From Pseudomonas typographi (GTDB lineage Bacteria > Pseudomonadota > Gammaproteobacteria > Pseudomonadales > Pseudomonadaceae), in NCBI RefSeq assembly GCF_014694385.1, contig NZ_JAAOCA010000009.1, positions 1 to 64,000 on the forward strand: 64,000 bases of DNA, in the 5' to 3' direction. Positions 1-64,000 of the stretch are shown here, one piece after another. How positions within the stretch are numbered: the first letter of the stretch is position 1; each line of letters begins with the position of its first letter. A program made the translations under genes and the position numbers. Under the pieces are notes generated by a model. It ran no database searches and was not told the origin of the DNA. It saw nothing but the letters and a program-made list of their open reading frames with translations.

Positions 1-254
1 GGCGGGTGGGTGGCGCACGCATACTGCTGTTACTCCTGAATTGTTATAGGCTGGCCTCCATCTCGTGATAGTCGGGTGGCGCGTCGTTGAGTGACGCGGC
101 CATGAATATAAGGCAGCGCGGTGCGCCTACGAACTGAGATTAACTGCAATACAAAGCCGCCAAGCGTCTAAGCGATGGCATTGCAATCGGGTGTGTTTTC
201 GGCGCGCAGGTGGGCGTGGTTGGCGGGCTTCTGCAGCGCCCGAGCCTGAGCACA

Positions 255-1592
255 TCAATGGTGTTCGGAACTGCAGTGGCAATTCACCGGGAAGCCCAAG
301 CCTAGGTTGCCGCGTAACGTGTCGGCCTCGTATTCGCGGCGTACCAGCCCGCGGTCCTGAAGAATCGGCACCACCTGATCGACGAATTCGCGCAGCCCTA
401 AGGGCTGCAGGTAGCTGTGCAAGATGTAGCCATCGACGACCTGGTCCTCGAACAATGCTTGCAAACGATCAGCCACCTGCTCGGCGGTGCCCACGAACTG
501 CAACCCCGGGCTGGCGGCACGCAGCGCCAGTTGGCGCAAGGTCAACTGCTGTTCGCGGGCGATGCGCAAGTAGTGCTCGGCAGTGGATTTGAAGCTGTCT
601 TTGCCTATATCGCCCAGTTCGGGCAACGGTTCGTCCAGGGCAAACTGGGAGAAGTCAAAGAAGCTGAAATAGCGACTCAGGTACTTCACGGCAATATCGA
701 TATCCAGTAATTCACTGACTTCCCGGTGCTTGCGCAGTGCGTCTTCTTCGGTGGCACCGACCACCGGCGTGATCGACGGGAAAATCAGGATATCGCCCGC
801 CGAGCGGCCATGGGCGACGGCGCGGCGTTTGATGTCCTGGTAGTACGCTTTGGCCTGTACCGGGTCCTCGACGCTGCCAGAGAACACCGCATCGGCTTGG
901 CGCGCGGCCAGTTCACGGCCTGCTTCCGAGGCGCCAGCCTGGAATAGAACGGGGCGCCCCTGAGGGGAGCGCTCGATGTTCAATGGGCCTTGCACCGAGA
1001 AAAACTCGCCCTTGTGGTTCAGCGTGTGCATTTTATTCAGGTCGGCGTAGTGGCCGCTTTGCTTGTCGCGTACGAATGCATCGTCCTCCCACGAGTCCCA
1101 CAGCCCTTTGACTACCTGTATGTATTCGTCAGCGATGCGGTAGCGCAAAGCGTGGTCGTACAGTTTTTCACCGCCATGGTTGCGCGCGTGGCCCTCCAAC
1201 GCACCGGTTACAGCATTCCAGGCGGCGCGGCCGCCACTGATCAGATCGAGCGATGCTAGCTGGCGGGCGGTGGTGAAAGGCTCGCTGAAGGAGGTCGTCA
1301 TCGTCGCCGCCAGGCCCAGTCGCGAGGTAGCCGCTGCCACTGCGGCCAACGCAGTGATGGGCTCTAGCCGGCTAAGAAAGTAAGGCGTGGAGTCCTTAGT
1401 GATAAAGGTCGAATCGGCGATGAAGCCGAAGTCGAACTTGCCGGCTTCGGCGATCTGCGCAGCTTCGATAAACGTGGCAATGCTCGAGGCACTGTTGGGG
1501 GCGCTGGCAGGGTGGCGCCAGGCCTGGACATGCGCCCCCAGGCCGGAAAGAAAAGCCGCCAGGCGCATCTGGCGTTTGTCGGAACGTGCCAT
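255..1592 (-). CDS. FMN-dependent monooxygenase, NtaA/SnaA/DszA family
   Basis: Flavin-dependent monooxygenase of the luciferase-like superfamily. Members use reduced FMN from a partner reductase and O2 to oxidise sulfur or nitrogen compounds (dibenzothiophene sulfone, nitrilotriacetate, pristinamycin). The 445-residue length, the ADS block near residue 60 and the TSFSEPFTTARQLASLD and GRAAWNAVT blocks are typical. I chose the ATG at 1592 because a GAGG ribosome binding site lies 8 bases before it; an in-frame start 60 bases further upstream lacks one. It is the last gene of a minus-strand set after cysteine synthase and cysteine desulfurase, which suggests release of sulfur from an organosulfur compound. 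No flavin reductase gene is visible in the window. The substrate is inference. Confidence 0.85.
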   Translation of the reverse strand: MARSDKRQMRLAAFLSGLGAHVQAWRHPASAPNSASSIATFIEAAQIAEAGKFDFGFIADSTFITKDSTPYFLSRLEPITALAAVAAATSRLGLAATMTTSFSEPFTTARQLASLDLISGGRAAWNAVTGALEGHARNHGGEKLYDHALRYRIADEYIQVVKGLWDSWEDDAFVRDKQSGHYADLNKMHTLNHKGEFFSVQGPLNIERSPQGRPVLFQAGASEAGRELAARQADAVFSGSVEDPVQAKAYYQDIKRRAVAHGRSAGDILIFPSITPVVGATEEDALRKHREVSELLDIDIAVKYLSRYFSFFDFSQFALDEPLPELGDIGKDSFKSTAEHYLRIAREQQLTLRQLALRAASPGLQFVGTAEQVADRLQALFEDQVVDGYILHSYLQPLGLREFVDQVVPILQDRGLVRREYEADTLRGNLGLGFPVNCHCSSEHH

Positions 1593-1737
1593 GTCGGTTA
1601 CCTCATGCGTAACGCCGTTCAGAACAAGCCCCCGCGAACGGTGAACAGGCACTGGCGTTCGCGGTCGTGGTTTTTACAGGTGCATTCAGGCGCATTCAGG
1701 TGTAGCAGGCCATAGCCATCCAGCGGCCGCCGGTGAT

Positions 1738-2928
1738 TCAGGGTACTGGCGCCCGCAGCGCCTGCTCGATCAACTGTGCCGCCCGGTCCACTTCATCTTC
1801 GGTGGTGAAGCGGCCCAAGCTCAGGCGAACGGTGCGCAGCGCTTCAGTCCGCCGCAAACCAAGCGCCAATAGCACGTGGGAGGGTTCGTTGCTGGCCGAA
1901 TTGCACGCCGAAGTCGAAGACAGCGCGAGCTCATCGCTGAGGGAGAAATTCCGGCCGGCCGTGAGGCTCAGGGTGTGCGGCACATGCTCGGCTCGCTCAC
2001 CATTGACCCGAATCGGCAGGCCTTCGAGGTTTTGCAATAGCCTCGTGCGCAGGGCCAGGATGCGCGCGTGCTCTTCGACCCGCAGTTGGCCGGCAAGGGA
2101 AAAAGCATGGCCCATGCCGACGATTTGGTGGGTTGCTAGGGTGCCGGAGCGCCAGCCTTGTTCATGGCCGCCGCCGTGGATTTGCGCGCGCAAACGGGGC
2201 TGCGCACGTGGGCCCACATACAGCGCGCCAATGCCTTTAGGGCCGTATGTTTTATGGGCGCTGAAGGACATCAGATCAACCGCTAACCGGGCCAGATCGA
2301 TACTCACCTTTCCCGTCGCTTGTGCGGCATCTACATGAAACAGTGCGCCATGTTCCTGGACGATCTGGCCGATGGCGGCGATATCGGTCAGCGTACCCAG
2401 CTCGTTATTCGCTAGCATCAGTGACACCAGGAAGGTGCCCGGGCGCAATGAATCCTGTACCGCTTGCGCGGTGATCACGCCGTCACGGTCGGGCGCCAGA
2501 TAGGTCACGGCAATACCTTGTTCTTGCAACTGCGCCAATGTATCGAGCACCGCCTTATGTTCCAGCGTGCTGCTGACGATATGGCCTTTCCCCAATTGGC
2601 ACGCCTGGGCGGCCCCCTTCAAGGCGAGGTTGTTCGACTCGGTGGCGCCGGACGTCCAGATGATCTGCGTAGGTTGTGCGTTGACGAGGTCGGCAACCTG
2701 GCGCCGTGCTTGCTCGACACGGTTGCGCGCAGCTTGGCCAAATAGGTGGGAGCTGGAGGCTGGGTTACCGAACGTACCCTCGACCCCCAGGCACTCGACC
2801 ATGGTGGCTATCACCCGGACGTCGACAGGGGTCGTGGCGGCGTAATCGAAATACAACGGCCGTTTTCCCAGGGCATCGGGCGCGCCTACCGGGGTAGGTG
2901 GGCACCAGGGAAGCGTAGACATAGCCAA
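1738..2928 (-). CDS. Cysteine desulfurase, NifS/IscS type
   Basis: PLP-dependent class V aminotransferase-fold enzyme that takes sulfur from cysteine as a persulfide. The PLP lysine is K226 in SAHKTYGPKG, and the active-site cysteine is C342 in STSACNSASNEPS, which matches the IscS-type loop. The nucleotide-handling GATES motif is near residue 95 and the substrate-binding RSGT near 261. A TTG at 2928 lies 7 bases after the GAGG at the end of cysK; an ATG at 2922 is also possible, and the two differ by two residues. It lies 2 bases after cysK, so the two are surely co-transcribed. It is not next to iscU/iscA or suf genes, so it is probably a specialised paralogue rather than the housekeeping IscS. 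Physiological partner unknown. Confidence 0.92.
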   Translation of the reverse strand: MAMSTLPWCPPTPVGAPDALGKRPLYFDYAATTPVDVRVIATMVECLGVEGTFGNPASSSHLFGQAARNRVEQARRQVADLVNAQPTQIIWTSGATESNNLALKGAAQACQLGKGHIVSSTLEHKAVLDTLAQLQEQGIAVTYLAPDRDGVITAQAVQDSLRPGTFLVSLMLANNELGTLTDIAAIGQIVQEHGALFHVDAAQATGKVSIDLARLAVDLMSFSAHKTYGPKGIGALYVGPRAQPRLRAQIHGGGHEQGWRSGTLATHQIVGMGHAFSLAGQLRVEEHARILALRTRLLQNLEGLPIRVNGERAEHVPHTLSLTAGRNFSLSDELALSSTSACNSASNEPSHVLLALGLRRTEALRTVRLSLGRFTTEDEVDRAAQLIEQALRAPVP

Positions 2929-2930
2929 CC

Positions 2931-3878
2931 CTACACCTCGTCGAACAAAGCGGTGGAAAGGTAACGCTCGGCGAAACTGGGGATAACGACCACGATCATC
3001 TTGCCGCGGTTTTCCGGCCGTTTCGCGAGGGCCAGCGCAGCCGCCAGGGCCGCCCCGGAACTGATGCCAACCGGCACGCCTTCGACCCTTGCCACCTTTC
3101 GCGCCGTATCAAGGGCGTCGTCATCACTGATCGTGAGTATTTCGTCAATCACGTTCAGGTTGAGAATTTTTGACAGAAAGCCCGAGCCTATACCTTGGAT
3201 CTTGTGCGGCCCGGCTTGGCCGCCCGACAACACGGCGCTGCCAGCGGGCTCCACGCCAACGATCTGTACGGATGGCTTATAGCTTTTGAGCACTTCGCCA
3301 ACCCCGGTAATGGTGCCACCGGTGCCAATACCGGATACCACGATATCGACCTTGCCGGCGGTGTCCTGCCAGATTTCCTCGGCAGTGGTGGTTCGATGGA
3401 TCTGTGGGTTGGCAGCATTCTCAAATTGTTGCAGCACGATCGAACCCGGAATGTCCCGGTTCAGCGCTTCAGCCCGTGCGATGGCACCGCCCATGCCTTT
3501 TTCAGGGGGCGTCAATTCCAGTGTGGCGCCCAGGAAGCGAAGCATCTTGCGCCGTTCTTCGGACATGCTGGCGGGCATGCACAAAATCAGTTGATAGCCC
3601 TTGGCGGCGGCAATGAACGCCAGTGCGATACCGGTGTTGCCAGAGGTCGGCTCTATGATCACCGAGCCAGGAATCAGCCGCCCGGCACGCTCGGCGTCTT
3701 CGATCAGGGCAATGCCCAAACGGTCCTTCACCGACGCCAGCGGGTTGAAGAACTCCAGTTTCCCCAGCAGTTGTGCTTCGGCGCCTGCGTGGGCTGCAAG
3801 TTTATTCAAGCGTACAAGCGGCGTGGCCCCGATGGTGTCGATGATGCTGTCGTAAATCCTGCCCCTAGGCACCGGCAT
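2931..3878 (-). CDS. cysK: Cysteine synthase A (O-acetylserine sulfhydrylase)
   Basis: Makes cysteine from O-acetylserine and sulfide with PLP, in the cytosol. The PLP lysine is about K51 in ASVKDR, the substrate loop TSGNTG is at 78-83, and the glycine-rich phosphate loop GTGGTITG follows. The length of 315 residues is usual for CysK. I chose the ATG at 3878, since the residues upstream of MPVPRG do not resemble the family. It is the first gene of the minus-strand sulfur set and is divergent from a CysB-type regulator at 4248, which implies control by that regulator through the 370-base intergenic region. Pairing with a desulfurase means the cluster can both make cysteine and mobilise its sulfur. 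Confidence 0.95.
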
Positions 3879-4133
3879 ACAAATCTCGCAAGTCAAGTAA
3901 TGGATCCGCGTGCGGTGGCGCACGACGAGCTGCAGAAATTACCGTGGGCAGGCGCGGGAGGAGAAACGAAAAAATCAGCTTAGCTAAGACGCCGCGCGAG
4001 ATTGCCCGGGTTTAAACGCCCGGGATAAATGCGTCAAAAGAAACTCGCTATAGGGGCGTCTCAGCTGAATCGCTCAGGGTGAGCGCTGTTTACAAGTCGT
4101 TGGGGCGGCGGCGAAGACAGCCAACATATTTAT

Positions 4134-4149
4134 GCTATTAGGTAATAGC
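4134..4149. promoter_or_regulatory. Perfect inverted repeat, candidate LysR/CysB-type operator
   Basis: GCTATTA and TAATAGC form a perfect 7-base inverted repeat with a 2-base gap. It lies in an AT-rich patch between divergent cysK and the LysR gene, about 100 bases before the regulator start. The surrounding run (4120-4168) is rich in ATA and TAT steps, as CysB sites are. Binding is inferred. Confidence 0.5.
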
Positions 4150-4247
4150 AAAATAACTATTTATAGCTTCCAGTGTGGTTGACGGAACTCTACTATTCGG
4201 GCGCGTTAGGCACTCCACCGCCAGGCACTCACCGAAGGTCTCCAGGA

Positions 4248-5204
4248 ATGAATTTTCAACAGCTGAGAACCGTACGCGAAGCTATCCGCAAGGGATTCAA
4301 CCTCACGGATGCGGCTAATGTGCTGTGTACGTCTCAGTCTGGGGTTTCACGGCAGATCCGGGAGCTGGAGGAAGAGCTCGGCGTTGAAATTTTCGAGCGG
4401 TATGGCAAGCGGTTGATCGGCCTGACCCCTCCGGGGCGTGACATCGCACAGATCATCGACAGGCTGTTGGTCGAACAGGAAAACCTGCGTGGCGCGGCGA
4501 GCGATCACTTTGGCTTGATTACCGGGCAGCTGGATATCGCCACCACCCATGCGGTAGCCCGGTATTTACTTCCACCGGTGCTGGCGGCGTTCAGTGCGCA
4601 GTATCCGCAGGTCAAGTTAGGCTTGCATCAGGCATCGCCGGCGCAGGTCGCGCAGATGGTGCGTGACGGCGTGGCCGACCTGGGGTTTGTCAACGAGCAC
4701 CTGTATAGGCAATCGCCTTCAGACCTGGTCTTGTTTAAAGCCTTCTCCTGGTCACATTGCCTCATCGTGCCGGTAGGGCACCCGCTGTTGAAAGAACCGC
4801 AGTTAACGCTCGCACAAGTCGCCGCTTATCCCATCATCACCTACGACGAGTGCATGACGGGGCGGGCCCAGATTAACCAGGCGTTCTATGAGCATGGCCT
4901 TACGCCCAATGTGGTATTGACTGCATTGGATTCCGACATCATAAAGGCCTACGTTGAAGTAGGGCTGGGTATCGGCATTATCGCAGAAATGGCTTACAGC
5001 CCCGATCGTGATCAGGCCATCGCCTGTTTGAATCAAACGCGTCTGACGCTGCCCAACACCGCTTACCTGGCGTTGCGGCGCGGGGCCTTTATGCGGGGTT
5101 ATGCGCTGTCGCTGATTCACAGCATTCTGCCTGATATTCCTGTGGCCAAACTCAAAAGAGCCATAGAGGTAGGGAACCACCACGCCGACCTGCAAGCGGT
5201 GTAA
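4248..5204 (+). CDS. LysR-family regulator, CysB/Cbl subgroup
   Basis: 318-residue regulator. The N-terminal winged helix-turn-helix covers about residues 1-60 (MNFQQLRTVREAIRKGFNLT, then ALCTSQ-like LCTSQSGVSRQIRELEEELG), which is the CysB/Cbl signature rather than a general LysR one. The co-inducer domain follows from about residue 90. CysB proteins respond to O-acetylserine or related sulfur metabolites and activate sulfur-starvation genes. The ATG at 4248 is preceded by AGGTCT/CCAGGA and gives the family-typical N terminus; upstream in-frame starts add unrelated residues. Divergent from cysK, so it probably regulates the three-gene sulfur set and itself. Whether this is the main CysB or an extra paralogue cannot be seen here; its linkage to a monooxygenase suggests a specialised one. 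Confidence 0.88.
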   Translation: MNFQQLRTVREAIRKGFNLTDAANVLCTSQSGVSRQIRELEEELGVEIFERYGKRLIGLTPPGRDIAQIIDRLLVEQENLRGAASDHFGLITGQLDIATTHAVARYLLPPVLAAFSAQYPQVKLGLHQASPAQVAQMVRDGVADLGFVNEHLYRQSPSDLVLFKAFSWSHCLIVPVGHPLLKEPQLTLAQVAAYPIITYDECMTGRAQINQAFYEHGLTPNVVLTALDSDIIKAYVEVGLGIGIIAEMAYSPDRDQAIACLNQTRLTLPNTAYLALRRGAFMRGYALSLIHSILPDIPVAKLKRAIEVGNHHADLQAV

Positions 5205-5275
5205 TCACGCTGAACGTGAGGGTGAGCAATTCCATAAGCCTTCGTGATAAGAAGTCAGTATATGGATAGAAAATC

Positions 5276-5309
5276 CGCGGCGTAGGGGTGGATGCCTCTC
5301 TACGCCGCG
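5276..5309. terminator. Perfect 10-bp stem-loop after the LysR gene
   Basis: CGCGGCGTAG pairs perfectly with CTACGCCGCG across a 14-base loop, 70 bases after the LysR stop. No T run follows, so it may be a processing or stability hairpin rather than an intrinsic terminator. The rest of 5205-5464 shows no gene. Confidence 0.35.
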
Positions 5310-5464
5310 CTTCCATGGTCGTGAATGTGCCGGCATACCCTCATGTCCAAACCGCCGAGGCGTCGTAACCGGCTGTGCTCTGCTCGGGCCTGGGCATTGT
5401 AAGTGACTGGTTGCTGTAAAGGCCGGCCACTCGCCAACTAACGACACTGCACCAGGTTCCCACC

Positions 5465-5813
5465 ATGCAAGTAGCCATTTTCCTGTTCGACGGCGTGACC
5501 GCCCTGGATGCCGTCGGCTCCTATGAAGCACTCTTCCGGCTGCCACAGGTGCAGGTCAGTTTTTGTGCACTTACCATTTGGCGGAACCTATTCTGCAGAG
5601 CGGGTAACACGCAACGGTAAGTTGATCACGTCCGCAGGGGTGTCCGCGGGTACCGAGTTGGGGCTCAAACTCTGCGGGCTCATTGCCGGCGAGGCGCTTG
5701 GCGCTGCTGTCGAGTTGAGCATGGAATATGCGCCCTCGCCCCCCTTCGGTGGTGTCGGCCCCGACGCCGCCTCCACCGAAATTAAACGATTGATCGAGAC
5801 GAATTTACGGTAA
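5465..5813 (+). pseudogene. DJ-1/PfpI family protein, internally deleted and frameshifted
   Basis: The first 36 codons from ATG 5465 read MQVAIFLFDGVTALDAVGSY and on to QVSFCA, the classic N terminus of DJ-1/PfpI (isonitrile hydratase-like) proteins. Reading then jumps frame near 5565 to a second frame that encodes the family C terminus: AERVTRNGKLITSAGVSAGT, then LKLCGLIAGEALGAAVELSM, ending at TAA 5811-5813. The middle of the protein, roughly 80-110 residues including the nucleophile-elbow cysteine, is absent. Family members are about 190-230 residues, whereas the two pieces total about 115. Function is therefore lost. The pieces lie in order and on one strand, so a single deletion explains the structure. 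Whether this was intact in relatives is not visible here. Confidence 0.8.
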
Positions 5814-5862
5814 CAGAGGCCTTTAAAGCGCTTCATTGAAAAACGATAACCCTGCCTGATGT

Positions 5863-6057
5863 TTACCACGCGGTTGAAGACTCAAAAACCTTTGCTTTGC
5901 GCCGAGGCAAGTCGAGGACGAGTTTGCGGCCGCCGCGCTTGGGGATATAGTGAATAACATCCACCAGTCGAAACTCGCGGCCGTAAATGAGCACCGCCAC
6001 GTCGCGCCCGGTGCTGGGGTTGAGGGTTGAAATCGCATACCAGGAGGTCGCTGCCAT
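5863..6057 (-). CDS. Small basic hypothetical protein, doubtful
   Basis: A 64-codon frame that begins MAATSWYAISTLNPSTGRDV and contains VIHYIPKRGGRKLVLDLP. The composition looks like a folded small protein, not an antisense shadow, because no gene covers 5863-6055 on the other strand. The start codon would share the CATG at 6055-6058 with the divergent SDR, and I see no ribosome binding site for it. It could be the C-terminal relic of a longer gene cut by the SDR, or noise. I do not recognise a family. Confidence 0.3.
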   Translation of the reverse strand: MAATSWYAISTLNPSTGRDVAVLIYGREFRLVDVIHYIPKRGGRKLVLDLPRRKAKVFESSTAW

Positions 6058-6808
6058 GGCTGTAAGCAAGGCCATTCTTATCACGGGGGGTAGCCGGGGC
6101 ATCGGCCGAGCAGCCGCGCGCTTGTGTGGCGCAAAAGGTTGGGCGGTGGTTATCAACTATGTTGGCAACGATGACGCGGCCGAATCGACCGCCGCCGATG
6201 TCAGGGCGCTTGGCGGTCAAGCCCTGTGTGTCAAAGGCGATGTGGCCAACGAAACGGACGTATTGCATCTGTTCGACGAGGCAGAATCACACTTCGGCAG
6301 GCTGGATGGCGTTGTTGTCAACGCCGGCGTGGTAGCGCCATCGATGACGTTGGCCGAGATGAGCGCCGAGCGGCTCAAGCGTCTGTTCGACGTTAATGTG
6401 TTCGGCGCCTACCTGTGTGCACGCGAAGGTGCCCGCCGGCTCGCTCGGCCGGGCACCGGGGCAGGCGGGTCGATCGTGCTCTTGTCGTCGGCCGCGGCAC
6501 GCTTAGGCTCACCGTTCGAATATGTGGATTATGCCGGTTCCAAAGGTGCCCTCGATACGCTGGCCATTGGGCTATCCAAAGAGCTCGGGCCACGGGGCAT
6601 CCGTGTCAACGCGGTCAGGCCTGGCCTGATCGACACCGATATACATGGCAGTGGCGGCCAGCCTGACCGTGCGGCCCGCCTTGGCTCCGCCACCCCGCTG
6701 GGGCGTGCCGGGCGCCCGGAAGAGGTGGCTGAAATGATCGTGTGGCTGCTCAGCGACGCGGCGTCTTACACCACGGGCGCCCTTATTGATGTAGCTGGCG
6801 GCCGTTGA
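6056..6808 (+). CDS. Short-chain dehydrogenase/reductase (FabG-like SDR)
   Basis: 250-residue classical SDR. The NAD(P)-binding glycine motif is TGGSRGIG at about residues 10-17, NAG is near 88, the catalytic serine lies in LSSAAA, and YAGSK carries the catalytic tyrosine and lysine. The C terminus GALIDVAGGR is standard for FabG-like enzymes. ATG 6056 has a strong AGGAGG 9 bases upstream. It stands alone between a pseudogene and the convergent arc operon tail, so no pathway is suggested. Substrate unknown; members reduce keto groups on sugars, steroids, acyl chains or other small molecules. Confidence 0.9.
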   Translation: MAVSKAILITGGSRGIGRAAARLCGAKGWAVVINYVGNDDAAESTAADVRALGGQALCVKGDVANETDVLHLFDEAESHFGRLDGVVVNAGVVAPSMTLAEMSAERLKRLFDVNVFGAYLCAREGARRLARPGTGAGGSIVLLSSAAARLGSPFEYVDYAGSKGALDTLAIGLSKELGPRGIRVNAVRPGLIDTDIHGSGGQPDRAARLGSATPLGRAGRPEEVAEMIVWLLSDAASYTTGALIDVAGGR

Positions 6809-6945
6809 TTTGTTCCGCTGCCTGCCAATCAGCTCCATCCTGAAAACGCCGCGCCCGGCAGGCGCGCGCCGGAAGCACCACTGGCAAACCCCGCAAAGCT
6901 TCCAGCGACCGCCTGGGGCAGCCCGGCGTCGCTGAGTAGAATCGC

Positions 6946-7308
6946 TTATTGCAAATGCTCAGGTTTTACCGGGTCTCCCGGCTTCACATTCAACTGGTGG
7001 CGCACGTCCTCGAACATTTCGTCGTAATGTTTGTGCACGGAGGCGTCCAACACCGCCGTCTTCGGCATACCGTATTTCTGAGCGATGGCCATGGCGTATC
7101 GGGCGAAGTCGAACGCTTGGTCCTTGGGCAGAAAGAATGCCTCCTTGAGCACCTTGCCCTGTACCGAGCCGTGCAGCGTGAACAACATGCCACGCCCTTC
7201 GGTGGGGTCTTGGCTGACCTCATAATCGATCCACAGGTCGTAACTGAAATCGGCCGCGTTCAGTGCGTGGCGTTCGATATGCAAGTGGCCGGGTTCAAAC
7301 GTGGCCAT
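6946..7308 (-). CDS. Small protein resembling DUF5064, arc operon tail
   Basis: A 120-residue soluble protein with no signal peptide or membrane segment. The N terminus MATFEPGHLHIERHALN and the block EAFFLPKDQAFDFARY resemble the Pseudomonas DUF5064 group as I recall it; I could not verify this. GGAG lies just upstream of ATG 7308. The gene follows arcC by 60 bases on the same strand, so it is probably transcribed with the arginine deiminase operon under low oxygen. No function is known to me. Two conserved-looking stretches end in a possible helical segment (VHKHYDEMFEDVRHQL). Confidence 0.65.
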   Translation of the reverse strand: MATFEPGHLHIERHALNAADFSYDLWIDYEVSQDPTEGRGMLFTLHGSVQGKVLKEAFFLPKDQAFDFARYAMAIAQKYGMPKTAVLDASVHKHYDEMFEDVRHQLNVKPGDPVKPEHLQ

Positions 7309-7368
7309 AGGGGTTACTCCTTCCAAGGCATTGGAGAAGGGTGGGCGCAAGGCCCGCCCCCGGTGCAT

Positions 7369-8298
7369 TTATAAGTAGGTGATGCCGGGCTTTGCCGTGC
7401 TGATGCGAGTACCGGCAGTGCCTTGGACAATCGCTTGGATGTCTGACAGCGAACCGATCACCGCGGTTTTGCCGGTGTGCCGGGCAAACTCGCAAGCGGC
7501 TTCGACCTTGGGGCCCATGGACCCGATAGCAAAGCCGAGATTTTCCATTTCGTCCGGGTGGGCCTGGCGGATGGCTTGTTGTGTCGGTGTACCGAAGCCG
7601 ATAAACGCTGCAGGCACGTCGGTGGCGATCACCAGCAAATCGGCGGCCAGTTGCTCGGCCAGCAAGGCGGAGCATAGGTCCTTGTCGATCACCGCCTCCA
7701 CACCCCTGAGCGTGCCATCCTCGCCATATATTGTCGGGATCCCACCACCACCGGCGCAGATCACAATGCAATTTTTTTCCAGCAGCCACTGGATCGGGCG
7801 AATTTCAAAGATACGCTTGGGTTTGGGGCTGGCGACGACCCGGCGGAACCGATCGCCATCGGGGGCAATGGCCCAGCCCTTTTCTGCGGCGAGTTTTTCC
7901 GCGTCGGCCTTGGCGTACACCGGGCCGATGGGCTTGGTGGGGTTCAAAAAGGCCGGGTCGTTGGCATCGACTTCGACCTGGGTCAGCAGGGTGGCGAGCG
8001 GCACGTCGGCGGGCAGCAGGTTGCCCAGTTCTTGTTCGATGATGTAGCCGATCATGCCTTCGGTTTCGGCACCGAGCACGTCCAGCGGGTAGGGGCTGAC
8101 AGCGCTGTAGGCCGCCGCTTGCAGCGACAGCAAGCCAACTTGCGGACCATTACCATGGGCCACCACCAGTTCATTGCCCGGTGCGATGCGGGCGATTTGT
8201 TCGGCGGCGGTGCGGATATTGGCCCGTTGGTTGTCTGCGCTCATGGGTTGGCCACGGCGCAGCAGAGCGTTGCCGCCCAATGCAACGACGATACGCAT
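7369..8298 (-). CDS. arcC: Carbamate kinase
   Basis: Third enzyme of the arginine deiminase pathway: carbamoyl phosphate plus ADP gives ATP, CO2 and ammonia, which is the energy yield of the pathway. The sequence begins [20 protein letters not shown], the amino-acid-kinase GGNA motif. It contains [10 protein letters not shown] near residue 46 and ICAGGGGIP near 180, and ends in [11 protein letters not shown]. The 309-residue length is typical. It is the last enzyme gene of arcDABC, 62 bases after arcB; a stem-loop (8329-8346) sits in that gap. Expression is expected from the ANR-type promoter upstream of arcD. Confidence 0.97.
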
Positions 8299-8328
8299 AA
8301 AGGCGTCCTTTTGCGTTCACAGTGGCCT

Positions 8329-8346
8329 TCCCACCGATGGGTGGGA
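8329..8346 (-). promoter_or_regulatory. arcB-arcC intercistronic stem-loop
   Basis: TCCCACC pairs with GGTGGGA around a GATG loop, and flanking GGCC copies can extend it. No T run. Together with the arcA-arcB hairpin it may define processed segments of the arc transcript. Confidence 0.45.
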
Positions 8347-8360
8347 TCGGCCTGTAGGGT

Positions 8361-9371
8361 TTAGATATCCGCCAACGTCGACACCAGAATGGCCTTGATA
8401 GTGTGCATGCGGTTTTCCGCCTGCTCAAAGGCAATGTTGGCCGGCGATTCGAACACCTCTTCGGTCACTTCCACACCATTGGCCAAGTTCGGGTAGCGGG
8501 TGGCGATGTCCTTACCGACCTTGGTTTCGCTGTTATGGAAGGCCGGCAAACAGTGCATGAACTTCACCCGCGGGTTGCCCGCGGCTTTCAGCATCTCGGT
8601 ATTGACCTGGTACGGCAGCAGCAACTCGATGCGTTCGTCCCACGCGTCCATCGGCTCACCCATCGACACCCACACGTCGGTGTGGATGAAGTCCACGCCC
8701 TTGACGGCTTCCTGCGGGTTATCGGTGAGGGTGATGCGCGCGCCGCTTTCTTCGGCAAAGCCCTGGCATTGCTTGACGAAGTCTTCGTGGGGCCACAGAG
8801 CCTTCGGCGCGCCGATACGCACATCCATGCCCAGCTTGGCGCCGATCATCAGCAGCGAATTGCCCATGTTGTAGCGCGCGTCACCCAGGTAGGCGTAGCT
8901 GATCTCATGCAGCGGCTTGTCGCTGTGTTCGCGCATGGTCAGGGTGTCGGCGATCATTTGCGTCGGGTGGAATTCAGCGGTGAGGCCGTTGAACACCGGC
9001 ACACCGGCGAACTTGGCCAATTCTTCGACGATCTCCTGTTCGAAACCCCGGTATTCGATGGCATCGAACATCCGCCCCAGCACGCGGGCAGTGTCTTTCA
9101 TGCTTTCCTTGTGGCCGATCTGCGAAGACACCGGGTCGATATAGGTCACGTGGGCGCCTTGGTCATGGGCCGCCACCTCGAACGCACAACGGGTGCGGGT
9201 CGAGGTTTTTTCGAAGATCAACGCGATATTCTTGCCCTTCAGGTGGGCCCGCTCTGTGCCCGTGTATTTGGCGCGTTTGAGGTCGCGCGACAGGTCCAGC
9301 AGGTAGTGCAATTCGCGGGTGGTGTGGTGCATCAGCGAAAGCAAGCTGCGGTTGCGCATGTTGAACGCCAT
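8361..9371 (-). CDS. arcB: Catabolic ornithine carbamoyltransferase
   Basis: Converts citrulline and phosphate to ornithine and carbamoyl phosphate in the arginine deiminase pathway. The carbamoyl-phosphate loop STRTR is at 57-61, and the ornithine/active-site motif is HCLP in [10 protein letters not shown] near residue 272. The 336-residue length and the location between arcA and arcC identify it as the catabolic rather than the biosynthetic (ArgF) enzyme. A GGAG site lies just upstream of the ATG at 9371. Catabolic OTCs are large cooperative oligomers in P. aeruginosa; I cannot judge that from this sequence. Confidence 0.97.
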
Positions 9372-9398
9372 GGTGGGTCTCCTTCCGTATAGGTAGGC

Positions 9399-9431
9399 CC
9401 TTGGCCGAGCCTGTGTAGCACCCGGCCAAGG
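9399..9431 (-). promoter_or_regulatory. arcA-arcB intercistronic stem-loop
   Basis: CCTTGGCCG and CGGCCAAGG form a perfect 9-base stem with a 15-base loop, filling most of the gap between arcA and arcB. It lacks a T run, so it likely acts in mRNA processing or decay rather than termination. Confidence 0.5.
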
Positions 9432-9439
9432 CCTGAATG

Positions 9440-10696
9440 TCAGTAGTCGATGGGGTCGCGAATGATCGGGCAGGTCATGCAGTGGCCGCCGCCACGGCCA
9501 CGGCCCAACTCGCCGGAACTGATGGTGATCACTTCCACGCCGGCCTTGCGCAGCAGGGTGTTGGTGTAGGTGTTGCGGTCGTAACCGATCACCACGCCAG
9601 GCTCTACCGCCACCACGTTGTTGCCGTCATCCCACTGCTCACGTTCGGCGGCGAAGCTGTTGCCACCGGTTTCCACCACGCGCAGGGCTTTAAGGTTCAG
9701 CGCGGCGGCCACGGTGTCGAGGAAACTGGTTTTTTCCCTTTGGATATCGATGCCCCCCAGCTTGCTTTCATCAGGGCGCAGGCTGAAGGGCACGATCTGG
9801 CTGACCACTTCCGGGAAGATGGTCACCAGGTCGCGATCGCAGAAGCTGAACACGGTGTCCAAGTGCATCGACGCGCGGGATTTGGGTAGGCCGGCGACGA
9901 TCACCCGCTCCACGGCGTTGTGCTTGAACAGGTTCAGCGCCAGTTGGCCGATGGCCTGATGGGATGAGCGCTCGCCCATGCCGATCAGCACCACGCCGTT
10001 GCCGATGGGCATCACGTCGCCGCCTTCGAGGGTGGCGCTGCCGTGCTCCTGGTCCGGGTCGCCGTACCACACTTGGAAGTCGGCATGGCTGAACTCGGGG
10101 TGGTACTTATAGATAGCGCTGGCCAACAAGGTTTCCTGGCGCCGCGCCGGCCAATACATCGGGTTGAGCGTCACGCCGCCGTAGATCCAGCAGGTGGTGT
10201 CGCGGGTGAACTGCGTGTTGGGCAGCGGTGGCAGGATAAAGCTCGAGTGGCCGAGGAAGCCGCGGTACATTTCGAGGGTTTTGCCACCGAAGCTGGTGGG
10301 CAGGTCGTCGGCCGACACCCCACCGATCAGAAACTCAGCCACCTTGCGCGGTTCCAGGCTGCGCAGCCATGCGCCGACTTCATTGACCAAGCCGACACCG
10401 ACACTGTTGGCGGTGATCTTGCGCTCCAGGATCCAGTCCAGCGCGTCGGGGATGGCGACGATATCGGTCAGCAGGTTGTGCATTTCCAGCACATCGATAT
10501 CCCGCTCGCGCATCTTGTTCACGAAGTCGAAATGGTCGCGCTTGGCTTGGTCGACCCAGAGCACGTCGTCGAACAGCAGTTCGTCGCAGTTGTTGGGGGT
10601 CAGCCGCTGGTGGGCCAAACCCGGGGAGCAGACCAACACTTTGCGCAGTTTGCCGGCTTCGGAATGTACACCGTACTTTACTTTTTCCGTGGTCAT
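9440..10696 (-). CDS. arcA: Arginine deiminase
   Basis: Hydrolyses arginine to citrulline and ammonia, the first step of anaerobic arginine fermentation. The 418-residue length and the C-terminal block [14 protein letters not shown], with the nucleophilic cysteine at residue 406, match P. aeruginosa ArcA exactly in position. Other guanidine-modifying-superfamily blocks are present: [20 protein letters not shown] and the [11 protein letters not shown] histidine-aspartate region. A GAGG ribosome binding site lies 8 bases before ATG 10696. It is the second gene of arcDABC, 34 bases after arcD. Confidence 0.98.
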
Positions 10697-10730
10697 TACT
10701 GTTCCTCCGTAAGCAATAACAGTGAGGGCG

Positions 10731-12158
10731 TTATAGGGTCAGAAAACCATCGTAGAGCCCATACGCCGCCACTAAGGCGCCAATGACCACCACGGCGAAA
10801 ACCAGCTTCTCGACAGCGGTGAAGATCGGCTTGCCCAGCTCTTGCTTAGCCTTGGCGAACAGGATCGCGCCAGGGGCGTAGAGCAGGGCGGATAACAGCA
10901 GGTATTTGGTGCCGCCGGCGTACAGCAGCCAGACCGCATAGACCAGCGCGACCGCGCCGATAAACAGGTCTTTCTTGCGTTCGGCCAGGGCGTTTTCGTA
11001 GGTTTCGCCGCGCACGGCCAACAGCACCGCATACGCCGCCGACCATAGGTACGGCACCAGGATCATCGAGGTGGCGAGGTAGATCAGCGACAGGTATGTG
11101 CTGGCGGAAAACAACGTGATGACCAGGAACACCTGGACCATGGCGTTGGTCAGCCACAGGGCGTTGGCCGGTACATGGTTGGCGTTTTCCTTGCGCAAGA
11201 ATGCCGGCATGGTGTGGTCCTTGGCCGCGGCGAACAGGATTTCGGCACACAGCAGCACCCATGACAACAACGCCCCCAACAGCGAGATGATCAAGCCGAC
11301 GCTGATCAGCACCGCGCCCCAATGCCCAACCACATGCTCCAGAACGGCGGCCATGGATGGATTCTGCAGCTTGGCCAATTCCGGCTGGGTCATGATTCCG
11401 AGAGACAGCACATTGACCAGCATCAAAAACAGCAGCACGGTGATAAAACCGATCACGGTGGCCTTGCCAACGTCTGTGCGTTTTTCTGCCCGTGCCGAAA
11501 AAATGCTGGCGCCTTCGATGCCGATGAAGACCCAGACGGTGACCAGCATCATGTTGCGCACCTGGTTCATGACACTGCCGAGGCTCGGGTTCTGCGTGCC
11601 CCAGATATCGGTGGTGAAAATGTCCAGTTTGAACGCAAAGAGCGCGATCAGCACGAACAGCACCAGCGGCACCACTTTGGCGACGGTGGTCACCAGGTTG
11701 ATGAACGCCGCTTCTTTGATCCCCCGCAGCACCAGCCAATGCACCGCCCACAGCAGCACCGAGGCACCGATCACCGCCGCCAGGGTGTTCCCTTCACCGA
11801 AGATCGGAAAGAAGTAACCGAGGGTGCTGAACAACAGCACGAAGTATCCGACATTGCCCAGCCAGGCACTGATCCAGTAACCCCAGGCGGACGAAAAGCC
11901 CATGTAGTCGCCGAAACCAGCCCGGGCGTAAACGTAGACGCCGCCGTCCAAGTTCGGCTTGCGATTGGCCAGGGTTTGAAAAACGAAGGCTAAGGTCAAC
12001 ATGCCCACGGCGGTAATCACCCAACCGATCAGCACAGCGCCCACATCGGCACTCGCGGCCATGTTCTGCGGAATGGAGAAGATCCCGCCACCGATCATCG
12101 AGCCCACGACAAGGGCAACTAAAGCACCCAATCGAAGTTTAACGGGGGATTCAGGCAT
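10731..12158 (-). CDS. arcD: Arginine/ornithine antiporter
   Basis: Inner-membrane APC-superfamily exchanger that imports arginine and exports ornithine for the deiminase pathway. It is about 475 residues with roughly 12-13 hydrophobic segments. The first carries [16 protein letters not shown], the substrate-loop motif of the family. I chose ATG 12158 ([12 protein letters not shown]): TGGAG lies about 8 bases upstream, and the longer in-frame extension is not conserved-looking. First gene of arcDABC. Its promoter region contains an ANR-type box at 12219-12232. Confidence 0.96.
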
Positions 12159-12190
12159 TGCGGGGCTCCATCCAGGAGAAGAGACGCCGA

Positions 12191-12232
12191 AGCCTACAGT
12201 TGTGTGCGAAACAAACTGTTGACCGGGATCAC
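12191..12232 (-). promoter_or_regulatory. arcD promoter with ANR/FNR-type box
   Basis: TTGAC-CGGG-ATCAC at 12219-12232 matches the ANR consensus TTGAT-N4-ATCAA at 8 of 10 positions. On the minus strand a TAGGCT hexamer at 12196-12191 would place the start near 12184, which puts the box at about -41.5, the activating position. This fits oxygen-limited induction of arcDABC. Confidence 0.7.
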
Positions 12233-12245
12233 TTCGTTGGCACAT

Positions 12246-12505
12246 TTAATTTTAATTAACGGCCTGTAACCATAGGTCGGCCCCCGATAAAATGCCAACA
12301 TAAAAGCACGCCTAAATTAATATGTCGTTGTAAAACAATAAGCTACGATAGCTAATTGCCCCCTCGGAGTTAGGTGCCGACATCCTGTGCTCACGCTTGG
12401 GTATACGCTGGAATAGTGGCAACGGGGTGCGAGGTAGTAGGGGGTACTGCCGAGCAGGCTATGTGCGTGTTATGGCGTTCTGTGCTGAAATATGAACAGG
12501 TTTAG
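12246..12505. other. AT-rich gene-free stretch upstream of arcD
   Basis: No open frame here looks genuine. The stretch holds an AT-rich tract (12245-12360), the short inverted repeat AGCTA-CGA-TAGCT near 12350, and a stem GGTAGTA/TACTGCC at about 12433-12451. Confidence 0.5.
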
Positions 12506-12509
12506 AAGT

Positions 12510-12768
12510 TATAATAACCGCTGTCTCCGTCATTCGTAGTATTCCGCACGGGGTGCCCGGAATGCTATTATCGCGCGCATCCCCCTGCGCGTGAATTAAG
12601 TCGTGCGTTAAGCCTTGTAAAAGTATGGGTGCAGAAGGCATGTGTTAAGGCATTCGCCTTGCGATATAGGCTGCGCGCCCTATTGCCAGGCCTTGTATGT
12701 CGCCGTCTGTTTGCTATTTGAAAGCCCCGCTGAGCACCTCGCGCCCCTCAGCGGGTTATCGGGCTTTT
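12510..12768 (+). ncRNA. Candidate structured RNA or mRNA leader
   Basis: A perfect TATAAT at 12510-12515 would start transcription near 12522, though the -35 element is weak. Downstream lie closely packed stem-loops. The first is GTATTCC/GGAATGC enclosing GCAC-GGG-GTGC (12538-12565), followed by CGCGCA/TGCGCG (about 12572-12591) and AAGGC-ATTC-GCCTT (about 12647-12660). The last is a nested hairpin at 12721-12768. There is no convincing protein in either strand. It could be an independent small RNA ending at the nested hairpin, or the 5' leader of the tiny ORF at 12824. Inference from structure only; I recognise no known RNA family. Confidence 0.4.
12721..12768. terminator. Nested hairpin, possible bidirectional terminator
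   Basis: CCCGCTGAG (12726-12734) pairs perfectly with CTCAGCGGG (12747-12755), and an outer AAAGCCC/GGGCTTT pair (12721-12727 and 12761-12767) competes with or extends it. The A tract on the left and T tract on the right fit a terminator working in both directions, or an attenuator with alternative folds. Confidence 0.5.
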
Positions 12769-12823
12769 GCCGTCTCCGTACTTGCCCGCTGGGCATTCGC
12801 TGTCCCTTACCCAGGAGGCCACG

Positions 12824-12910
12824 ATGAGTAAGGGGCAGCGCTGGTCGAAGACGGGCGGCGGCGCTCGCCGCGGCATTCAGCGCCCTTTCATTGCCAGGCC
12901 GATTCCCTGA
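12824..12910 (+). CDS. Tiny ORF with strong ribosome binding site, possibly truncated
   Basis: A 28-codon frame starts MSKGQRWSKTGGG and ends TGA 12908-12910, with AGGAGG 6 bases before the ATG. The last 23 bases overlap the convergent AraC gene. The optimal ribosome binding site and structured leader are more than expected by chance, but the tail looks unnatural. It may therefore be the 5' end of a gene that lost its remainder when the AraC cassette arrived. Not recognised. Confidence 0.3.
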   Translation: MSKGQRWSKTGGGARRGIQRPFIARPIP

Positions 12911-13814
12911 ATTGCCGGGGAGAGCACCCCACGGTTCGACGGAATGCGGTACTGAAGGCGCTGTCGGAGAGGTAACCGACCCACTGCGCGATATCGGCGA
13001 TAGAGCGTTTGCTGTTGATCAGGGTGTCCTTGGCCAGGGCGATGCGCCAATTGACCAGATACGTGCCCGGCGCCACGCCCACCCGTTCGCAAAACCGTTG
13101 CACGAACGCCGAGCGAGACATGCCCACATGCCTGGCGAGGGTGGCGAGGGTCCAGTGCCTGGCCACATCGGCGTGCATGGCCTGTAGCGCCGCGGCGACC
13201 TTCGGGTCCGACAGGCCGCTTAGCCAGCCGGTTTGCTGCCGGTCCAGCGCCTGCAGTGGCCGGCGCAATACCTCTACCAGCATGATCTGCAGCAGCCGGC
13301 TCATAACCAGTTCGTGGCCGGGGAGCGACGAACCGGCTTCCTCGGCGATGAGGCTGAGCAGGCGGCTCAGGCGCCCAGCTTCTTCGTCGCTGCAGCGGAT
13401 GTGAACCTGTGGCGGCAACAGCGTTTCGGTCAGGCCGGTGTGTTCGGGGGCCACTTGAAAATAGCCACCGACCATCCGCGTCGTCTCGCCGTCGTCGGCC
13501 CCTTGCCAGCGTACATAGCCTTCGCCGTCGGTCAGCGCCGAACGCGTGGCCGGTTTAAGCAATTGCAGGGCAACCTCGGGGCTGCTGGCCAGTAGGTAAT
13601 TCGGCATCCGGGTCAGCAGCAGGTAGTCCCCGGGCCGCATCAGCAGCGGCTCTCCGGTTTCGGGAACGTACCAGCACTTGCCCGCGGCGACCAGGCTGAA
13701 GCGCGGCGCTGCCCGTTGGGGAACGACCATGCCCCAATGGCCCCGGGCTTCGAAAGTCTTCCATATCAACGCCTGGGGGCGCATCAGCCGGACGATGTCG
13801 GTGAGCAAGTCCAT
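12888..13814 (-). CDS. AraC-family regulator with cupin_6-type sensor domain
   Basis: 308 residues. The N-terminal half (about 1-195) is a cupin-like ligand domain starting MDLLTDIVRLMRPQALIWKT, a form common in regulators of oxidoreductase genes. The C-terminal two helix-turn-helix units (about 205-305) include LARHVGMSRSAFVQRF and the second recognition unit IADIAQWVGYLSDSAFSTAF ahead of GCSPRQFR. It is divergent from the SDR operon beginning at 13915 with a 100-base shared promoter region, which predicts it controls that operon, probably by sensing its substrate. Ligand unknown. Confidence 0.92.
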   Translation of the reverse strand: MDLLTDIVRLMRPQALIWKTFEARGHWGMVVPQRAAPRFSLVAAGKCWYVPETGEPLLMRPGDYLLLTRMPNYLLASSPEVALQLLKPATRSALTDGEGYVRWQGADDGETTRMVGGYFQVAPEHTGLTETLLPPQVHIRCSDEEAGRLSRLLSLIAEEAGSSLPGHELVMSRLLQIMLVEVLRRPLQALDRQQTGWLSGLSDPKVAAALQAMHADVARHWTLATLARHVGMSRSAFVQRFCERVGVAPGTYLVNWRIALAKDTLINSKRSIADIAQWVGYLSDSAFSTAFRRTVGCSPRQFRESAWQ

Positions 13815-13914
13815 TGGACGATCCGTAAAGTAATATGGGTTATTGATTATGGATCATACCGAACCCGGCGCGTACCCTGGACCTCTGTTCGATTCGGCAA
13901 CGGAGCGGTAGGCA

Positions 13915-14715
13915 ATGAGCAGCCTTGAAGACAGGATCGTGATCGTGACCGGCGCCGCCCAAGGCTTGGGCCAAGCTATCGCGGTCGAAGCGGCGAAGCA
14001 GGGCGCGGCGTGGGTGACGCTGGCCGACCTACAGGCCGACAAAGGCGAGGCCGCAGCGGAGCAGGTCCGCCGCGCCGGGGCGCGCGCCCAGTTCATCCAA
14101 ACCGACCTGCGCAGCGCCGACGCGATCCGCCACATGGTCGAAGCAACCGCGCAGCAGGCCGGCGGTATCGACGTATTGGTCAACAACGCCGGTGTTACTG
14201 ACGACGGTGTTAGCCAGGGGGCGCCGTCGGTAGAGGAGCTGACCGAAGAGGCCTGGGATGCGGTCATGGACATCAACCTGAAGGCGGTCTGGCGCGCGAC
14301 CAAGTTCGCCGCGCCCTACCTGCGCCAATCCAAACGCAGCCCGGCCATCGTCAATGGCGCCTCGGTCGCCAGCTTCGTCGGCTATCCTGGGCTGCCAGCC
14401 TATGCCGCGAGCAAGGGCGGCGTAGCGCAACTGACCAAGGCTATCGCCATCGACCTGGGGCCGGCCGGCATCCGTTGTAACGCCTATGCTCCCGGCGCGA
14501 TCGAGACGCCGATGCTCCAGCACAGCGTGGCGTCGGCCAGCGACCGCGCGGCGGCAGAGAAACGCCTGTGGGGACCGCATTTGATCCAGCGCCTGGGGCA
14601 ACCTGAAGAGGTTGCCAAGCTGGTCTGTTTTCTCGCCTCGGACGCGGCGTCGTTTTCCACCGGCGCGGTGTTCCTGGTCGACGGTGGTACCCTGGCCTGG
14701 CGCGGCGTGCAATGA
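13915..14715 (+). CDS. Short-chain dehydrogenase/reductase, first gene of the cassette
   Basis: 266-residue classical SDR. TGAAQGLG at about 12-19 binds NAD(P), NNAG lies near 91, the catalytic serine is in NGASVASF, and YAASK carries the tyrosine and lysine. The C terminus is GAVFLVDGGTLAWRG. First gene of a three-gene operon with a luciferase-like monooxygenase (10 bases on) and a zinc alcohol dehydrogenase. The set could oxidise an alcohol or ketone, but substrate is not predictable from sequence. Control is probably by the divergent AraC protein. Confidence 0.92.
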   Translation: MSSLEDRIVIVTGAAQGLGQAIAVEAAKQGAAWVTLADLQADKGEAAAEQVRRAGARAQFIQTDLRSADAIRHMVEATAQQAGGIDVLVNNAGVTDDGVSQGAPSVEELTEEAWDAVMDINLKAVWRATKFAAPYLRQSKRSPAIVNGASVASFVGYPGLPAYAASKGGVAQLTKAIAIDLGPAGIRCNAYAPGAIETPMLQHSVASASDRAAAEKRLWGPHLIQRLGQPEEVAKLVCFLASDAASFSTGAVFLVDGGTLAWRGVQ

Positions 14716-14725
14716 GGTAACCACA

Positions 14726-15760
14726 ATGGCATTGACAACTCCCATCAGCGTTCTGGATTTGGTGCACGTCACCGAAGGCGCGACGCTGGACGATGCACTG
14801 AAGGCCTCCATGGAATTGGCGCAGTTGGCCGATAGCCTCGGGTTTCACCGGCTGTGGTACGCCGAGCATCACAACACGCCAGAACTGGGGTCCAGCGCCA
14901 CGGCGATCCTGATCGCCCGCGCGGCAGAGCTGACCCAGCGTATCCGCGTCGGCGCCGGTGGCATCATGCTGCCCAACCACGCCCCGCTGCACGTGGCCGA
15001 GGCGTTCGGTACGCTTGCGCGGTTCTTCCCCGGGCGGGTCGACCTCGGCCTGGGGCGGGCGCCGGGGACCGACTCGGTGACCGCGCGCGTACTCGGCCGC
15101 TCCGGTGATGACCCCGGCAGCTTCAGCCGCAATGTGCGCGACCTGGCAGGCTGGTTCAGTGACTCCGGCGTGGCCGACAGCCAGCCGATTCGCGGTGGTA
15201 TCGCGACGGCCACCCATGTGCCCATGTGGATACTCGGGTCCAGTGTTGAAGGTGCGCGGGTGGCGGCACAACTGGGCCTGCCGTTCGTGGTCGCGTCACA
15301 TTTCGCGCCGGACGACCTGCCGCGGGTGCTGCAGGTGTATCGGGGCCAGTTCGATGCCTCGGCACCGACGGCCCAGGTGTCGCGGCCGTACGTGATGGCT
15401 GGGATCAACGTGATGATCGCGCCTACCGATGCCGAGGCCGAACGGTTGTGGACCACCGCGCAACAAATGATTTATGACGTGAGGTCTGGCCATCGGCGCA
15501 AGCTGCAACCGCCCGTGGCCCCCGAACTGATGCCGGCCCATGTGCGCGCTTTCGCCGACGCGACCTTTCGGGTCAGAGCTGTCGGCAGCCCCGCCACGGC
15601 CTGCCAGGCGTTGCGGGAGTTCGTGCAGTTCACCGGCGCCGACGAATTGATCGCGATGACCTACGCTTACGACCCAGCCGACCGCCAGCGTTCGTTGCGC
15701 CTATTGGCCGAGGCCTGGTTTTCCCACCCCCTTGACTGCTCGCAAAAGGTTCCTACATGA
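14726..15760 (+). CDS. LLM-class flavin-dependent oxidoreductase (luciferase-like)
   Basis: 344-residue luciferase-like monooxygenase of the single-component MsnO8-type group, by the N-terminal block ISVLDLVHVTEG and by WYAEHHNTPELGSSA near residue 48. GRAPGTDSVTARVLGR near 113 is also typical. Such enzymes use FMNH2 and O2; physiological substrates are mostly unknown. ATG 14726 has GAGG 9 bases upstream. The stop overlaps the ATG of the downstream dehydrogenase (ATGA at 15757), so translation is coupled. Its partner genes suggest oxidation of a small carbonyl or alcohol compound, which is inference. Confidence 0.9.
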   Translation: MALTTPISVLDLVHVTEGATLDDALKASMELAQLADSLGFHRLWYAEHHNTPELGSSATAILIARAAELTQRIRVGAGGIMLPNHAPLHVAEAFGTLARFFPGRVDLGLGRAPGTDSVTARVLGRSGDDPGSFSRNVRDLAGWFSDSGVADSQPIRGGIATATHVPMWILGSSVEGARVAAQLGLPFVVASHFAPDDLPRVLQVYRGQFDASAPTAQVSRPYVMAGINVMIAPTDAEAERLWTTAQQMIYDVRSGHRRKLQPPVAPELMPAHVRAFADATFRVRAVGSPATACQALREFVQFTGADELIAMTYAYDPADRQRSLRLLAEAWFSHPLDCSQKVPT

Positions 15761-16797
15761 AAGCCATTCAATTGGTGCGGCCCACGGTCGTCGAACTGCG
15801 TGACCTGCCACAACCCAAGCCGGCGGCTGGGGAAGTGCTGCTCAAGGTGACCGCGGCTGGGCTGTGCCATACCGACATCAGCATCCAGCATGAAGAAACC
15901 TCGCTGTTCCCGGCGGGTTTGGTGCTTGGCCATGAGATTGCCGGCATCGTCGACAGCGTGGGCGAGGGGGTGACCGGCTGGGCGCCGGGCGATGCCGCCA
16001 TTGTCCACCCCTGCTGGTCGTGCGGGGCCTGTCCCGAATGCGTCGCCGGCCGGCAAAATGCCTGCCGCCGTACTACCGGGCGGCTGGCCTCGCCCCCCAC
16101 ACCGGGCGTTAGCGTGAACGGCGGGATGGCCGAATACGTTGCGGTGCCGGCGCGCACCTTGATTGCGGCCGACGGGCTAGACCCTGCCGTGGCCGCGGTC
16201 CTGCCGGACGCGGCGTTGGTGCCTTACCACTCGATCCATGCCACCCGCGACCTGCTGGTGCCCGGCAGTACCCTAGTGATCATCGGCCTCGGTGGGCTCG
16301 GCAACTTGGGCGTGCAGATCGCCCGGGCCCTGACCGCCGCGCGTATCGTCGCCATCGACGGCAAGCCGGCGGCGCTGCAGGCGGTGGAGGGCTCGGTGGA
16401 CCTGGCGCTGCCGGCCGACGCCGCGGACCTTGAACAACGCATTCTCGATTTCACCGGCGGCCAGGGCGCCCAGGTGGTGCTGGACTTCGTCGGCATCGAT
16501 GCCACGCTGCGCCTGGCGGCTGGGGTGGTCGCGCGCTACGGGGCGATCAGGGTGCCTGGCCTGGGCGAGGGTACGTTGCCGTTCGAGGCGCGCCACGCCG
16601 CGCAGTATCTGCCTTGGGGTGCTTCGATCACCCGGCCCTACAGCGGCACCTACCAAGACCTGGTAGAGCTGGTGGCATTGGCCCGGCAGCAGCGGATCAA
16701 GCCGATCGTGCGCCGCTACCCGTTCGAGGACGCCATGCAGGCGTTCGAAGACCTCGCCGCCGGCAAGATCGTTGGCCGCGCGGTGCTGCAGATGTAG
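15757..16797 (+). CDS. Zinc-dependent alcohol dehydrogenase (MDR family)
   Basis: 346-residue medium-chain dehydrogenase. The catalytic zinc ligands lie in CHTD (near residue 37) and GHE (near 59). The structural zinc site is the four-cysteine run CWSCGACPECVAGRQNAC near 88-105, and the NAD-binding loop GLGGLGNLGVQ is near 175. It overlaps the stop of the monooxygenase gene. The third catalytic ligand position appears as PDAALVPYHSI, with an aspartate in place of the common cysteine, which is normal in a subset of the family. Substrate not predictable. Confidence 0.93.
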   Translation: MKAIQLVRPTVVELRDLPQPKPAAGEVLLKVTAAGLCHTDISIQHEETSLFPAGLVLGHEIAGIVDSVGEGVTGWAPGDAAIVHPCWSCGACPECVAGRQNACRRTTGRLASPPTPGVSVNGGMAEYVAVPARTLIAADGLDPAVAAVLPDAALVPYHSIHATRDLLVPGSTLVIIGLGGLGNLGVQIARALTAARIVAIDGKPAALQAVEGSVDLALPADAADLEQRILDFTGGQGAQVVLDFVGIDATLRLAAGVVARYGAIRVPGLGEGTLPFEARHAAQYLPWGASITRPYSGTYQDLVELVALARQQRIKPIVRRYPFEDAMQAFEDLAAGKIVGRAVLQM

Positions 16798-16812
16798 GCC
16801 GCATTCGGCAGG

Positions 16813-16980
16813 TGTCGGTGGCGCCTCAGATATTAGCCGCACCGTTTTGAGGCTGGCTTGCGTTTGCCTGGCTGCGTTGCCCCTGCCCTCCATAATCCTG
16901 CTGGGAGGAGCCACTGCGCCTTTCCCGACAATAAAATGCAGGCGCCAATGCTTGTGCGAACCTCTCAGGCACTACACTAG
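16813..16980 (+). repeat. CTAG-ended intergenic repeat, copy A
   Basis: About 168 bases between the dehydrogenase and ohr. It shares the left-end block GTGGCGCCTCAGATATTAG with four other copies, and the right-end block with CCAATGCTTGTGCGAAC and then CACTACACTAG. Left end is diverged. Part of the MITE-like family described under findings. Confidence 0.65.
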
Positions 16981-17099
16981 GCGCCACCGATCGCGGCGTC
17001 GGCCACCTTATGCCCCACCAGCGGTGGCCCGTATCGCCGCCTTTCTCGGAGTACCTCGGCTCGAGCACACTGGGCAACATTCGCTGAATTAAATTGCAA

Positions 17100-17112
17100 A
17101 CAATATAATTGT
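17100..17112 (+). promoter_or_regulatory. Candidate OhrR operator in the ohr promoter
   Basis: ACAAT-ATA-ATTGT is a perfect 5-base inverted repeat containing TATAAT (17104-17109), inside an AT-rich promoter tract about 95 bases before the ohr start. OhrR sites in other bacteria are AATT/CAATT-rich inverted repeats. Binding is inferred. Confidence 0.55.
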
Positions 17113-17206
17113 GTAAAATAATAATCCCAAACTATCACACAGCCCTGCCTTGCGCCGGCTTCGGGCCGCCATTTGGGCGGGCACCTCCACCCTGGGAGCA
17201 ATCACC

Positions 17207-17635
17207 ATGAGTAAGCCTCTTTACACCACCAAAGTCACCGCCATCGGCGGCCGTGCCGGCCATGTGCGCAGCGATGATGACCTGCTCGACCTTTCACTGG
17301 CGCTGCCCGCGGGCCTGGGCGGCAAGGGCGGCGCGACGAACCCGGAACAGTTGTTTGCCGCCGGCTACGCTGCCTGCTTTGAGAACGCGGTGCTGCATGT
17401 CGCCCGCGGCAAGAAGGTCGAAATCGCCGACAATGACGTTGAAGTGGTTGCAACGGTGTCCTTGTTGCCCGACGGCAACGGGGGCTTCAAGCTCGCGGTA
17501 GGGCTGGACGTGGCGGTCGCCAACCTGGACTCAGCGACCGCCGAGGCGATCGTTGAGGCCGCGCACGCAGTGTGCCCGTATTCGAACGCGGTGCGAGGGA
17601 ATGTCGAGGTTGCGATCGCAGTCAGTACTCGCTAA
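17207..17635 (+). CDS. ohr: Organic hydroperoxide resistance protein
   Basis: 142-residue thiol peroxidase of the Ohr/OsmC family that reduces organic hydroperoxides using lipoylated protein partners. The peroxidatic cysteine is in AAGYAACFENAVLHVA (about residue 60), and the resolving cysteine is in AHAVCPYSNAVRGN (about 124). This arrangement separates Ohr from OsmC. ATG 17207 follows GGGAG by about 8 bases. The matching regulator OhrR is encoded 1.6 kb downstream on the same strand, beyond a membrane ferritin-VIT gene, and a likely OhrR site lies upstream. Confidence 0.96.
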   Translation: MSKPLYTTKVTAIGGRAGHVRSDDDLLDLSLALPAGLGGKGGATNPEQLFAAGYAACFENAVLHVARGKKVEIADNDVEVVATVSLLPDGNGGFKLAVGLDVAVANLDSATAEAIVEAAHAVCPYSNAVRGNVEVAIAVSTR

Positions 17636-17720
17636 CACCCCACTGGGCCGCTTCGGGCCCCCGCGCCTGTAGCCCGGTCTATCAGCCGGTGTTCGAGGGT
17701 GTGCCGGGCAGTGAAGTACT

Positions 17721-17744
17721 GTGTGGCCATCCACATGGCCACAC
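17721..17744. other. Perfect 10-bp hairpin upstream of the ferritin-VIT gene
   Basis: GTGTGGCCAT-CCAC-ATGGCCACAC. It sits in the 241-base gap after ohr with no T run, so it is more likely a transcript stability or regulatory element than a terminator. Confidence 0.45.
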
Positions 17745-17876
17745 GCTCGGCCGAAGGCCATGGCATGATGGTTGCTCCGTTCTCGGCCACCCGTGCGGCG
17801 CTTGATAAGAAGCCCCGTGCAGAGCCTCGCACCCGCCGGGGAGGGTGGATGGAAAAGCAGTTTCCAGGAGCGACTC

Positions 17877-19022
17877 ATGACCCAGATACAAGGCGACCCG
17901 CCGGCCGCCAGCAATGACATCCCCAGTATGCGCGCCTATCTACGTGGTGAGGTTGATGCAGCCTGCATTTACCGCGCGTTGGCGCATTCCGAGGGCGATC
18001 GCAACGTCAGCGAGGTGTTCCGTCGGCTCGCTACGGTAGAGGCCCGCCACGCCGAATTCTGGCGCGCGCGCCTGGAGCGGGCGGGCGCCCCGCTCAAGGT
18101 CAGGCCTGGCCTACGCGCCCGGTTTCTGGCCTGGGTGGCACGGCGTTTTGGCGCGGCTGCGGTGCTGCCTTACCTGGCACGAATCGAGGTCGCCGAGAGC
18201 CACGGCTACGATGGTGAGCCGGATGCCGTCGCTGCAGGCATGCCAAAAGACGAATATGGCCATGCGCGCATCGTCCAGGCGGCAGCCATGGAGGCTGGCG
18301 GGTTGCCCGGCGGTACGCTCAGCATGATCGAGGGCCGCCGCCGGCACGGCGGCGGTAACGCCCTGCGCGCCGCCGTGTTGGGCGCCAACGATGGCCTCGT
18401 CTCCAACCTGAGCCTGGTGCTGGGTATAGTGGGGGCGGCAGCGGGCGAGCGCACCATTGTGTTGACCGGCCTCGCCGGGCTGATCGCCGGTGCCTGTTCA
18501 ATGGCCATGGGCGAGTGGCTGTCGGTCAGCAGCGCACGGGAGATGGCGCTGCGCCAGATCGAAACCGTCGCCACCGCCATTGAACAAGTGCCGGATATCG
18601 AGCGGCAGGACCTGATGGTGATCTGCCGCTGGAAGGGCCTGGACGATGCGGCCTCGCAGCGTTTCGTCAACAAGCTGTTCACCGTACCTGAGGATGCGCT
18701 GGAGTCGGTCGCCCGTGAGGAACTCGGCATCGACCCCAGTGAACCGGGCGGGTCGCCATGGGTCGCGGCGGCGGCTTCCTTTGGGCTGTTCGCCTTCGGT
18801 GCGCTGTTCCCAGTGGTGCCTTTCCTGTTCTTGGGTGGGCCCGCTGCGTTCGCCACCAGCGTGGTGCTGAGCGGCTTGGCGTTGCTCGGCATCGGCGCGG
18901 CCACCAGCCTGTTCACCGGCCGCCCGGTCGCCCTATCGGCGCTGCGCCAGCTCGGTATTGGCGCGGCTGCCGCCGCACTCACCTACGGCCTGGGGCACGT
19001 GGTAGGGGCGAGCCTTGGCTGA
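17877..19022 (+). CDS. Ferritin-like/VIT1-CCC1 fusion membrane protein (MbfA-like)
   Basis: 381 residues with two parts. Residues about 10-140 are a ferritin/rubrerythrin-like helical domain with carboxylate and histidine positions: AYLRGEVDAACIYRALA, VEARHAEFWRARLE, EVAESHGYDGE and DEYGHARIV. Residues about 160-381 are a VIT1/CCC1 transporter domain with about five membrane segments (LGANDGLVSNLSLVLGIVGA, then GLAGLIAGACSMAMGEWLS). MbfA of other bacteria exports iron and protects against peroxide. AGGAG lies just before ATG 17877. Its placement between ohr and ohrR points to a shared role in peroxide and iron stress, which is inference. Confidence 0.87.
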   Translation: MTQIQGDPPAASNDIPSMRAYLRGEVDAACIYRALAHSEGDRNVSEVFRRLATVEARHAEFWRARLERAGAPLKVRPGLRARFLAWVARRFGAAAVLPYLARIEVAESHGYDGEPDAVAAGMPKDEYGHARIVQAAAMEAGGLPGGTLSMIEGRRRHGGGNALRAAVLGANDGLVSNLSLVLGIVGAAAGERTIVLTGLAGLIAGACSMAMGEWLSVSSAREMALRQIETVATAIEQVPDIERQDLMVICRWKGLDDAASQRFVNKLFTVPEDALESVAREELGIDPSEPGGSPWVAAAASFGLFAFGALFPVVPFLFLGGPAAFATSVVLSGLALLGIGAATSLFTGRPVALSALRQLGIGAAAAALTYGLGHVVGASLG

Positions 19023-19290
19023 GGCGCCGGCGCTGGATATGGCCCGGTGTGTCGCTTTTCGGGTGCGCCTCAAGTGCCCGTGAGTGATAAAACGCAAGAG
19101 CCCGCGGGCGATAAAACAAATTGGCAAAAATAAAATTCACCGCGGTATCATTCGCCCACACTGCTTTGCGTGGCCGAAAACGCCTGTGCCGCAGCAATTG
19201 TTCACCATTGGCGCCAGCCTTCTAAAGGGCCCGGGCTGCGCCGGAGGGTTCTGCCCCGTGGCCGAGTGTCCGCAATGCCAACCGCACTAA

Positions 19291-19761
19291 ATGAGTAAAG
19301 GCAAGCCAGCCCGGGGGCGCGTGCCGGAAGACCCGCTGCGCCTCGACCGGCAAGTGTGTTTCCCGCTTTATGCCGCCTCGAACCTGCTGAACCGGATGTA
19401 CCGGCCGGTGCTGGACGCGATCGGGCTGACCTATCCACAGTACCTGGTGATGCTGGCGCTTTGGGAGGACTCCCCGCAGAGCGTCGGTGTATTGGGCGGC
19501 AAGTTGTATCTGGACAGCGGCACCCTCACACCACTGCTCAAACGCATGGAAAGCGCTGGGCTGATCAGCCGCCAGCGCGATGCCCAAGACGAACGCCGTG
19601 TGCTGGTCGAGCTCACGGCCGCCGGCCGGGCGCTGCGCGAGGCGGCGCAGCGCGTGCCGGAAACCCTCGCCGCCGGTTTGGACCTTAGCCCCGACGCCAT
19701 CGACCTGCTCAGAGGCACGGTGCAGGACCTGGTCCGGCTGTTGGCGGCACGCAACGCCTGA
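19291..19761 (+). CDS. ohrR: MarR-family organic-peroxide regulator
   Basis: 156-residue MarR-type repressor. LDRQVCFPLYAASNLLNR carries the single redox-sensing cysteine (about residue 23) at the position conserved in OhrR proteins, where peroxide oxidation releases DNA. The winged-helix region is SVGVLGGKLYLDSGTLTPLLKRME followed by RDAQDERRVLVELT. The ribosome binding site is poor, so the start at 19291 is provisional, but it places the cysteine correctly. It is expected to repress ohr and perhaps itself. Confidence 0.9.
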   Translation: MSKGKPARGRVPEDPLRLDRQVCFPLYAASNLLNRMYRPVLDAIGLTYPQYLVMLALWEDSPQSVGVLGGKLYLDSGTLTPLLKRMESAGLISRQRDAQDERRVLVELTAAGRALREAAQRVPETLAAGLDLSPDAIDLLRGTVQDLVRLLAARNA

Positions 19762-19813
19762 CCTTTTTCAGCCCCAGAACCCTCGTAGCGAAGCGCCCAG
19801 CGCAGCGGGGCGG

Positions 19814-20665
19814 CTACCTCACCAGTTGGCCACGGCGTAAATCGCTCAGGGCCTGCTCGATCTCTTCGTGGCTGTTCATCACGAAGGGCCCATATTGCAC
19901 GATGGGCTCGTTCAACGGCCGGCCCGCGATCAACAATAGTTTGCCGCCGCTGGCGCTGCTTAAATTCACCTCACCGTGCTCACCCAGGCGCAACAGGCGC
20001 CCCGCGCCCACTGGCTGCGGGTGGCCGTCGAGGGTTACGCTGCCGTCGTACACGTACAGCAGCACCCGGTGCCCGTCGGGTATCTTCGGCGCCACGGCGG
20101 TACCCGCCGGCAGGTGCAGGTCGAAGTAGTGCGGCTCGGTCCCCGGGCGTTGCACGGCGCCAAGCTGGTCCACACCGCCCGCCTGAAACCGACCGGCGAT
20201 CACGATCACCTCGATGCCGTTTTCCAAGCGCACGCGCGGTAGCTGCGCCGGCGGGATATCGCGGTAGCTTGCCGGCCCCAACTTGGCGCTGGCCGGCAAG
20301 TTCAGCCATAGCTGAAAACCGCGCATGGTGCCTTCTTCTTGTTCCGGCATTTCGCTGTGCACCACCCCGCCTGCCGCGGTCATCCATTGCACACCACCGC
20401 TGGCCAGCAGGCCCACGTTACCCATGTGGTCCTCATGGCGCATGCGCCCTTCGAGCATGTAGGTCACGGTTTCGAACCCACGGTGGGGGTGGGGCGGGAA
20501 GCCCGCGATGTAGTCGTCGGGGTTTTCCGAGCCGAACTCGTCCAGCATCAGGAATGGGTCGAAACGCTCCGGGCCCGGGCCGCCGAACACTCGGGTCAGG
20601 CGCACGCCAGCGCCGTCGGAAGCCGCTTGGCCAAGGTGTTCGTCAAGAACAATTCGCAACGTCAT
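19814..20665 (-). CDS. Pirin family protein
   Basis: 283-residue bicupin. The N-terminal cupin contains the metal-binding HPHRGFETVTYMLEGRMRHEDHMGN, with histidines and glutamate at about residues 60-81, and the region MTAAGGVVHSEMPEQ. Pirins bind Fe, and some have quercetinase or regulatory activity. ATG 20665 (MTLRIVLDEHLGQ) has GGAG 8 bases upstream; the longer upstream in-frame reading overlaps the mlaA end antisense and is not real. It is convergent with ohrR. Actual substrate unknown. Confidence 0.92.
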   Translation of the reverse strand: MTLRIVLDEHLGQAASDGAGVRLTRVFGGPGPERFDPFLMLDEFGSENPDDYIAGFPPHPHRGFETVTYMLEGRMRHEDHMGNVGLLASGGVQWMTAAGGVVHSEMPEQEEGTMRGFQLWLNLPASAKLGPASYRDIPPAQLPRVRLENGIEVIVIAGRFQAGGVDQLGAVQRPGTEPHYFDLHLPAGTAVAPKIPDGHRVLLYVYDGSVTLDGHPQPVGAGRLLRLGEHGEVNLSSASGGKLLLIAGRPLNEPIVQYGPFVMNSHEEIEQALSDLRRGQLVR

Positions 20666-20738
20666 GAAACAGGCTCCGATCAGGTCACGGTATCGGCGCC
20701 ATGCTAAGCCGGAATGAGGCAGGGATGGGTCAGTTTTT

Positions 20739-20777
20739 TGCCCGGGACCGATCAAGGCATTGGATAGGTCCCGGGCA
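20739..20777. other. 11-bp perfect hairpin after mlaA
   Basis: TGCCCGGGACC pairs with GGTCCCGGGCA across a 17-base loop, 7 bases beyond the mlaA stop. The T run lies on the wrong side for minus-strand termination, so this is probably a 3' end stability structure. Confidence 0.5.
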
Positions 20778-20783
20778 TGCAGG

Positions 20784-21563
20784 TTATTCCGCGATCTGCA
20801 GTTTGCGCGACTCGGTGTACACGTAGCGTACTTTTTCGTATTCGAACGGCGAGTTGAGCTGGCCATAGCGGAAGCTTGTGGTATAGCGCTTATCGATGCC
20901 GCGCAACACAATGATTTCCGGGTGCCGGCCGCTTTCTTGCGACACATTGAGGAAGTTGATTTGTGCTTCGCCGCCATAGTCGGTCAACAGGCCGGTGGTA
21001 TCGCGCAAGTTCGATGGGCCGAAGATCGGCAGCACGATGTAGGGGCCGTTGGGTACGCCGTAATAGCCCAGGGTTTGGCCGAAGTCTTCGTTCTGCTTGG
21101 GCAAGCCGAGCTTGGTGGCCGGGTCCCACAGCCCGGCAATCCCCAATGTGGTGTTAACCACCAAGCGCCCACCGACTTGCAGCGAACGCTTGCCCTTGAG
21201 CTGTAAGGCCGCGTTCAGCAAATTGGTCACATCGCCCAGGTTGCTGAAGAAGTTACTCACACCGCTGCGCACGAAGCGCGGGGTGATGAACTGGTACCCT
21301 TGCACCACCGGCAGAAACACCCATTCGTCGAAGCGATAATTGAAGTGGTATACGCGCCGGTTCCACGACTCCAGCGGGTCGTACACTTCGAGGGCGCTTA
21401 GGGTAGAGCGCTCGAACTCGCGTTGGTCCAGCCCAGGGTTGAAGTTCAACTGCTTAAGCGGTTCCTTGAACCCATCTGGGTCCGTGGCCGTGCTGGGCGG
21501 CTGTGCTGCATGGGCTACGCCTGTGAACGACAAGGCGGCCAGGAGAAGGTATTTCTTAGCCAC
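20784..21563 (-). CDS. mlaA: MlaA/VacJ outer-membrane lipid asymmetry protein
   Basis: Outer-membrane component of the Mla system, which removes misplaced phospholipids from the outer leaflet. Family motifs are present: YDPLESWNRRVYHFNYRFD, VSNFFSNLGDVTNLLN, and GLPKQNEDFGQTLGYYGVPN. The 259 residues begin with a cleavable-looking signal (MAKKYLLLAALSFTGVAHA), but no lipobox cysteine follows, unlike E. coli MlaA, so it may not be a lipoprotein. The start is GTG at 21563. It overlaps the last bases of the upstream hydrolase gene, which implies translational coupling. Confidence 0.93.
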   Translation of the reverse strand: MAKKYLLLAALSFTGVAHAAQPPSTATDPDGFKEPLKQLNFNPGLDQREFERSTLSALEVYDPLESWNRRVYHFNYRFDEWVFLPVVQGYQFITPRFVRSGVSNFFSNLGDVTNLLNAALQLKGKRSLQVGGRLVVNTTLGIAGLWDPATKLGLPKQNEDFGQTLGYYGVPNGPYIVLPIFGPSNLRDTTGLLTDYGGEAQINFLNVSQESGRHPEIIVLRGIDKRYTTSFRYGQLNSPFEYEKVRYVYTESRKLQIAE

Positions 21564-22866
21564 GGAACCACTCCAGCATGGCGTCGGCGTTGACGCGGTA
21601 ATTGAGGTTGCCGCAATGGCCGCCGAAGGGGTAGACGGTCAGGCGGTCGCCGAAGGTCTTGCGTAGAAAATTCAGGTCGCCGGGGCCCAGGATCACATCA
21701 TCGGCGTTGTGCATCACGGCGATCTTGCTGTTGCTGTGCAAGTAATCCTTCAGCGCATAAAGGCTGACCTGGTCGATCAATTGCAGCACGCTGCCGCCGT
21801 CGGTGCGGGCGCGCCACATGGGTATCACTTGCTCGGTCATGTAGCAGTCGAAGTCGCATTGCAGCGCCCGGCGCATGAACGGCGTGAGGCTGGTACCTTC
21901 GCGGATCGGGTATTTCACCGGGGTGATCAGGCCGCGGCGGTTGATCAGGTCGGAGGTGAACGCAATGTCGGCGGCCGAAAAGCGGAACGATACACCGATC
22001 AGCATGGCCAACTGCTCGTTCGACAGATGTTGCTTGGACTCTTGAAAGTCATACAACAAGGCGTCGTTGAGGTCGATGTAGCCCTTTTGCTGGAAGTAGC
22101 GCGTCAACTTGCTCAATACCAGCTCATAAAACGTGGTGGAGCTGTCGATGCCCTTGACGCGGGTTTGCACCAGCTTGTCGAGGTTGTTGATGGAGGTATA
22201 GAGGTTTACCGGTGGGTTGAGCAGCAGCACCTTCTTGAAGTTGAAACTGCGGCGGGTTTCATCGAGCTTGCTGACGAAGGCCGCATCCAGCGCACCGAGG
22301 CTGTAACCGGAAAGGTAGAAATCGGTGATCGGCAGCTTGGGATGCTGTGCGCGCACCGCCTGCATAACCCGGTACAGGTCTTCGGCGTCGTCGCTGGTGA
22401 TGCCAGGGGTGGCAAAGCGCGAAGCGGCGCTGATGAAATCGAAGCTGGTGGGCGAAGACAACTGCACCACGTGGTAGCCGGCTTGCCAGAACAGTTTTTT
22501 CAGGAATTCATTGATAGCGCTGTTATAGGCCGCGCCGGTACCGGCAATGAGAAAGATCAGCGGGGCAGCGTGGTCCTGTTTGGCCAAGCGATAACGCAGC
22601 TTTTTCACCGCCCAAAAGTTGTCTGGCAGGATGAGCTCACGTTCCGGGCGGATATTGAGTGTGTAGTCGGCCTGGTCGATATCTTCGTCCAGTGGCAGTT
22701 TTGGCCGCAGGTCTGGCGGGGTCGTGGCGATGGTTGCCTCGAACGGGTTGGTCAGGGGGAAACCGTAACCGGCCGCGTCGATGTCCCTGGCCTGCGCCGG
22801 GCTGAGCGTAAGCGCACTCATCAATAGCCCGCCGAGCAGGGCGGCCAAGCGCAAAGGTCGAAGCAT
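21556..22866 (-). CDS. Exported alpha/beta hydrolase-fold protein upstream of mlaA
   Basis: 436 residues with an N-terminal signal peptide (MLRPLRLAALLGGLLMSALT, cleavage after about AQA). FYLSGYSLGALDAAF near residue 200 is the GxSxG-like nucleophile elbow, and LIFLIAGTGAAYNS is the oxyanion region. The C-terminal region has HNADDVI and a later GGHCGN that could supply aspartate and histidine. A periplasmic lipase or esterase is plausible. Coupling to mlaA (8-base overlap) suggests a role in envelope lipid handling. The start ATG 22866 has an AGGAA about 11 bases upstream. Substrate unknown. Confidence 0.8.
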   Translation of the reverse strand: MLRPLRLAALLGGLLMSALTLSPAQARDIDAAGYGFPLTNPFEATIATTPPDLRPKLPLDEDIDQADYTLNIRPERELILPDNFWAVKKLRYRLAKQDHAAPLIFLIAGTGAAYNSAINEFLKKLFWQAGYHVVQLSSPTSFDFISAASRFATPGITSDDAEDLYRVMQAVRAQHPKLPITDFYLSGYSLGALDAAFVSKLDETRRSFNFKKVLLLNPPVNLYTSINNLDKLVQTRVKGIDSSTTFYELVLSKLTRYFQQKGYIDLNDALLYDFQESKQHLSNEQLAMLIGVSFRFSAADIAFTSDLINRRGLITPVKYPIREGTSLTPFMRRALQCDFDCYMTEQVIPMWRARTDGGSVLQLIDQVSLYALKDYLHSNSKIAVMHNADDVILGPGDLNFLRKTFGDRLTVYPFGGHCGNLNYRVNADAMLEWFRG

Positions 22867-23302
22867 GATGAAGATATTCCTGAGGCTAATGCAGCTGACT
22901 AGACAACACCCCTGGTGGCGAGTTGCCAACCCGCGCCATTTAATATTTTTGCGGGTGGGTTTACTGCACAAACGATACACCGAATAGCCAAGCGGCATGT
23001 AGAGGCAGGTGCGGCTTTTATTGTCGTGGCGCCGCCCTGGTGCTTGGGCCGAAACGGTGCGCCGCGCATTGCGATGGCGTTTTTCGGCCCCGACGTTGTG
23101 CAGGCCGGCGCCCCGCCTTGCGGCGCGCTCAACAGCTACGGTACGGGTGTCGTTAGCGGCTGCCTAGAGGTCGCAAAGGGATCAGGCCGCCGCTGGCGCC
23201 CAGCCGATGATCGCAACGGCAGTATCACTGGCAACCACACAACCAATAAAACATCACTTCACGCTCGACCTGGTCGAGCCCAGCCTTTTCGGGGAGTCAT
23301 GC
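22867..23302. other. 436-base intergenic region without recognisable gene
   Basis: This lies between divergent promoters of the hydrolase-mlaA pair and the betaine-binding protein. The region 22990-23200 is GC-rich with no frame that resembles a protein on either strand. I see no repeat-family copy and no clear operator. Confidence 0.5.
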
Positions 23303-24175
23303 ATGAAATACGGACGTATTCTAGGCGCGGGCGCCGCCCTGGTGGTGGCCATGAGCGCCACCTTCGCCCAGGCCAAGGAACAGTTGCAGATCGGCTATGT
23401 AGACGGCTGGTCGGACAGCGTGGCCACCACCTTCGTCGCGGCTGAAATCATCAAGCAAAAGCTTGGCTATGACGTCAAGCCCACCGCGCTGGCCGCCGGC
23501 ATCATGTGGCAGGCGGTCGCCGCCCGCAAGCTCGACGCCATGCTCTCGGCGTGGCTGCCAAACACCCACGGAAAGTACTGGGAAGAGTACGGTAACGATG
23601 TGGTGGACTATGGCGCCAATTTCAACGATGCCAAGATCGGCTTGATCGTGCCTGATTACGTCAAGGCCAAGAGCATCGAAGACCTCAAGGATGACAAAAG
23701 CTTCGACGGCAAGATCTTCGGCATCGACGCCGGTGCTGGTGTGATGCTCAAAACCGACCAGGCGATCAAGGACTACGGCCTGAGCGGCTACACGCTGGTC
23801 GCCAGCTCTGGCGCCGGCATGACCGTCGCATTGGCCCATGCTATCAAGGCCAATAAATCTATCGCGGTGACCGGCTGGGTACCGCATTGGATATTCGGCA
23901 CTTATAACGGCGAAGACAAAAAGCCGAGCTTGCGCTTTCTGGACGACCCCAAGGGCGTGTACGGCGGTGCCGAGCACGTCGACAGCATCGGCAGCAAAGA
24001 CTTGGAAGGCAAGGCCCCCGAGGTGGTGGCGTTCCTGAAGAAGTTTCAGTGGAAAGACAAAGCCGAGATCGGCGGCGTAATGGTTGCCATCCAACAGGGC
24101 AAGACGCCTGAAGCCGCCGCCAAGGATTGGGTGGCCGCGAACCCCGCCCGTGTGGCGGAGTGGACCGGCCAATAA
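23303..24175 (+). CDS. Glycine-betaine/quaternary-amine ABC substrate-binding protein
   Basis: 290-residue periplasmic binding protein of the OpuAC/ProX-like type. The signal peptide is MKYGRILGAGAALVVAMSAT with cleavage after about AQA. Tryptophan-rich sites for a quaternary ammonium cage are visible: YVDGWSDSV, AAGIMWQAVAARKLD, LSAWLPNTHGKYWEEY, and VTGWVPHWIFGTYN. ATG 23303 follows GGGGAG. No permease or ATPase gene is adjacent, so it is an orphan binding protein that must use a transporter encoded elsewhere (CbcWV-type sharing is known in pseudomonads). The exact ligand (betaine, choline or carnitine) is unclear. Confidence 0.9.
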   Translation: MKYGRILGAGAALVVAMSATFAQAKEQLQIGYVDGWSDSVATTFVAAEIIKQKLGYDVKPTALAAGIMWQAVAARKLDAMLSAWLPNTHGKYWEEYGNDVVDYGANFNDAKIGLIVPDYVKAKSIEDLKDDKSFDGKIFGIDAGAGVMLKTDQAIKDYGLSGYTLVASSGAGMTVALAHAIKANKSIAVTGWVPHWIFGTYNGEDKKPSLRFLDDPKGVYGGAEHVDSIGSKDLEGKAPEVVAFLKKFQWKDKAEIGGVMVAIQQGKTPEAAAKDWVAANPARVAEWTGQ

Positions 24176-24188
24176 GACCTTGCCCCGC

Positions 24189-24222
24189 GCTGCAAGCCCA
24201 GTGGCTTTGAGCTTGCAGCTTT
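24189..24222 (+). terminator. Terminator after the betaine-binding protein gene
   Basis: GCTGCAAGC (24189-24197) pairs with GCTTGCAGC (24211-24219), followed by TTT. It lies between two converging genes; the short T run makes it a moderate terminator. Confidence 0.55.
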
Positions 24223-26539
24223 AGCTCAGCGGGCTAACCCCTGGTAACGGTTCGAACAACGCTTCGATGTCTTCCGGCTGCCAGCGCCAATCTCCGGCGC
24301 GGCCGCCACCCAGCACACCGGCGGCGAGCGCGGATTTTTCCTTTTGCAATTGGGCTATTTTTTCTTCCACCGTGCCACGGGTGATCAGCTTGTACACGAA
24401 CACCGGTTTGTTCTGGCCAATGCGGTAGGCGCGGTCGGTGGCTTGCTGTTCGGCGGCCGGGTTCCACCACGGGTCATAGTGGATCACCGTGTCGGCGGCG
24501 GTCAGGTTCAGCCCCACGCCGCCGGCCTTCAGGCTGATTAAAAAAATCCGCTTGCGGCCTTCCTGGAAGGCCGTGACCGGTGCACGGCGGTCGCGGGTCG
24601 CGCCGGTGAGCAGGGCGTAATCGATGCCGCGCGCGGTCAGTTCGGCTTCGATCAACGACAGCATTGAGGTGAACTGTGAAAACAATAGAATTCGCCGGTC
24701 CTCGCTGGCCAGGCGCTCGATCATCTCCATGAGGCTGTCGAGCTTGCCCGAGGAGCTGCCCCGCGCCGGTGTTTCGCCGGCCAGGCGTAGGTCGCAGCAC
24801 ACCTGGCGCAGCTTGAGCAGCGCTTCGAGGATGATGATCTGGCTGCGCGCAATGCCGCTGCGCTGGATCTGTTCCCGCACTTTGCGGTCCATGGCCAGGC
24901 GCACCGTTTCATAGAGGTCGCGTTGGGCATTATTGAGTTCTACCCATTGGATGATCTCGGTCTTGGCCGGGAGCTCGGTGGCGACCTGCTCCTTGGTGCG
25001 CCGCAGCAAAAACGGCTTGATACGCCGGTTCAAGTGGGCCAGGCGCTGTTCATCGTCGTGGCGTTCGATCGGAACCCGGTACTGGGCGGCGAAGGTTTTG
25101 GCATCGCCCAGCCAGCCAGGCATCAGGAAGTGAAACAGCGACCACAGCTCGCCCAGGTGGTTTTCCAGGGGTGTGCCCGTCAGGCACAGCCGTTGCCGCG
25201 CCTTGAACCGGCGTGCCGCCTGCGCGGCCTTGCTGCCAGGGCTCTTGATATATTGCGCCTCGTCGAGGATCAGTACATGCAGCTTGAGCCCGGCGATTTG
25301 CTCGATGTCTTTGGGCAACAGGGCGTAGGTGGTCAGCAGCAGGTCGTAATGGCCCAGGCGATCGAAGTACTTCTTCCGGCCACTGCCTTGCAGCGCCAAC
25401 ACCCGCAGCGACGGTGCGAAACGCGCGGCTTCGTCGAGCCAGTTAGGTACCAGGCTGGTAGGCATCACCACCATCGCGGGGTGGTCGAGGCGCCCGGCCT
25501 GTTGTTCGCACAGCACATGTGCCAGGGCCTGCAGGGTTTTGCCCAGGCCCATGTCGTCGGCCAGCACGCCACCGACTTCCAGCTCGCGCAGGGTCTGCAT
25601 CCAGTTCAGCCCCTCCAACTGGTAGCCACGCAGCGTGGCGCGCAGCGCACCCGGTTGTGCTACTTCGTGGCGCGGGCAGCCACGTAGGCGCTCGGCGAAA
25701 CGGCGCAGGCGTTCGCCCCCTTGCCACTGCAGCGGCAGGCCGCCGAGCGCTTGCAACTGGCTGGCATCCGGCGTGGCCAGGCGCACCCGCTGTTCGCTGC
25801 CCTTGAGGGTGTACACATCGCCCAGCGCCGCCAGCACCGGCTTGAGCCGGCCATAGGGCAGGGCCACCTGCTTGGCCCGGCCATTCGCGTTGGCCGGCAG
25901 CGGCACCAGCAGCTGCTCGTCGTCGCGGCGCCGCGCCAGGTGCTGGGGGCGAAGCCATTCGGGGTGCTGGCGCAGTACGTTAAGCAATATCGGCAGCAGG
26001 CTCAGGCGCTGGCCGCCCACCACGATGCCCACTTCCAAGTCGAACCAATCGCGCGCCGGGCTTTCGTCCACCACGGCGTACCAGTCTTGCACCGGCTCCA
26101 GGTCAAAGGCGAAGTTCTCGGCGTATTCGATCTGCCAGCCCTGCGCCCGCAGCGCCGGGGCGTCGCTTTGCATGAAGCGCAGCCAGGCGCTTTCGCCGGC
26201 CAGTTCGAACAGTTCGCCGGCGCTTTCTGGCAGGGCCTTGCTTTGCCGGGTGGCCACCTTGAAGCCCAGGCCCAGCAGTTGCTCGCGCAACTGCCGTTCG
26301 CGGCTGGCCTGGCGTGCCACACGTTGGCGCTGGCCATGCTCGTCCTGCACCATCGGCCCCGGCTGGGTGGCGTGCACGAAATGCCCGCCGTAGCCGAACG
26401 CCAGGGCCGCGCGGTGCTGCACCTGGCGCTGCATGCGCCCATTACGCGGTTCGAAGGCGCTGAACTCGACGCTGCCCAGCCACAACCGTGGCTGCGGCAC
26501 ATTGGGTGGGGCGAGGGCCAGCAGGCTGTCATTCACCAT
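24221..26539 (-). CDS. SNF2/RapA-family DEAD/DEAH helicase-like ATPase
   Basis: 772 residues. The helicase core spans about 300-770. Motif I is DDMGLGKT near 330, motif II is LDEAQ near 426, motif III is LTGTPLEN, motif V is SLKAGGVGLNLT, and motif VI is QATDRAYRIGQ. Such Swi2/Snf2 ATPases translocate on double-stranded DNA. The N-terminal 300 residues contain no SWIM zinc-finger cysteines, unlike many bacterial relatives, so this is a shorter variant. It lies 9 bases downstream of mfd on the same strand, so it is co-transcribed with a repair translocase and may assist transcription or repair. The function is not established. Confidence 0.9.
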   Translation of the reverse strand: MVNDSLLALAPPNVPQPRLWLGSVEFSAFEPRNGRMQRQVQHRAALAFGYGGHFVHATQPGPMVQDEHGQRQRVARQASRERQLREQLLGLGFKVATRQSKALPESAGELFELAGESAWLRFMQSDAPALRAQGWQIEYAENFAFDLEPVQDWYAVVDESPARDWFDLEVGIVVGGQRLSLLPILLNVLRQHPEWLRPQHLARRRDDEQLLVPLPANANGRAKQVALPYGRLKPVLAALGDVYTLKGSEQRVRLATPDASQLQALGGLPLQWQGGERLRRFAERLRGCPRHEVAQPGALRATLRGYQLEGLNWMQTLRELEVGGVLADDMGLGKTLQALAHVLCEQQAGRLDHPAMVVMPTSLVPNWLDEAARFAPSLRVLALQGSGRKKYFDRLGHYDLLLTTYALLPKDIEQIAGLKLHVLILDEAQYIKSPGSKAAQAARRFKARQRLCLTGTPLENHLGELWSLFHFLMPGWLGDAKTFAAQYRVPIERHDDEQRLAHLNRRIKPFLLRRTKEQVATELPAKTEIIQWVELNNAQRDLYETVRLAMDRKVREQIQRSGIARSQIIILEALLKLRQVCCDLRLAGETPARGSSSGKLDSLMEMIERLASEDRRILLFSQFTSMLSLIEAELTARGIDYALLTGATRDRRAPVTAFQEGRKRIFLISLKAGGVGLNLTAADTVIHYDPWWNPAAEQQATDRAYRIGQNKPVFVYKLITRGTVEEKIAQLQKEKSALAAGVLGGGRAGDWRWQPEDIEALFEPLPGVSPLS

Positions 26540-26548
26540 GGCGCGGCC

Positions 26549-29500
26549 TCAAGCGGCTTTCGCTTCCAGGCGCTCGAGCAGCGCCTCGAGCGTATTGAAG
26601 CGCTCTTCGGCGCGCTCCATCGGCACGCTGAACTTGAACAGGGTAGCCCCTTCGAATTTATAGCGGTTCGGCTGGCCTTGGATCAGCTTGATCAGCACCA
26701 GTGGGTCCACCGGCGTTTGCGAGCCGAATTCCAAGCGCCCGCCCTGGGGGCCGGCATCGATCTTGACGATGCCCAGTTGTTCAGCCTTCAGCTTGAGCAA
26801 GGTCAGGCGGATCAGGTGCTTGGTCGGCTCTGGCAACAGGCCAAAGCGGTCGATCATTTCTACTTGCAGGTCTTTTAGCGCCTCTTCGTCGCGGGCCGAG
26901 GCGATGCGCTTGTAGAGAATCAGCCGGGCATGCACGTCGGGCAGGTAATCGTCGGGAATCAGTGCCGGCACCCGCAGGTTGATGTCCGGGCCACCGCCCA
27001 GCGGCTGTTCCAGGTTAGGCTGCTCGCCTTTTTGGATGGCCTTGACCGCCTGTTCGAGCATTTCCATGTAGAGGGTGAACCCTACCGCCTGAATCTGCCC
27101 GCTCTGGCCCTCACCCAACAGTTCGCCGGCACCGCGGATCTCCAAATCGTTGGTGGCCAGCACGAAACCCGCCCCCAGGTCTTGGGTATTGGCGATGGCT
27201 TCCAGGCGTTTTTCCGCATCCGCGGTAATGGCCTGGCGTGGCGGGGTGAGCAGGTACGCATAGGCCTGGTGGTGGCTGCGCCCTACGCGGCCGCGCAGTT
27301 GGTGCAATTGTGCCAGGCCGAATTTGTCGGCGCGCTCGATGATGATGGTGTTGGCGCTGGGCACGTCGATGCCGGTTTCGATAATGGTCGAGGCCACCAA
27401 CACGTTGAAGCGCTTGTGGTAGAAATCGCTCATCACCTGTTCCAGGTCGCGTTCGCGCATCTGCCCGTGGCCGATGCCGATGCGTGCCTCCGGCACCAGC
27501 TGCGCAAGGTCTGCGGCGCATTTATCGATGGTTTTCACATCGTTGTGTAAAAAGTACACCTGCCCGCCGCGCAGCAGCTCGCGCAGCAGGGCTTCCTTGA
27601 TGGTGCTGTTGTTCTGCTCCATCACGAAGGTGCGCACCGACAGCCGCCGGGCGGGCGGCGTGGCGATGATGGACAGGTCGCGCATGCCGGCCATCGCCAT
27701 GTTCAGTGTGCGCGGGATGGGCGTGGCGGTCAGGGTGAGGATATCCACCTCGCTGCGCAGGGCCTTGAGCTGTTCTTTCTGGCGCACGCCGAAGCGGTGT
27801 TCTTCGTCGATGATGGCCAAGCCCAGGTCGTTGAACTTCACATCGCCCGACAGCAGTTTGTGGGTGCCGATCACGATGTCGATCTTGCCTTCGGCCAACT
27901 CCGCTACCGCCGCGTCGACCTCTTTGGCCGATTTGAAGCGGCTCATCACTTCTACCCGCACCGGCCAGTCGGCGAACCGGTCGCGAAAGCTGTTGTAATG
28001 CTGCTGGGCGAGCAGGGTGGTGGGCACCAGCACGGCCACTTGGCGGCCGCTGTGTACGGCGATGAAGGCGGCACGCATCGCCACCTCGGTTTTGCCGAAG
28101 CCCACATCACCGCATATCAACCGGTCCATCGGCTTGGGCGCGAGCATGTCGGCGCGTACCGCTTCGATAGCCGTTTGCTGGTCGGGGGTTTCCTCGAAGG
28201 CAAAGCCTGCGCTGAACGTTGCATAGTCCAGCGCCGGGTCGGTGAACGCATGGCCCTTGCGCGCCCCGCGGCGGGCATAGATGTCGAGCAACTCGGCGGC
28301 CACATCGCGCACCTGTTCGGCGGCTTTGCGTTTGGCCTTCTGCCAGGCTTCGGAGCCGAGCCGGTGCAGCGGCGCCAGGGCGTCGTCGGCACCGGTGTAA
28401 CGGGCAATCAGATGCAGGTTGGCCACCGGCACATAGAGCTTGGCGTGCTCGGCGTACTCCAAGGTCAGGAACTCGGCCACTTGATGGTCGATTTCCAGGG
28501 TGGCCAGGCCCAGGTAGCGGCCCACGCCATGGTCGATGTGTACCACCGGGGCGCCTTCGCGCAATTCGGTAAGGTTCTTGATCACCGCGTCGTTGGCGCC
28601 GTCGTTGCGCTTGTCGCGGCGGCGGCGCTGCATGACCCGCTGGCCGAACAACGGGCTCTCGGCCACCAGCGCCAATGCAGGCTCGGTCAGGCACAAGCCT
28701 TCTTCGAGGGGGGCTATGGTGATGGCCAGGCGCGCGTCGCTCGCGACGAACGCCTCCCAACCCTCGACCACTTGGGGGCGCAGTTTCAAGCGTTCGAGCA
28801 GTTCGAGCAGTACCTCGCGGCGCCCGGCGGTTTCGGCGGTAAATAGCACCCGGCCGGGGAACTGGTCGAGGAAGCCGGCCAATGCCCCCAGCGGCTGTGC
28901 GGCCTTGGCCTCGATGGCCAGGTTCGGCAGCGGTTCGCTGGGGAAGCTCACTTGGGCCGGGCCCGGCTCACGGCTGACCACCACCCGTGGCCAAGCCTTG
29001 AGCCGGGCAAAGCAGTCTTCGACCGGCAAAAACAGCTCGGCCGGCGGCAGCAATGGGCGCAATGGGTCGATACGGCGTTCTTCGAAACGCCCGCGCACAT
29101 CGCTCCAGAATTGCTCCGCGGCCGCCTCGATACCGGGCAGGGAGAACACCTGGGTATTGGCCGGCAGGTAATCGAACAGCGTGGCGGTGGCGTCGAAGAA
29201 CAGCGGTAGGTAGTACTCGATGCCGGCAGGGGTGATGCCGCTGTTGAGGTCCTGAAAGATCGGGCTACGGCGGAAATCGACATCGAAACGTTCGCGAAAG
29301 CGGGCCTTGAAACGCGTCACTGCGTCTTTTTGCAGCGGGAATTCACGGGCCGGCAACAAGCGCACCGAGTCAACCTTGTCGATAGAGCGTTGGGTTTCCG
29401 GGTCGAAGGTGCGCAGGGTTTCGATTTCGTCGTCGAACAGGTCGATGCGGTACGGCAGTCGGCTACCCATGGGGAACAGGTCGATCAGCGCGCCGCGCAC

Positions 29501-30004
29501 GGTGAATTCGCCGTGCTCGTAAACCGTGTCGACATACCGGTAGCCTGCCGCCTCCAGCCGGGTTCTCATAGCGTCTACATCAAGTTTTTGCCCAGCGTCC
29601 AACACCAGGCTGCTGCCCAGTAGAAACTGAGTCGGCGCCAGCCGATGTAGGGCAGTGGTGATCGGGACTACCAAAATGCCGTGGGCCAGTTCGGGCAGGC
29701 GATAAAGGCTGGCGATGCGTTGTGAGACGATGTCCTGGTGTGGCGAGAACAGGTCGTAGGGCAACGTTTCCCAATCGGGAAAATGCAGCACCGGAAGGTT
29801 CGGCGCGAAAAAGCGCAGCTCCTGCTCCAGGCGGTCGGCGCTCTGGCTGTCGGCGGTCAGCAACAGGGTGAAGCGCCCCGCGCCGCTCGCGGCTTCGGCC
29901 ACGGCCAGCGGCAAGGCCGCGCCATGCAGGCCGGCCCAAGTCTGTTTGCCGTTAGCGGCGGCCGCGGCAGCGGTGGGTAGGGCGGGAAGGTGCAATACGG
30001 GCAC
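26549..30004 (-). CDS. mfd: Transcription-repair coupling factor
   Basis: 1151-residue Mfd: recognises stalled RNA polymerase, removes it and recruits UvrA. The UvrB-like N-terminal module covers about the first 340 residues. An RNA polymerase-interaction domain follows (about 480-540, with VHIDHGVGRYLGL). The helicase core has Walker A GDVGFGKTEVAM near 631 and DEEH near 733. The C-terminal autoinhibitory domain ends the protein. I chose the GTG at 30004 because the protein then begins VPVLHLPALP, as in other pseudomonads, and CAGGAG lies upstream; the longer reading adds 17 residues. Divergent from gap. Confidence 0.97.
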   Translation of the reverse strand: MPVLHLPALPTAAAAAANGKQTWAGLHGAALPLAVAEAASGAGRFTLLLTADSQSADRLEQELRFFAPNLPVLHFPDWETLPYDLFSPHQDIVSQRIASLYRLPELAHGILVVPITTALHRLAPTQFLLGSSLVLDAGQKLDVDAMRTRLEAAGYRYVDTVYEHGEFTVRGALIDLFPMGSRLPYRIDLFDDEIETLRTFDPETQRSIDKVDSVRLLPAREFPLQKDAVTRFKARFRERFDVDFRRSPIFQDLNSGITPAGIEYYLPLFFDATATLFDYLPANTQVFSLPGIEAAAEQFWSDVRGRFEERRIDPLRPLLPPAELFLPVEDCFARLKAWPRVVVSREPGPAQVSFPSEPLPNLAIEAKAAQPLGALAGFLDQFPGRVLFTAETAGRREVLLELLERLKLRPQVVEGWEAFVASDARLAITIAPLEEGLCLTEPALALVAESPLFGQRVMQRRRRDKRNDGANDAVIKNLTELREGAPVVHIDHGVGRYLGLATLEIDHQVAEFLTLEYAEHAKLYVPVANLHLIARYTGADDALAPLHRLGSEAWQKAKRKAAEQVRDVAAELLDIYARRGARKGHAFTDPALDYATFSAGFAFEETPDQQTAIEAVRADMLAPKPMDRLICGDVGFGKTEVAMRAAFIAVHSGRQVAVLVPTTLLAQQHYNSFRDRFADWPVRVEVMSRFKSAKEVDAAVAELAEGKIDIVIGTHKLLSGDVKFNDLGLAIIDEEHRFGVRQKEQLKALRSEVDILTLTATPIPRTLNMAMAGMRDLSIIATPPARRLSVRTFVMEQNNSTIKEALLRELLRGGQVYFLHNDVKTIDKCAADLAQLVPEARIGIGHGQMRERDLEQVMSDFYHKRFNVLVASTIIETGIDVPSANTIIIERADKFGLAQLHQLRGRVGRSHHQAYAYLLTPPRQAITADAEKRLEAIANTQDLGAGFVLATNDLEIRGAGELLGEGQSGQIQAVGFTLYMEMLEQAVKAIQKGEQPNLEQPLGGGPDINLRVPALIPDDYLPDVHARLILYKRIASARDEEALKDLQVEMIDRFGLLPEPTKHLIRLTLLKLKAEQLGIVKIDAGPQGGRLEFGSQTPVDPLVLIKLIQGQPNRYKFEGATLFKFSVPMERAEERFNTLEALLERLEAKAA

Positions 30005-30223
30005 GGTCGGATAACACTCCTGGCAAGCAAACGGGCGGGAATGAACAATCGACAATCATAACGGCGGGGAGTGCCAGCTGTCAGGCCCCGCATCGCTGCG
30101 CTGAACTTGCACCCCGGCGCCGTGGTCTATGGCGCCGTGGTGGCAGCGGTGCGTTGCTATTCAAGGATGGGCGAAGTCATAATGTAGCCCTGTTTTTCAT
30201 CCCCTACATGTGGAAGGTTCCCC

Positions 30224-31678
30224 GTGACTCAGAAGCCCGACCAGTGCCTTGGTGAATGGATTGACCGTGAAGCGCTCGCCGAAGCAATGATTCCGATCAT
30301 TGGTCAGCTCTACCGCAACAATAACGTGGTGAGCTCGATTTATGGCCGTAGCCTGATCAACCGTTCCGTGATTCAAATCCTCAAGGCTCACCGTTATGCT
30401 CGCCACCGCCAGGCTGACGAAAACGAGCTCTCGGTGCACGAGACGTTTGCGCTGCTCAAGGCCATGAGCGAACTCAAGCTCGGTGCGGCTTCCGTCGACT
30501 TGGGCAAGCTGGTGGAAAAATTCAAGGCCGAAGGCAACGGCCGCAACGCCGAACAATTCGTGCGTGATGAATTGGCCGACGTGGTGGGCAAGCAGACCAC
30601 CACGGTGGGCGTGCGCAAGGGCCAAGACGTGGTGCTCTATGGTTTCGGCCGCATCGGCCGGTTGCTGGCGCGTATCCTGATCGAGAAAACCGGGGGCGGC
30701 GACGGCCTGCGCCTGCGCGCGATCGTCGTGCGCCAAGGCTCGAAGGACGACCTGTCCAAGCGCGCCAGCCTGCTGCGCCGCGACTCGGTGCACGGTACCT
30801 TCGAAGGCACTATCCTGGCCAATGAAGAAGACAACACACTCAACGTCAACGGTAACCTGATTCAGGTGATCTACGCCAAGAGCCCGGCCGACGTCGATTA
30901 CACCCAGTACGGCATCGAAAACGCCCTGGTGGTCGACAACACCGGCGTGTGGCGCGACGCCGAGGGCCTGGGCCAGCACCTGGCCTGCCCGGGCGTGGGC
31001 CGCGTGGTGCTGACCGCACCGGGCAAGGGCAAGCTCAAGAATATCGTGCACGGCATCAACCACGGCATCATCAATGATGATGACCGCATCATCTCGGCCG
31101 CCTCTTGCACCACCAACGCCATCGTGCCGGTACTCAAGGCCGTCAACGACAAGTTCGGCATCACCAACGGCCACGTTGAAACCGTTCACTCGTACACCAA
31201 CGACCAGAACCTGATCGACAACTTCCACAAGGGCTCACGCCGGGGCCGTAGTGCCGCGCTGAACATGGTGCTGACCGAAACGGGCGCCGCTACCGCCGCG
31301 GCCAAGGCCCTTCCGGAACTGGAGGGCAAGCTGACCGGCAACGCCATTCGCGTGCCCACGCCGAACGTGTCGATGGCTATCCTGAACCTCAACCTGGACA
31401 AGCCCACCACCCGCGAAGAACTCAACGAGTACCTGCGCGACACCGCCTTGCATTCGGAGCTGTCCAAGCAGATCGACTACGTTGACTCGACCGAAGTGGT
31501 GTCCACCGACTTCGTAGGTTCCCGTTATGCCGGCGTGGTCGATGCCCAGGCGACCATCGTCAACGACAACCGTGTGGTGTTGTACGTGTGGTACGACAAC
31601 GAGTTCGGCTACAGCTGCCAGGTGGTGCGTGTGATGGAAGACATCGCCAAGGTCAACCCGCCAGCCTTCCCACGCTAG
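30224..31678 (+). CDS. gap: Glyceraldehyde-3-phosphate dehydrogenase, long N-terminal form
   Basis: 484 residues, about 150 longer than ordinary GAPDH. Residues about 1-125 are an extra helical N-terminal domain (MTQKPDQCLGEWIDREALAE). The Rossmann part begins at VLYGFGRIGRLLARI near 136, and the catalytic cysteine is in AASCTTNAIVPV near 293. The NAD-binding end is WYDNEFGYSCQVVR. This form occurs in pseudomonads beside mfd. It may act in gluconeogenesis, which is inference. The start is GTG 30224 with GGAAGG upstream. The stop TAG lies within a CTAG repeat end at 31675. Confidence 0.94.
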   Translation: MTQKPDQCLGEWIDREALAEAMIPIIGQLYRNNNVVSSIYGRSLINRSVIQILKAHRYARHRQADENELSVHETFALLKAMSELKLGAASVDLGKLVEKFKAEGNGRNAEQFVRDELADVVGKQTTTVGVRKGQDVVLYGFGRIGRLLARILIEKTGGGDGLRLRAIVVRQGSKDDLSKRASLLRRDSVHGTFEGTILANEEDNTLNVNGNLIQVIYAKSPADVDYTQYGIENALVVDNTGVWRDAEGLGQHLACPGVGRVVLTAPGKGKLKNIVHGINHGIINDDDRIISAASCTTNAIVPVLKAVNDKFGITNGHVETVHSYTNDQNLIDNFHKGSRRGRSAALNMVLTETGAATAAAKALPELEGKLTGNAIRVPTPNVSMAILNLNLDKPTTREELNEYLRDTALHSELSKQIDYVDSTEVVSTDFVGSRYAGVVDAQATIVNDNRVVLYVWYDNEFGYSCQVVRVMEDIAKVNPPAFPR

Positions 31679-31836
31679 GGTGGTGCCCCCAGAAGCTGGC
31701 TGCACAGTGTTGACCATTGCTGCCGGGCCGTGTTGCCTTAGCGCGGTGTAACCTTGCTATGGCGCATCACGGCGCCTGGCTCGACAGCAACGTTCACAGA
31801 TCAACTCTCGGGCTAACGTCTGGAACATCACACTCG
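31675..31836 (+). repeat. CTAG-ended intergenic repeat, copy B
   Basis: About 162 bases directly after gap. Left end CTAGGGTGGTGCCCCCAGAA and TGGCTGCACAGTGTTGAC align with copies at 45.9 and 53 kb. The core has ATCACGGCGCCTGGC, and the right end is AACATCACACTCG. The gap stop codon TAG is part of the CTAG end. Confidence 0.65.
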
Positions 31837-31850
31837 CTTTTTGCACATGA

Positions 31851-31875
31851 ACCCGGCCTTGGCGCCGGGTTTTTT
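31851..31875 (+). terminator. Rho-independent terminator downstream of gap
   Basis: ACCCGGC pairs with GCCGGGT around a six-base loop and is followed by a run of T. It closes the gap transcript beyond the repeat copy. Confidence 0.85.
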
Positions 31876-31985
31876 GCCTCGTAGTACCGCAAGGTACCTA
31901 TTCGACTAAGGTCGTCTGTTTTTGCCCACGGGCACGCCTAAAGTGGAGCATGTTCCACCCAAACCGTGCTGCGGAGACAAAAACA

Positions 31986-32297
31986 ATGAACGACAGCATT
32001 TACCTGGCCATCCAGGAAAACCCCCGTTTCAAAGAGCTGGTGGCCAAGCGAGAGCGATTCGCCTGGGTCCTATCGGCAATCATGCTCGCCCTCTACTCGG
32101 CCTTTATTCTGCTTATCGCCTATGCGCCGCAGGTGCTCGGGGCCAAGCTCAGCCCTGGCACTTCGATCACCTGGGGTATCCCTATAGGCGTGGGGCTGAT
32201 CCTCAGCGCCTTCGTGCTCACGGCCATCTATGTGCGCCGCGCCAATGGCGAGTTCGACGACCTGAACCAAGCCATCCTCAACGAGGTGCAGCCATGA
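31986..32297 (+). CDS. DUF485 small membrane protein, partner of ActP
   Basis: 103 residues with two hydrophobic helices (about 26-47 and 60-80), starting [20 protein letters not shown]. The family (YjcH in E. coli) is almost always encoded directly before the acetate symporter ActP. Here the stop overlaps the actP start (ATGA at 32294), so the pair is translationally coupled. It probably assists ActP assembly or activity, which is inference. No acetyl-CoA synthetase gene is next to it in this window, unlike E. coli. Confidence 0.92.
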
Positions 32298-33952
32298 TTC
32301 GCCGCCTCGCTGCCGCCACCGCACTGGCGCTGGCTTCAACCTTGGCCCTGGCCGCCGACGCCCTGGCCGGCACCGTGCAGAAGCAACCGTTGAACGTAGC
32401 GGCGATCGCTATGTTCGTGGGCTTCGTTTGCTTGACGCTGGCCATTACCTATTGGGCTTCCAAGCGCAACCGCTCCGCCGCCGACTACTACGCCGCTGGC
32501 GGGCGTATCACCGGCTTTCAGAACGGCCTGGCGATCGCCGGCGATTACATGTCGGCCGCCTCGTTTCTGGGCATCTCTGCCCTGGTGTTTTCTTCCGGCT
32601 ACGATGGGCTGATCTACTCCATAGGCTTTTTGGTAGGGTGGCCGATCATTCTGTTCCTGATCGCCGAGCGCTTGCGCAACCTGGGCAAGTATACGTTCGC
32701 CGACGTTGCTTCCTATCGCCTCAAGCAAACTGAAATCCGCACATTGTCGGCGTGCGGTTCGCTGGTGGTCGTAGCGTTCTACCTCATTGCCCAAATGGTC
32801 GGTGCCGGCAAACTGATCCAGCTATTGTTCGGCCTGGATTACACCGTGGCGATCGTGCTGGTGGGCATTCTGATGTGCTTGTACGTGCTGTTTGGCGGCA
32901 TGTTGGCCACCACTTGGGTGCAGATCATCAAGGCGGTGTTGCTGCTGGCAGGCGCGACGTTCATGGCGCTGATGGTCATGAAATCGGTGAATTTCGATTT
33001 CAACACGCTGTTCGCCGAGGCCATCAAGGTTCACCCCAAAGGTGAAGCGATCATGAGCCCGGGCGGGCTGGTCAACGACCCGATCTCCGCGTTCTCGCTC
33101 GGGTTGGCCTTGATGTTCGGCACCGCGGGGCTGCCGCACATCCTGATGCGCTTCTTTACGGTCAGCGACGCCAAGCAGGCGCGCAAGAGCGTGCTCTATG
33201 CCACCGGCTTCATCGGCTATTTCTACATCCTCACGTTTATCATCGGCTTTGGCGCCATCTTGCTGGTGAGCACCAACCCGGCGTTCAAGGATGCCACCGG
33301 CGCGTTGCTGGGTGGTAACAACATGGCCGCGGTGCATTTGGCCAATGCGGTAGGCGGTAGTGTGTTCCTGGGCTTTATCTCGGCGGTGGCCTTTGCCACC
33401 ATCCTGGCGGTGGTCGCCGGGCTTACCTTGGCAGGCGCCTCGGCGGTGAGCCATGACCTCTATGCCAGCGTGATTAAAAAAGGCAAGGCCGCCGAGAAAG
33501 ACGAAATCCGGGTATCGAAGGTGACCACCGTCGCCTTGGGCGTGGTCGCCATCGTGCTTGGCATTCTCTTCGAGAAGCAAAACATCGCGTTCATGGTGGG
33601 CCTGGCATTCTCCATCGCGGCCAGTTGTAACTTCCCGGTGCTGCTGCTTTCGATGTACTGGAAGCGCCTGACTACCCGGGGGGCAATGGTCGGTGGTTGG
33701 ATGGGGCTGGTCACCGCGGTGGTGCTGATGGTGCTCGGCCCGACGATCTGGGTGCAAATCCTCGGGCATGAAAAACCGATCTACCCGTACGAGTACCCGG
33801 CATTGTTCTCGATGATCGTGGCGTTCGCTGGTATCTGGTTCTTCTCGATCACCGACAACTCCACCGCCGCCGAAGGTGAGCGGGCATTGTTCTACCCGCA
33901 GTTCGTGCGCTCGCAAACCGGCCTGGGCGCCAGCGGCGCGGTTTCGCACTAG
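32294..33952 (+). CDS. actP: Cation/acetate symporter
   Basis: Sodium:solute symporter family protein that imports acetate and other short carboxylates. 552 residues: an N-terminal signal-like helix ([20 protein letters not shown]), then about 13 hydrophobic segments. SSF motifs are seen in [27 protein letters not shown] and [17 protein letters not shown]. It overlaps the upstream DUF485 gene and is followed 6 bases on by a strong terminator, so the transcription unit is DUF485-actP. Confidence 0.95.
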
Positions 33953-33957
33953 GCCTG

Positions 33958-33995
33958 GCCATGAAAAAACCCGCCTAAGCGGGTTTTTTCATGGC
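33958..33995. terminator. Long perfect bidirectional terminator
   Basis: A perfect 17-bp stem with a CTAA loop, bearing AAAAAA on the left arm and TTTTTT on the right. It serves actP on the plus strand and the DUF3309 gene converging from the right. Confidence 0.95.
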
Positions 33996-34008
33996 AGAAC
34001 ACGGGCGG

Positions 34009-34161
34009 CTATATGCGGCCAAGTAGCAACAGTACCAGTAGCACCACCAATACCACGCCGACGATACCTGATGGCCCGTAGCCCCAGCTTCTAGAGTGAG
34101 GGAAAACCGGCAAACCACCGATCAGGAGGAGAATCAGAATGATGACCAGGATTGTGACCAT
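34009..34161 (-). CDS. DUF3309 small hydrophobic protein
   Basis: 50 residues with two hydrophobic stretches (MVTILVIILILLLIGGLPVF and GIVGVVLVVLLVLLLLGRI) separated by HSRSWGYGPS, the DUF3309 pattern. AAGGAAA lies just before ATG 34161. Small membrane proteins of this type are often stress-induced; function unknown. It converges on actP across the shared terminator. Confidence 0.85.
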   Translation of the reverse strand: MVTILVIILILLLIGGLPVFPHSRSWGYGPSGIVGVVLVVLLVLLLLGRI

Positions 34162-34318
34162 GATGGTTTCCTTGCGTGAGCTTGTTGTCGCACGGTGATG
34201 CATCGTGCTTATACCAATGGACTTCGCAGCCTCTGAAAAAGTTTGAAATCATTTAACCACGACGCTGGTTTTTCGCTCCCCTCGGTTATGCTGGGTGTTT
34301 TCGAAAAGGGCGTAGATC

Positions 34319-34651
34319 GTGCTCAACTACTTATGGTTCTTTTTCGCGGCTGTTTTCGAAATCGCAGGCTGCTATGGCGTGTACTTATGGCTACGCATGG
34401 GCAAGAGCGCCTGGTGGCTGGTGCCGGCACTGATCAGCCTGAGCGCCTTCGCGCTACTGCTCACCCGTGTCGAAGCTGCCTACGCTGGCCGTGCCTACGC
34501 CGCCTACGGCGGGCTTTACACCGTGACGGCGCTGGCGTGGTTGGCGCTCGTTGAAAACGTCCGCCCTACGGCCACGGACGCCTGGGGCGCGCTGCTGTGT
34601 GTGGTCGGCGCCAGCGTGATTTTATGGGGGCCACGGTTCAATGTGGGTTAA
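34319..34651 (+). CDS. YnfA family (UPF0060) membrane protein
   Basis: 110 residues with four hydrophobic helices and the family blocks [20 protein letters not shown] and [21 protein letters not shown]. It resembles half-size drug/metabolite transporters (SMR-like fold); transport of dyes or polyamines has been proposed for some members. The start is GTG 34319 with AAAAGGG upstream. It stands alone with its own short promoter region. Confidence 0.93.
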
Positions 34652-34805
34652 GAGCGTTCAAAAACAGTCGGCTTGTGGGAAAGCTCTGTAAGAAAAAATG
34701 TAACTTATTGTAGGCAAAGGAGATTTCTCTTATTGGCCTCTTGCCAGGCTATCCGGGTTCTTTCAGTCTGGTCGCTCTTAGGGAAGCCTTACAGGGAGAA
34801 ACGCC

Positions 34806-35060
34806 ATGCTGGTTTTGAGCAGGGACGTCGGCGAAGACATCGTGATAGGCGAGGGCGTGATTCGCATCCGCGTGCTGAGCATCGAGGGGGGCCAGGTGCG
34901 TTTAGGCATCAGTGCACCGAAAGAGGTGGGTATTCACCGCGACGAAGTCCACCGCCGCATACATGCCGGCCTCGAGCCTACTGATCCGGCAGCCACTCTC
35001 GCGGTACGTCATGCCGCGCCATCAACTGGCACTGCTGGCTCTCGGGGTCGAACAGGATAA
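34806..35060 (+). CDS. CsrA/RsmA-family RNA-binding protein paralogue
   Basis: 84 residues. The first 55 are a CsrA core (MLVLSRDVGEDIVIGEGVIR and on to APKEVGIHRDEVHRRI), with the RNA-contact leucine at position 4 and the arginine of the HRDE motif. The last about 27 residues (LEPTDPAATLAVRHAAPSTG and beyond) are unusual and overlap the convergent UPF0270 gene by about 80 bases, so the tail is read through antisense sequence. The leader has GGA motifs, including the GGGAGA ribosome binding site, so self-repression is plausible. Which Rsm/Csr paralogue this is cannot be told from here. Post-transcriptional regulator of translation. Confidence 0.85.
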   Translation: MLVLSRDVGEDIVIGEGVIRIRVLSIEGGQVRLGISAPKEVGIHRDEVHRRIHAGLEPTDPAATLAVRHAAPSTGTAGSRGRTG

Positions 35061-35211
35061 GCGCCTGGCCCTTGGCCAACGCCTGGCGCACCCGCAGCAC
35101 CCGCGTTTGCAAGGGTGTTTCGTCACCGTTGTCGGTGCCGTCGCGGGTGACGAAGTCCTCGATCAAGCGGGTGAGGGTGTCGGGTTCGAGTTGGTCATAG
35201 GGAATGATCAT
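34978..35211 (-). CDS. UPF0270 (YheU) family protein
   Basis: 77 residues beginning MIIPYDQLEPDTLTRLIEDF, the typical N terminus of YheU proteins; function unknown. ATG 35211 lies 46 bases after the M42 peptidase stop. It converges on and overlaps the CsrA-like gene tail. It probably belongs to the NAGGN operon transcript, as in other pseudomonads. Confidence 0.88.
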   Translation of the reverse strand: MIIPYDQLEPDTLTRLIEDFVTRDGTDNGDETPLQTRVLRVRQALAKGQALILFDPESQQCQLMARHDVPREWLPDQ

Positions 35212-35257
35212 AGGCGAGCAGTGTACGTGGCCCCTGGCGTATCGGGAATATCGCAGG

Positions 35258-36439
35258 TTACTTGCCCAGCAGGCTGTCCACCGCCGGCACCCGCGTTTCG
35301 CTTTCCATCTGGGTGCCGTGCTCAAGCTGCTTGCTGAAGTTTTTCAGTGAAGCGTTGGCCGGTTGTGCGTCGCTGGCGAACACCGGTGGGCTCAGCAAGT
35401 AGGCGCACAGCATTTTCGCCAATGCGGAGAGGCTGTCGATGTGGGTGCGTTCGTAGCCATGGGTCGCATCGCAACCGAAGGCCACCAGCGCGGTACGGAT
35501 GTCGTGGCCGGCGGTAACGGCCGAATGGGCGTCGCTGAAGTAGTAACGGAACAGGTCGCGGCGCACCGGCAGGTCATGGCTTTGCCCCAACTTCAACAGG
35601 TGCCGTGACAAGTGGTAGTCATAAGGGCCGCTGGAGTCTTGCATGGCCACGCTGACGGCATGTTCGCTGGAGTGTTGGCCAGGCGCGACCGGGGCAATGT
35701 CGATGCCAACGAATTCGCTGACATCCCAGGGCAGGGCAGACGCTGCGCCGGAGCCGGTTTCTTCCGTGATGGTAAACAGCGGGTGGCAGTCGATCACTGG
35801 CTCCTGGCCGCTGGCTACCACCGCCTTGAGCGCTGCCAGCAAGGCGGCCACGCCGGCTTTGTCGTCAAGGTGCCGCGCGCTGATATGGCCGCTCTCGGTG
35901 AATTCGGGCAAGGGGTCGAATGCCACGAAGTCGCCTACATTCACCCCCAAGCTTTCGCAATCGGCGCGGGTAGCGCAATAAGCGTCCAGGCGCAATTCCA
36001 CGTGGTCCCAACTGACCGGCAATTGGTCGACGGCGGTGTTGAACGCGTGCCCGGACGCCATCAGCGGTAATACGCTGCCACGGATCACGCCATTGTCGGT
36101 AAACACGCTAACCCGGCTACCCTCGGCAAAGCGGCTGGACCAGCAGCCCACCGGCGTCAGTGTCAGCCGGCCGTTGTCCTGGATACTACGCACCGCGGCG
36201 CCGATGGTGTCCAGGTGCACGGCTACCGCGCGGTCAGGGGAGCTCTTGCGCCCCTTGAGGGTGGCGCGCAGTGTGCCGCGGCGCGTCAGCTCGAAGGGTA
36301 TGCCCAGTTCCTCCAGGCGTTCGGCCACGTAGCGCACGATGGTGTCGGTGAAACCGGTGGGGCTGGGTATGGCCAGCATCTCCAGCAGTACCCTTTGCAG
36401 GTAGTGGATATCGGGTTGGGGAAGGGGCTCGCTCATCAA
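35258..36439 (-). CDS. NAGGN-associated M42-family peptidase
   Basis: 393 residues of the M42/M20-like metallopeptidase fold. Metal-ligand motifs are AVHLDTIG (about 73-80), LDDKAGVA near 192 and TEETGSGA near 228, with a histidine in DATHGYERTHIDS near 338. It belongs to the third gene type of the N-acetylglutaminylglutamine amide operon of pseudomonads and likely processes or recycles the dipeptide or a precursor; its exact reaction is not known to me. It starts at ATG 36439 or the next ATG, and follows ngg by 24 bases. Confidence 0.9.
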   Translation of the reverse strand: MMSEPLPQPDIHYLQRVLLEMLAIPSPTGFTDTIVRYVAERLEELGIPFELTRRGTLRATLKGRKSSPDRAVAVHLDTIGAAVRSIQDNGRLTLTPVGCWSSRFAEGSRVSVFTDNGVIRGSVLPLMASGHAFNTAVDQLPVSWDHVELRLDAYCATRADCESLGVNVGDFVAFDPLPEFTESGHISARHLDDKAGVAALLAALKAVVASGQEPVIDCHPLFTITEETGSGAASALPWDVSEFVGIDIAPVAPGQHSSEHAVSVAMQDSSGPYDYHLSRHLLKLGQSHDLPVRRDLFRYYFSDAHSAVTAGHDIRTALVAFGCDATHGYERTHIDSLSALAKMLCAYLLSPPVFASDAQPANASLKNFSKQLEHGTQMESETRVPAVDSLLGK

Positions 36440-36463
36440 GGCCTCCTGAAACAGCGCCCGCGA

Positions 36464-38212
36464 CTAGCGCGCAGGCTGAATGTGCGGGAACAGCAAATCG
36501 ATGAATTTCTCCGCCGTCGGCTGTGGTTCGTGATTGGCCAGGCCCACGCGTTCGTTGGCTTCGATGAACACATAGTCGGGCTGGTCGGCTGCTGGCACCA
36601 ACAGGTCCAGGCCCACCACCGGGATGTCCAGCGCGCGGGCGGCGCGCACGGCGGCGTCGGCCAGTACCGGGTGCAGAATGCCGGTGACGTCTTCGAGGTG
36701 GCCACCGGTGTGCAGGTTGGCGGTTTTGCGCACCGCCAGCACTTGGCCGCTTGGCAAGATGCTGTCGTAGTCGTAACCCGCCGCTTGCACCGTGCGCTCG
36801 GTTTCCCGGTCCAGTGGGATACGGCTTTCTCCACCGGTGGCGGCCTGGCGCCGGCGGCTGTGCGCTTCGATCAGCTCGGCCACCGTACGTTGGCCGTCAC
36901 CGATGACCTGGGCCGGGCGGCGGATGGCCGCGGCCACCACTTCGAAGCCGATGACCACGATGCGCAGGTCATCCCCCTCATGGAAACTTTCCAACAGCAC
37001 CCGGCTGTCGAAATGGCGCGCTTGTTCGATGGCATGCTGTACATCTTCGAGGGTACGCAGGTCGACTGCCACACCTTTGCCTTGCTCACCGTCCAGCGGC
37101 TTGACTACCAAGCGTTGATGCTCGTCGAGAAAGTCTTGGTTGTCATCGGCGCTGGCAGCCAACTGCTGCGCGGGCAGGTGCAGGCCCTCGGCGGCCAGCA
37201 CTTTGTGCGTCAGGCTTTTATCTTGACACAGCATCACGCTGATGGCGCTGGTCAAGTCGCTGAGCGATTCCCGGCAGCGCACCCGCCGGCCGCCATGGCT
37301 GAGGCTGAACAGCCCTGCCTCGGCGTCGAGTTCTTGCACGTCGATACCGCGCCGATAGGCTTCGTCGATGATGATGCGTGCATAGGGGTTGAAATCGCCG
37401 GTGGGGCCAGGGCCCATGAACAGCTTTTGATTGATGGCGTTCTTGCACTTCACCGCGAAGGTGGGCAGGGTGCGAAAGCCCAGCTTGGCATAGAGGTTTT
37501 TCGCCAAGCGATTGTCGTGCATCACCGACAGGTCCATAAAGGCCAGGCCGCGGCTCATGAAGTGCTCGACCAAATGGCGCACCAACACCTCACCCACGCC
37601 GGGGCGCGTGCAACGCGGGTCTACAGCCAAGCACCACAAGCTACTGCCATGGTCCGGGTCATCGAAGGCTTTGCGATGGTTCAGCCCCATCACGCTGCCG
37701 ATGACCGCCCCGGTGTCTTCATCCTGGGCCAGCCAATACACCGGCCCGCCTTGATGGCGGGGCGTAAGCAGGGCAGGGGCGACCGGCAACATGCGCCGCT
37801 TGAGGTATAAGCGGTTGATGGCTTCCCAGTCGCCGGCGGTGTGCGCTCGGCGAATGCGAAAACCGCGGAATACCCGCTGCGCTGGGCGGTAATCGGAAAA
37901 CCAAAGGCGCAGCGTATCGGAAGGGTCGAGGAACAATTGTTGCGGGGCCTGTGCCAGCACCTGCTGCGGCGCCGCGACATACAAAGCGATATCGCGCTCG
38001 CCTGGCCGTTCGGCCAACAGCGCTTCGGCCATGGCCTCTGGCGAGGCGTAGGTATGGCCAATCAGCAGCCGGCCCCAGCCGCAGTGAAGCGCCCGTGGGC
38101 CGCCAGCACGTGGGTCGCTGCCGTCTTCGGCCCGGCGCGCTTGTAGGCGTTCATATGAGGGCGCTTGGCCGCGCAGCAGGCGTTGGTTCAAGGCATTGGC
38201 TTGGGCTTTCAT
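36464..38212 (-). CDS. ngg: N-acetylglutaminylglutamine synthetase
   Basis: Makes the dipeptide backbone of the osmoprotectant N-acetylglutaminylglutamine amide. 582 residues with an N-terminal acetyltransferase-like domain (about 100-260: VDPRCTRPGVGEVLVRHLVE, HDNRLAKNLYAKLGF) and a C-terminal ATP-grasp ligase domain (about 320-580: VVKPLDGEQGKGVAVDL, RVLLESFHEGDDLRIVVIG, DLLVPAADQPDYVFIEANE). Fusion of the two activities in one chain is characteristic. It lies 4 bases after asnO in the same operon. Expression is expected to rise under osmotic stress. Confidence 0.93.
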   Translation of the reverse strand: MKAQANALNQRLLRGQAPSYERLQARRAEDGSDPRAGGPRALHCGWGRLLIGHTYASPEAMAEALLAERPGERDIALYVAAPQQVLAQAPQQLFLDPSDTLRLWFSDYRPAQRVFRGFRIRRAHTAGDWEAINRLYLKRRMLPVAPALLTPRHQGGPVYWLAQDEDTGAVIGSVMGLNHRKAFDDPDHGSSLWCLAVDPRCTRPGVGEVLVRHLVEHFMSRGLAFMDLSVMHDNRLAKNLYAKLGFRTLPTFAVKCKNAINQKLFMGPGPTGDFNPYARIIIDEAYRRGIDVQELDAEAGLFSLSHGGRRVRCRESLSDLTSAISVMLCQDKSLTHKVLAAEGLHLPAQQLAASADDNQDFLDEHQRLVVKPLDGEQGKGVAVDLRTLEDVQHAIEQARHFDSRVLLESFHEGDDLRIVVIGFEVVAAAIRRPAQVIGDGQRTVAELIEAHSRRRQAATGGESRIPLDRETERTVQAAGYDYDSILPSGQVLAVRKTANLHTGGHLEDVTGILHPVLADAAVRAARALDIPVVGLDLLVPAADQPDYVFIEANERVGLANHEPQPTAEKFIDLLFPHIQPAR

Positions 38213-38216
38213 CGGG

Positions 38217-39989
38217 TCACAGTCCTTGTTCGCTGAGCCACAGGTTCAAGGCTGCCAGTTGCCACAGTTTCGAGCCGCGCAAAGGCGTAAGTTGGCCTTG
38301 CGGGTTGCTGAGCAGGCGGTCGAGCATGGCGGCATCGAACAGGCCGCGGTCCTGGCTGCGGTCAAGCAGCAGGTCACGCACCCAGCCCAGCGTGGCACCT
38401 TCAAGGTGCTTCAGGCCTGGCACCGGAAAGTAGCCTTTTTTGCGGTCGATGACCTCGCTTGGGATCACCTTGCGCGCCGCTTCTTTAAGCACCTGTTTGC
38501 CGCCGTCGGGCAATTTGAAGCGTGCCGGCACCCGTGCCGAGAGTTCCGCCAGCCGATAGTCCAAAAACGGTGTACGCGCCTCCAGGCCCCATGCCATGGT
38601 CATGTTGTCGACCCGCTTGACTGGGTCGTCGACCAACATCACCGTGCTGTCCAGGCGCAGGGCTTTGTCTACGGCGGCGTCGGCGCCGGGTTGGGCGAAA
38701 TGCTGGTGAACGAAGTCGCCGGCGGCATCGTGGTCTACCCGCCATTTGGCCTGCACGGTGGCGGCATAATCGGCATAATCACGGTCGAAAAAGGCGCTGC
38801 GGTAGGCGGCGAAGGCATCTTCGGCACCGTCCACTTGCGGGTACCAGTGGTAACCCGCGAACAATTCGTCCGCGCCCTGGCCACTTTGCACCACTTTGCA
38901 GTGCTTGCTCACTTCCCGCGACAACAAATAGAACGCGATGCAATCATGGCTGACCATCGGTTCGCTCATCGCGCGAAACGCAGCAGGAAGTTGCTCGATG
39001 ATCTCGTGCTCCGCCACGCGCAATTGGTGGTGGCGGGTGCCGTAATGGCGTGCGATCAGGTCGGAATATTGAAATTCATCGCCGCGCTCGCCGCCGGCGT
39101 CCTGGAAGCCGATGGAAAAGGTCGAGAGGTCCTGCACGCCAGCCTCTCGCAGCAGCCCGACCAATAGGCTGGAGTCCACCCCACCCGACAGCAGCACGCC
39201 GACGTCCACGGCCGCGCGCTGGCGGATCGCTACCGCCTCGCGTGTGCTTTGCAGCACCCGTTCTACCCAATCTTGCAGGGTCAAACCGTGTTCATCGGCA
39301 TGCGGGCCGTAGGGCAGGGTCCACCACGTATGCTGCTCCGTGGTGCCATCGGCATCGATACGCATCCAGGTCGCCGGTGCCAACTTTTGCACGTTGGCCA
39401 ACAGGGTACGTGGGGCGGGAACTACGGCATGGAAGTTCAGGTAGTGATTAAGGGCGATGGGGTCAAGCACCGGGTCGATATCGCCACCCTTGAGCAGCGC
39501 GGGCAAGCTTGAGGCAAAACGCAGATGTTGTGCGTTGCGGCTGAAGTACAACGGCTTCACACCCAGGCGGTCGCGCGCCAGGAACAGGCGCCGGCGGTCG
39601 CGTTCCCAGATGGCGAAAGCGAACATGCCATTGAGCTTGGGCAGCAGATGCTCGCCCCAGGCATGGTACCCCTTGAGCAGCACCTCGGTATCGCCAGCGG
39701 AATAAAATGAATACCCCAACGCTTCGAGTTCCGCACGCAGTTCGGGATAGTTGTAGATCGCACCATTGAATGCCAGCGTAAGGCCGAGCTGGCCATCGAC
39801 CATCGGCTGCGCCGAGCTGTCGGAGAGGTCCATGATTTTTAGCCGGCGGTGCCCCAATGCGACGGGGCCTTGGCTATGAAAGCCCCAGGCATCCGGCCCA
39901 CGCGGGGCCATGTGATGGGTAATACGTTCCACGGCCGCCAAGTTGGCCGGCTGTTGGTTGAAACTGATTTCGCCACTGATTCCGCACAT
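38217..39989 (-). CDS. asnO: N-acetylglutaminylglutamine amidotransferase (asparagine-synthetase-like)
   Basis: 590-residue glutamine amidotransferase that amidates N-acetylglutaminylglutamine, giving NAGGN. The class II glutaminase domain begins MCGISGEISFNQQ with catalytic Cys2, and HHMAPRGPDAWG follows. The synthetase domain begins near residue 240 and has the ATP pyrophosphatase motif LLSGGVDSSLLVGLL. The sequence matches the NAGGN type better than AsnB by context with ngg. First gene of the NAGGN operon, divergent from a LuxR-type regulator at 40297, with 307 bases between them. Confidence 0.93.
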   Translation of the reverse strand: MCGISGEISFNQQPANLAAVERITHHMAPRGPDAWGFHSQGPVALGHRRLKIMDLSDSSAQPMVDGQLGLTLAFNGAIYNYPELRAELEALGYSFYSAGDTEVLLKGYHAWGEHLLPKLNGMFAFAIWERDRRRLFLARDRLGVKPLYFSRNAQHLRFASSLPALLKGGDIDPVLDPIALNHYLNFHAVVPAPRTLLANVQKLAPATWMRIDADGTTEQHTWWTLPYGPHADEHGLTLQDWVERVLQSTREAVAIRQRAAVDVGVLLSGGVDSSLLVGLLREAGVQDLSTFSIGFQDAGGERGDEFQYSDLIARHYGTRHHQLRVAEHEIIEQLPAAFRAMSEPMVSHDCIAFYLLSREVSKHCKVVQSGQGADELFAGYHWYPQVDGAEDAFAAYRSAFFDRDYADYAATVQAKWRVDHDAAGDFVHQHFAQPGADAAVDKALRLDSTVMLVDDPVKRVDNMTMAWGLEARTPFLDYRLAELSARVPARFKLPDGGKQVLKEAARKVIPSEVIDRKKGYFPVPGLKHLEGATLGWVRDLLLDRSQDRGLFDAAMLDRLLSNPQGQLTPLRGSKLWQLAALNLWLSEQGL

Positions 39990-40296
39990 ATTTCCTTACC
40001 GGTGTTTCCGTTGGGGATGTAAGAAACAGACAGGGTGACGCAGTGATGGTTTTAGACCATTGGGTTATAAAAGATCCGCATCAAAGGGTTGCCCTACAAG
40101 CAAAAACCGGCCAGGCCTTTCCGTGACTGCAGAATTGTGGCTACTTGCCATTGCTGCGCTGAATACATAATATAACTCATTGAAATATTGGCTATTTTTC
40201 AGAGATCGATAAATGAAAATTTAATTCCGGGCGTCCGATGATCGGGCATTTGCGTTAAGCTCGAACGCGCTTACATTCACACGTGCTGGAGAAAGC
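39990..40296. promoter_or_regulatory. Divergent asnO-luxR intergenic region
   Basis: The 307-base region holds promoters for asnO (left) and the LuxR-type gene (right). A perfect CCGAT-G-ATCGG inverted repeat is at 40235-40245, and AT-rich tracts lie at 40070-40080 and 40160-40230. I found no convincing AlgU promoter and no other gene. Confidence 0.4.
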
Positions 40297-40992
40297 ATGT
40301 CCGCGTCCAAGCAGGCCAGCAGCGCATCATCGAGCCAGCCCAGTGATGAGCCGGCAGCATTTCCCGAACTCGATGCTTTTTGTAATGATATTGGTTTTTC
40401 GTACTGGTCTCTTTACCTGAATCATTATAACCCCCCGGGTAATGCCGTATTCCGTAGCAACTTACCGGCACCTTGGCAAGCGTGGACGCAAGCGCACCTT
40501 GCGGCCATTTTCGACTCCCTTCGCGCCCCGCGTTTCGAGGTCAATGCGCCTTTCCGCTGGGGTCGCACGTTGTTGGAGCAGGCCTCGCCGATGCCACGCG
40601 GGTTGAATGTACCTGCCGGCTTCGAGGGGGTGAGCATCATTTTGCAAGACGCTGGCCGACATCACAGCGTGTTCACGGTAAGGCGCGATAACAGCCCCCT
40701 GGACGACCCTGAATTCGCCGCGATGGGGGGCCAGTTGGCATGGATGGCGGGTTTGTTGCACCGGGCTGCGCGCCTGGGGCCAGTCGGCGGCACGCCAAAG
40801 CCGAAACTAACTCCACGCCAGGTGGAAGTGATGCGGTTGGTGGTCGTGGGCAAAACGGCGCAAGAAATTTCCAACCTGCTCAACGTTAGCCGGCGCACCG
40901 TGCGTTTTCACCAAGAACGGGTGATGATCACCCTCGATACCACGAACATTACCGCCGCCGCCTTCCAGGCGGGTCTGTTGGGGCTGCTATGA
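40297..40992 (+). CDS. LuxR-type regulator with autoinducer-binding-like domain
   Basis: 231 residues. The N-terminal region (about 25-150) aligns by pattern with autoinducer-binding domains: FCNDIGFSYWSLYLNHYNPP, LPAPWQAWTQAHLAAIFDS, APFRWG, then GFEGVSIILQD. The canonical acyl-homoserine-lactone contact residues are only partly kept. The C-terminal LuxR helix-turn-helix (about 165-225: LTPRQVEVMRLVVVGKTAQE, LNVSRRTVRFHQERVM) is clear. No luxI lies in the window, so it is a solo. Placement divergent to the NAGGN operon suggests it may regulate it. The 3' end overlaps mnmC by 6 bases. Confidence 0.85.
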   Translation: MSASKQASSASSSQPSDEPAAFPELDAFCNDIGFSYWSLYLNHYNPPGNAVFRSNLPAPWQAWTQAHLAAIFDSLRAPRFEVNAPFRWGRTLLEQASPMPRGLNVPAGFEGVSIILQDAGRHHSVFTVRRDNSPLDDPEFAAMGGQLAWMAGLLHRAARLGPVGGTPKPKLTPRQVEVMRLVVVGKTAQEISNLLNVSRRTVRFHQERVMITLDTTNITAAAFQAGLLGLL

Positions 40993-42912
40993 GTGCACGC
41001 GGCGCTTTTTCAATTGGCGCATCAAGAAGCGGTCTGGATGGCAGGCGTGGGCGACGTCCCTCGGTAAGGGTAGGGGTTCGCCTTCCAGCCAGGCGGCCAG
41101 CAGTTCACCGGCCAACGGCGCAGTAACCAGCCCGCGTGAGCCGTGGCCGCTGTTCACATACAGGCCCTCCCGCCAGCGCGGGGCCGCCGAGCCGCCGGGC
41201 TGCTCATTCCCATGGGCTTCAGACAGCGGGCCGATCACCGGCAGGTAGTCTGGTGTGGTGCAGCGCAGCGAGGCCCGCCCCGACAATTCAGCCGGCTGCA
41301 GGGCCCAGGCTCCGGCCAGTTCGGGGCTGATTTGCGCCAGGCGTGCCAGGTTGCCCGCATGTTCCGCGTTGGTGGGTTGCAGGCCTGTGGCGGTGAAATC
41401 GAAACTGGCGCCCAACGTGTGTTCGCCCAGCCTGGGTGGGGCGATATAGCCCTCTGCACAGAGGACCGTGCGCAACGCCCCACTGGGCCGATTGGCCGGC
41501 AGATAGGTCACCTGTCCGCGGATGGGCTTGAGCGGCAGGCCGGTGAGGCGCGCGGCATCCTCGGCATTGGCCACTATCACCACCGGTGCCTGCTCCAGGC
41601 ACCGCTCGCCGTCGAACAACCGCCAAGCGCCTGCATCGCGTTCGAGCGCCGACACTTGGCAGTAAGGGCGAAACTCGATGGCCGGGTGGTCCATCCACCA
41701 CCGGCATAGCGCGGCGGGGTGAACCCAACCTGCGTCAGGAAAATACAGCCCGCCGCTGGGCACGCCAACACCCGCTTGGATACTGGCCGCATCCTGCGCC
41801 AAGGCTTGCACCAAGTCGCTGTCGAACGCCTGGGCCAATGCTGCCTGGCGGTTGCGTTCTTTTTCGTCAAAGGCCAGCTGTAGCACACCGCATGCATCCC
41901 ACGCCTGGCCCTGGGGTAAATGCTCCAACTGCCGCCGGATGTACCCGAAGCCACTGACGATCAGCCGCGACAGGGCGGTGCCGTGGGCGGATAACTTGAG
42001 GTAAAGCACCCCTTGCGGGTTGCCGGAAGCGCCTTGGGCCAGGCCGCCGGCGCGGTCCAGCACGGTGACCCGCCAGCCGCGCGCCGCCAGGCTAGCGGCG
42101 CTGGCGCAACCGGCGAGGCCGGCGCCGATCACTACGGCTCGCCGCTCGCCATGTGGGGTGGGTGGGCGGTTAAACCATGGGCCTGACACAGGTTGTGGCG
42201 CACCGGTGTACACCCCCCGCATCACCTCGCGTTTGCGCCCGAAGCCGGGCACCCGGAACATGTCGAAACCTTCGGCCATCAGGCCGCGGCGCACCACCCC
42301 GGCGGCAGTGAAGGTACCGAGGGTGGCGCCAGGGGCAGACAGCCTGGCCAACTGCGCGAACAAACCGGGGGTCCACATCTCAGGGTTCTTGGCCGGGGCA
42401 AAACCGTCCAGAAACCAGGCATCGACCATGGCATCCAGCGCCGCGAGTTGCTCGATTACATCGCCCACCAGCAGCGTGAGGGTTACCCTGCCGGCGGCGA
42501 ACACCACGCGCTGGAACCCCGGTTGCAGCACAAGGTACTGCCCCAGCAGTTGCTGGCCATATAGCGCCAACTGCGGCCACAGTGCCACAGCCCGGGCCAG
42601 GTCGGCCCGGCTCAAGGGGTACTTCTCCACGCTCACGAAGTGCAGCCGCGCATCGGCCGGGGCATGTTGCTCGAACAACTGCCAGGCGCAAAAAAAGTTA
42701 AGGCCCGTACCGAAGCCGGTTTCGCCGACCACGAAGCAGGCGCCTGCCGGTAGCGCTCGCCAGCGCTCGCACAAGCGATTTTGGTCGATGAAGTTGTGCA
42801 GGGTTTCGGCCAGCCCCGATTCCTTGGAAAAGTACACATCATCGAAGGCCGTGGACACGGGCAAGCCGTGTTCATCCCAATGGATCCGGGCGTGGCGTGG
42901 AGTATCGTTCAT
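40987..42912 (-). CDS. mnmC: Bifunctional tRNA modification enzyme MnmC
   Basis: About 641 residues that complete 5-methylaminomethyl-2-thiouridine at the tRNA wobble position. The N-terminal methyltransferase domain covers about 1-245 (VGETGFGTGLNFFCAW is the SAM motif, and DAWFLDGFAPAKNPEMW follows). The C-terminal FAD-dependent oxidase domain starts at VVIGAGLAGCASAASLAARG near 262. ATG 42912 (MNDTPRHARIHWDEHG) is favoured over a GTG 21 bases upstream that has no ribosome binding site. It converges on the LuxR-type gene. Confidence 0.95.
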   Translation of the reverse strand: MNDTPRHARIHWDEHGLPVSTAFDDVYFSKESGLAETLHNFIDQNRLCERWRALPAGACFVVGETGFGTGLNFFCAWQLFEQHAPADARLHFVSVEKYPLSRADLARAVALWPQLALYGQQLLGQYLVLQPGFQRVVFAAGRVTLTLLVGDVIEQLAALDAMVDAWFLDGFAPAKNPEMWTPGLFAQLARLSAPGATLGTFTAAGVVRRGLMAEGFDMFRVPGFGRKREVMRGVYTGAPQPVSGPWFNRPPTPHGERRAVVIGAGLAGCASAASLAARGWRVTVLDRAGGLAQGASGNPQGVLYLKLSAHGTALSRLIVSGFGYIRRQLEHLPQGQAWDACGVLQLAFDEKERNRQAALAQAFDSDLVQALAQDAASIQAGVGVPSGGLYFPDAGWVHPAALCRWWMDHPAIEFRPYCQVSALERDAGAWRLFDGERCLEQAPVVIVANAEDAARLTGLPLKPIRGQVTYLPANRPSGALRTVLCAEGYIAPPRLGEHTLGASFDFTATGLQPTNAEHAGNLARLAQISPELAGAWALQPAELSGRASLRCTTPDYLPVIGPLSEAHGNEQPGGSAAPRWREGLYVNSGHGSRGLVTAPLAGELLAAWLEGEPLPLPRDVAHACHPDRFLMRQLKKRRVHS

Positions 42913-42997
42913 GTCGCTCTCTGGGGTAGACACGGCAAACGCAACATTTTGCCAGATGTCGGGGTCCAGATGAGCAATGCCTGACAGGGAGCGCCCA

Positions 42998-44488
42998 ATG
43001 TTTGAGTCCGCCGAAATCGGTCACGCCGTCGACGATGCCACTTACCGCAAGCAAGTGCCCGCGCTTCGCCAAGCGCTGCTCGATGCCCAGTACGACCTGA
43101 GGGAAAAAGCAGCGTTTCCGGTCATCATTTTGATCAACGGCATCGAAGGGGCGGGCAAGGGTGAAACCGTCAAGCTGCTGAACGAATGGATGGACCCGCG
43201 GCTGATTGAGGTGCGCACCTTCGACCGCCCCAGCGATGAAGAGTTGGCCCACCCTACCCCCTGGCGCTATTGGCGCAAATTGCCGGCCAAGGGGCGCATG
43301 GGGGTGTTCTTTGGCAACTGGTACAGCCAGATGATCCAGAACCGTGTGCACGGCCGTATCAAGGACGCGGTGCTCGACCAGGCCATCAATGACGCCGAGC
43401 GCCTGGAACAGATGCTGTGTGACGAAGGCGCGCTGATTTTCAAGTTCTGGTTTCACCTCTCGAAAAAACAAATGAAAAAGCGCCTCAAGGCGCTGAAAGA
43501 CGACCCCCTGCACCGTTGGCGCCTCAGCCCGCTGGACTGGCAGCAATCCAAAACCTATGACCGTTTCGTGCGCTTCGGTGAGCGCGTGCTGCGCCGTACC
43601 AGCCGTGACTATGCGCCCTGGCATGTTATTGAGGGGGTAGATGCCAATTACCGCAGCTTGGCGGTGGGGCGCATTTTGCTCGATGGCCTGCGTGCGGCGC
43701 TGGAGCACCCGGCCCATCCGGTGCATCAGGCCATGGCACCGTTGGGTGACAGTATCGACAAGCTCAACCTGCTCGATTCGCTCGACCTGTCGCGCAGCTT
43801 GGGCAAGGACGAATACCCGCAACGCCTGATAGAAGAGCAAGCCCGCCTGGCGACGCTGCTGCGCGATAAGCGTATGCGCCGCCATGCGTTGGTGGCGGCG
43901 TTCGAAGGCAACGACGCGGCGGGCAAGGGCGGCGCCATTCGCCGCGTAGCCGCGGCGCTGGACCCACGCCAGTACCACATCGTGCCGATTGCTGCGCCCA
44001 GCGAAGATGAACGTGCCCAGCCGTATCTATGGCGCTTTTGGCGGCGGATCCCGGCGCGTGGGCAGTTCACGGTATTCGACCGTTCCTGGTACGGCAGGGT
44101 GCTGGTGGAGCGGGTCGAGGGCTTATGCAGCCAAAGCGACTGGATGCGTGCCTACGGTGAAATCAACGATTTCGAAGAGCAACTGGTTGATGCCGGAGTG
44201 ATCGTGGTCAAGTTTTGGTTGGCGATCGACGCCAAGACCCAATTGCAACGGTTCAAAGCACGGGAGAATACCCCGTTCAAACGCTATAAAATCACCGACG
44301 ATGATTGGCGCAACCGCGAGAAATGGCCGTTGTACCGCGAAGCGGTGGGCGACATGGTCGACCGCACCAGCACCGAAATCGCGCCGTGGACGTTGGTGGA
44401 GGCCAACGACAAGCATTGGGCCCGGGTCAAAGTGCTGCGCACCCTAAATGATGCGCTCGAGGCGGCGCTCAAGCGCGACAAGGGGTAG
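42998..44488 (+). CDS. pap: Polyphosphate:AMP phosphotransferase (two-domain PPK2)
   Basis: Transfers phosphate from polyphosphate to AMP to make ADP. 496 residues with two PPK2 domains in tandem. Walker A in the first is NGIEGAGKGETV (near 47-58), and in the second EGNDAAGKGGAI (near 305). Walker B/lid regions are GNWYSQMIQ and DRSWYGRVLVERVE. The double-domain architecture is specific to PAP (PPK2 class II). ATG 42998 has AGGGAG upstream. Divergent from mnmC. Confidence 0.94.
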   Translation: MFESAEIGHAVDDATYRKQVPALRQALLDAQYDLREKAAFPVIILINGIEGAGKGETVKLLNEWMDPRLIEVRTFDRPSDEELAHPTPWRYWRKLPAKGRMGVFFGNWYSQMIQNRVHGRIKDAVLDQAINDAERLEQMLCDEGALIFKFWFHLSKKQMKKRLKALKDDPLHRWRLSPLDWQQSKTYDRFVRFGERVLRRTSRDYAPWHVIEGVDANYRSLAVGRILLDGLRAALEHPAHPVHQAMAPLGDSIDKLNLLDSLDLSRSLGKDEYPQRLIEEQARLATLLRDKRMRRHALVAAFEGNDAAGKGGAIRRVAAALDPRQYHIVPIAAPSEDERAQPYLWRFWRRIPARGQFTVFDRSWYGRVLVERVEGLCSQSDWMRAYGEINDFEEQLVDAGVIVVKFWLAIDAKTQLQRFKARENTPFKRYKITDDDWRNREKWPLYREAVGDMVDRTSTEIAPWTLVEANDKHWARVKVLRTLNDALEAALKRDKG

Positions 44489-44520
44489 TGTGGTGCAGCG
44501 TTGTTTTTTAGGAGTTTGCA

Positions 44521-45492
44521 GTGGAGCTGCTTTTTCTCGGTACGTCGGCGGGTGTGCCTACGCGGGGGCGCAACGTCTCGGCCACGGCGTTGTTGCCGGC
44601 CAACCGCAAGGGTTGGTGCCTGGTGGATTGCGGCGAGGGCACCCAGCATCAAGTGCTGCGCACGCCGCTGTCGTTGCATGACCTGGACGCGGTGTTCATC
44701 ACCCATGTGCACGGCGACCATTGCTTCGGCCTGCCGGGGCTGTTCAGCAGCGCCGGCATGAGCGGGCGCACCCGGCCGCTGAAGCTGGTCGCGCCGGCTG
44801 CGCTGGAACCCTGGTTGGCAATGACCCTGGAGGTCAGCCACAGCACGCTGCCGTTCGAGGTCGAATTCCAGGCGGTGGAAAGCTTTGGCGGCGTGGCGGT
44901 TGCCGAGTGGTCGGTGACGACCTTGGCGCTGTCGCACCGTGTGCCGTGCTGGGCCTATGTGTTCACCGAGGCCAAACCCGAGCCGCGCCTGGACGTACAG
45001 CGTTTGGCCGCCGAGGGCATACCCCGCGGGGCGTTGTGGGGCCAGCTTGCCCAAGGCCAGACGGTGGTATGGCAAGGCCGCCTGTTACAAGGCAACGACT
45101 ACCGCCTGGCGGGCCGTATGGCGCAGCGGGTGGTTATCTGTGGCGACAACGACACCCCGGCGTTATTGCGCGAGGCCTGTGGGCAGGCCCAGGTGCTGGT
45201 GCATGAGGCAACCTACACTCAATCGGTGTTGGAAGCGGGCAAACAGGGGTATGGCCACAGTAGCGCGCAAGCAGTCGCGCGCATGGCTGAGCAAGCCGGG
45301 CTGGCGAACCTGGTACTGACGCACTTCAGCCCCCGTTACCAAGCCGCCGGTGGCTCTGGCGCGTCGATCGACGACATCCGCCAAGAGGCGGCCGCGGCGT
45401 ACCGCGGGCGCCTTTGGCTGGCCCGTGACTTGGCGCACTACCGGTTGGCCCGCAATGGCCTGCTGGAGGCGGTGGCGCCTCCGCCAGGCTGA
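44521..45492 (+). CDS. rnz: Ribonuclease Z (tRNA 3' endonuclease)
   Basis: 323 residues of the metallo-beta-lactamase fold. The HxHxDH motif is THVHGDHCFG, with H62, H64, D66 and H67. Later ligands lie in SHRVPCWAYVF, ICGDND and LTHFSPRYQ. Tolerates tRNA 3' ends or other RNA; exact role in a genome where CCA is encoded is debated. GTG 44521 follows GGAG by 8 bases. It is close to pap (32 bases), so one transcript is likely. Confidence 0.93.
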   Translation: MELLFLGTSAGVPTRGRNVSATALLPANRKGWCLVDCGEGTQHQVLRTPLSLHDLDAVFITHVHGDHCFGLPGLFSSAGMSGRTRPLKLVAPAALEPWLAMTLEVSHSTLPFEVEFQAVESFGGVAVAEWSVTTLALSHRVPCWAYVFTEAKPEPRLDVQRLAAEGIPRGALWGQLAQGQTVVWQGRLLQGNDYRLAGRMAQRVVICGDNDTPALLREACGQAQVLVHEATYTQSVLEAGKQGYGHSSAQAVARMAEQAGLANLVLTHFSPRYQAAGGSGASIDDIRQEAAAAYRGRLWLARDLAHYRLARNGLLEAVAPPPG

Positions 45493-45494
45493 GC

Positions 45495-45666
45495 CCGGTG
45501 TGGCGGCGCAGGCGTTCGCATAAGCATTGTTGGGTGCATTTTGCGATTGGGCAAGGCGCCGTGACCCGCCATGGCCAGGCTATAGCGATGGGCTGCAGCG
45601 CCGCCCGTGAGCAAAAGCATCGTCGAAAGGGTGCAGCCAGCCCCAGCCTCTGCGGCACCCCATTAG
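45495..45666 (-). repeat. CTAG-ended intergenic repeat, copy C
   Basis: About 172 bases in minus orientation, directly after rnz. It shares the exact 16-base core GGGCAAGGCGCCGTGA (45549-45564) with copy E at 52981-52996. Ends resemble CCGG at the rnz side and CATTAG near the DUF6316-like gene, whose stop codon TAA lies inside that end. Confidence 0.65.
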
Positions 45667-45863
45667 TGGCTATTTAACGGTGCCTGGCGCCTGGCGCGCT
45701 GGATGTACACCCGGCTTTCTCGTTCAGCTTCCTCGCGTGAGCCATAGGGCCCTTCGAGGGTGCGCTCTCGAGTGCTGAAAAAGAATTGCCCATTGACGAG
45801 CGAGATGCGGTCTGCCCGGAAGTGACTGGCCGATAAGGGGTCGTGTTCACGTTTGCCGAACAT
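45663..45863 (-). CDS. DUF6316-like small protein bracketed by repeats
   Basis: 66 residues, soluble, beginning MFGKREHDPLSASHFRADRI and containing GQFFFSTRERTLEGPYGSRE. It resembles the pseudomonad DUF6316 group as I recall it; not verified. ATG 45863 (the longer reading adds 9 residues) has AGGAGG about 5 bases upstream. The stop lies in repeat copy C, and 30 bases upstream of the start begins copy D in the opposite orientation, so the gene sits between two inverted copies of the same repeat. Function unknown. Confidence 0.7.
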   Translation of the reverse strand: MFGKREHDPLSASHFRADRISLVNGQFFFSTRERTLEGPYGSREEAERESRVYIQRARRQAPLNSH

Positions 45864-45893
45864 AATGCCTCCTGATGAACGGGTTAACAAACG

Positions 45894-46062
45894 CTAGCGT
45901 GGTGCCTCTGAAGTTAGCTGCACCACCTGGACGGTGCCTTTGCCGCCGGGCGGTGGCGCATTTGCGTTTCTCGCCATGGCTGTACTGCGTCGGTCATGGC
46001 GCCTGGCCCGGCCTGCAAAATCACACGCCAATGCGTGCACGAACTTCTGCGGCACACACTGG
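45894..46062 (+). repeat. CTAG-ended intergenic repeat, copy D
   Basis: About 169 bases between the DUF6316-like gene and fumC, oriented plus. Left end CTAGCGTGGTGCCTCTGAAG and TTAGCTGCACCACC. The core is CATGGCGCCTGGCCC, and the right end is CGAACTTCTGCGG followed by CACACTGG. It is the best-preserved left end and faces copy C across the small gene. Confidence 0.7.
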
Positions 46063-46085
46063 TTTTACGGGGCTGCCCGGTACCT

Positions 46086-47480
<1,395 letters not shown>

Positions 47481-47658
47481 GCGGCGTTTACTCCCTGTGA
47501 GGCGTTGAACGTATCAGCCTGTATAGGCCCCGCGACACCCGGCTTGGTTCAACCGCGAACATGACAAACACCTTCGCAGGGTTGAGCCGGCCGCGCCATC
47601 AGGTGCAGAATGCCCCTCCCTGGGGCCTGCGCTCCCACCTGCTATTTAAGGAAACACG

Positions 47659-48189
47659 ATGACCCGTCTTCGCGCCCTCTGCACCGCAGCCGTTTTGGTA
47701 TGCGCCAGCGGTTCCGTCTTTGCTGACCAGGCCAGCCACAACGCCAGTGCCGAGGCATTCCTGACGACCGTCCATGCCGATAAGTTGGGCACACCTATCT
47801 ATATGCAGGTGCAGCAGATGTTTTCCCAGCGCTTCGAACAGGCCAAGGCGCCAGAGTCAAAAAAGGCGACGCTCGAAGGCTATGAGGCCAAGGCCAATGC
47901 AGCGCTCGACTCGGCCATCGGTTGGAGCAAGGTCAAGCCAGACCTGATCAAACTCTACACGGACAACTTCACCGAAACTGAGCTCAACGATTTGGTCAAG
48001 TTCTACACATCGCCGCTGGGCCAGAAAGTGCTGCAGCAAATGCCGCAAGTCACCCAGCAGTCGGCCATGCTCATGCAGCAAAAGCTCGACCCGGCAGTAC
48101 CGGTGGTCAACAAGCTGCTCGAAGACATGACCAAAGAAGTGGCCCCAGCGCCTGCCCCGGGTACCAAGCCCGCCCCGGCGAAAAAATAA
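47659..48189 (+). CDS. DUF2059 periplasmic protein
   Basis: 176 residues with a signal peptide (MTRLRALCTAAVLVCASGSV, cleavage after about FA). A helical DUF2059 region follows, DNFTETELNDLVKFYTSPLG then KVLQQMPQVTQQSAMLMQQK. The alanine-proline-lysine-rich C terminus (PAPAPGTKPAPAKK) may bind envelope components. The family is of unknown function. It is followed 12 bases later by a BolA-family gene, so a short operon is likely. Confidence 0.88.
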   Translation: MTRLRALCTAAVLVCASGSVFADQASHNASAEAFLTTVHADKLGTPIYMQVQQMFSQRFEQAKAPESKKATLEGYEAKANAALDSAIGWSKVKPDLIKLYTDNFTETELNDLVKFYTSPLGQKVLQQMPQVTQQSAMLMQQKLDPAVPVVNKLLEDMTKEVAPAPAPGTKPAPAKK

Positions 48190-48201
48190 GAGGCAACCGC
48201 C

Positions 48202-48498
48202 ATGACGATGCAGACCCGCCTCGAGCACACGCTGGCGCTGCTGCAGCCGGTACACCTGCAAGTGCTCGACGAGAGCCATATGCATAGCCGCGGCCAGCAG
48301 ACGCACTACAAGGCGGTGGTGGTCAGTGCGCGTTTCGATGGGCTCTCCAGCGTCAAGCGCCACCAATTGGTGTACGGCACCCTTGGCGAACTGATGGGCG
48401 AGTTCCATGCCCTGGCGTTGCATACCTATACCCCAGAGGAGTGGGCACAACTAGGGAACGTACCGGCGTCCCCGGTGTGCGCCGGCGGGCATTCCTGA
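48202..48498 (+). CDS. BolA family protein
   Basis: 98 residues. The conserved block DESHMHSRGQQTHYKAVVVS carries histidines typical of BolA-family [2Fe-2S] partners of monothiol glutaredoxins, and is followed by VKRHQLVYGTLGELM, the class II-type RH..VY helix. BolA proteins act in iron-sulfur delivery and some are stress-induced regulators. GAGG lies 8 bases before ATG 48202. It co-locates with DUF2059; role in the redox set downstream (TrhO and FrnE) is plausible but inferred. Confidence 0.92.
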   Translation: MTMQTRLEHTLALLQPVHLQVLDESHMHSRGQQTHYKAVVVSARFDGLSSVKRHQLVYGTLGELMGEFHALALHTYTPEEWAQLGNVPASPVCAGGHS

Positions 48499-48712
48499 AG
48501 CCACACTTCAGCCGTTCGCTGCCGTGCCGATATAGCCATTGACCTGGCGCAACAAAGCCCACCAGGGTTTTGTTAGAATCGGCGGCGCACTACGCCATGA
48601 AGTGGCAAGCCGAACACCGGCTTGCCCTGCGTTAAGCACCCTGGCGCATGCGTTTTTACCTGTACCTTCAAACCGGTCCGCCTTTTGCGAAGGCAACCAC
48701 TGGAGCATTTGC

Positions 48713-49648
48713 ATGTCTGCATCCATTGTTGTGGCAGCGCTATACAAGTTCGTCACACTCGAAGATTTCATCGCCCTGCGCCAGCCCTTGCTCGACGTAA
48801 TGGTAGCCAATGGCGTCAAGGGCACCCTGTTGCTGGCTGACGAAGGCATCAACGGTACCGTATCCGGTACCCGCGAGGGCATCGACGCGCTGCTCGCCTG
48901 GTTGCGCCGCGACCCGCGCCTGGCCGACGTCGATCACAAGGAAAGCTACTGCGACGAGCAGCCGTTCTACCGCACCAAGGTTAAACTCAAGAAAGAAATC
49001 GTGACCCTCGGCGTACCCGGGGTAAACCCTAACCATAAGGTCGGCACCTACGTCGACCCGGTGGATTGGAACGCGTTGATCGATGACCCGGAGGTACTGC
49101 TAGTCGACACACGGAACGACTATGAAGTGGCGATCGGCACCTTCGAAGGCGCGGTAGACCCGAAAACCACCACCTTTCGCGAGTTCCCCGACTATGTGAA
49201 GGCCAACTTCGACCCCGCCCGGCACAAAAAGGTAGCGATGTTCTGCACCGGTGGCATCCGCTGCGAAAAGGCCTCCAGCTACATGCTGGGAGAAGGTTTT
49301 GAAGAGGTGTATCACCTCAAGGGCGGCATTCTCAAGTACCTGGAGCAAGTGCCGCAGGCGCAGTCGAAATGGCGTGGGGACTGCTTCGTCTTCGATAACC
49401 GCGTCACCGTGCGCCATGACCTGTCCGAAGGCGAGTATGACCAGTGCCACGCATGCCGCTCGCCGATCAGCGCCGATGATCGCGCCAGCGAGCATTACAC
49501 CCCGGGAATAAGTTGCCCGCACTGCGCCGGCAAATTGGCCGATAAAACCCGCCAGGCGGCCGTCGAGCGGCAAAAGCAAATCGAACTGGCCAAGGCGCGC
49601 AACCGGCCCCATCCTATTGGCTACAACTATCGCAAAGCCGAGGTTTGA
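48713..49648 (+). CDS. trhO: tRNA uridine-34 hydroxylase TrhO (rhodanese-domain)
   Basis: 311-residue YceA/TrhO protein that makes 5-hydroxyuridine at position 34 of tRNA using O2. An N-terminal acylphosphatase-like domain ([20 protein letters not shown]) precedes the rhodanese domain, with the catalytic cysteine in [18 protein letters not shown] near 178. A C-terminal cysteine-rich segment follows ([15 protein letters not shown]). ATG 48713 has GGAG 8 bases upstream; the in-frame upstream extension is not real. It is followed 3 bases later by a DsbA-family gene. Confidence 0.93.
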
Positions 49649-49651
49649 GCC

Positions 49652-50284
49652 GTGCGCCGCCTGCTCTACGTGATGGACCCAATGTGCTCCTGGTGCTGGG
49701 GGTTCGCACCGGTGGCGGCGGCGCTGTTCGAGCAGGCGGCCACCGCCGGTGTCGCCGCGCATCTGGTGATGGGCGGCCTGCGCAGCGGTGGTGCGGCATT
49801 GGATACCACCACCCGGCAGTACATCCTTGAGCATTGGCGCGCTGTGCAGCAAACCACTGGGCAGCCGTTTCATTTCGAGGGCGCATTGGCCGACGGGTTC
49901 GTTTACGACACCGAACCTGCCTGCCGGGCGGTAGTCACTGCCCGTCGGCTCGCGGAAGACCTCGCCTGGCCATTGGCAAGGGGCATCCAGCAGGCGTTCT
50001 ACGCCCAAGGCCGTGACACCAGCGAAGTCGCCACCCTGGTAGCACTGGCCGAGCAAGTGGGCATCCCCCGTATCGAATTCGCCGAAGCCTTCGACCTGGC
50101 TGAACAGGCGCGGGCTACCCAGGCGGACATCACGTGGGCCCGAGACCTGGGGATCGCCGGCTTCCCGACACTATTAGCGCAAAATGGCAGCCAATTGGCC
50201 TTGCTCACCAACGGTTATCAACCGCTGGAAGCCTTGGCCCCGTTGCTCGGCGCCTGGCTGCGACATAACACCGAGGCCCGTTGA
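49652..50284 (+). CDS. DsbA-family thiol oxidoreductase, FrnE-like
   Basis: 210 residues with a thioredoxin-fold CXXC: MRRLLYVMDPMCSWCWGF with Cys12 and Cys15. The inserted helical domain is followed by GIAGFPTLL near 169, the cis-proline region. There is no signal peptide, so it is cytosolic, unlike DsbA itself. The FrnE group reduces or rearranges disulfides and is linked to oxidative stress. GTG 49652 begins 3 bases after trhO, so they form one operon. Substrate unknown. Confidence 0.85.
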   Translation: MRRLLYVMDPMCSWCWGFAPVAAALFEQAATAGVAAHLVMGGLRSGGAALDTTTRQYILEHWRAVQQTTGQPFHFEGALADGFVYDTEPACRAVVTARRLAEDLAWPLARGIQQAFYAQGRDTSEVATLVALAEQVGIPRIEFAEAFDLAEQARATQADITWARDLGIAGFPTLLAQNGSQLALLTNGYQPLEALAPLLGAWLRHNTEAR

Positions 50285-50432
50285 AAATATTGCTACCGAA
50301 CTGATTGCGCTCTGCTAGTCTCGACAAAGACTTGCCGGGTTCGGTCGGGCGCGTTGCGCATGTCGCTCATCGCCGGCCGCCCTCCCAGAGTGCGCGGCGT
50401 CAGTCGTTCAGCCGCAATGTGCAAGGGACCTC

Positions 50433-52910
50433 ATGAAGCAGCAGACTCGGATGCTCGAAAGCCCAAGGCTCATCGCCATTGCTTGGCCATTTATCGCCGT
50501 GGTCCTTCTGTTGGCGTCGCTGGGTACTTTCAGCCTTTACGCGATGTCGGCGATGCGGGGTTACGTTGCCGGTGAAAGCCTTTGGTCCAAGGGCCAGAAA
50601 GACGCAATCTACTACCTGAACCTGTACGCAAGCAGCCCCGATGAGCGAATTTTCCAGAAGTATCGGCAAGCCATTGCCGTTCCTCAGGGCGGCCACGACT
50701 TGCGCATGGCGCTGGATCAACCCGTCGCGGACACGGCCAAGGCGCGGATAGGGCTGCAGCAGGGCGGTAACCATGCCGACGACTTCAGCGGCATCATCTG
50801 GTTTTTCCTGAATTTCCGCCATTTTTCCTATTTTGCCCGCGCGATCGACCTCTGGACCATTGGCGATGGGTACCTGTTCAAGCTCGACGAAGTTGCCCAG
50901 GCCATGCACAGCAGCATCCAGGCTGGGCAGGCGGGCCCGGACGATGTAAGGCGCTGGAAGGCGCAGATCCTGGACATCAACGAGCAGGTGACGCCTGCGG
51001 CGAAGGCGTTCAGTGATGCGTTGGGCGAGGGCTCGCGTTTCTTGCAGCGCCTGCTGATAGGCATCAACTTGTTTACCGCTTTCGCGCTGATCGCGATTGC
51101 GCTGTGGATCACCCGCAAGCTGCTCGCCCAGCGCCACGCCTTCGCCGAAGCGTTGCAGGAAGAAAAAGACCGTGCGCAAGTGACCCTGGCCTCGATTGGC
51201 GACGGTGTGATCGCCACCGACGTGGACGGCGCCATTGTTTACATGAACCCGGCCGCCGAACAGTTGACCCATCTGAAAGCTGAGCAGGCGGCGGGCCTAC
51301 CGCTGGCGGCGCTGTTCAACCTGCTCGACGAGAACGCCGAGCGTGACGCTTCGACGTTGATCGAGCGTATCCGTACCGGCCAGCTCAATGGCGGCCGCGA
51401 ACACCCGCGGATGATCCAGCGGCTTGATGGCAGCATGGTGTCGGTGGCTTTGGGGGGGGCGCCGATCGTTCACGACAGCCGCATCAGCGGTACGGTGCTG
51501 GTGCTGCACGACATGACCCAGGAACGGCAATACATCGCCAACCTCGCCTGGCAAGCCACCCACGATGCGTTGACGGGCCTGGCTAACCGCCGGGAGTTCG
51601 AGTTCCGCCTTGAGCAGGCACTCAACGGGCTGAACGACAGCGGTACGCGCCACGCACTGCTGTTTCTCGATCTGGACCAGTTCAAGCTGGTCAACGACAC
51701 CTGCGGCCATGCCGCCGGTGATGAGCTGCTTCGGCACATCTGCGCCTTGTTGCAGTCGGGCCTTGGTGGTGGCGACACCTTGGCGCGGCTGGGTGGCGAT
51801 GAGTTTGGCGTATTGCTCGAGCACTGTGCGCCGCAGGTGGCCGAGAGGACCGCCGAGCAGTTGCGCGAAGCGGTGCAGAACTTGCATTTCGTGTGGAAGG
51901 GCCGGCCCTTCATGACTACCCTGAGCGTGGGCTTGGTACACCTGCATCAGCCACCCACTACCTTGGAAGAGGCGCTGCGGGTCGCCGACCTGGCTTGCTA
52001 TATGGCCAAGGAAAAAGGCCGTAACCGCGTGCAGGTGTATCACGAAGACGATACCGAGCTGACCGTGCGCTTCGGTGAAATGGCCTGGGTGCAGCGCTTG
52101 CGCCTGGCTCTGGAAGAAGACCGCTTCTGCCTGTACGCCCAGGAAATCGCCAGCATCGGCGGCCTACCCACAGCCAGCGGCCACGCCAGCCATGTGGAGG
52201 TCTTGGTGCGGCTACAGGATGAAAGTGGCCGGATCATTCTGCCCAACAGCTTTATCCCCGCGGCCGAGCGCTATGGGCTGATGCCTTCGCTGGATCGCTG
52301 GGTTGTACAAAATGTGTTCAAGGTGTTGCGCCAGTGCCTGGACGAAGGCGGTGACCAACCCCTGGCTATGTGTGCGATCAACCTGTCGGGCGCCAGCATT
52401 GGCGACGACGAATTTCTTGATTTTATCCGTGAGCAACTGTACCGGTACGACATTCCAGCACAGTTGATTTGTTTCGAAATTACCGAAACCAGCGCCATCG
52501 CCAACCTCGCCAGCGCTATTGGCTTCATCAATGAACTCAAAGACCTTGGCTGCCTGTTTTCCCTAGACGATTTCTGCGCGGGAATGTCGTCGTTTGCCTA
52601 TTTGAAGCATTTGCCAGTGGACTTTCTCAAGATCGACGGCAGTTTCGTCAAAGACATGCTCGACGACCCGATCAACCGCGCGATGGTCGAGGTGATCAAC
52701 CATATCGGCCACGTGATGGGCAAGCGAACGATCGCTGAGTTCGTAGAATCCCCGTTGATTGAGCAGGCCCTGGTAGAAATCGGCGTCGATTACGCGCAGG
52801 GTTATCTGATCGAGCGCCCCTTGCCGTTTACCTGCCAGAGCCTGCGCCGGGCGGACGCACAAGGCAGGGGCGCACGGGTTTCACCTACCTCGCCGCATGT
52901 ATGCGACTAG
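50433..52910 (+). CDS. Membrane GGDEF-EAL cyclic-di-GMP protein with PAS domain
   Basis: 825 residues. Transmembrane helices lie at about 14-36 and 205-226, enclosing a periplasmic sensor loop. A PAS domain covers about 245-365 (SIGDGVIATDVDGAIVYMNP). GGDEF follows (RLGGDEFGVLL near 453) and then EAL (EVLVR near 588; ITETSAIANL, LDDFCAGMSSFAYLKHLPVD, FLKIDGSFV and YAQGYLIERP complete the phosphodiesterase site). Both active-site sets look intact, so it may both make and degrade c-di-GMP. ATG 50433 has AGGGA upstream. It is followed by the undA region. Confidence 0.93.
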   Translation: MKQQTRMLESPRLIAIAWPFIAVVLLLASLGTFSLYAMSAMRGYVAGESLWSKGQKDAIYYLNLYASSPDERIFQKYRQAIAVPQGGHDLRMALDQPVADTAKARIGLQQGGNHADDFSGIIWFFLNFRHFSYFARAIDLWTIGDGYLFKLDEVAQAMHSSIQAGQAGPDDVRRWKAQILDINEQVTPAAKAFSDALGEGSRFLQRLLIGINLFTAFALIAIALWITRKLLAQRHAFAEALQEEKDRAQVTLASIGDGVIATDVDGAIVYMNPAAEQLTHLKAEQAAGLPLAALFNLLDENAERDASTLIERIRTGQLNGGREHPRMIQRLDGSMVSVALGGAPIVHDSRISGTVLVLHDMTQERQYIANLAWQATHDALTGLANRREFEFRLEQALNGLNDSGTRHALLFLDLDQFKLVNDTCGHAAGDELLRHICALLQSGLGGGDTLARLGGDEFGVLLEHCAPQVAERTAEQLREAVQNLHFVWKGRPFMTTLSVGLVHLHQPPTTLEEALRVADLACYMAKEKGRNRVQVYHEDDTELTVRFGEMAWVQRLRLALEEDRFCLYAQEIASIGGLPTASGHASHVEVLVRLQDESGRIILPNSFIPAAERYGLMPSLDRWVVQNVFKVLRQCLDEGGDQPLAMCAINLSGASIGDDEFLDFIREQLYRYDIPAQLICFEITETSAIANLASAIGFINELKDLGCLFSLDDFCAGMSSFAYLKHLPVDFLKIDGSFVKDMLDDPINRAMVEVINHIGHVMGKRTIAEFVESPLIEQALVEIGVDYAQGYLIERPLPFTCQSLRRADAQGRGARVSPTSPHVCD

Positions 52911-52928
52911 AGCGGTAGGTAAGGCGCA

Positions 52929-53093
52929 CTCGCGTGGGGCTTGAGGCGCTGGTACCCCGATTGCCGGGTAAATTATGGCTGGGCAAGGCGCCGTGATGAT
53001 ACGTAGCAGGGCTATGGTGAGCAATGACAACCCAGCTTGGCCGTAAAAAGCACCGTCAACATTGTGCAGCTAACTTCTGAGATACCACACTAG
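52929..53093 (-). repeat. CTAG-ended intergenic repeat, copy E, upstream of undA
   Basis: About 165 bases, minus orientation, between the GGDEF-EAL gene and undA. Left end on the minus strand is CTAGTGTGGTATCTCAGAAG, followed by TTAGCTGCACAATGTTGACG. It shares a 16-base identity (52981-52996) with copy C. Its CTAG boundary lies 67 bases before the undA start, so it could alter that promoter. Confidence 0.65.
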
Positions 53094-53159
53094 GTTCGGC
53101 TGCCGTTCGCGTGGCCTTGACGCGATCGGCTTTACCCACGACGCAAAAGGAAGTTGTTC

Positions 53160-53963
53160 ATGACCGAATTAACCGAAGCTGTGTTCACCCGTACTGGCCC
53201 ACTGATGGAGGCCACCAGCTACCCCGTGTGGGCCCAGCAGTTGCTACGAGATTGCAGCATCGCCAAACAGCGAGTGGTCAACCATGAGTTCTACCAAAAG
53301 TTGCGTGACAACACGTTAACCGCCACGACCATGCGCCAATACCTGGTCGGTGGCTGGCCAGTGGTGGAGCAGTTTGCGTTGTACATGGCCCAGAACCTTA
53401 CCAAAACCCGTTACGGGCGTAGCCCCGGCGAAGACATGGCGCGGCGCTGGCTGATGCGCAACATCCGCGTCGAACTCAACCATGCCGACTATTGGGTGCA
53501 TTGGGCCCAGGCCCATGGCGTGACAGTGGAAGACCTGCACGCGCAGAAAGTCCCGCCAGAGCTCACGGCGCTAAGCCATTGGTGTTGGCACAGCAGCGCG
53601 TCCGATACCTTGGTGATCGGCATGGCCGCTACCAACTACGCCATCGAAGGTGCCACCGGAGAGTGGGCGCACGTCGTGTGCTCCAGTGACACCTACGCCA
53701 ATGCCTTCCCCGAGGCGGGGCGCAAACGCGCCATGCGCTGGCTTGCGCTGCATGCCGAGTACGACGATGCGCACCCCTGGGAAGCGTTGGAAATCATCTG
53801 CACCCTGGCCGGCCCCAACCCGTCGCGCTCACTGCAGGCCGAGCTGCGCAAGGCTATCTGCAAGAGCTACGACTACATGTACCTGTTCCTGGAGCGCTGC
53901 ATGGAGCTTGAACGCATGACCCTCGCCGCCCATGCCGATGCTGGCGAAGCGATGCCCGCCTAG
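53160..53963 (+). CDS. undA: 1-Undecene synthase UndA (heme-oxygenase-like diiron oxidase)
   Basis: 267 residues of the TenA-like fold. The sequence resembles the P. protegens/P. fluorescens UndA across its length as I recall it: RTGPLMEATSYPVWAQQL, RQYLVGGWPVVEQFALYMA, RRWLMRNIRVELNHADYWVH. The metal ligands fall at E105, H108, E163, H198 and D202, the same spacing as UndA E101, H104, E159, H194 and D198. UndA converts lauric acid to 1-undecene with O2. The ATG at 53160 follows AAGGA by 8 bases; a TTG at 53154 is less likely. Flanked by unrelated genes, so it looks like a mobile single-gene trait. Annotations as TenA regulator or thiaminase would be misleading. Confidence 0.85.
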   Translation: MTELTEAVFTRTGPLMEATSYPVWAQQLLRDCSIAKQRVVNHEFYQKLRDNTLTATTMRQYLVGGWPVVEQFALYMAQNLTKTRYGRSPGEDMARRWLMRNIRVELNHADYWVHWAQAHGVTVEDLHAQKVPPELTALSHWCWHSSASDTLVIGMAATNYAIEGATGEWAHVVCSSDTYANAFPEAGRKRAMRWLALHAEYDDAHPWEALEIICTLAGPNPSRSLQAELRKAICKSYDYMYLFLERCMELERMTLAAHADAGEAMPA

Positions 53964-53965
53964 GC

Positions 53966-54697
53966 TTACTGCGCGTTCAACGCCTGGCCGTTTACCGCGG
54001 CGCTGTCAGGCCCCATCAAGTAAAGGTACACCGGCATGATATCGGTTGGCGTGGGCACACGCTGGGGGTCTTCGTGCGGGTAGGCCTGGGCACGCATGTC
54101 GGTCCGGGTGCCTCCTGGGTTGACACTGTTGGCGCGCAGTCGGGTGCCGGCCAGTTCATCGGCCAGGGTTTGCATCAGGCCTTCGGTGGCGAATTTCGAC
54201 ACCGCATAGGCCCCCCATTGGGCCCGGCCCTTGCGCCCGACGCTGCTGGAGGTGAACACCAGCGAAGCATCGTTGGGCGCCCTACGCAGCAGGGGCAACA
54301 GGGCCGCCGTCAGGGCGAAGGTGGCGTTCACGTTCACTTGCATCACCCGCGCGAACTCGGCGGGGGTAATGTGCTCAAGCTCTACCCGCGGGCCGAGTAA
54401 CGATGCATTGTGCAGCACGCCATCCAAATGCGTGCCTAATTGGCCGGCCAAGGCCTGGTAATCAGCCTCGTGGGCGTGCTCGAGGTCCAGCAGCACGGCC
54501 TGTGCCTGGCCATGGCCGGCCGCAGCGATGGCGTCGGCTGTGCGTTGCAGTGCCGCCCCATGGCGCCCCAGCAGCACCACCTGCGCGCCATGGGCAGCGA
54601 AGGTTTCCGCCGCCGCCGCGCCAATCCCGCGGCCGGCGCCGGTAACCAGGATGCGCCGGCCGGCGAGCAGTTGCGGGGGGGCTTGGTAGGTGAACAT
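53966..54697 (-). CDS. yciK: YciK family short-chain dehydrogenase
   Basis: 243-residue SDR. TGAGRGIG is near 20-27, LHNASLLGPR near 93, the serine is in VFTSSSVG, and YAVSK carries the tyrosine and lysine. The PGGTRTDMRAQAYP C-terminal region is a YciK trait. Conserved in pseudomonads directly after mupP and ubiG, as here. Substrate is unknown. The start ATG 54697 overlaps the end of mupP (stop 54700), so translation is coupled. Confidence 0.9.
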   Translation of the reverse strand: MFTYQAPPQLLAGRRILVTGAGRGIGAAAAETFAAHGAQVVLLGRHGAALQRTADAIAAAGHGQAQAVLLDLEHAHEADYQALAGQLGTHLDGVLHNASLLGPRVELEHITPAEFARVMQVNVNATFALTAALLPLLRRAPNDASLVFTSSSVGRKGRAQWGAYAVSKFATEGLMQTLADELAGTRLRANSVNPGGTRTDMRAQAYPHEDPQRVPTPTDIMPVYLYLMGPDSAAVNGQALNAQ

Positions 54698-54699
54698 GC

Positions 54700-55371
54700 T
54701 CAGCACCCGCACAGGGCTTGGTCGAGCACCCGGCGCAGTTGCTGCGGTGTGTCGACCACCACGTCGGCACCCCAATGGCCAGGGTTGTCGTAGGGGTGAA
54801 TGTAGCCGAAGCGCACTGCCGCGGTACGTGTGCCGGCGGCGCGGCCGGCTTCGATGTCACGCAGGTCATCGCCAATGAACAGCACGCTCTGCGGCGGCAG
54901 GCCCAACTGTTGGCAGGCCAGCAGAAGCATTTCTGGGTCTGGCTTGCTACGGGTGACATGATCCGGGCACACCAGCACCTTCGACCGCTGTGCCAGGCCT
55001 AATTGCTGCATGATCGGCTCGGCAAAGCGCACCGGCTTGTTGGTCACCACCCCCCAGGGCAAATGCGCGTGCTCGATATCAGCCAGCAGTTGCTCCATGC
55101 CGTCGAATGGCCGGGTGTGTACGGCGCAGCCGGCCTGGTAGCGCTCCAGGAACTCCAGGCGCAGGGCCTCGAACTCCGCGGCGTCGGGCAACAGCGCAAA
55201 GGTGGCGCTGACCATCGCCCGTGCACCGCCGGAGATGACCTCGCGCACCCGCTGTTCATCGACCGGCGGCAGGCCGCGGGCCTCGCGCATGGCCTGGCAA
55301 ATGGCGATAAAGTCCGGGGCTGTGTCGAGCAGTGTTCCGTCCATGTCGAACAGTACGGCGCGAAGCTTCAT
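54700..55371 (-). CDS. mupP: N-acetylmuramic acid 6-phosphate phosphatase
   Basis: 223-residue HAD-family phosphatase. Motif I is DMDGTLLDT (D9 and D11), motif II VVTNK, motif III in SKPDPEM and motif [12 protein letters not shown]. Location between ubiG and yciK matches the gene that in P. putida and P. aeruginosa was shown to be MupP of the peptidoglycan-recycling pathway, linked to intrinsic fosfomycin resistance; it was long annotated as Gph (phosphoglycolate phosphatase). The alternative Gph role cannot be excluded by sequence alone. Confidence 0.9.
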
Positions 55372-55373
55372 GG

Positions 55374-56072
55374 TCAGGCCTCGCGAACGGTTTGGATCAT
55401 GTAGTTCACGTCTACATCGCTGGCTAATTTATAGTGCTTGGTCAGCGGATTGTAGGTCAGCCCGATCATATCCTTGACCGCCAGCCCGGCGGCGCGGCTC
55501 CAGGCGCCCAGTTCCGAGGGCCGGATGAACTTCTTGAAGTCGTGGGTACCGCGCGGCAGCATTTTAAGCACGTATTCGGCGCCGACGATGGCCAACAGGT
55601 AGGCCTTGGGGTTGCGGTTGATGGTCGAGAAGAATACCTGCCCGCCAGGCTTGACTAGCGTGCAGCAGGCGCGGATCACCGAAGACGGGTCTGGCACATG
55701 CTCGAGCATTTCCAGGCAGGTGACTACGTCGAACTGGGCGGGCGCTTCCTCGGCCAGGGCCTCGGCGGTAATCTGCCGGTAGTTCACGTCTACCCCGGAC
55801 TCGAGCCGGTGCAGTTGCGCCACCGCCAGGGGTGCCTCGCCCATGTCGATGCCGGTCACCCTTGCGCCGCGCTGGGCCATCGCCTCGCTGAGAATGCCGC
55901 CGCCGCAGCCTACGTCGAGCACGGCTTTTGCAGCCAGGCTCGCGCGCTCGTCGATCCAATTGACCCGCAGCGGGTTGATCTCATGCAGTGGCTTGAATTC
56001 GCTTTCGCGGTCCCACCAGCGGTGGGCAAGGGCCTCGAATTTGGCGATTTCCGCCTGGTCGACGTTACTCAT
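55374..56072 (-). CDS. ubiG: Ubiquinone biosynthesis O-methyltransferase UbiG
   Basis: 232 residues. Performs the two O-methylations in ubiquinone synthesis. The SAM-binding motif is [16 protein letters not shown] near residue 51, followed by [12 protein letters not shown] and [16 protein letters not shown]. The N terminus [20 protein letters not shown] is typical. Part of the minus-strand ubiG-mupP-yciK operon, which runs downstream of mtaD with a 58-base gap. Confidence 0.96.
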
Positions 56073-56130
56073 GGATCATCCTCAACAATTTGAAAAACGT
56101 TTGCGCCCGCGTGTCGCCGCCTCGGCGGCC

Positions 56131-57459
56131 TCAGGCGACATCGGCAGCGGCGATGCGCTGGCCCCAAGCGCGCGTGCGGGCGATCAAGGCGGTTTCATCC
56201 AGGGTGCACAGGCGCCGGTCATCGAGCAATGCGCGGCCCTCGACCCAGACGTGCCGCACGCAGTCGCGGCCGGTGGCGTAGATCAGTTGCGACAGCGGGT
56301 CGTACAATGGCTGCTGGGCCAGGCCAGATAAGTCGAAGGCGACCAGGTCGGCGGCCTTGCCCACTTCCAGCGACCCGATGCGGGCCGCCAGCCCCAGCGC
56401 GCGGGCGCCATTGAGGGTGGCCATGCGCAGCGCCCGATGGGCGTCCAATGCCGTCGCCGAATGGGCCACCGCTTTGGCCAATAGCGCCGCGGTGCGCGTT
56501 TCACCGAGCAGGTCAAGGTCGTTGTTACTGGCCGCGCCGTCGGTGCCGACCGCCACGTTCACACCGGCTTGCCACAAGCGCTCTACCGGGCAAAAGCCGC
56601 TGGCGAGCTTCAAATTCGATTCGGGGCAATGCACCACGCTTACGTTGTATTCGACCAGCAAAGCGAGGTCGGCATCGCTGACCTGGGTCATGTGCACGGC
56701 CTGGAAGCGTGGGCCAAGCAGGCCTAGCCGGGCCAGGCGCGCCAGCGGCCGCTCCTGGTGTTGGTCGAGTGCCTGTTGCACCTCGAAGGCGGTTTCGTGA
56801 ACATGCATCTGTACCGGCGCATCGAGCTGGTTGGCCAGTACTTGTACGTTTTGCAGGTTTTCGTCACTGACCGTATAGGGCGCATGCGGGCCGAAGGCGA
56901 TGCTCAGCCGTGGGTGATGGCGGTAGGCATCGAACAGCTCCACCGCCTGGCTCAGTGCCTGGTCGGGGCCGCTGGCGCCCGGAATCGGGAAGTCGAGAAT
57001 CGGTGCCGCGACCTGGGCGCGGGCGCCGCTGGCGTGGATACGCTCGCAGGCGGCTGCGGGGTAGAAGTACATGTCGGCGAAACAGGTGATGCCGCCCTTG
57101 AGCTGCTCGGCGATGGCCAAGTCCGTGCCATCGGCTACGAAGGCTTCATCGACCCAGCGCTGCTCCGCCGGCCAGATGTGTTGCTCCAGCCAGGTCATCA
57201 GTGGCAAGTCGTCTGCCAGCCCGCGCAGCAGTGTCATCGCGGCGTGCCCGTGGGCATTGACCAGCCCGGGGGTGAGCAGGCAATCGGGCAGTTCGCGGGT
57301 TTCCCGGGCCGGCGGCGCCTGGTCGCGAGGGCCCAGGTAGGCGATGTGGCCGTCGCGTACCCCCAGTGCGTGGTCCTGCAGCACCACCCCGGCCGGTTCC
57401 ACTGGCACCAGCCAAGTGGGCAGCAGCAGCAGGTCCAGGGCGGCAGGGGCTACAGGCAT
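56131..57459 (-). CDS. mtaD: TRZ/ATZ-family amidohydrolase, probable MTA/SAH deaminase
   Basis: 442-residue metal-dependent amidohydrolase. The metal ligands HGHAAM are in [14 protein letters not shown] near 68. The second-shell region [14 protein letters not shown] is near 195 and HVHETAFEV near 219; [13 protein letters not shown] supplies the last aspartate. Location between mtnA and ubiG is as in other pseudomonads. In those it acts on 5'-methylthioadenosine or S-adenosylhomocysteine, feeding methionine salvage. Divergent from mtnA. Confidence 0.9.
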
Positions 57460-57569
57460 AGTGGTGTTCCGTCTACAGTCAATAGGGCAAAGGCGCAGTA
57501 TACCCGAGCGCTAGACGGGGCGGGGGGGTATAATCGGGCGCTTTTGAAGTACATTTGCGGGAGTGTGGC

Positions 57570-58646
57570 ATGCGCGATCGTTTGTTGGCTGCGGAAAAAG
57601 TTAAAGCCATCGATTGGCGCGACAGCGCCCTGTTCCTTCTCGACCAGCGGGTTCTACCCTTCGACGAAACCTGGTTGCGTTATGACAGTGCCCGCGGTGT
57701 GGCCGACGCCATTCGTACCATGGTCGTGCGTGGCGCGCCGGCCATCGGCATCGCCGCTGCCTACGCTGTGGTGCTCGGCGCCCGTCAGCGCCTGGCCGCC
57801 GGCGGCGATTGGCGCGCGGCGTTGGCCGCGGATATTACCCTGCTGGCCGCGTCCAGGCCCACCGCGGTGAACTTGTTCTGGGCGCTGAACCGCATGCGTG
57901 AGCGCCTTGCCCGGGTGGCTGGCGATGACCAGGCGCTGGCGGTGCTCGAGGCCGAAGCGGTGTCGATCCACGAAAGCGACCGCGAGGCCAACCTGACCAT
58001 GGCGCAACTGGGCGTGGAGCTGATCCGCAAACGCCAAGGCAACCCCCAGGTATTGCTGACCCACTGCAACACCGGTGCGCTGGCCACTGGTGGTTTCGGC
58101 ACCGCCCTGGGTGTGATCCGCGCGGCTTACCTCGAGGGCTTGGTCGAACAGGTTTATGCCGATGAAACCCGGCCCTGGCTACAGGGCTCACGGCTAACCG
58201 CCTGGGAGCTCGCCAACGAGGGCATCCCGGTATCGCTCAACGCCGATTCGGCGGCGGCGCATATCATGCGCACCAAGGGTGTGACCTGGGTGATCGTCGG
58301 TGCGGACCGCATTACCGCCAACGGCGATGTCGCCAACAAGATCGGTACGTACCAATTGGCGGTCAACGCCATGCACCACGATGTGCGCTTCATGGTAGTG
58401 GCACCCAGCTCGACGATAGACATGAGCTTGGAGAACGGCGAGCAAATACCCATCGAGGAGCGCGCCGGTAGCGAGTTGCTGGAGGTTGCAGGCAAGCGGG
58501 TGGGGGCTGATGTGCGGGCGTTCAACCCGGTGTTCGATGTCACGCCGGCCGACCTGATAGACGCCATCGTGACCGAAAAGGGTGTAGTGGAGCGGCCCAA
58601 TGCGGCCAAGATGGAGCAATTGATGTGCAGGAAGCGGCTTCATTAG
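57570..58646 (+). CDS. mtnA: Methylthioribose-1-phosphate isomerase
   Basis: Isomerises methylthioribose-1-phosphate to the ribulose form in methionine salvage. 358 residues. The catalytic cysteine is about C166 in [13 protein letters not shown] and the aspartate D246 in [19 protein letters not shown] 57570 follows GGGAG by 7 bases; an upstream TTG gives five extra residues and is less likely. It is divergent from mtaD and ends convergent with livF (12 bases apart). Confidence 0.96.
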
Positions 58647-58658
58647 CCGCGCCCCCGA

Positions 58659-59360
58659 TTACGCCCCCAAATAGGCCTCCCTTACCTTCGGGTCCGTCAG
58701 CAGCGCATGGCCCGTGCCCTGCATCACCACCCGGCCGTTTTCCAGCACATAGGCGCGGTCGGCGATCTTCAGCGCCTGGTTCGCATTTTGCTCTACCAGG
58801 AACACTGTGACGCCGTCGCGGCGCAGTTGCTCGATGATGTCGAAGATCTGCTGGATGATGATCGGTGCCAGGCCCAACGAGGGCTCGTCGAGCAGCAACA
58901 GCTTGGGTTTGCTCATCAGCGCACGGCCGATGGCAAGCATCTGTTGTTCGCCACCCGACATCGTGCCGCCACGCTGGGTGAAGCGCTCCTTCAACCGGGG
59001 AAACAGACCGAGCACCTTGTCCAGTTGCGCTTGGTAGTCGGCCTTGGCGGTGAAGAACCCACCCATGGCAAGGTTCTCCTCCACGGTAAGGCGGGCGAAT
59101 ACGCGCCGGCCTTCGGGGACCACGGCGATGCTTTTGCGCATGATCTGCGAAGGTTGCTGGCCCACCAAGTCTTCACCCAGATAGCGGATACTGCCCGACT
59201 GCGCACGCGGCGAGCCGCACAGGGTCATCAACAGGGTAGACTTGCCCGCACCGTTGGCCCCGATCAGGGTCACGATCTCGCCCTGGTTGACCTGCACATT
59301 CACCTCATGCAGTGCTTGGATCTTGCCGTAAAACGTACACACGTTTTCAAACTCAAGCAT
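58659..59360 (-). CDS. livF: Branched-chain amino acid ABC transporter ATP-binding protein LivF
   Basis: 233-residue ATPase of the leucine/isoleucine/valine importer. Walker A is GANGAGKST near 34, the ABC signature MSGGEQQM near 134, and Walker B LLLLDEPSLGLAP. The start ATG overlaps the last base of the livG stop. Last gene of livJHMGF. BraG in the P. aeruginosa naming. Confidence 0.96.
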   Translation of the reverse strand: MLEFENVCTFYGKIQALHEVNVQVNQGEIVTLIGANGAGKSTLLMTLCGSPRAQSGSIRYLGEDLVGQQPSQIMRKSIAVVPEGRRVFARLTVEENLAMGGFFTAKADYQAQLDKVLGLFPRLKERFTQRGGTMSGGEQQMLAIGRALMSKPKLLLLDEPSLGLAPIIIQQIFDIIEQLRRDGVTVFLVEQNANQALKIADRAYVLENGRVVMQGTGHALLTDPKVREAYLGA

Positions 59361-60130
59361 CAGGCTTCCCCCAGGTAGGCTTTGATCACGGCGGGGTTGC
59401 CCCGCACCTGTTCCGGGGTGCCATCGGCCAGCGGGGAACCCTGGTTGATCACCACGATATGGTCCGAGATGCTCATGACCAGCTTCATGTCGTGTTCGAT
59501 CAACAACACGGTGGTGCCGTACTCTTCGCGCAGTACACCGATCAGCGCCTTGAGGTCGTCGGTTTCACGGGGGTTCAGCCCGGCAGCCGGCTCGTCGAGC
59601 ATCAGGATGCGCGGCCGGGTCATCATGCAACGGGCGATTTCCAGGCGCCGTTGCTGGCCGTAGGCCAGGGTGCCGGCGGGGCGGTTGGCGAAGGCCTTGA
59701 GGTCTACCCGTTCCAGCCAATGCTCGGCGTACGCCATGGCCTCACGCTCGCTGCGGCGAAAGCTTGGGGTCTTGAACAAGCCGGCGAAGAAGCCGGTATT
59801 CAAGTGCTGGTGCTGGGCGATCAGCAGGTTCTCCACCGCGGTCATGTCCTTGAACAACCGCACGTTCTGGAACGTGCGCACCACACCCTTGCGGGCGATG
59901 GTATGGCCTGGCAGGCCCTGGATCGGCTCGCCGGCCAGTAGGATGGTGCCGCCGGTAGGGCGGTAAAAACCGGTCAGGCAGTTGAATACCGTGGTTTTGC
60001 CAGCACCGTTGGGGCCGATCATCGACACCACCTGTTTTTCTTTCACGGCCATGCCTACCCCGTTCACCGCCAGCAGGCCGCCAAAGCGCATCGACAGGCC
60101 AGAGACTTCTAGCAGGTTATTCTGGCTCAT
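59360..60130 (-). CDS. livG: Branched-chain amino acid ABC transporter ATP-binding protein LivG
   Basis: 256-residue ATPase partner of LivF. Walker [10 protein letters not shown] is near 39, and Walker [14 protein letters not shown]. The characteristic LivG/BraF extra segment ([19 protein letters not shown]) is visible. The ATG 60130 ([18 protein letters not shown]) overlaps the livM stop, so I reject the longer reading starting at 60184. BraF in the P. aeruginosa naming. Confidence 0.96.
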
Positions 60131-61380
60131 TGGCGCAGCTCCAGGTGGGGCCGCTGCATCGGCAGCAAGCCTTGCGGGCGCCAAACCATCATCAGCACCA
60201 TCAGGGCGCCGAACATCAACATGCGGTAGTCGCTGAATTCGCGCATCAGCTCGGGTAGCAGAATCATCACGATCGCGGCCAGTACCACGCCTAGCTGCGA
60301 GCCCATGCCGCCGAGCACCACGATGGCAAGGATGATCGCCGACTCGATGAAGGTGAACGATTCCGGGGTAATCAGCCCTTGCCGGGCGGCGAAGAAACTG
60401 CCGGCGAAACCGGCGAAAGCCGCGCCCAGGGTAAAGGCCGAGAGCTTGATTACGGTGGGGTTCAGCCCCAGCGCGCGGCAGGCGATCTCGTCTTCGCGCA
60501 GTGCTTCCCAGGCCCGGCCGATGGGCATGCGCAACAGCCGGTTGATCACGAACAGGGCCACCAATGCCAGCAGCAATGCGATCAGGTACAGGTACACCAC
60601 CTTGTGGGCCGGGTTGTAGTCCAGGCCGAAGAACTGGTGGAACGTTTGTGCGCCATCGGCGGCACGTCGCTCCAGGCTCAAGCCGAAGAACGTAGGCTTT
60701 TCGATGTTGCTGATGCCGTTCGGGCCACCGGTGATGCTGGTCAGGTTACGCAGGAAAATCCGGATGATCTCGCCGAAACCCAGGGTCACGATGGCCAGGT
60801 AGTCCCCGCGCAGGCGTAACACCGGAAAGCCCAGCAGCAAGCCAAACAGCGCCGCGAGCAGGCCGGCGATGGGCAGGCATTCCCAGAAGCCCAAGCCCAG
60901 GTAGTGCGAGAGCAACGCGTAGCTGTAGGCGCCCACGGCATAGAAGCCGACGTAACCCAGGTCGAGCAGGCCTGCCAGGCCCACCACGATGTTCAGGCCC
61001 AGGCCCAGCATCACGTAGATCAGAATCAACGTGGCGGTGTCCACCGCACCGCGGGAGCCGAAGAACGGCCACACGAACGCCAGGGCGACCAGCGCTACCA
61101 GCCCCCAACGCTGGGTGCTGGGCAAGGTCAGGTAGTTGCTGACCCGCGGGGGTACCCATGGTTTACCGGAACCCTTGCGCAGCCGCCCGAGCGGCTCGGC
61201 GAACAGTACCCGTAGAAACAGCAGTACCGAAGCACCGGCGATCAAGCCCAGGGTGCTGGCACTTGCGCCGTGCACTTGCAGGGTTACGCCGGCGAATGCC
61301 AGTTTCAGGCCGAAGATCGGGTAGGCCACCGCCCACACCAGCAGCGCACTGAACAGTGCCTGCCTCACTGGCTTGTTCAT
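60127..61380 (-). CDS. livM: High-affinity branched-chain amino acid permease LivM
   Basis: 417-residue inner-membrane permease. The EAA-type loop is [18 protein letters not shown] near 300, with about 10 hydrophobic segments; the C-terminal segments contain [11 protein letters not shown] and [12 protein letters not shown]. Overlaps livH at its start (4 bases) and livG at its end. BraE in the P. aeruginosa naming. Confidence 0.95.
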
Positions 61381-62300
61381 ACTTTCTCGATCTCCGGGCG
61401 GCCTAGAATGCCGGTAGGGCGGAACAACAGCACCAGCACCAACAGGCCGAAGGCGACAACGTCTTTGTACTGGTCACCGAACACATCGGCGCCGAACGCC
61501 TCGGCGACGCCGAGCACCAGCCCACCGAGCATAGCCCCGGGGATGCTGCCGATGCCGCCGAGCACGGCGGACGTAAAGGCTTTAAGGCCCACCAAAAAAC
61601 CCGCATAGGGGTTGATCACCCCGTATTGCATCGACAGCAGTACCGCCGCCACGGCCGCCAGGGCCGCACCGATCACGAAGGTCAGGGCGATCACGCTGTT
61701 GGTATCGATACCCAGCAGATTGGCCATTTTCATGTCTTCGGCACAGGCGCGGCACGCGCGGCCCATGCGCGAGCGGGAAATGAACAGCGTAAGCCCAGCC
61801 ATGGCCAACAAGGTGACCACGAACACCACCACCTGCATGTACGAAACCATCACCTCCTGGTTGCCGCCGGGGCCGAAGCTGAAGTTACCCGGCAACAGGT
61901 TGGGGATGGCCCAGTTCCCCGAGCCCTGGGATAACTGAACGGCGTTTTGCAGGAAGATCGACATGCCAATCGCCGAAATCAGCGGGATCAGGCGGTTGCT
62001 ACCGCGTAATGGCCGGTAGGCCACCCGCTCGATGCTGTAGCCGTAGGCGCTGGTGACGACGATGGCGCAGGCGAAACTGGCGACCATCAACAGCGGCAAA
62101 CTGTGGATGCCCAACATGGCAAGCCCCGCCAGGACGATGAAGGCGACATAGGAGCCGACCATGTACACCTCGCCGTGGGCGAAGTTGATCATGCCAATGA
62201 TGCCGTAGACCATCGTGTAGCCGATGGCGATCAGCGCATAGGTGCTGCCAACGGTCAACCCGTTAACCAACTGCTGAAGGTAATGAAAGGTGTCGGGCAT
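61377..62300 (-). CDS. livH: High-affinity branched-chain amino acid permease LivH
   Basis: 307-residue permease with about 8 hydrophobic segments. The LivH start [20 protein letters not shown] and the loop [18 protein letters not shown] near 190 are diagnostic. The gene lies 184 bases downstream of livJ, with a terminator-like hairpin between them, which may reduce permease relative to binding-protein expression. BraD in the P. aeruginosa naming. Confidence 0.96.
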
Positions 62301-62422
62301 TTGCCGTGCTCCTAAAAACCTGAAATGGCCGGCTCACCAGGGCCTGCCCGGTACGATGCCGCAGGTAGCCGCCGCCGGCGAACCGCGGATAACGGATTCT
62401 TGATTTTCAGGTGTGAAATCAA

Positions 62423-62443
62423 ACCGCCGTGGGGCATGGCGGT
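62423..62443 (-). terminator. livJ-livH intercistronic hairpin, possible attenuator
   Basis: ACCGCC pairs with GGCGGT, and on the minus strand TTTGATTT follows. A leaky terminator here would give more binding protein than permease, a common arrangement in ABC importers. Confidence 0.5.
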
Positions 62444-62484
62444 AGGAGCGCTGCGCGCCCGCGATGCCCCCACAGCAGGGCGAA

Positions 62485-63603
62485 TTACTTCGCCTCAGTC
62501 TTGGGCTTACCGTAGTGCCATTGGTAGACGACGAATTGGAAGCCTTTCAGGTCGCCCTTGTCATCGTAGGCCAGCTTGCCGATGGGGCTGTCGAAGGTGC
62601 CTTGGCGAATCGCCTCGGCGACCTTGGCGGTGTCTTCGCTGCCTGCCGCCTGGATACCGTCGGCAATAACCTGCACAGCCGCGTAGGACGGGAATACGAA
62701 TGGGCCGCTCGGGTCTTCGTTGGCATCCTTGAAGGCTTGGGTCAGCGCTTGGTTGGCCGGGTCTTGGTCGAACGACTTCGGCAAGGTGACCAGCAAGCCC
62801 TCGGCGGCCTCGCCGGCGATTTGCGAGATGGAGTCGTTGCCCACGCCTTCCGGGCCCATGAATTTGGCGTTCAGGCCCTTTTCTTTCGATTGGCGCAGCA
62901 GCAGGCCCAGCTCCGGATGGTAGCCGCCGTAGTACACGAAATCGACATTGGCTTGCTTGAGCTTGGCGATCAGCGACGAGAAGTCCTTGTCACCGGCGTT
63001 GATGCCTTCGAACACGGCAACGTTCACACCCTTGGCATCGAGGACTTTTTTGACCGAGGTGGCGATGCCTTCACCGTACTGCTGTTTGTCGTGGACCACC
63101 GCGACCACCTTCGGCTTGACGTGGTCGACGATCCAGTTACCCGCTACCGGGCCCTGGGCGCTGTCCAGGCCGATGGTGCGGAACACCAGCTTGTAGCCGC
63201 GTTGGGTGATCTCAGGGCTGGTGGCCGCCGGGGTGACCATGATGATGCCTTCGTCCTCATACACGTCGGAGGCCGGTTGGGTGGAGCTGGAGCACAGGTG
63301 GCCAACCACGAACTTGACGTCGTCCTTGACCACGTTGTTCGCCACGGCCACCGCCTGCTTCGGTTCGCAGGCATCGTCGTACTCGACGGCTTCGAGCTTT
63401 TTACCGGCTACCCCGCCTTTGGCATTGAGTTGCTCGATGGCCATTCTCGCGCCGTTGAATTGCATTTCGCCGTACTGGGCGACAGGGCCGGTTTTGGGCC
63501 CGGCGATGCCGATCTTGATGGTATCGGCCGCGACCGAATAGCTGGCGGCGCCAACCAAGGCCATGGCGGCGAACAGCTGGGTCATTTTGCTTACATTGTG
63601 CAT
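62485..63603 (-). CDS. livJ: Branched-chain amino acid ABC transporter substrate-binding protein
   Basis: 372 residues. The signal peptide MHNVSKMTQLFAAMALVGAA is cleaved after about VAA, giving a mature start at DTIKIGIAGPKTGPVAQYG, the LivJ/LivK/BraC signature. Periplasmic receptor for leucine, isoleucine and valine, perhaps alanine. I chose ATG 63603 by GGAG 8 bases upstream; the longer in-frame reading (32 residues more) is not supported. First gene of livJHMGF; BraC in the P. aeruginosa naming. Confidence 0.96.
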   Translation of the reverse strand: MHNVSKMTQLFAAMALVGAASYSVAADTIKIGIAGPKTGPVAQYGEMQFNGARMAIEQLNAKGGVAGKKLEAVEYDDACEPKQAVAVANNVVKDDVKFVVGHLCSSSTQPASDVYEDEGIIMVTPAATSPEITQRGYKLVFRTIGLDSAQGPVAGNWIVDHVKPKVVAVVHDKQQYGEGIATSVKKVLDAKGVNVAVFEGINAGDKDFSSLIAKLKQANVDFVYYGGYHPELGLLLRQSKEKGLNAKFMGPEGVGNDSISQIAGEAAEGLLVTLPKSFDQDPANQALTQAFKDANEDPSGPFVFPSYAAVQVIADGIQAAGSEDTAKVAEAIRQGTFDSPIGKLAYDDKGDLKGFQFVVYQWHYGKPKTEAK

Positions 63604-63943
63604 ACAGCGCTCCGTTCTTGTGTTGTCTTTTTCATGGCCGTGCGGCGGTAGCCGCGGGGCCGAATACAGGGCCTCACCCACCCTGGTGGGGGTAGCCACC
63701 CCACGAAATTACCGCGCAGTGTAGAGTGCGCGTAGCCGCCGTGAAAGCGGGGTGGCGGGGGCCGACCACGGCTGTGTCGCCTAGATGAACGTTAGTTATA
63801 GATTGCGGCCAATCCGTGGCATACCCGTCGGCTTCGAGCCAGTGTTTGCAAGGTGTCCGCCCGGCCTTCAGTTTCGCTACTGGGTTTTTCCAAAGGCGGC
63901 CAAGCGCTATGATCAGCGCCTTTTAAGTGGCGGGCGAGGCCCC
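63604..63943. promoter_or_regulatory. Divergent livJ promoter region
   Basis: 340 bases without a gene, between livJ (minus) and a DUF2288-like gene (plus). It holds an inverted repeat CACCC/GGGTG at about 63676-63691. No Lrp or other operator can be named with confidence. Confidence 0.4.
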
Positions 63944-64000
63944 ATGACCAGACACACAAGCACCCTCTATGCCAAATTGCTGGGCGAAACCGCGCGGGTA
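63944..64000 (+). CDS. Start of a DUF2288-like gene, cut by window edge
   Basis: Only 19 codons visible: MTRHTSTLYAKLLGETARV. This N terminus resembles the DUF2288 family as I recall it, whose pseudomonad members sit beside braC. A GCGAGG lies upstream of the ATG. The gene continues beyond the window. Confidence 0.6.
   Translation, partial: MTRHTSTLYAKLLGETARV

Follow-up and report, generated by a model that had tools for sequence, protein, structure and literature searches.

The undA gene of Pseudomonas typographi is preceded by a short repeat that is very probably the fossil of an IS630-type MITE, mobilised in trans and inserted into the spacer between undA and the upstream EAL gene. Four points were observed directly: the gene is homologous to undA, the repeat belongs to a dispersed family, its ends are identical with those of an IS630 element, and the spacer is larger than in relatives. 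The stretch of DNA that was analysed, 64,000 nucleotides long, is called the window in the following. Around undA it contains these features:

50433–52910, plus strand: gene for a PAS-GGDEF-EAL (c-di-GMP) protein; its stop TAG (52908–52910) is part of a CTAG, and 18 bp separate it from the element
52929–53093, no strand assigned: decayed near-palindromic CTAG-ended element, very probably an IS630-type MITE; left end CTCG, right end CTAG
53147–53153, plus strand: likely ribosome-binding site of undA, AAGGAAG, read by eye and also present in the relatives' loci L002 and L058
53160–53963, plus strand: undA, predicted medium-chain fatty-acid decarboxylase (1-undecene synthase), from PDB matches and ligand residues
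53966–54700, minus strand: gene for a yciK family oxidoreductase, convergent with undA
54700–55371, minus strand: mupP gene

Identity and neighbours of undA

The open reading frame at 53160–53963 encodes 267 amino acids and is, judged from its sequence, a well supported and normal UndA orthologue. UndA is a diiron enzyme that converts lauric acid to 1-undecene, and this activity is predicted for the product. Searches of the PDB returned the UndA chains 4wwj (E 2.9e-137) and 6p5q (E 4.8e-137), matching over residues 8–255, and also the TenA homolog 3oql (E 5.1e-129), while the nearest relatives that are not UndA-like were CT610 (E 6.6e-4) and the 4-aminobenzoate synthase 8va9 (E 8.2e-4). In Pfam the product matches Haem_oxygenas_2 and TENA_THI-4. 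The residues E105, H108, E163, H198, D202, H205 and W194 are all found in it and the diiron ligand set, as far as the sequence tells, is complete; the assignment of residues to individual ligands is one that we take to hold here. For UndA, a diiron ligand set of three histidines and three carboxylates together with W190 is described in an excerpt of PMC13108848. A TenA/CADD-like relative that is no 1-undecene synthase is a very improbable identity for this protein: CADD is the sole NCBIfam model that matches, with 48 bits against a cut-off of 200, and the comparison of UndA with non-UndA TenA proteins gave E-values of about 1e-137 to the UndA chains and of about 1e-3 to CT610, which together with the complete ligand set argues for UndA. 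The first-pass annotation, which had called the gene undA on account of its metal ligands, was thus borne out.

The product resembles the UndA proteins of Pseudomonas (4wwj, 6p5q) in the match over residues 8–255, in the ligand residues and in genus, and it is 77% identical to UndA of P. protegens FD6. Its listed relatives in the genus are 69–79% identical, with none above 79% among the best matches listed, so that this undA lineage is somewhat divergent. The gene is common in the genus and is itself ordinary there: it was found in 164 of 199 sampled genomes (E≤1e-3, own genome counted; the weakest of the 164, G060, reached an E-value of 1.5e-4 only), and a search of relatives yielded a match in 29 of 57, all 29 within the genus.

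The place of undA in its gene block is standard, not unusual. A PAS-GGDEF-EAL gene adjoins undA in 133 of 133 loci, which represent 117 distinct undA sequences, and this constant pairing points to a possible link between c-di-GMP and 1-undecene. Long flanks were available for 80 of the 133 loci, the best 80 of 355 relatives. A convergent yciK gene lies downstream of undA in 65 of these 80, at a distance of 66–2851 bp (median 1464) and within 400 bp in 6 of the 65; in the other 15 the flank as retrieved showed no yciK, and in one of these (L057) it stops at a contig end. The first-pass annotation had stated that undA occupies a position which, downstream of yciK, is usually taken by other genes in pseudomonads. 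This agrees in part with the roughly 1.4 kb that separate undA and yciK in many relatives, but an unusual place for undA does not follow, as the PAS-GGDEF-EAL gene is its neighbour throughout.

In our locus 249 bp separate the EAL stop from the undA start; the 133 loci have a median of 45 bp (range -4 to 69). Two records of one genome, Pseudomonas sp. KNUC1026, are the exception with 287 bp and a broken upstream frame, and no element is present in the sequence of these spacers. The break in the KNUC1026 EAL reading frame lies at about 4560–4720 of its locus (L060). The element profile recovered our own locus as positive control but gave no match in the 133 loci of relatives. Spacers of about 45 bp suggest that the EAL gene and undA are co-transcribed in the relatives, and set against the 249 bp found here they place the element in the spacer of an apparent operon and not in a known promoter. 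The earlier view that the repeat lies in the promoter region of undA is therefore doubtful, all the more since a promoter and terminator scan of 52850–53250 revealed neither a sigma-70-like promoter site nor a terminator-like site.

The element and its family

The covariance model described below places the element at 52929–53093 (139.7 bits, E 2.5e-39), a score that is favoured by construction because this copy was among the 26 sequences from which the model was built. The start coordinate is identical to the one given in the earlier description of a CTAG repeat, and the end on the undA side is indeed a CTAG located 67 bases before the ATG at 53160. The left end, CTCG, follows the upstream stop after 18 bp, so this copy is not joined to a stop codon, and the left end could be misplaced. 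The half of the copy proximal to undA retains 81% of the consensus and the distal half 65%, which is the largest such gap among the 26 copies. It is possible that the element alters undA expression; the effect on undA transcription would most likely be a weaker link to the upstream gene.

The first evidence for a family came from searching the genome with the spacer as plain DNA: 42 matching pieces were returned, query included, and the aligned copies have sharp CTAG-type ends. A profile made from full copies turned into a model matching both strands, since the element is over its whole length of about 165 bp a single imperfect palindrome. A covariance model built from 26 copies gave 150 matches at E≤1e-3, of which 137 were left after removal of overlaps on opposite strands; as scoring was limited to 150 of 4028 candidates, every one of which passed, the genome contains at least 137 copies. 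An 18-base end pattern, with up to two mismatches allowed, occurs 32+32 times versus 0+0 times for the reversed control. The family is dispersed far beyond what is expected by chance, and the 64-kb window alone holds five copies. In addition to the one before undA these are:

31675–31836, no strand assigned: second element copy; its terminal CTAG (31675–31678) contains the TAG stop of the GAPDH gene
16813–16980, no strand assigned: third element copy
45495–45666, no strand assigned: fourth element copy
45894–46062, no strand assigned: fifth element copy

The pairwise identity of the 26 aligned copies is 59–89% with a mean of 74%, thus none of them looks recent. An element of about 165 bp holds at most 55 codons, and with its at least 137 copies the family has the form of a MITE, a short, dispersed, multi-copy element.

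It could be argued that the repeat is not mainly the fossil of a mobile element but a functional RNA or DNA hairpin under selection, acting as a terminator, as an mRNA-stability element or as a regulator of undA; we regard this as improbable. The consensus does fold into one long hairpin, and in the 26 copies the number of double-change cells is 34 versus 21.3 in shuffles (0 of 500 reach 34), the number of pairs with a pair-keeping double change is 20 versus 14.2 (11 of 500) and the covariation score is 0.171 versus 0.156 (1 of 500). In addition, the central core is common to genomes with different element ends. However, a slide by -1 column yields 37 double-change cells, above the 34 of the structure itself, the paired cells amount to 84.3% versus 83.4% in shuffles, and RNAalifold on the 26 copies gives merely -11.7 kcal/mol. 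For a well-kept copy the folding energy is -93.6 kcal/mol (z -10.9), but for the undA copy it is -48.9 kcal/mol, a value that 163 of 200 shuffles equal or surpass (z +0.92). The lack of a terminator-like site in the scanned spacer and of any Rfam match at E≤1 in 52000–55000 also speaks against this reading. For an RNA function there is thus some covariation, with little beyond the controls.

The element is abundant, intergenic and palindromic like the REPs of Pseudomonas (PMC3733652, in excerpt), which would make it a repeat of the REP/REPIN class moved by RAYT transposases. This can hardly be the case, since REPs are 20–40 bp long while the unit found here has about 165 bp and CTAG-type ends, and these ends match an IS630 element.

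The consensus has a match (E≤1e-3) in 113 of 398 genomes of the genus, own genome counted and at most two candidates scored per genome. Some of these genomes contain elements of a P. putida type, a label judged from sequence, which have equal length, the palindrome and CTAG ends but a different end sequence (TGTCCTGTCTCGGAAATA), with the core common to both types. The conservation of this core (e.g. 52981–53040; L219–L247) across genomes with different terminal repeats includes its asymmetry. At about 1390–1660 of locus L225, two elements of the family lie side by side with one CTAG in common. Neither of the two element sequences matched any of 72,556 plasmid records (E≤0.01), and the end pattern of the P. 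putida type gave no match in viral contigs. Among the 398 sampled genomes no close relative of our genome was present, the mupP-ubiG stretch reaching no more than 82% in its DNA matches.

Palindromic MITEs of the ERIC and YPAL type consist as a whole of one imperfect palindrome. They are like the element in this respect but occur in other hosts. Several repeats known from Pseudomonas are comparable. In P. fluorescens R0, R2, R6 and R178 are abundant, MITE-like intergenic repeats with inverted repeats, as is the element; R6 has 177 bp with 34-bp repeats and 50 copies in Pf0-1, and R178 has 101 bp with an 11-bp internal repeat (PMC2718517, in excerpt). Compared with R6 and R178 by size and description only, the element may be a form of either. 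MITEPsy1 of P. syringae, a further Pseudomonas MITE, has CTAG or YTAA as its target, with a 4-nt duplication, but it is 100 nt long with 18-nt terminal repeats of another sequence; six copies are present in strain 1448A and the authors suggest that it derives from ISPsy2 (excerpts of PMC3189936). Repeat families of P. putida, for instance Ppu-9 with 124 bp, are also on record (PMC2267715, in part). Among the matches listed from the open-licence literature, which included few subscription papers, none dealt with IS630-type MITEs located at CTAG stop codons of Pseudomonas.

An IS630 element with the same ends

The partner with matching ends was found in another genome, G170, as a unit of 1187 bp (both CTAGs counted) that starts and ends with CTAGTGTGGTGTTTCAGAAGTACCGC and contains one gene for 361 amino acids. 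The encoded protein is an IS630-family transposase (NF033545, 272.7 bits versus a cut-off of 100; DDE_3), and CTAGTGTGGTGTTTCAGAAGT is present at both ends of the unit. Other whole IS copies with like ends are located in G190 and G280 (three copies, 97%), G278 (two copies, 76–78%) and G149 (84–85%, in two frames), and fragments occur in G104, G110, G278 and G392. Seven of the eight whole IS copies, which come from five genomes, have CTAG on both sides and one has TTAG and CTAG. The P. syringae plasmid copy that was inspected sits between two TTAGs, and a CTAG is thus not the target in every case. The IS was not detected at E≤1e-15 in our own genome, which is one of 18 genomes without a match among the 26 searched; megablast with the IS DNA yielded no match in 72,556 plasmid records, and relatives of the IS protein are present in 587 plasmid records.

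The match between element and IS spans about 21 bases at the ends, and inside the element no IS-derived sequence was recognised. Terminal inverted repeats are thus held in common with an autonomous element, which is found in other genomes only. Insertion sequences of the IS630 family (NF033545) and the element are alike in terminal sequence and CTAG-type target, whereas the IS has about 1.18 kb with a transposase gene and the element about 165 bp and no such gene. In G149 a variant, CACAAGT, is common to the MITE ends and the IS ends; this single case is what would be expected if both kinds of ends co-evolve.

Two other transposase families were considered as mobilisers and rejected. IS1182 (PF13751) is present with 14 loci in 7 of 12 genomes; an end scan of all 14 found none flanked by element ends, apart from a few single weak end matches (13 of 18 bases), and an inverted-repeat search of four loci gave no IS with element ends. 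For IS481 (NF033577), element ends were located on both sides of 1 of 30 loci (L410, G170), and the protein encoded there is the IS630 transposase.

IS630 is known to target the TA in 5'-CTAG-3'. PMC6811581 states this for one insertion, and PMC2170065 as well as PMC6811581 name Tenzen and Ohtsubo 1991 as the primary paper on the IS630 target. We propose that a non-autonomous IS630-type MITE of about 165 bp once entered the short spacer between the gene for the c-di-GMP enzyme and undA, and that the transposase acting on it in trans would have come from an IS630-family element with equal ends (CTAG-TGTGGTGTTTCAGAAGT). The target of the undA copy would most likely have been a CTAG. Exactly CTAG are 58 of 252 element ends; 5 of the 126 intergenic copies have it at both ends and 73 at neither, and for this reason the target is deduced from the IS together with those copies that are best preserved. 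Since the IS630 transposase is not detected in the genome today, the most likely reading of the at least 137 copies is that of fossils which no longer move and are drifting apart.

Element copies and CTAG stop codons

With gene context called by a simple codon-usage script, 126 of the 137 copies are intergenic (66 between co-directional, 38 between convergent and 22 between divergent genes), 6 are intragenic and 5 are at contig edges; the intragenic copies, all below 45 bits, and those at contig edges were left out of the context counts. Convergent gaps are over-represented, with 38 of 126 among gaps with an element versus 19 of 145 among the other gaps of at least 30 bp in the same loci (p 9e-4). 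A similar tail-to-tail bias is described for the P. fluorescens repeats (excerpts of PMC2718517).

An exact overlap of 4 bp with the element is found for 38 of 142 adjacent gene 3' ends and for none of 110 gene 5' ends. The 38 joints belong to 36 copies; thus, 36 of the 126 intergenic copies have the stop codon of a neighbour exactly in their last four bases. The joint reads CTAG in 23 of the 38, and the other 15, which have another stop, mostly CTAA but also TTAG, are taken as later changes. CTAG forms the last four bases of 35 of 140 genes next to an element, at any distance, versus 13 of 242 non-adjacent genes (p 8e-8), and long open frames that meet element ends do so in the TAG frame 50 times versus 24 and 16 times in the other frames (p 1e-5). 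One of these genes is located in the window:

30224–31678, plus strand: glyceraldehyde-3-phosphate dehydrogenase (GAPDH) gene, whose product has a full-length C-terminus and whose last four bases are the CTAG of the copy at 31675–31836

Its protein spans positions 3–478 of a model of 480, so the gene, the only one checked in this respect, is not truncated by the element. At two sites (G000 C187:165161–165327 and C88:59522–59688) stops of convergent genes are present at both element ends, as would be expected if the two stops had once overlapped on a single CTAG.

It might be possible that IS630-type MITEs of Pseudomonas use CTAG stops as safe harbours and that the undA copy split an operon, thereby uncoupling 1-undecene production, but we put this forward only tentatively and consider it less probable than its opposite. 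Because the transposase targets the TA inside CTAG, an insertion at ...C-TAG would rebuild the stop. Survivorship instead of a preference of the transposase could also lie behind the enrichment. Intact CTAG ends carry a stop joint in 24 of 53 cases, part of which must be retention, since stops are maintained by selection. In a rougher comparison 36 of 126 copies stand against 16 of 113 free non-coding CTAGs, an about two-fold enrichment (odds ratio 2.4, p 0.008), although here the old sites may have any sequence today while the free sites are CTAGs at present. The rule was not replicated in 29 copies from other genomes (frames 12, 10 and 2; p 0.07). The undA gene itself ends in a CTAG (53960–53963), a free site of the kind that the element appears to use.

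If the safe-harbour reading is true, two convergent genes with stops overlapping on one CTAG would each keep one, and a hairpin could have spread to at least 137 places while leaving the adjacent genes intact. undA and its c-di-GMP neighbour form a conserved pair that the element separates here, which provides a natural test of co-regulation. The element is of more interest than undA itself, being a Pseudomonas repeat in many copies for which a transposase family and a target can be proposed, and it suggests a simple rule, that CTAG stop codons may be tolerated landing sites, which can be tested in any pseudomonad genome.
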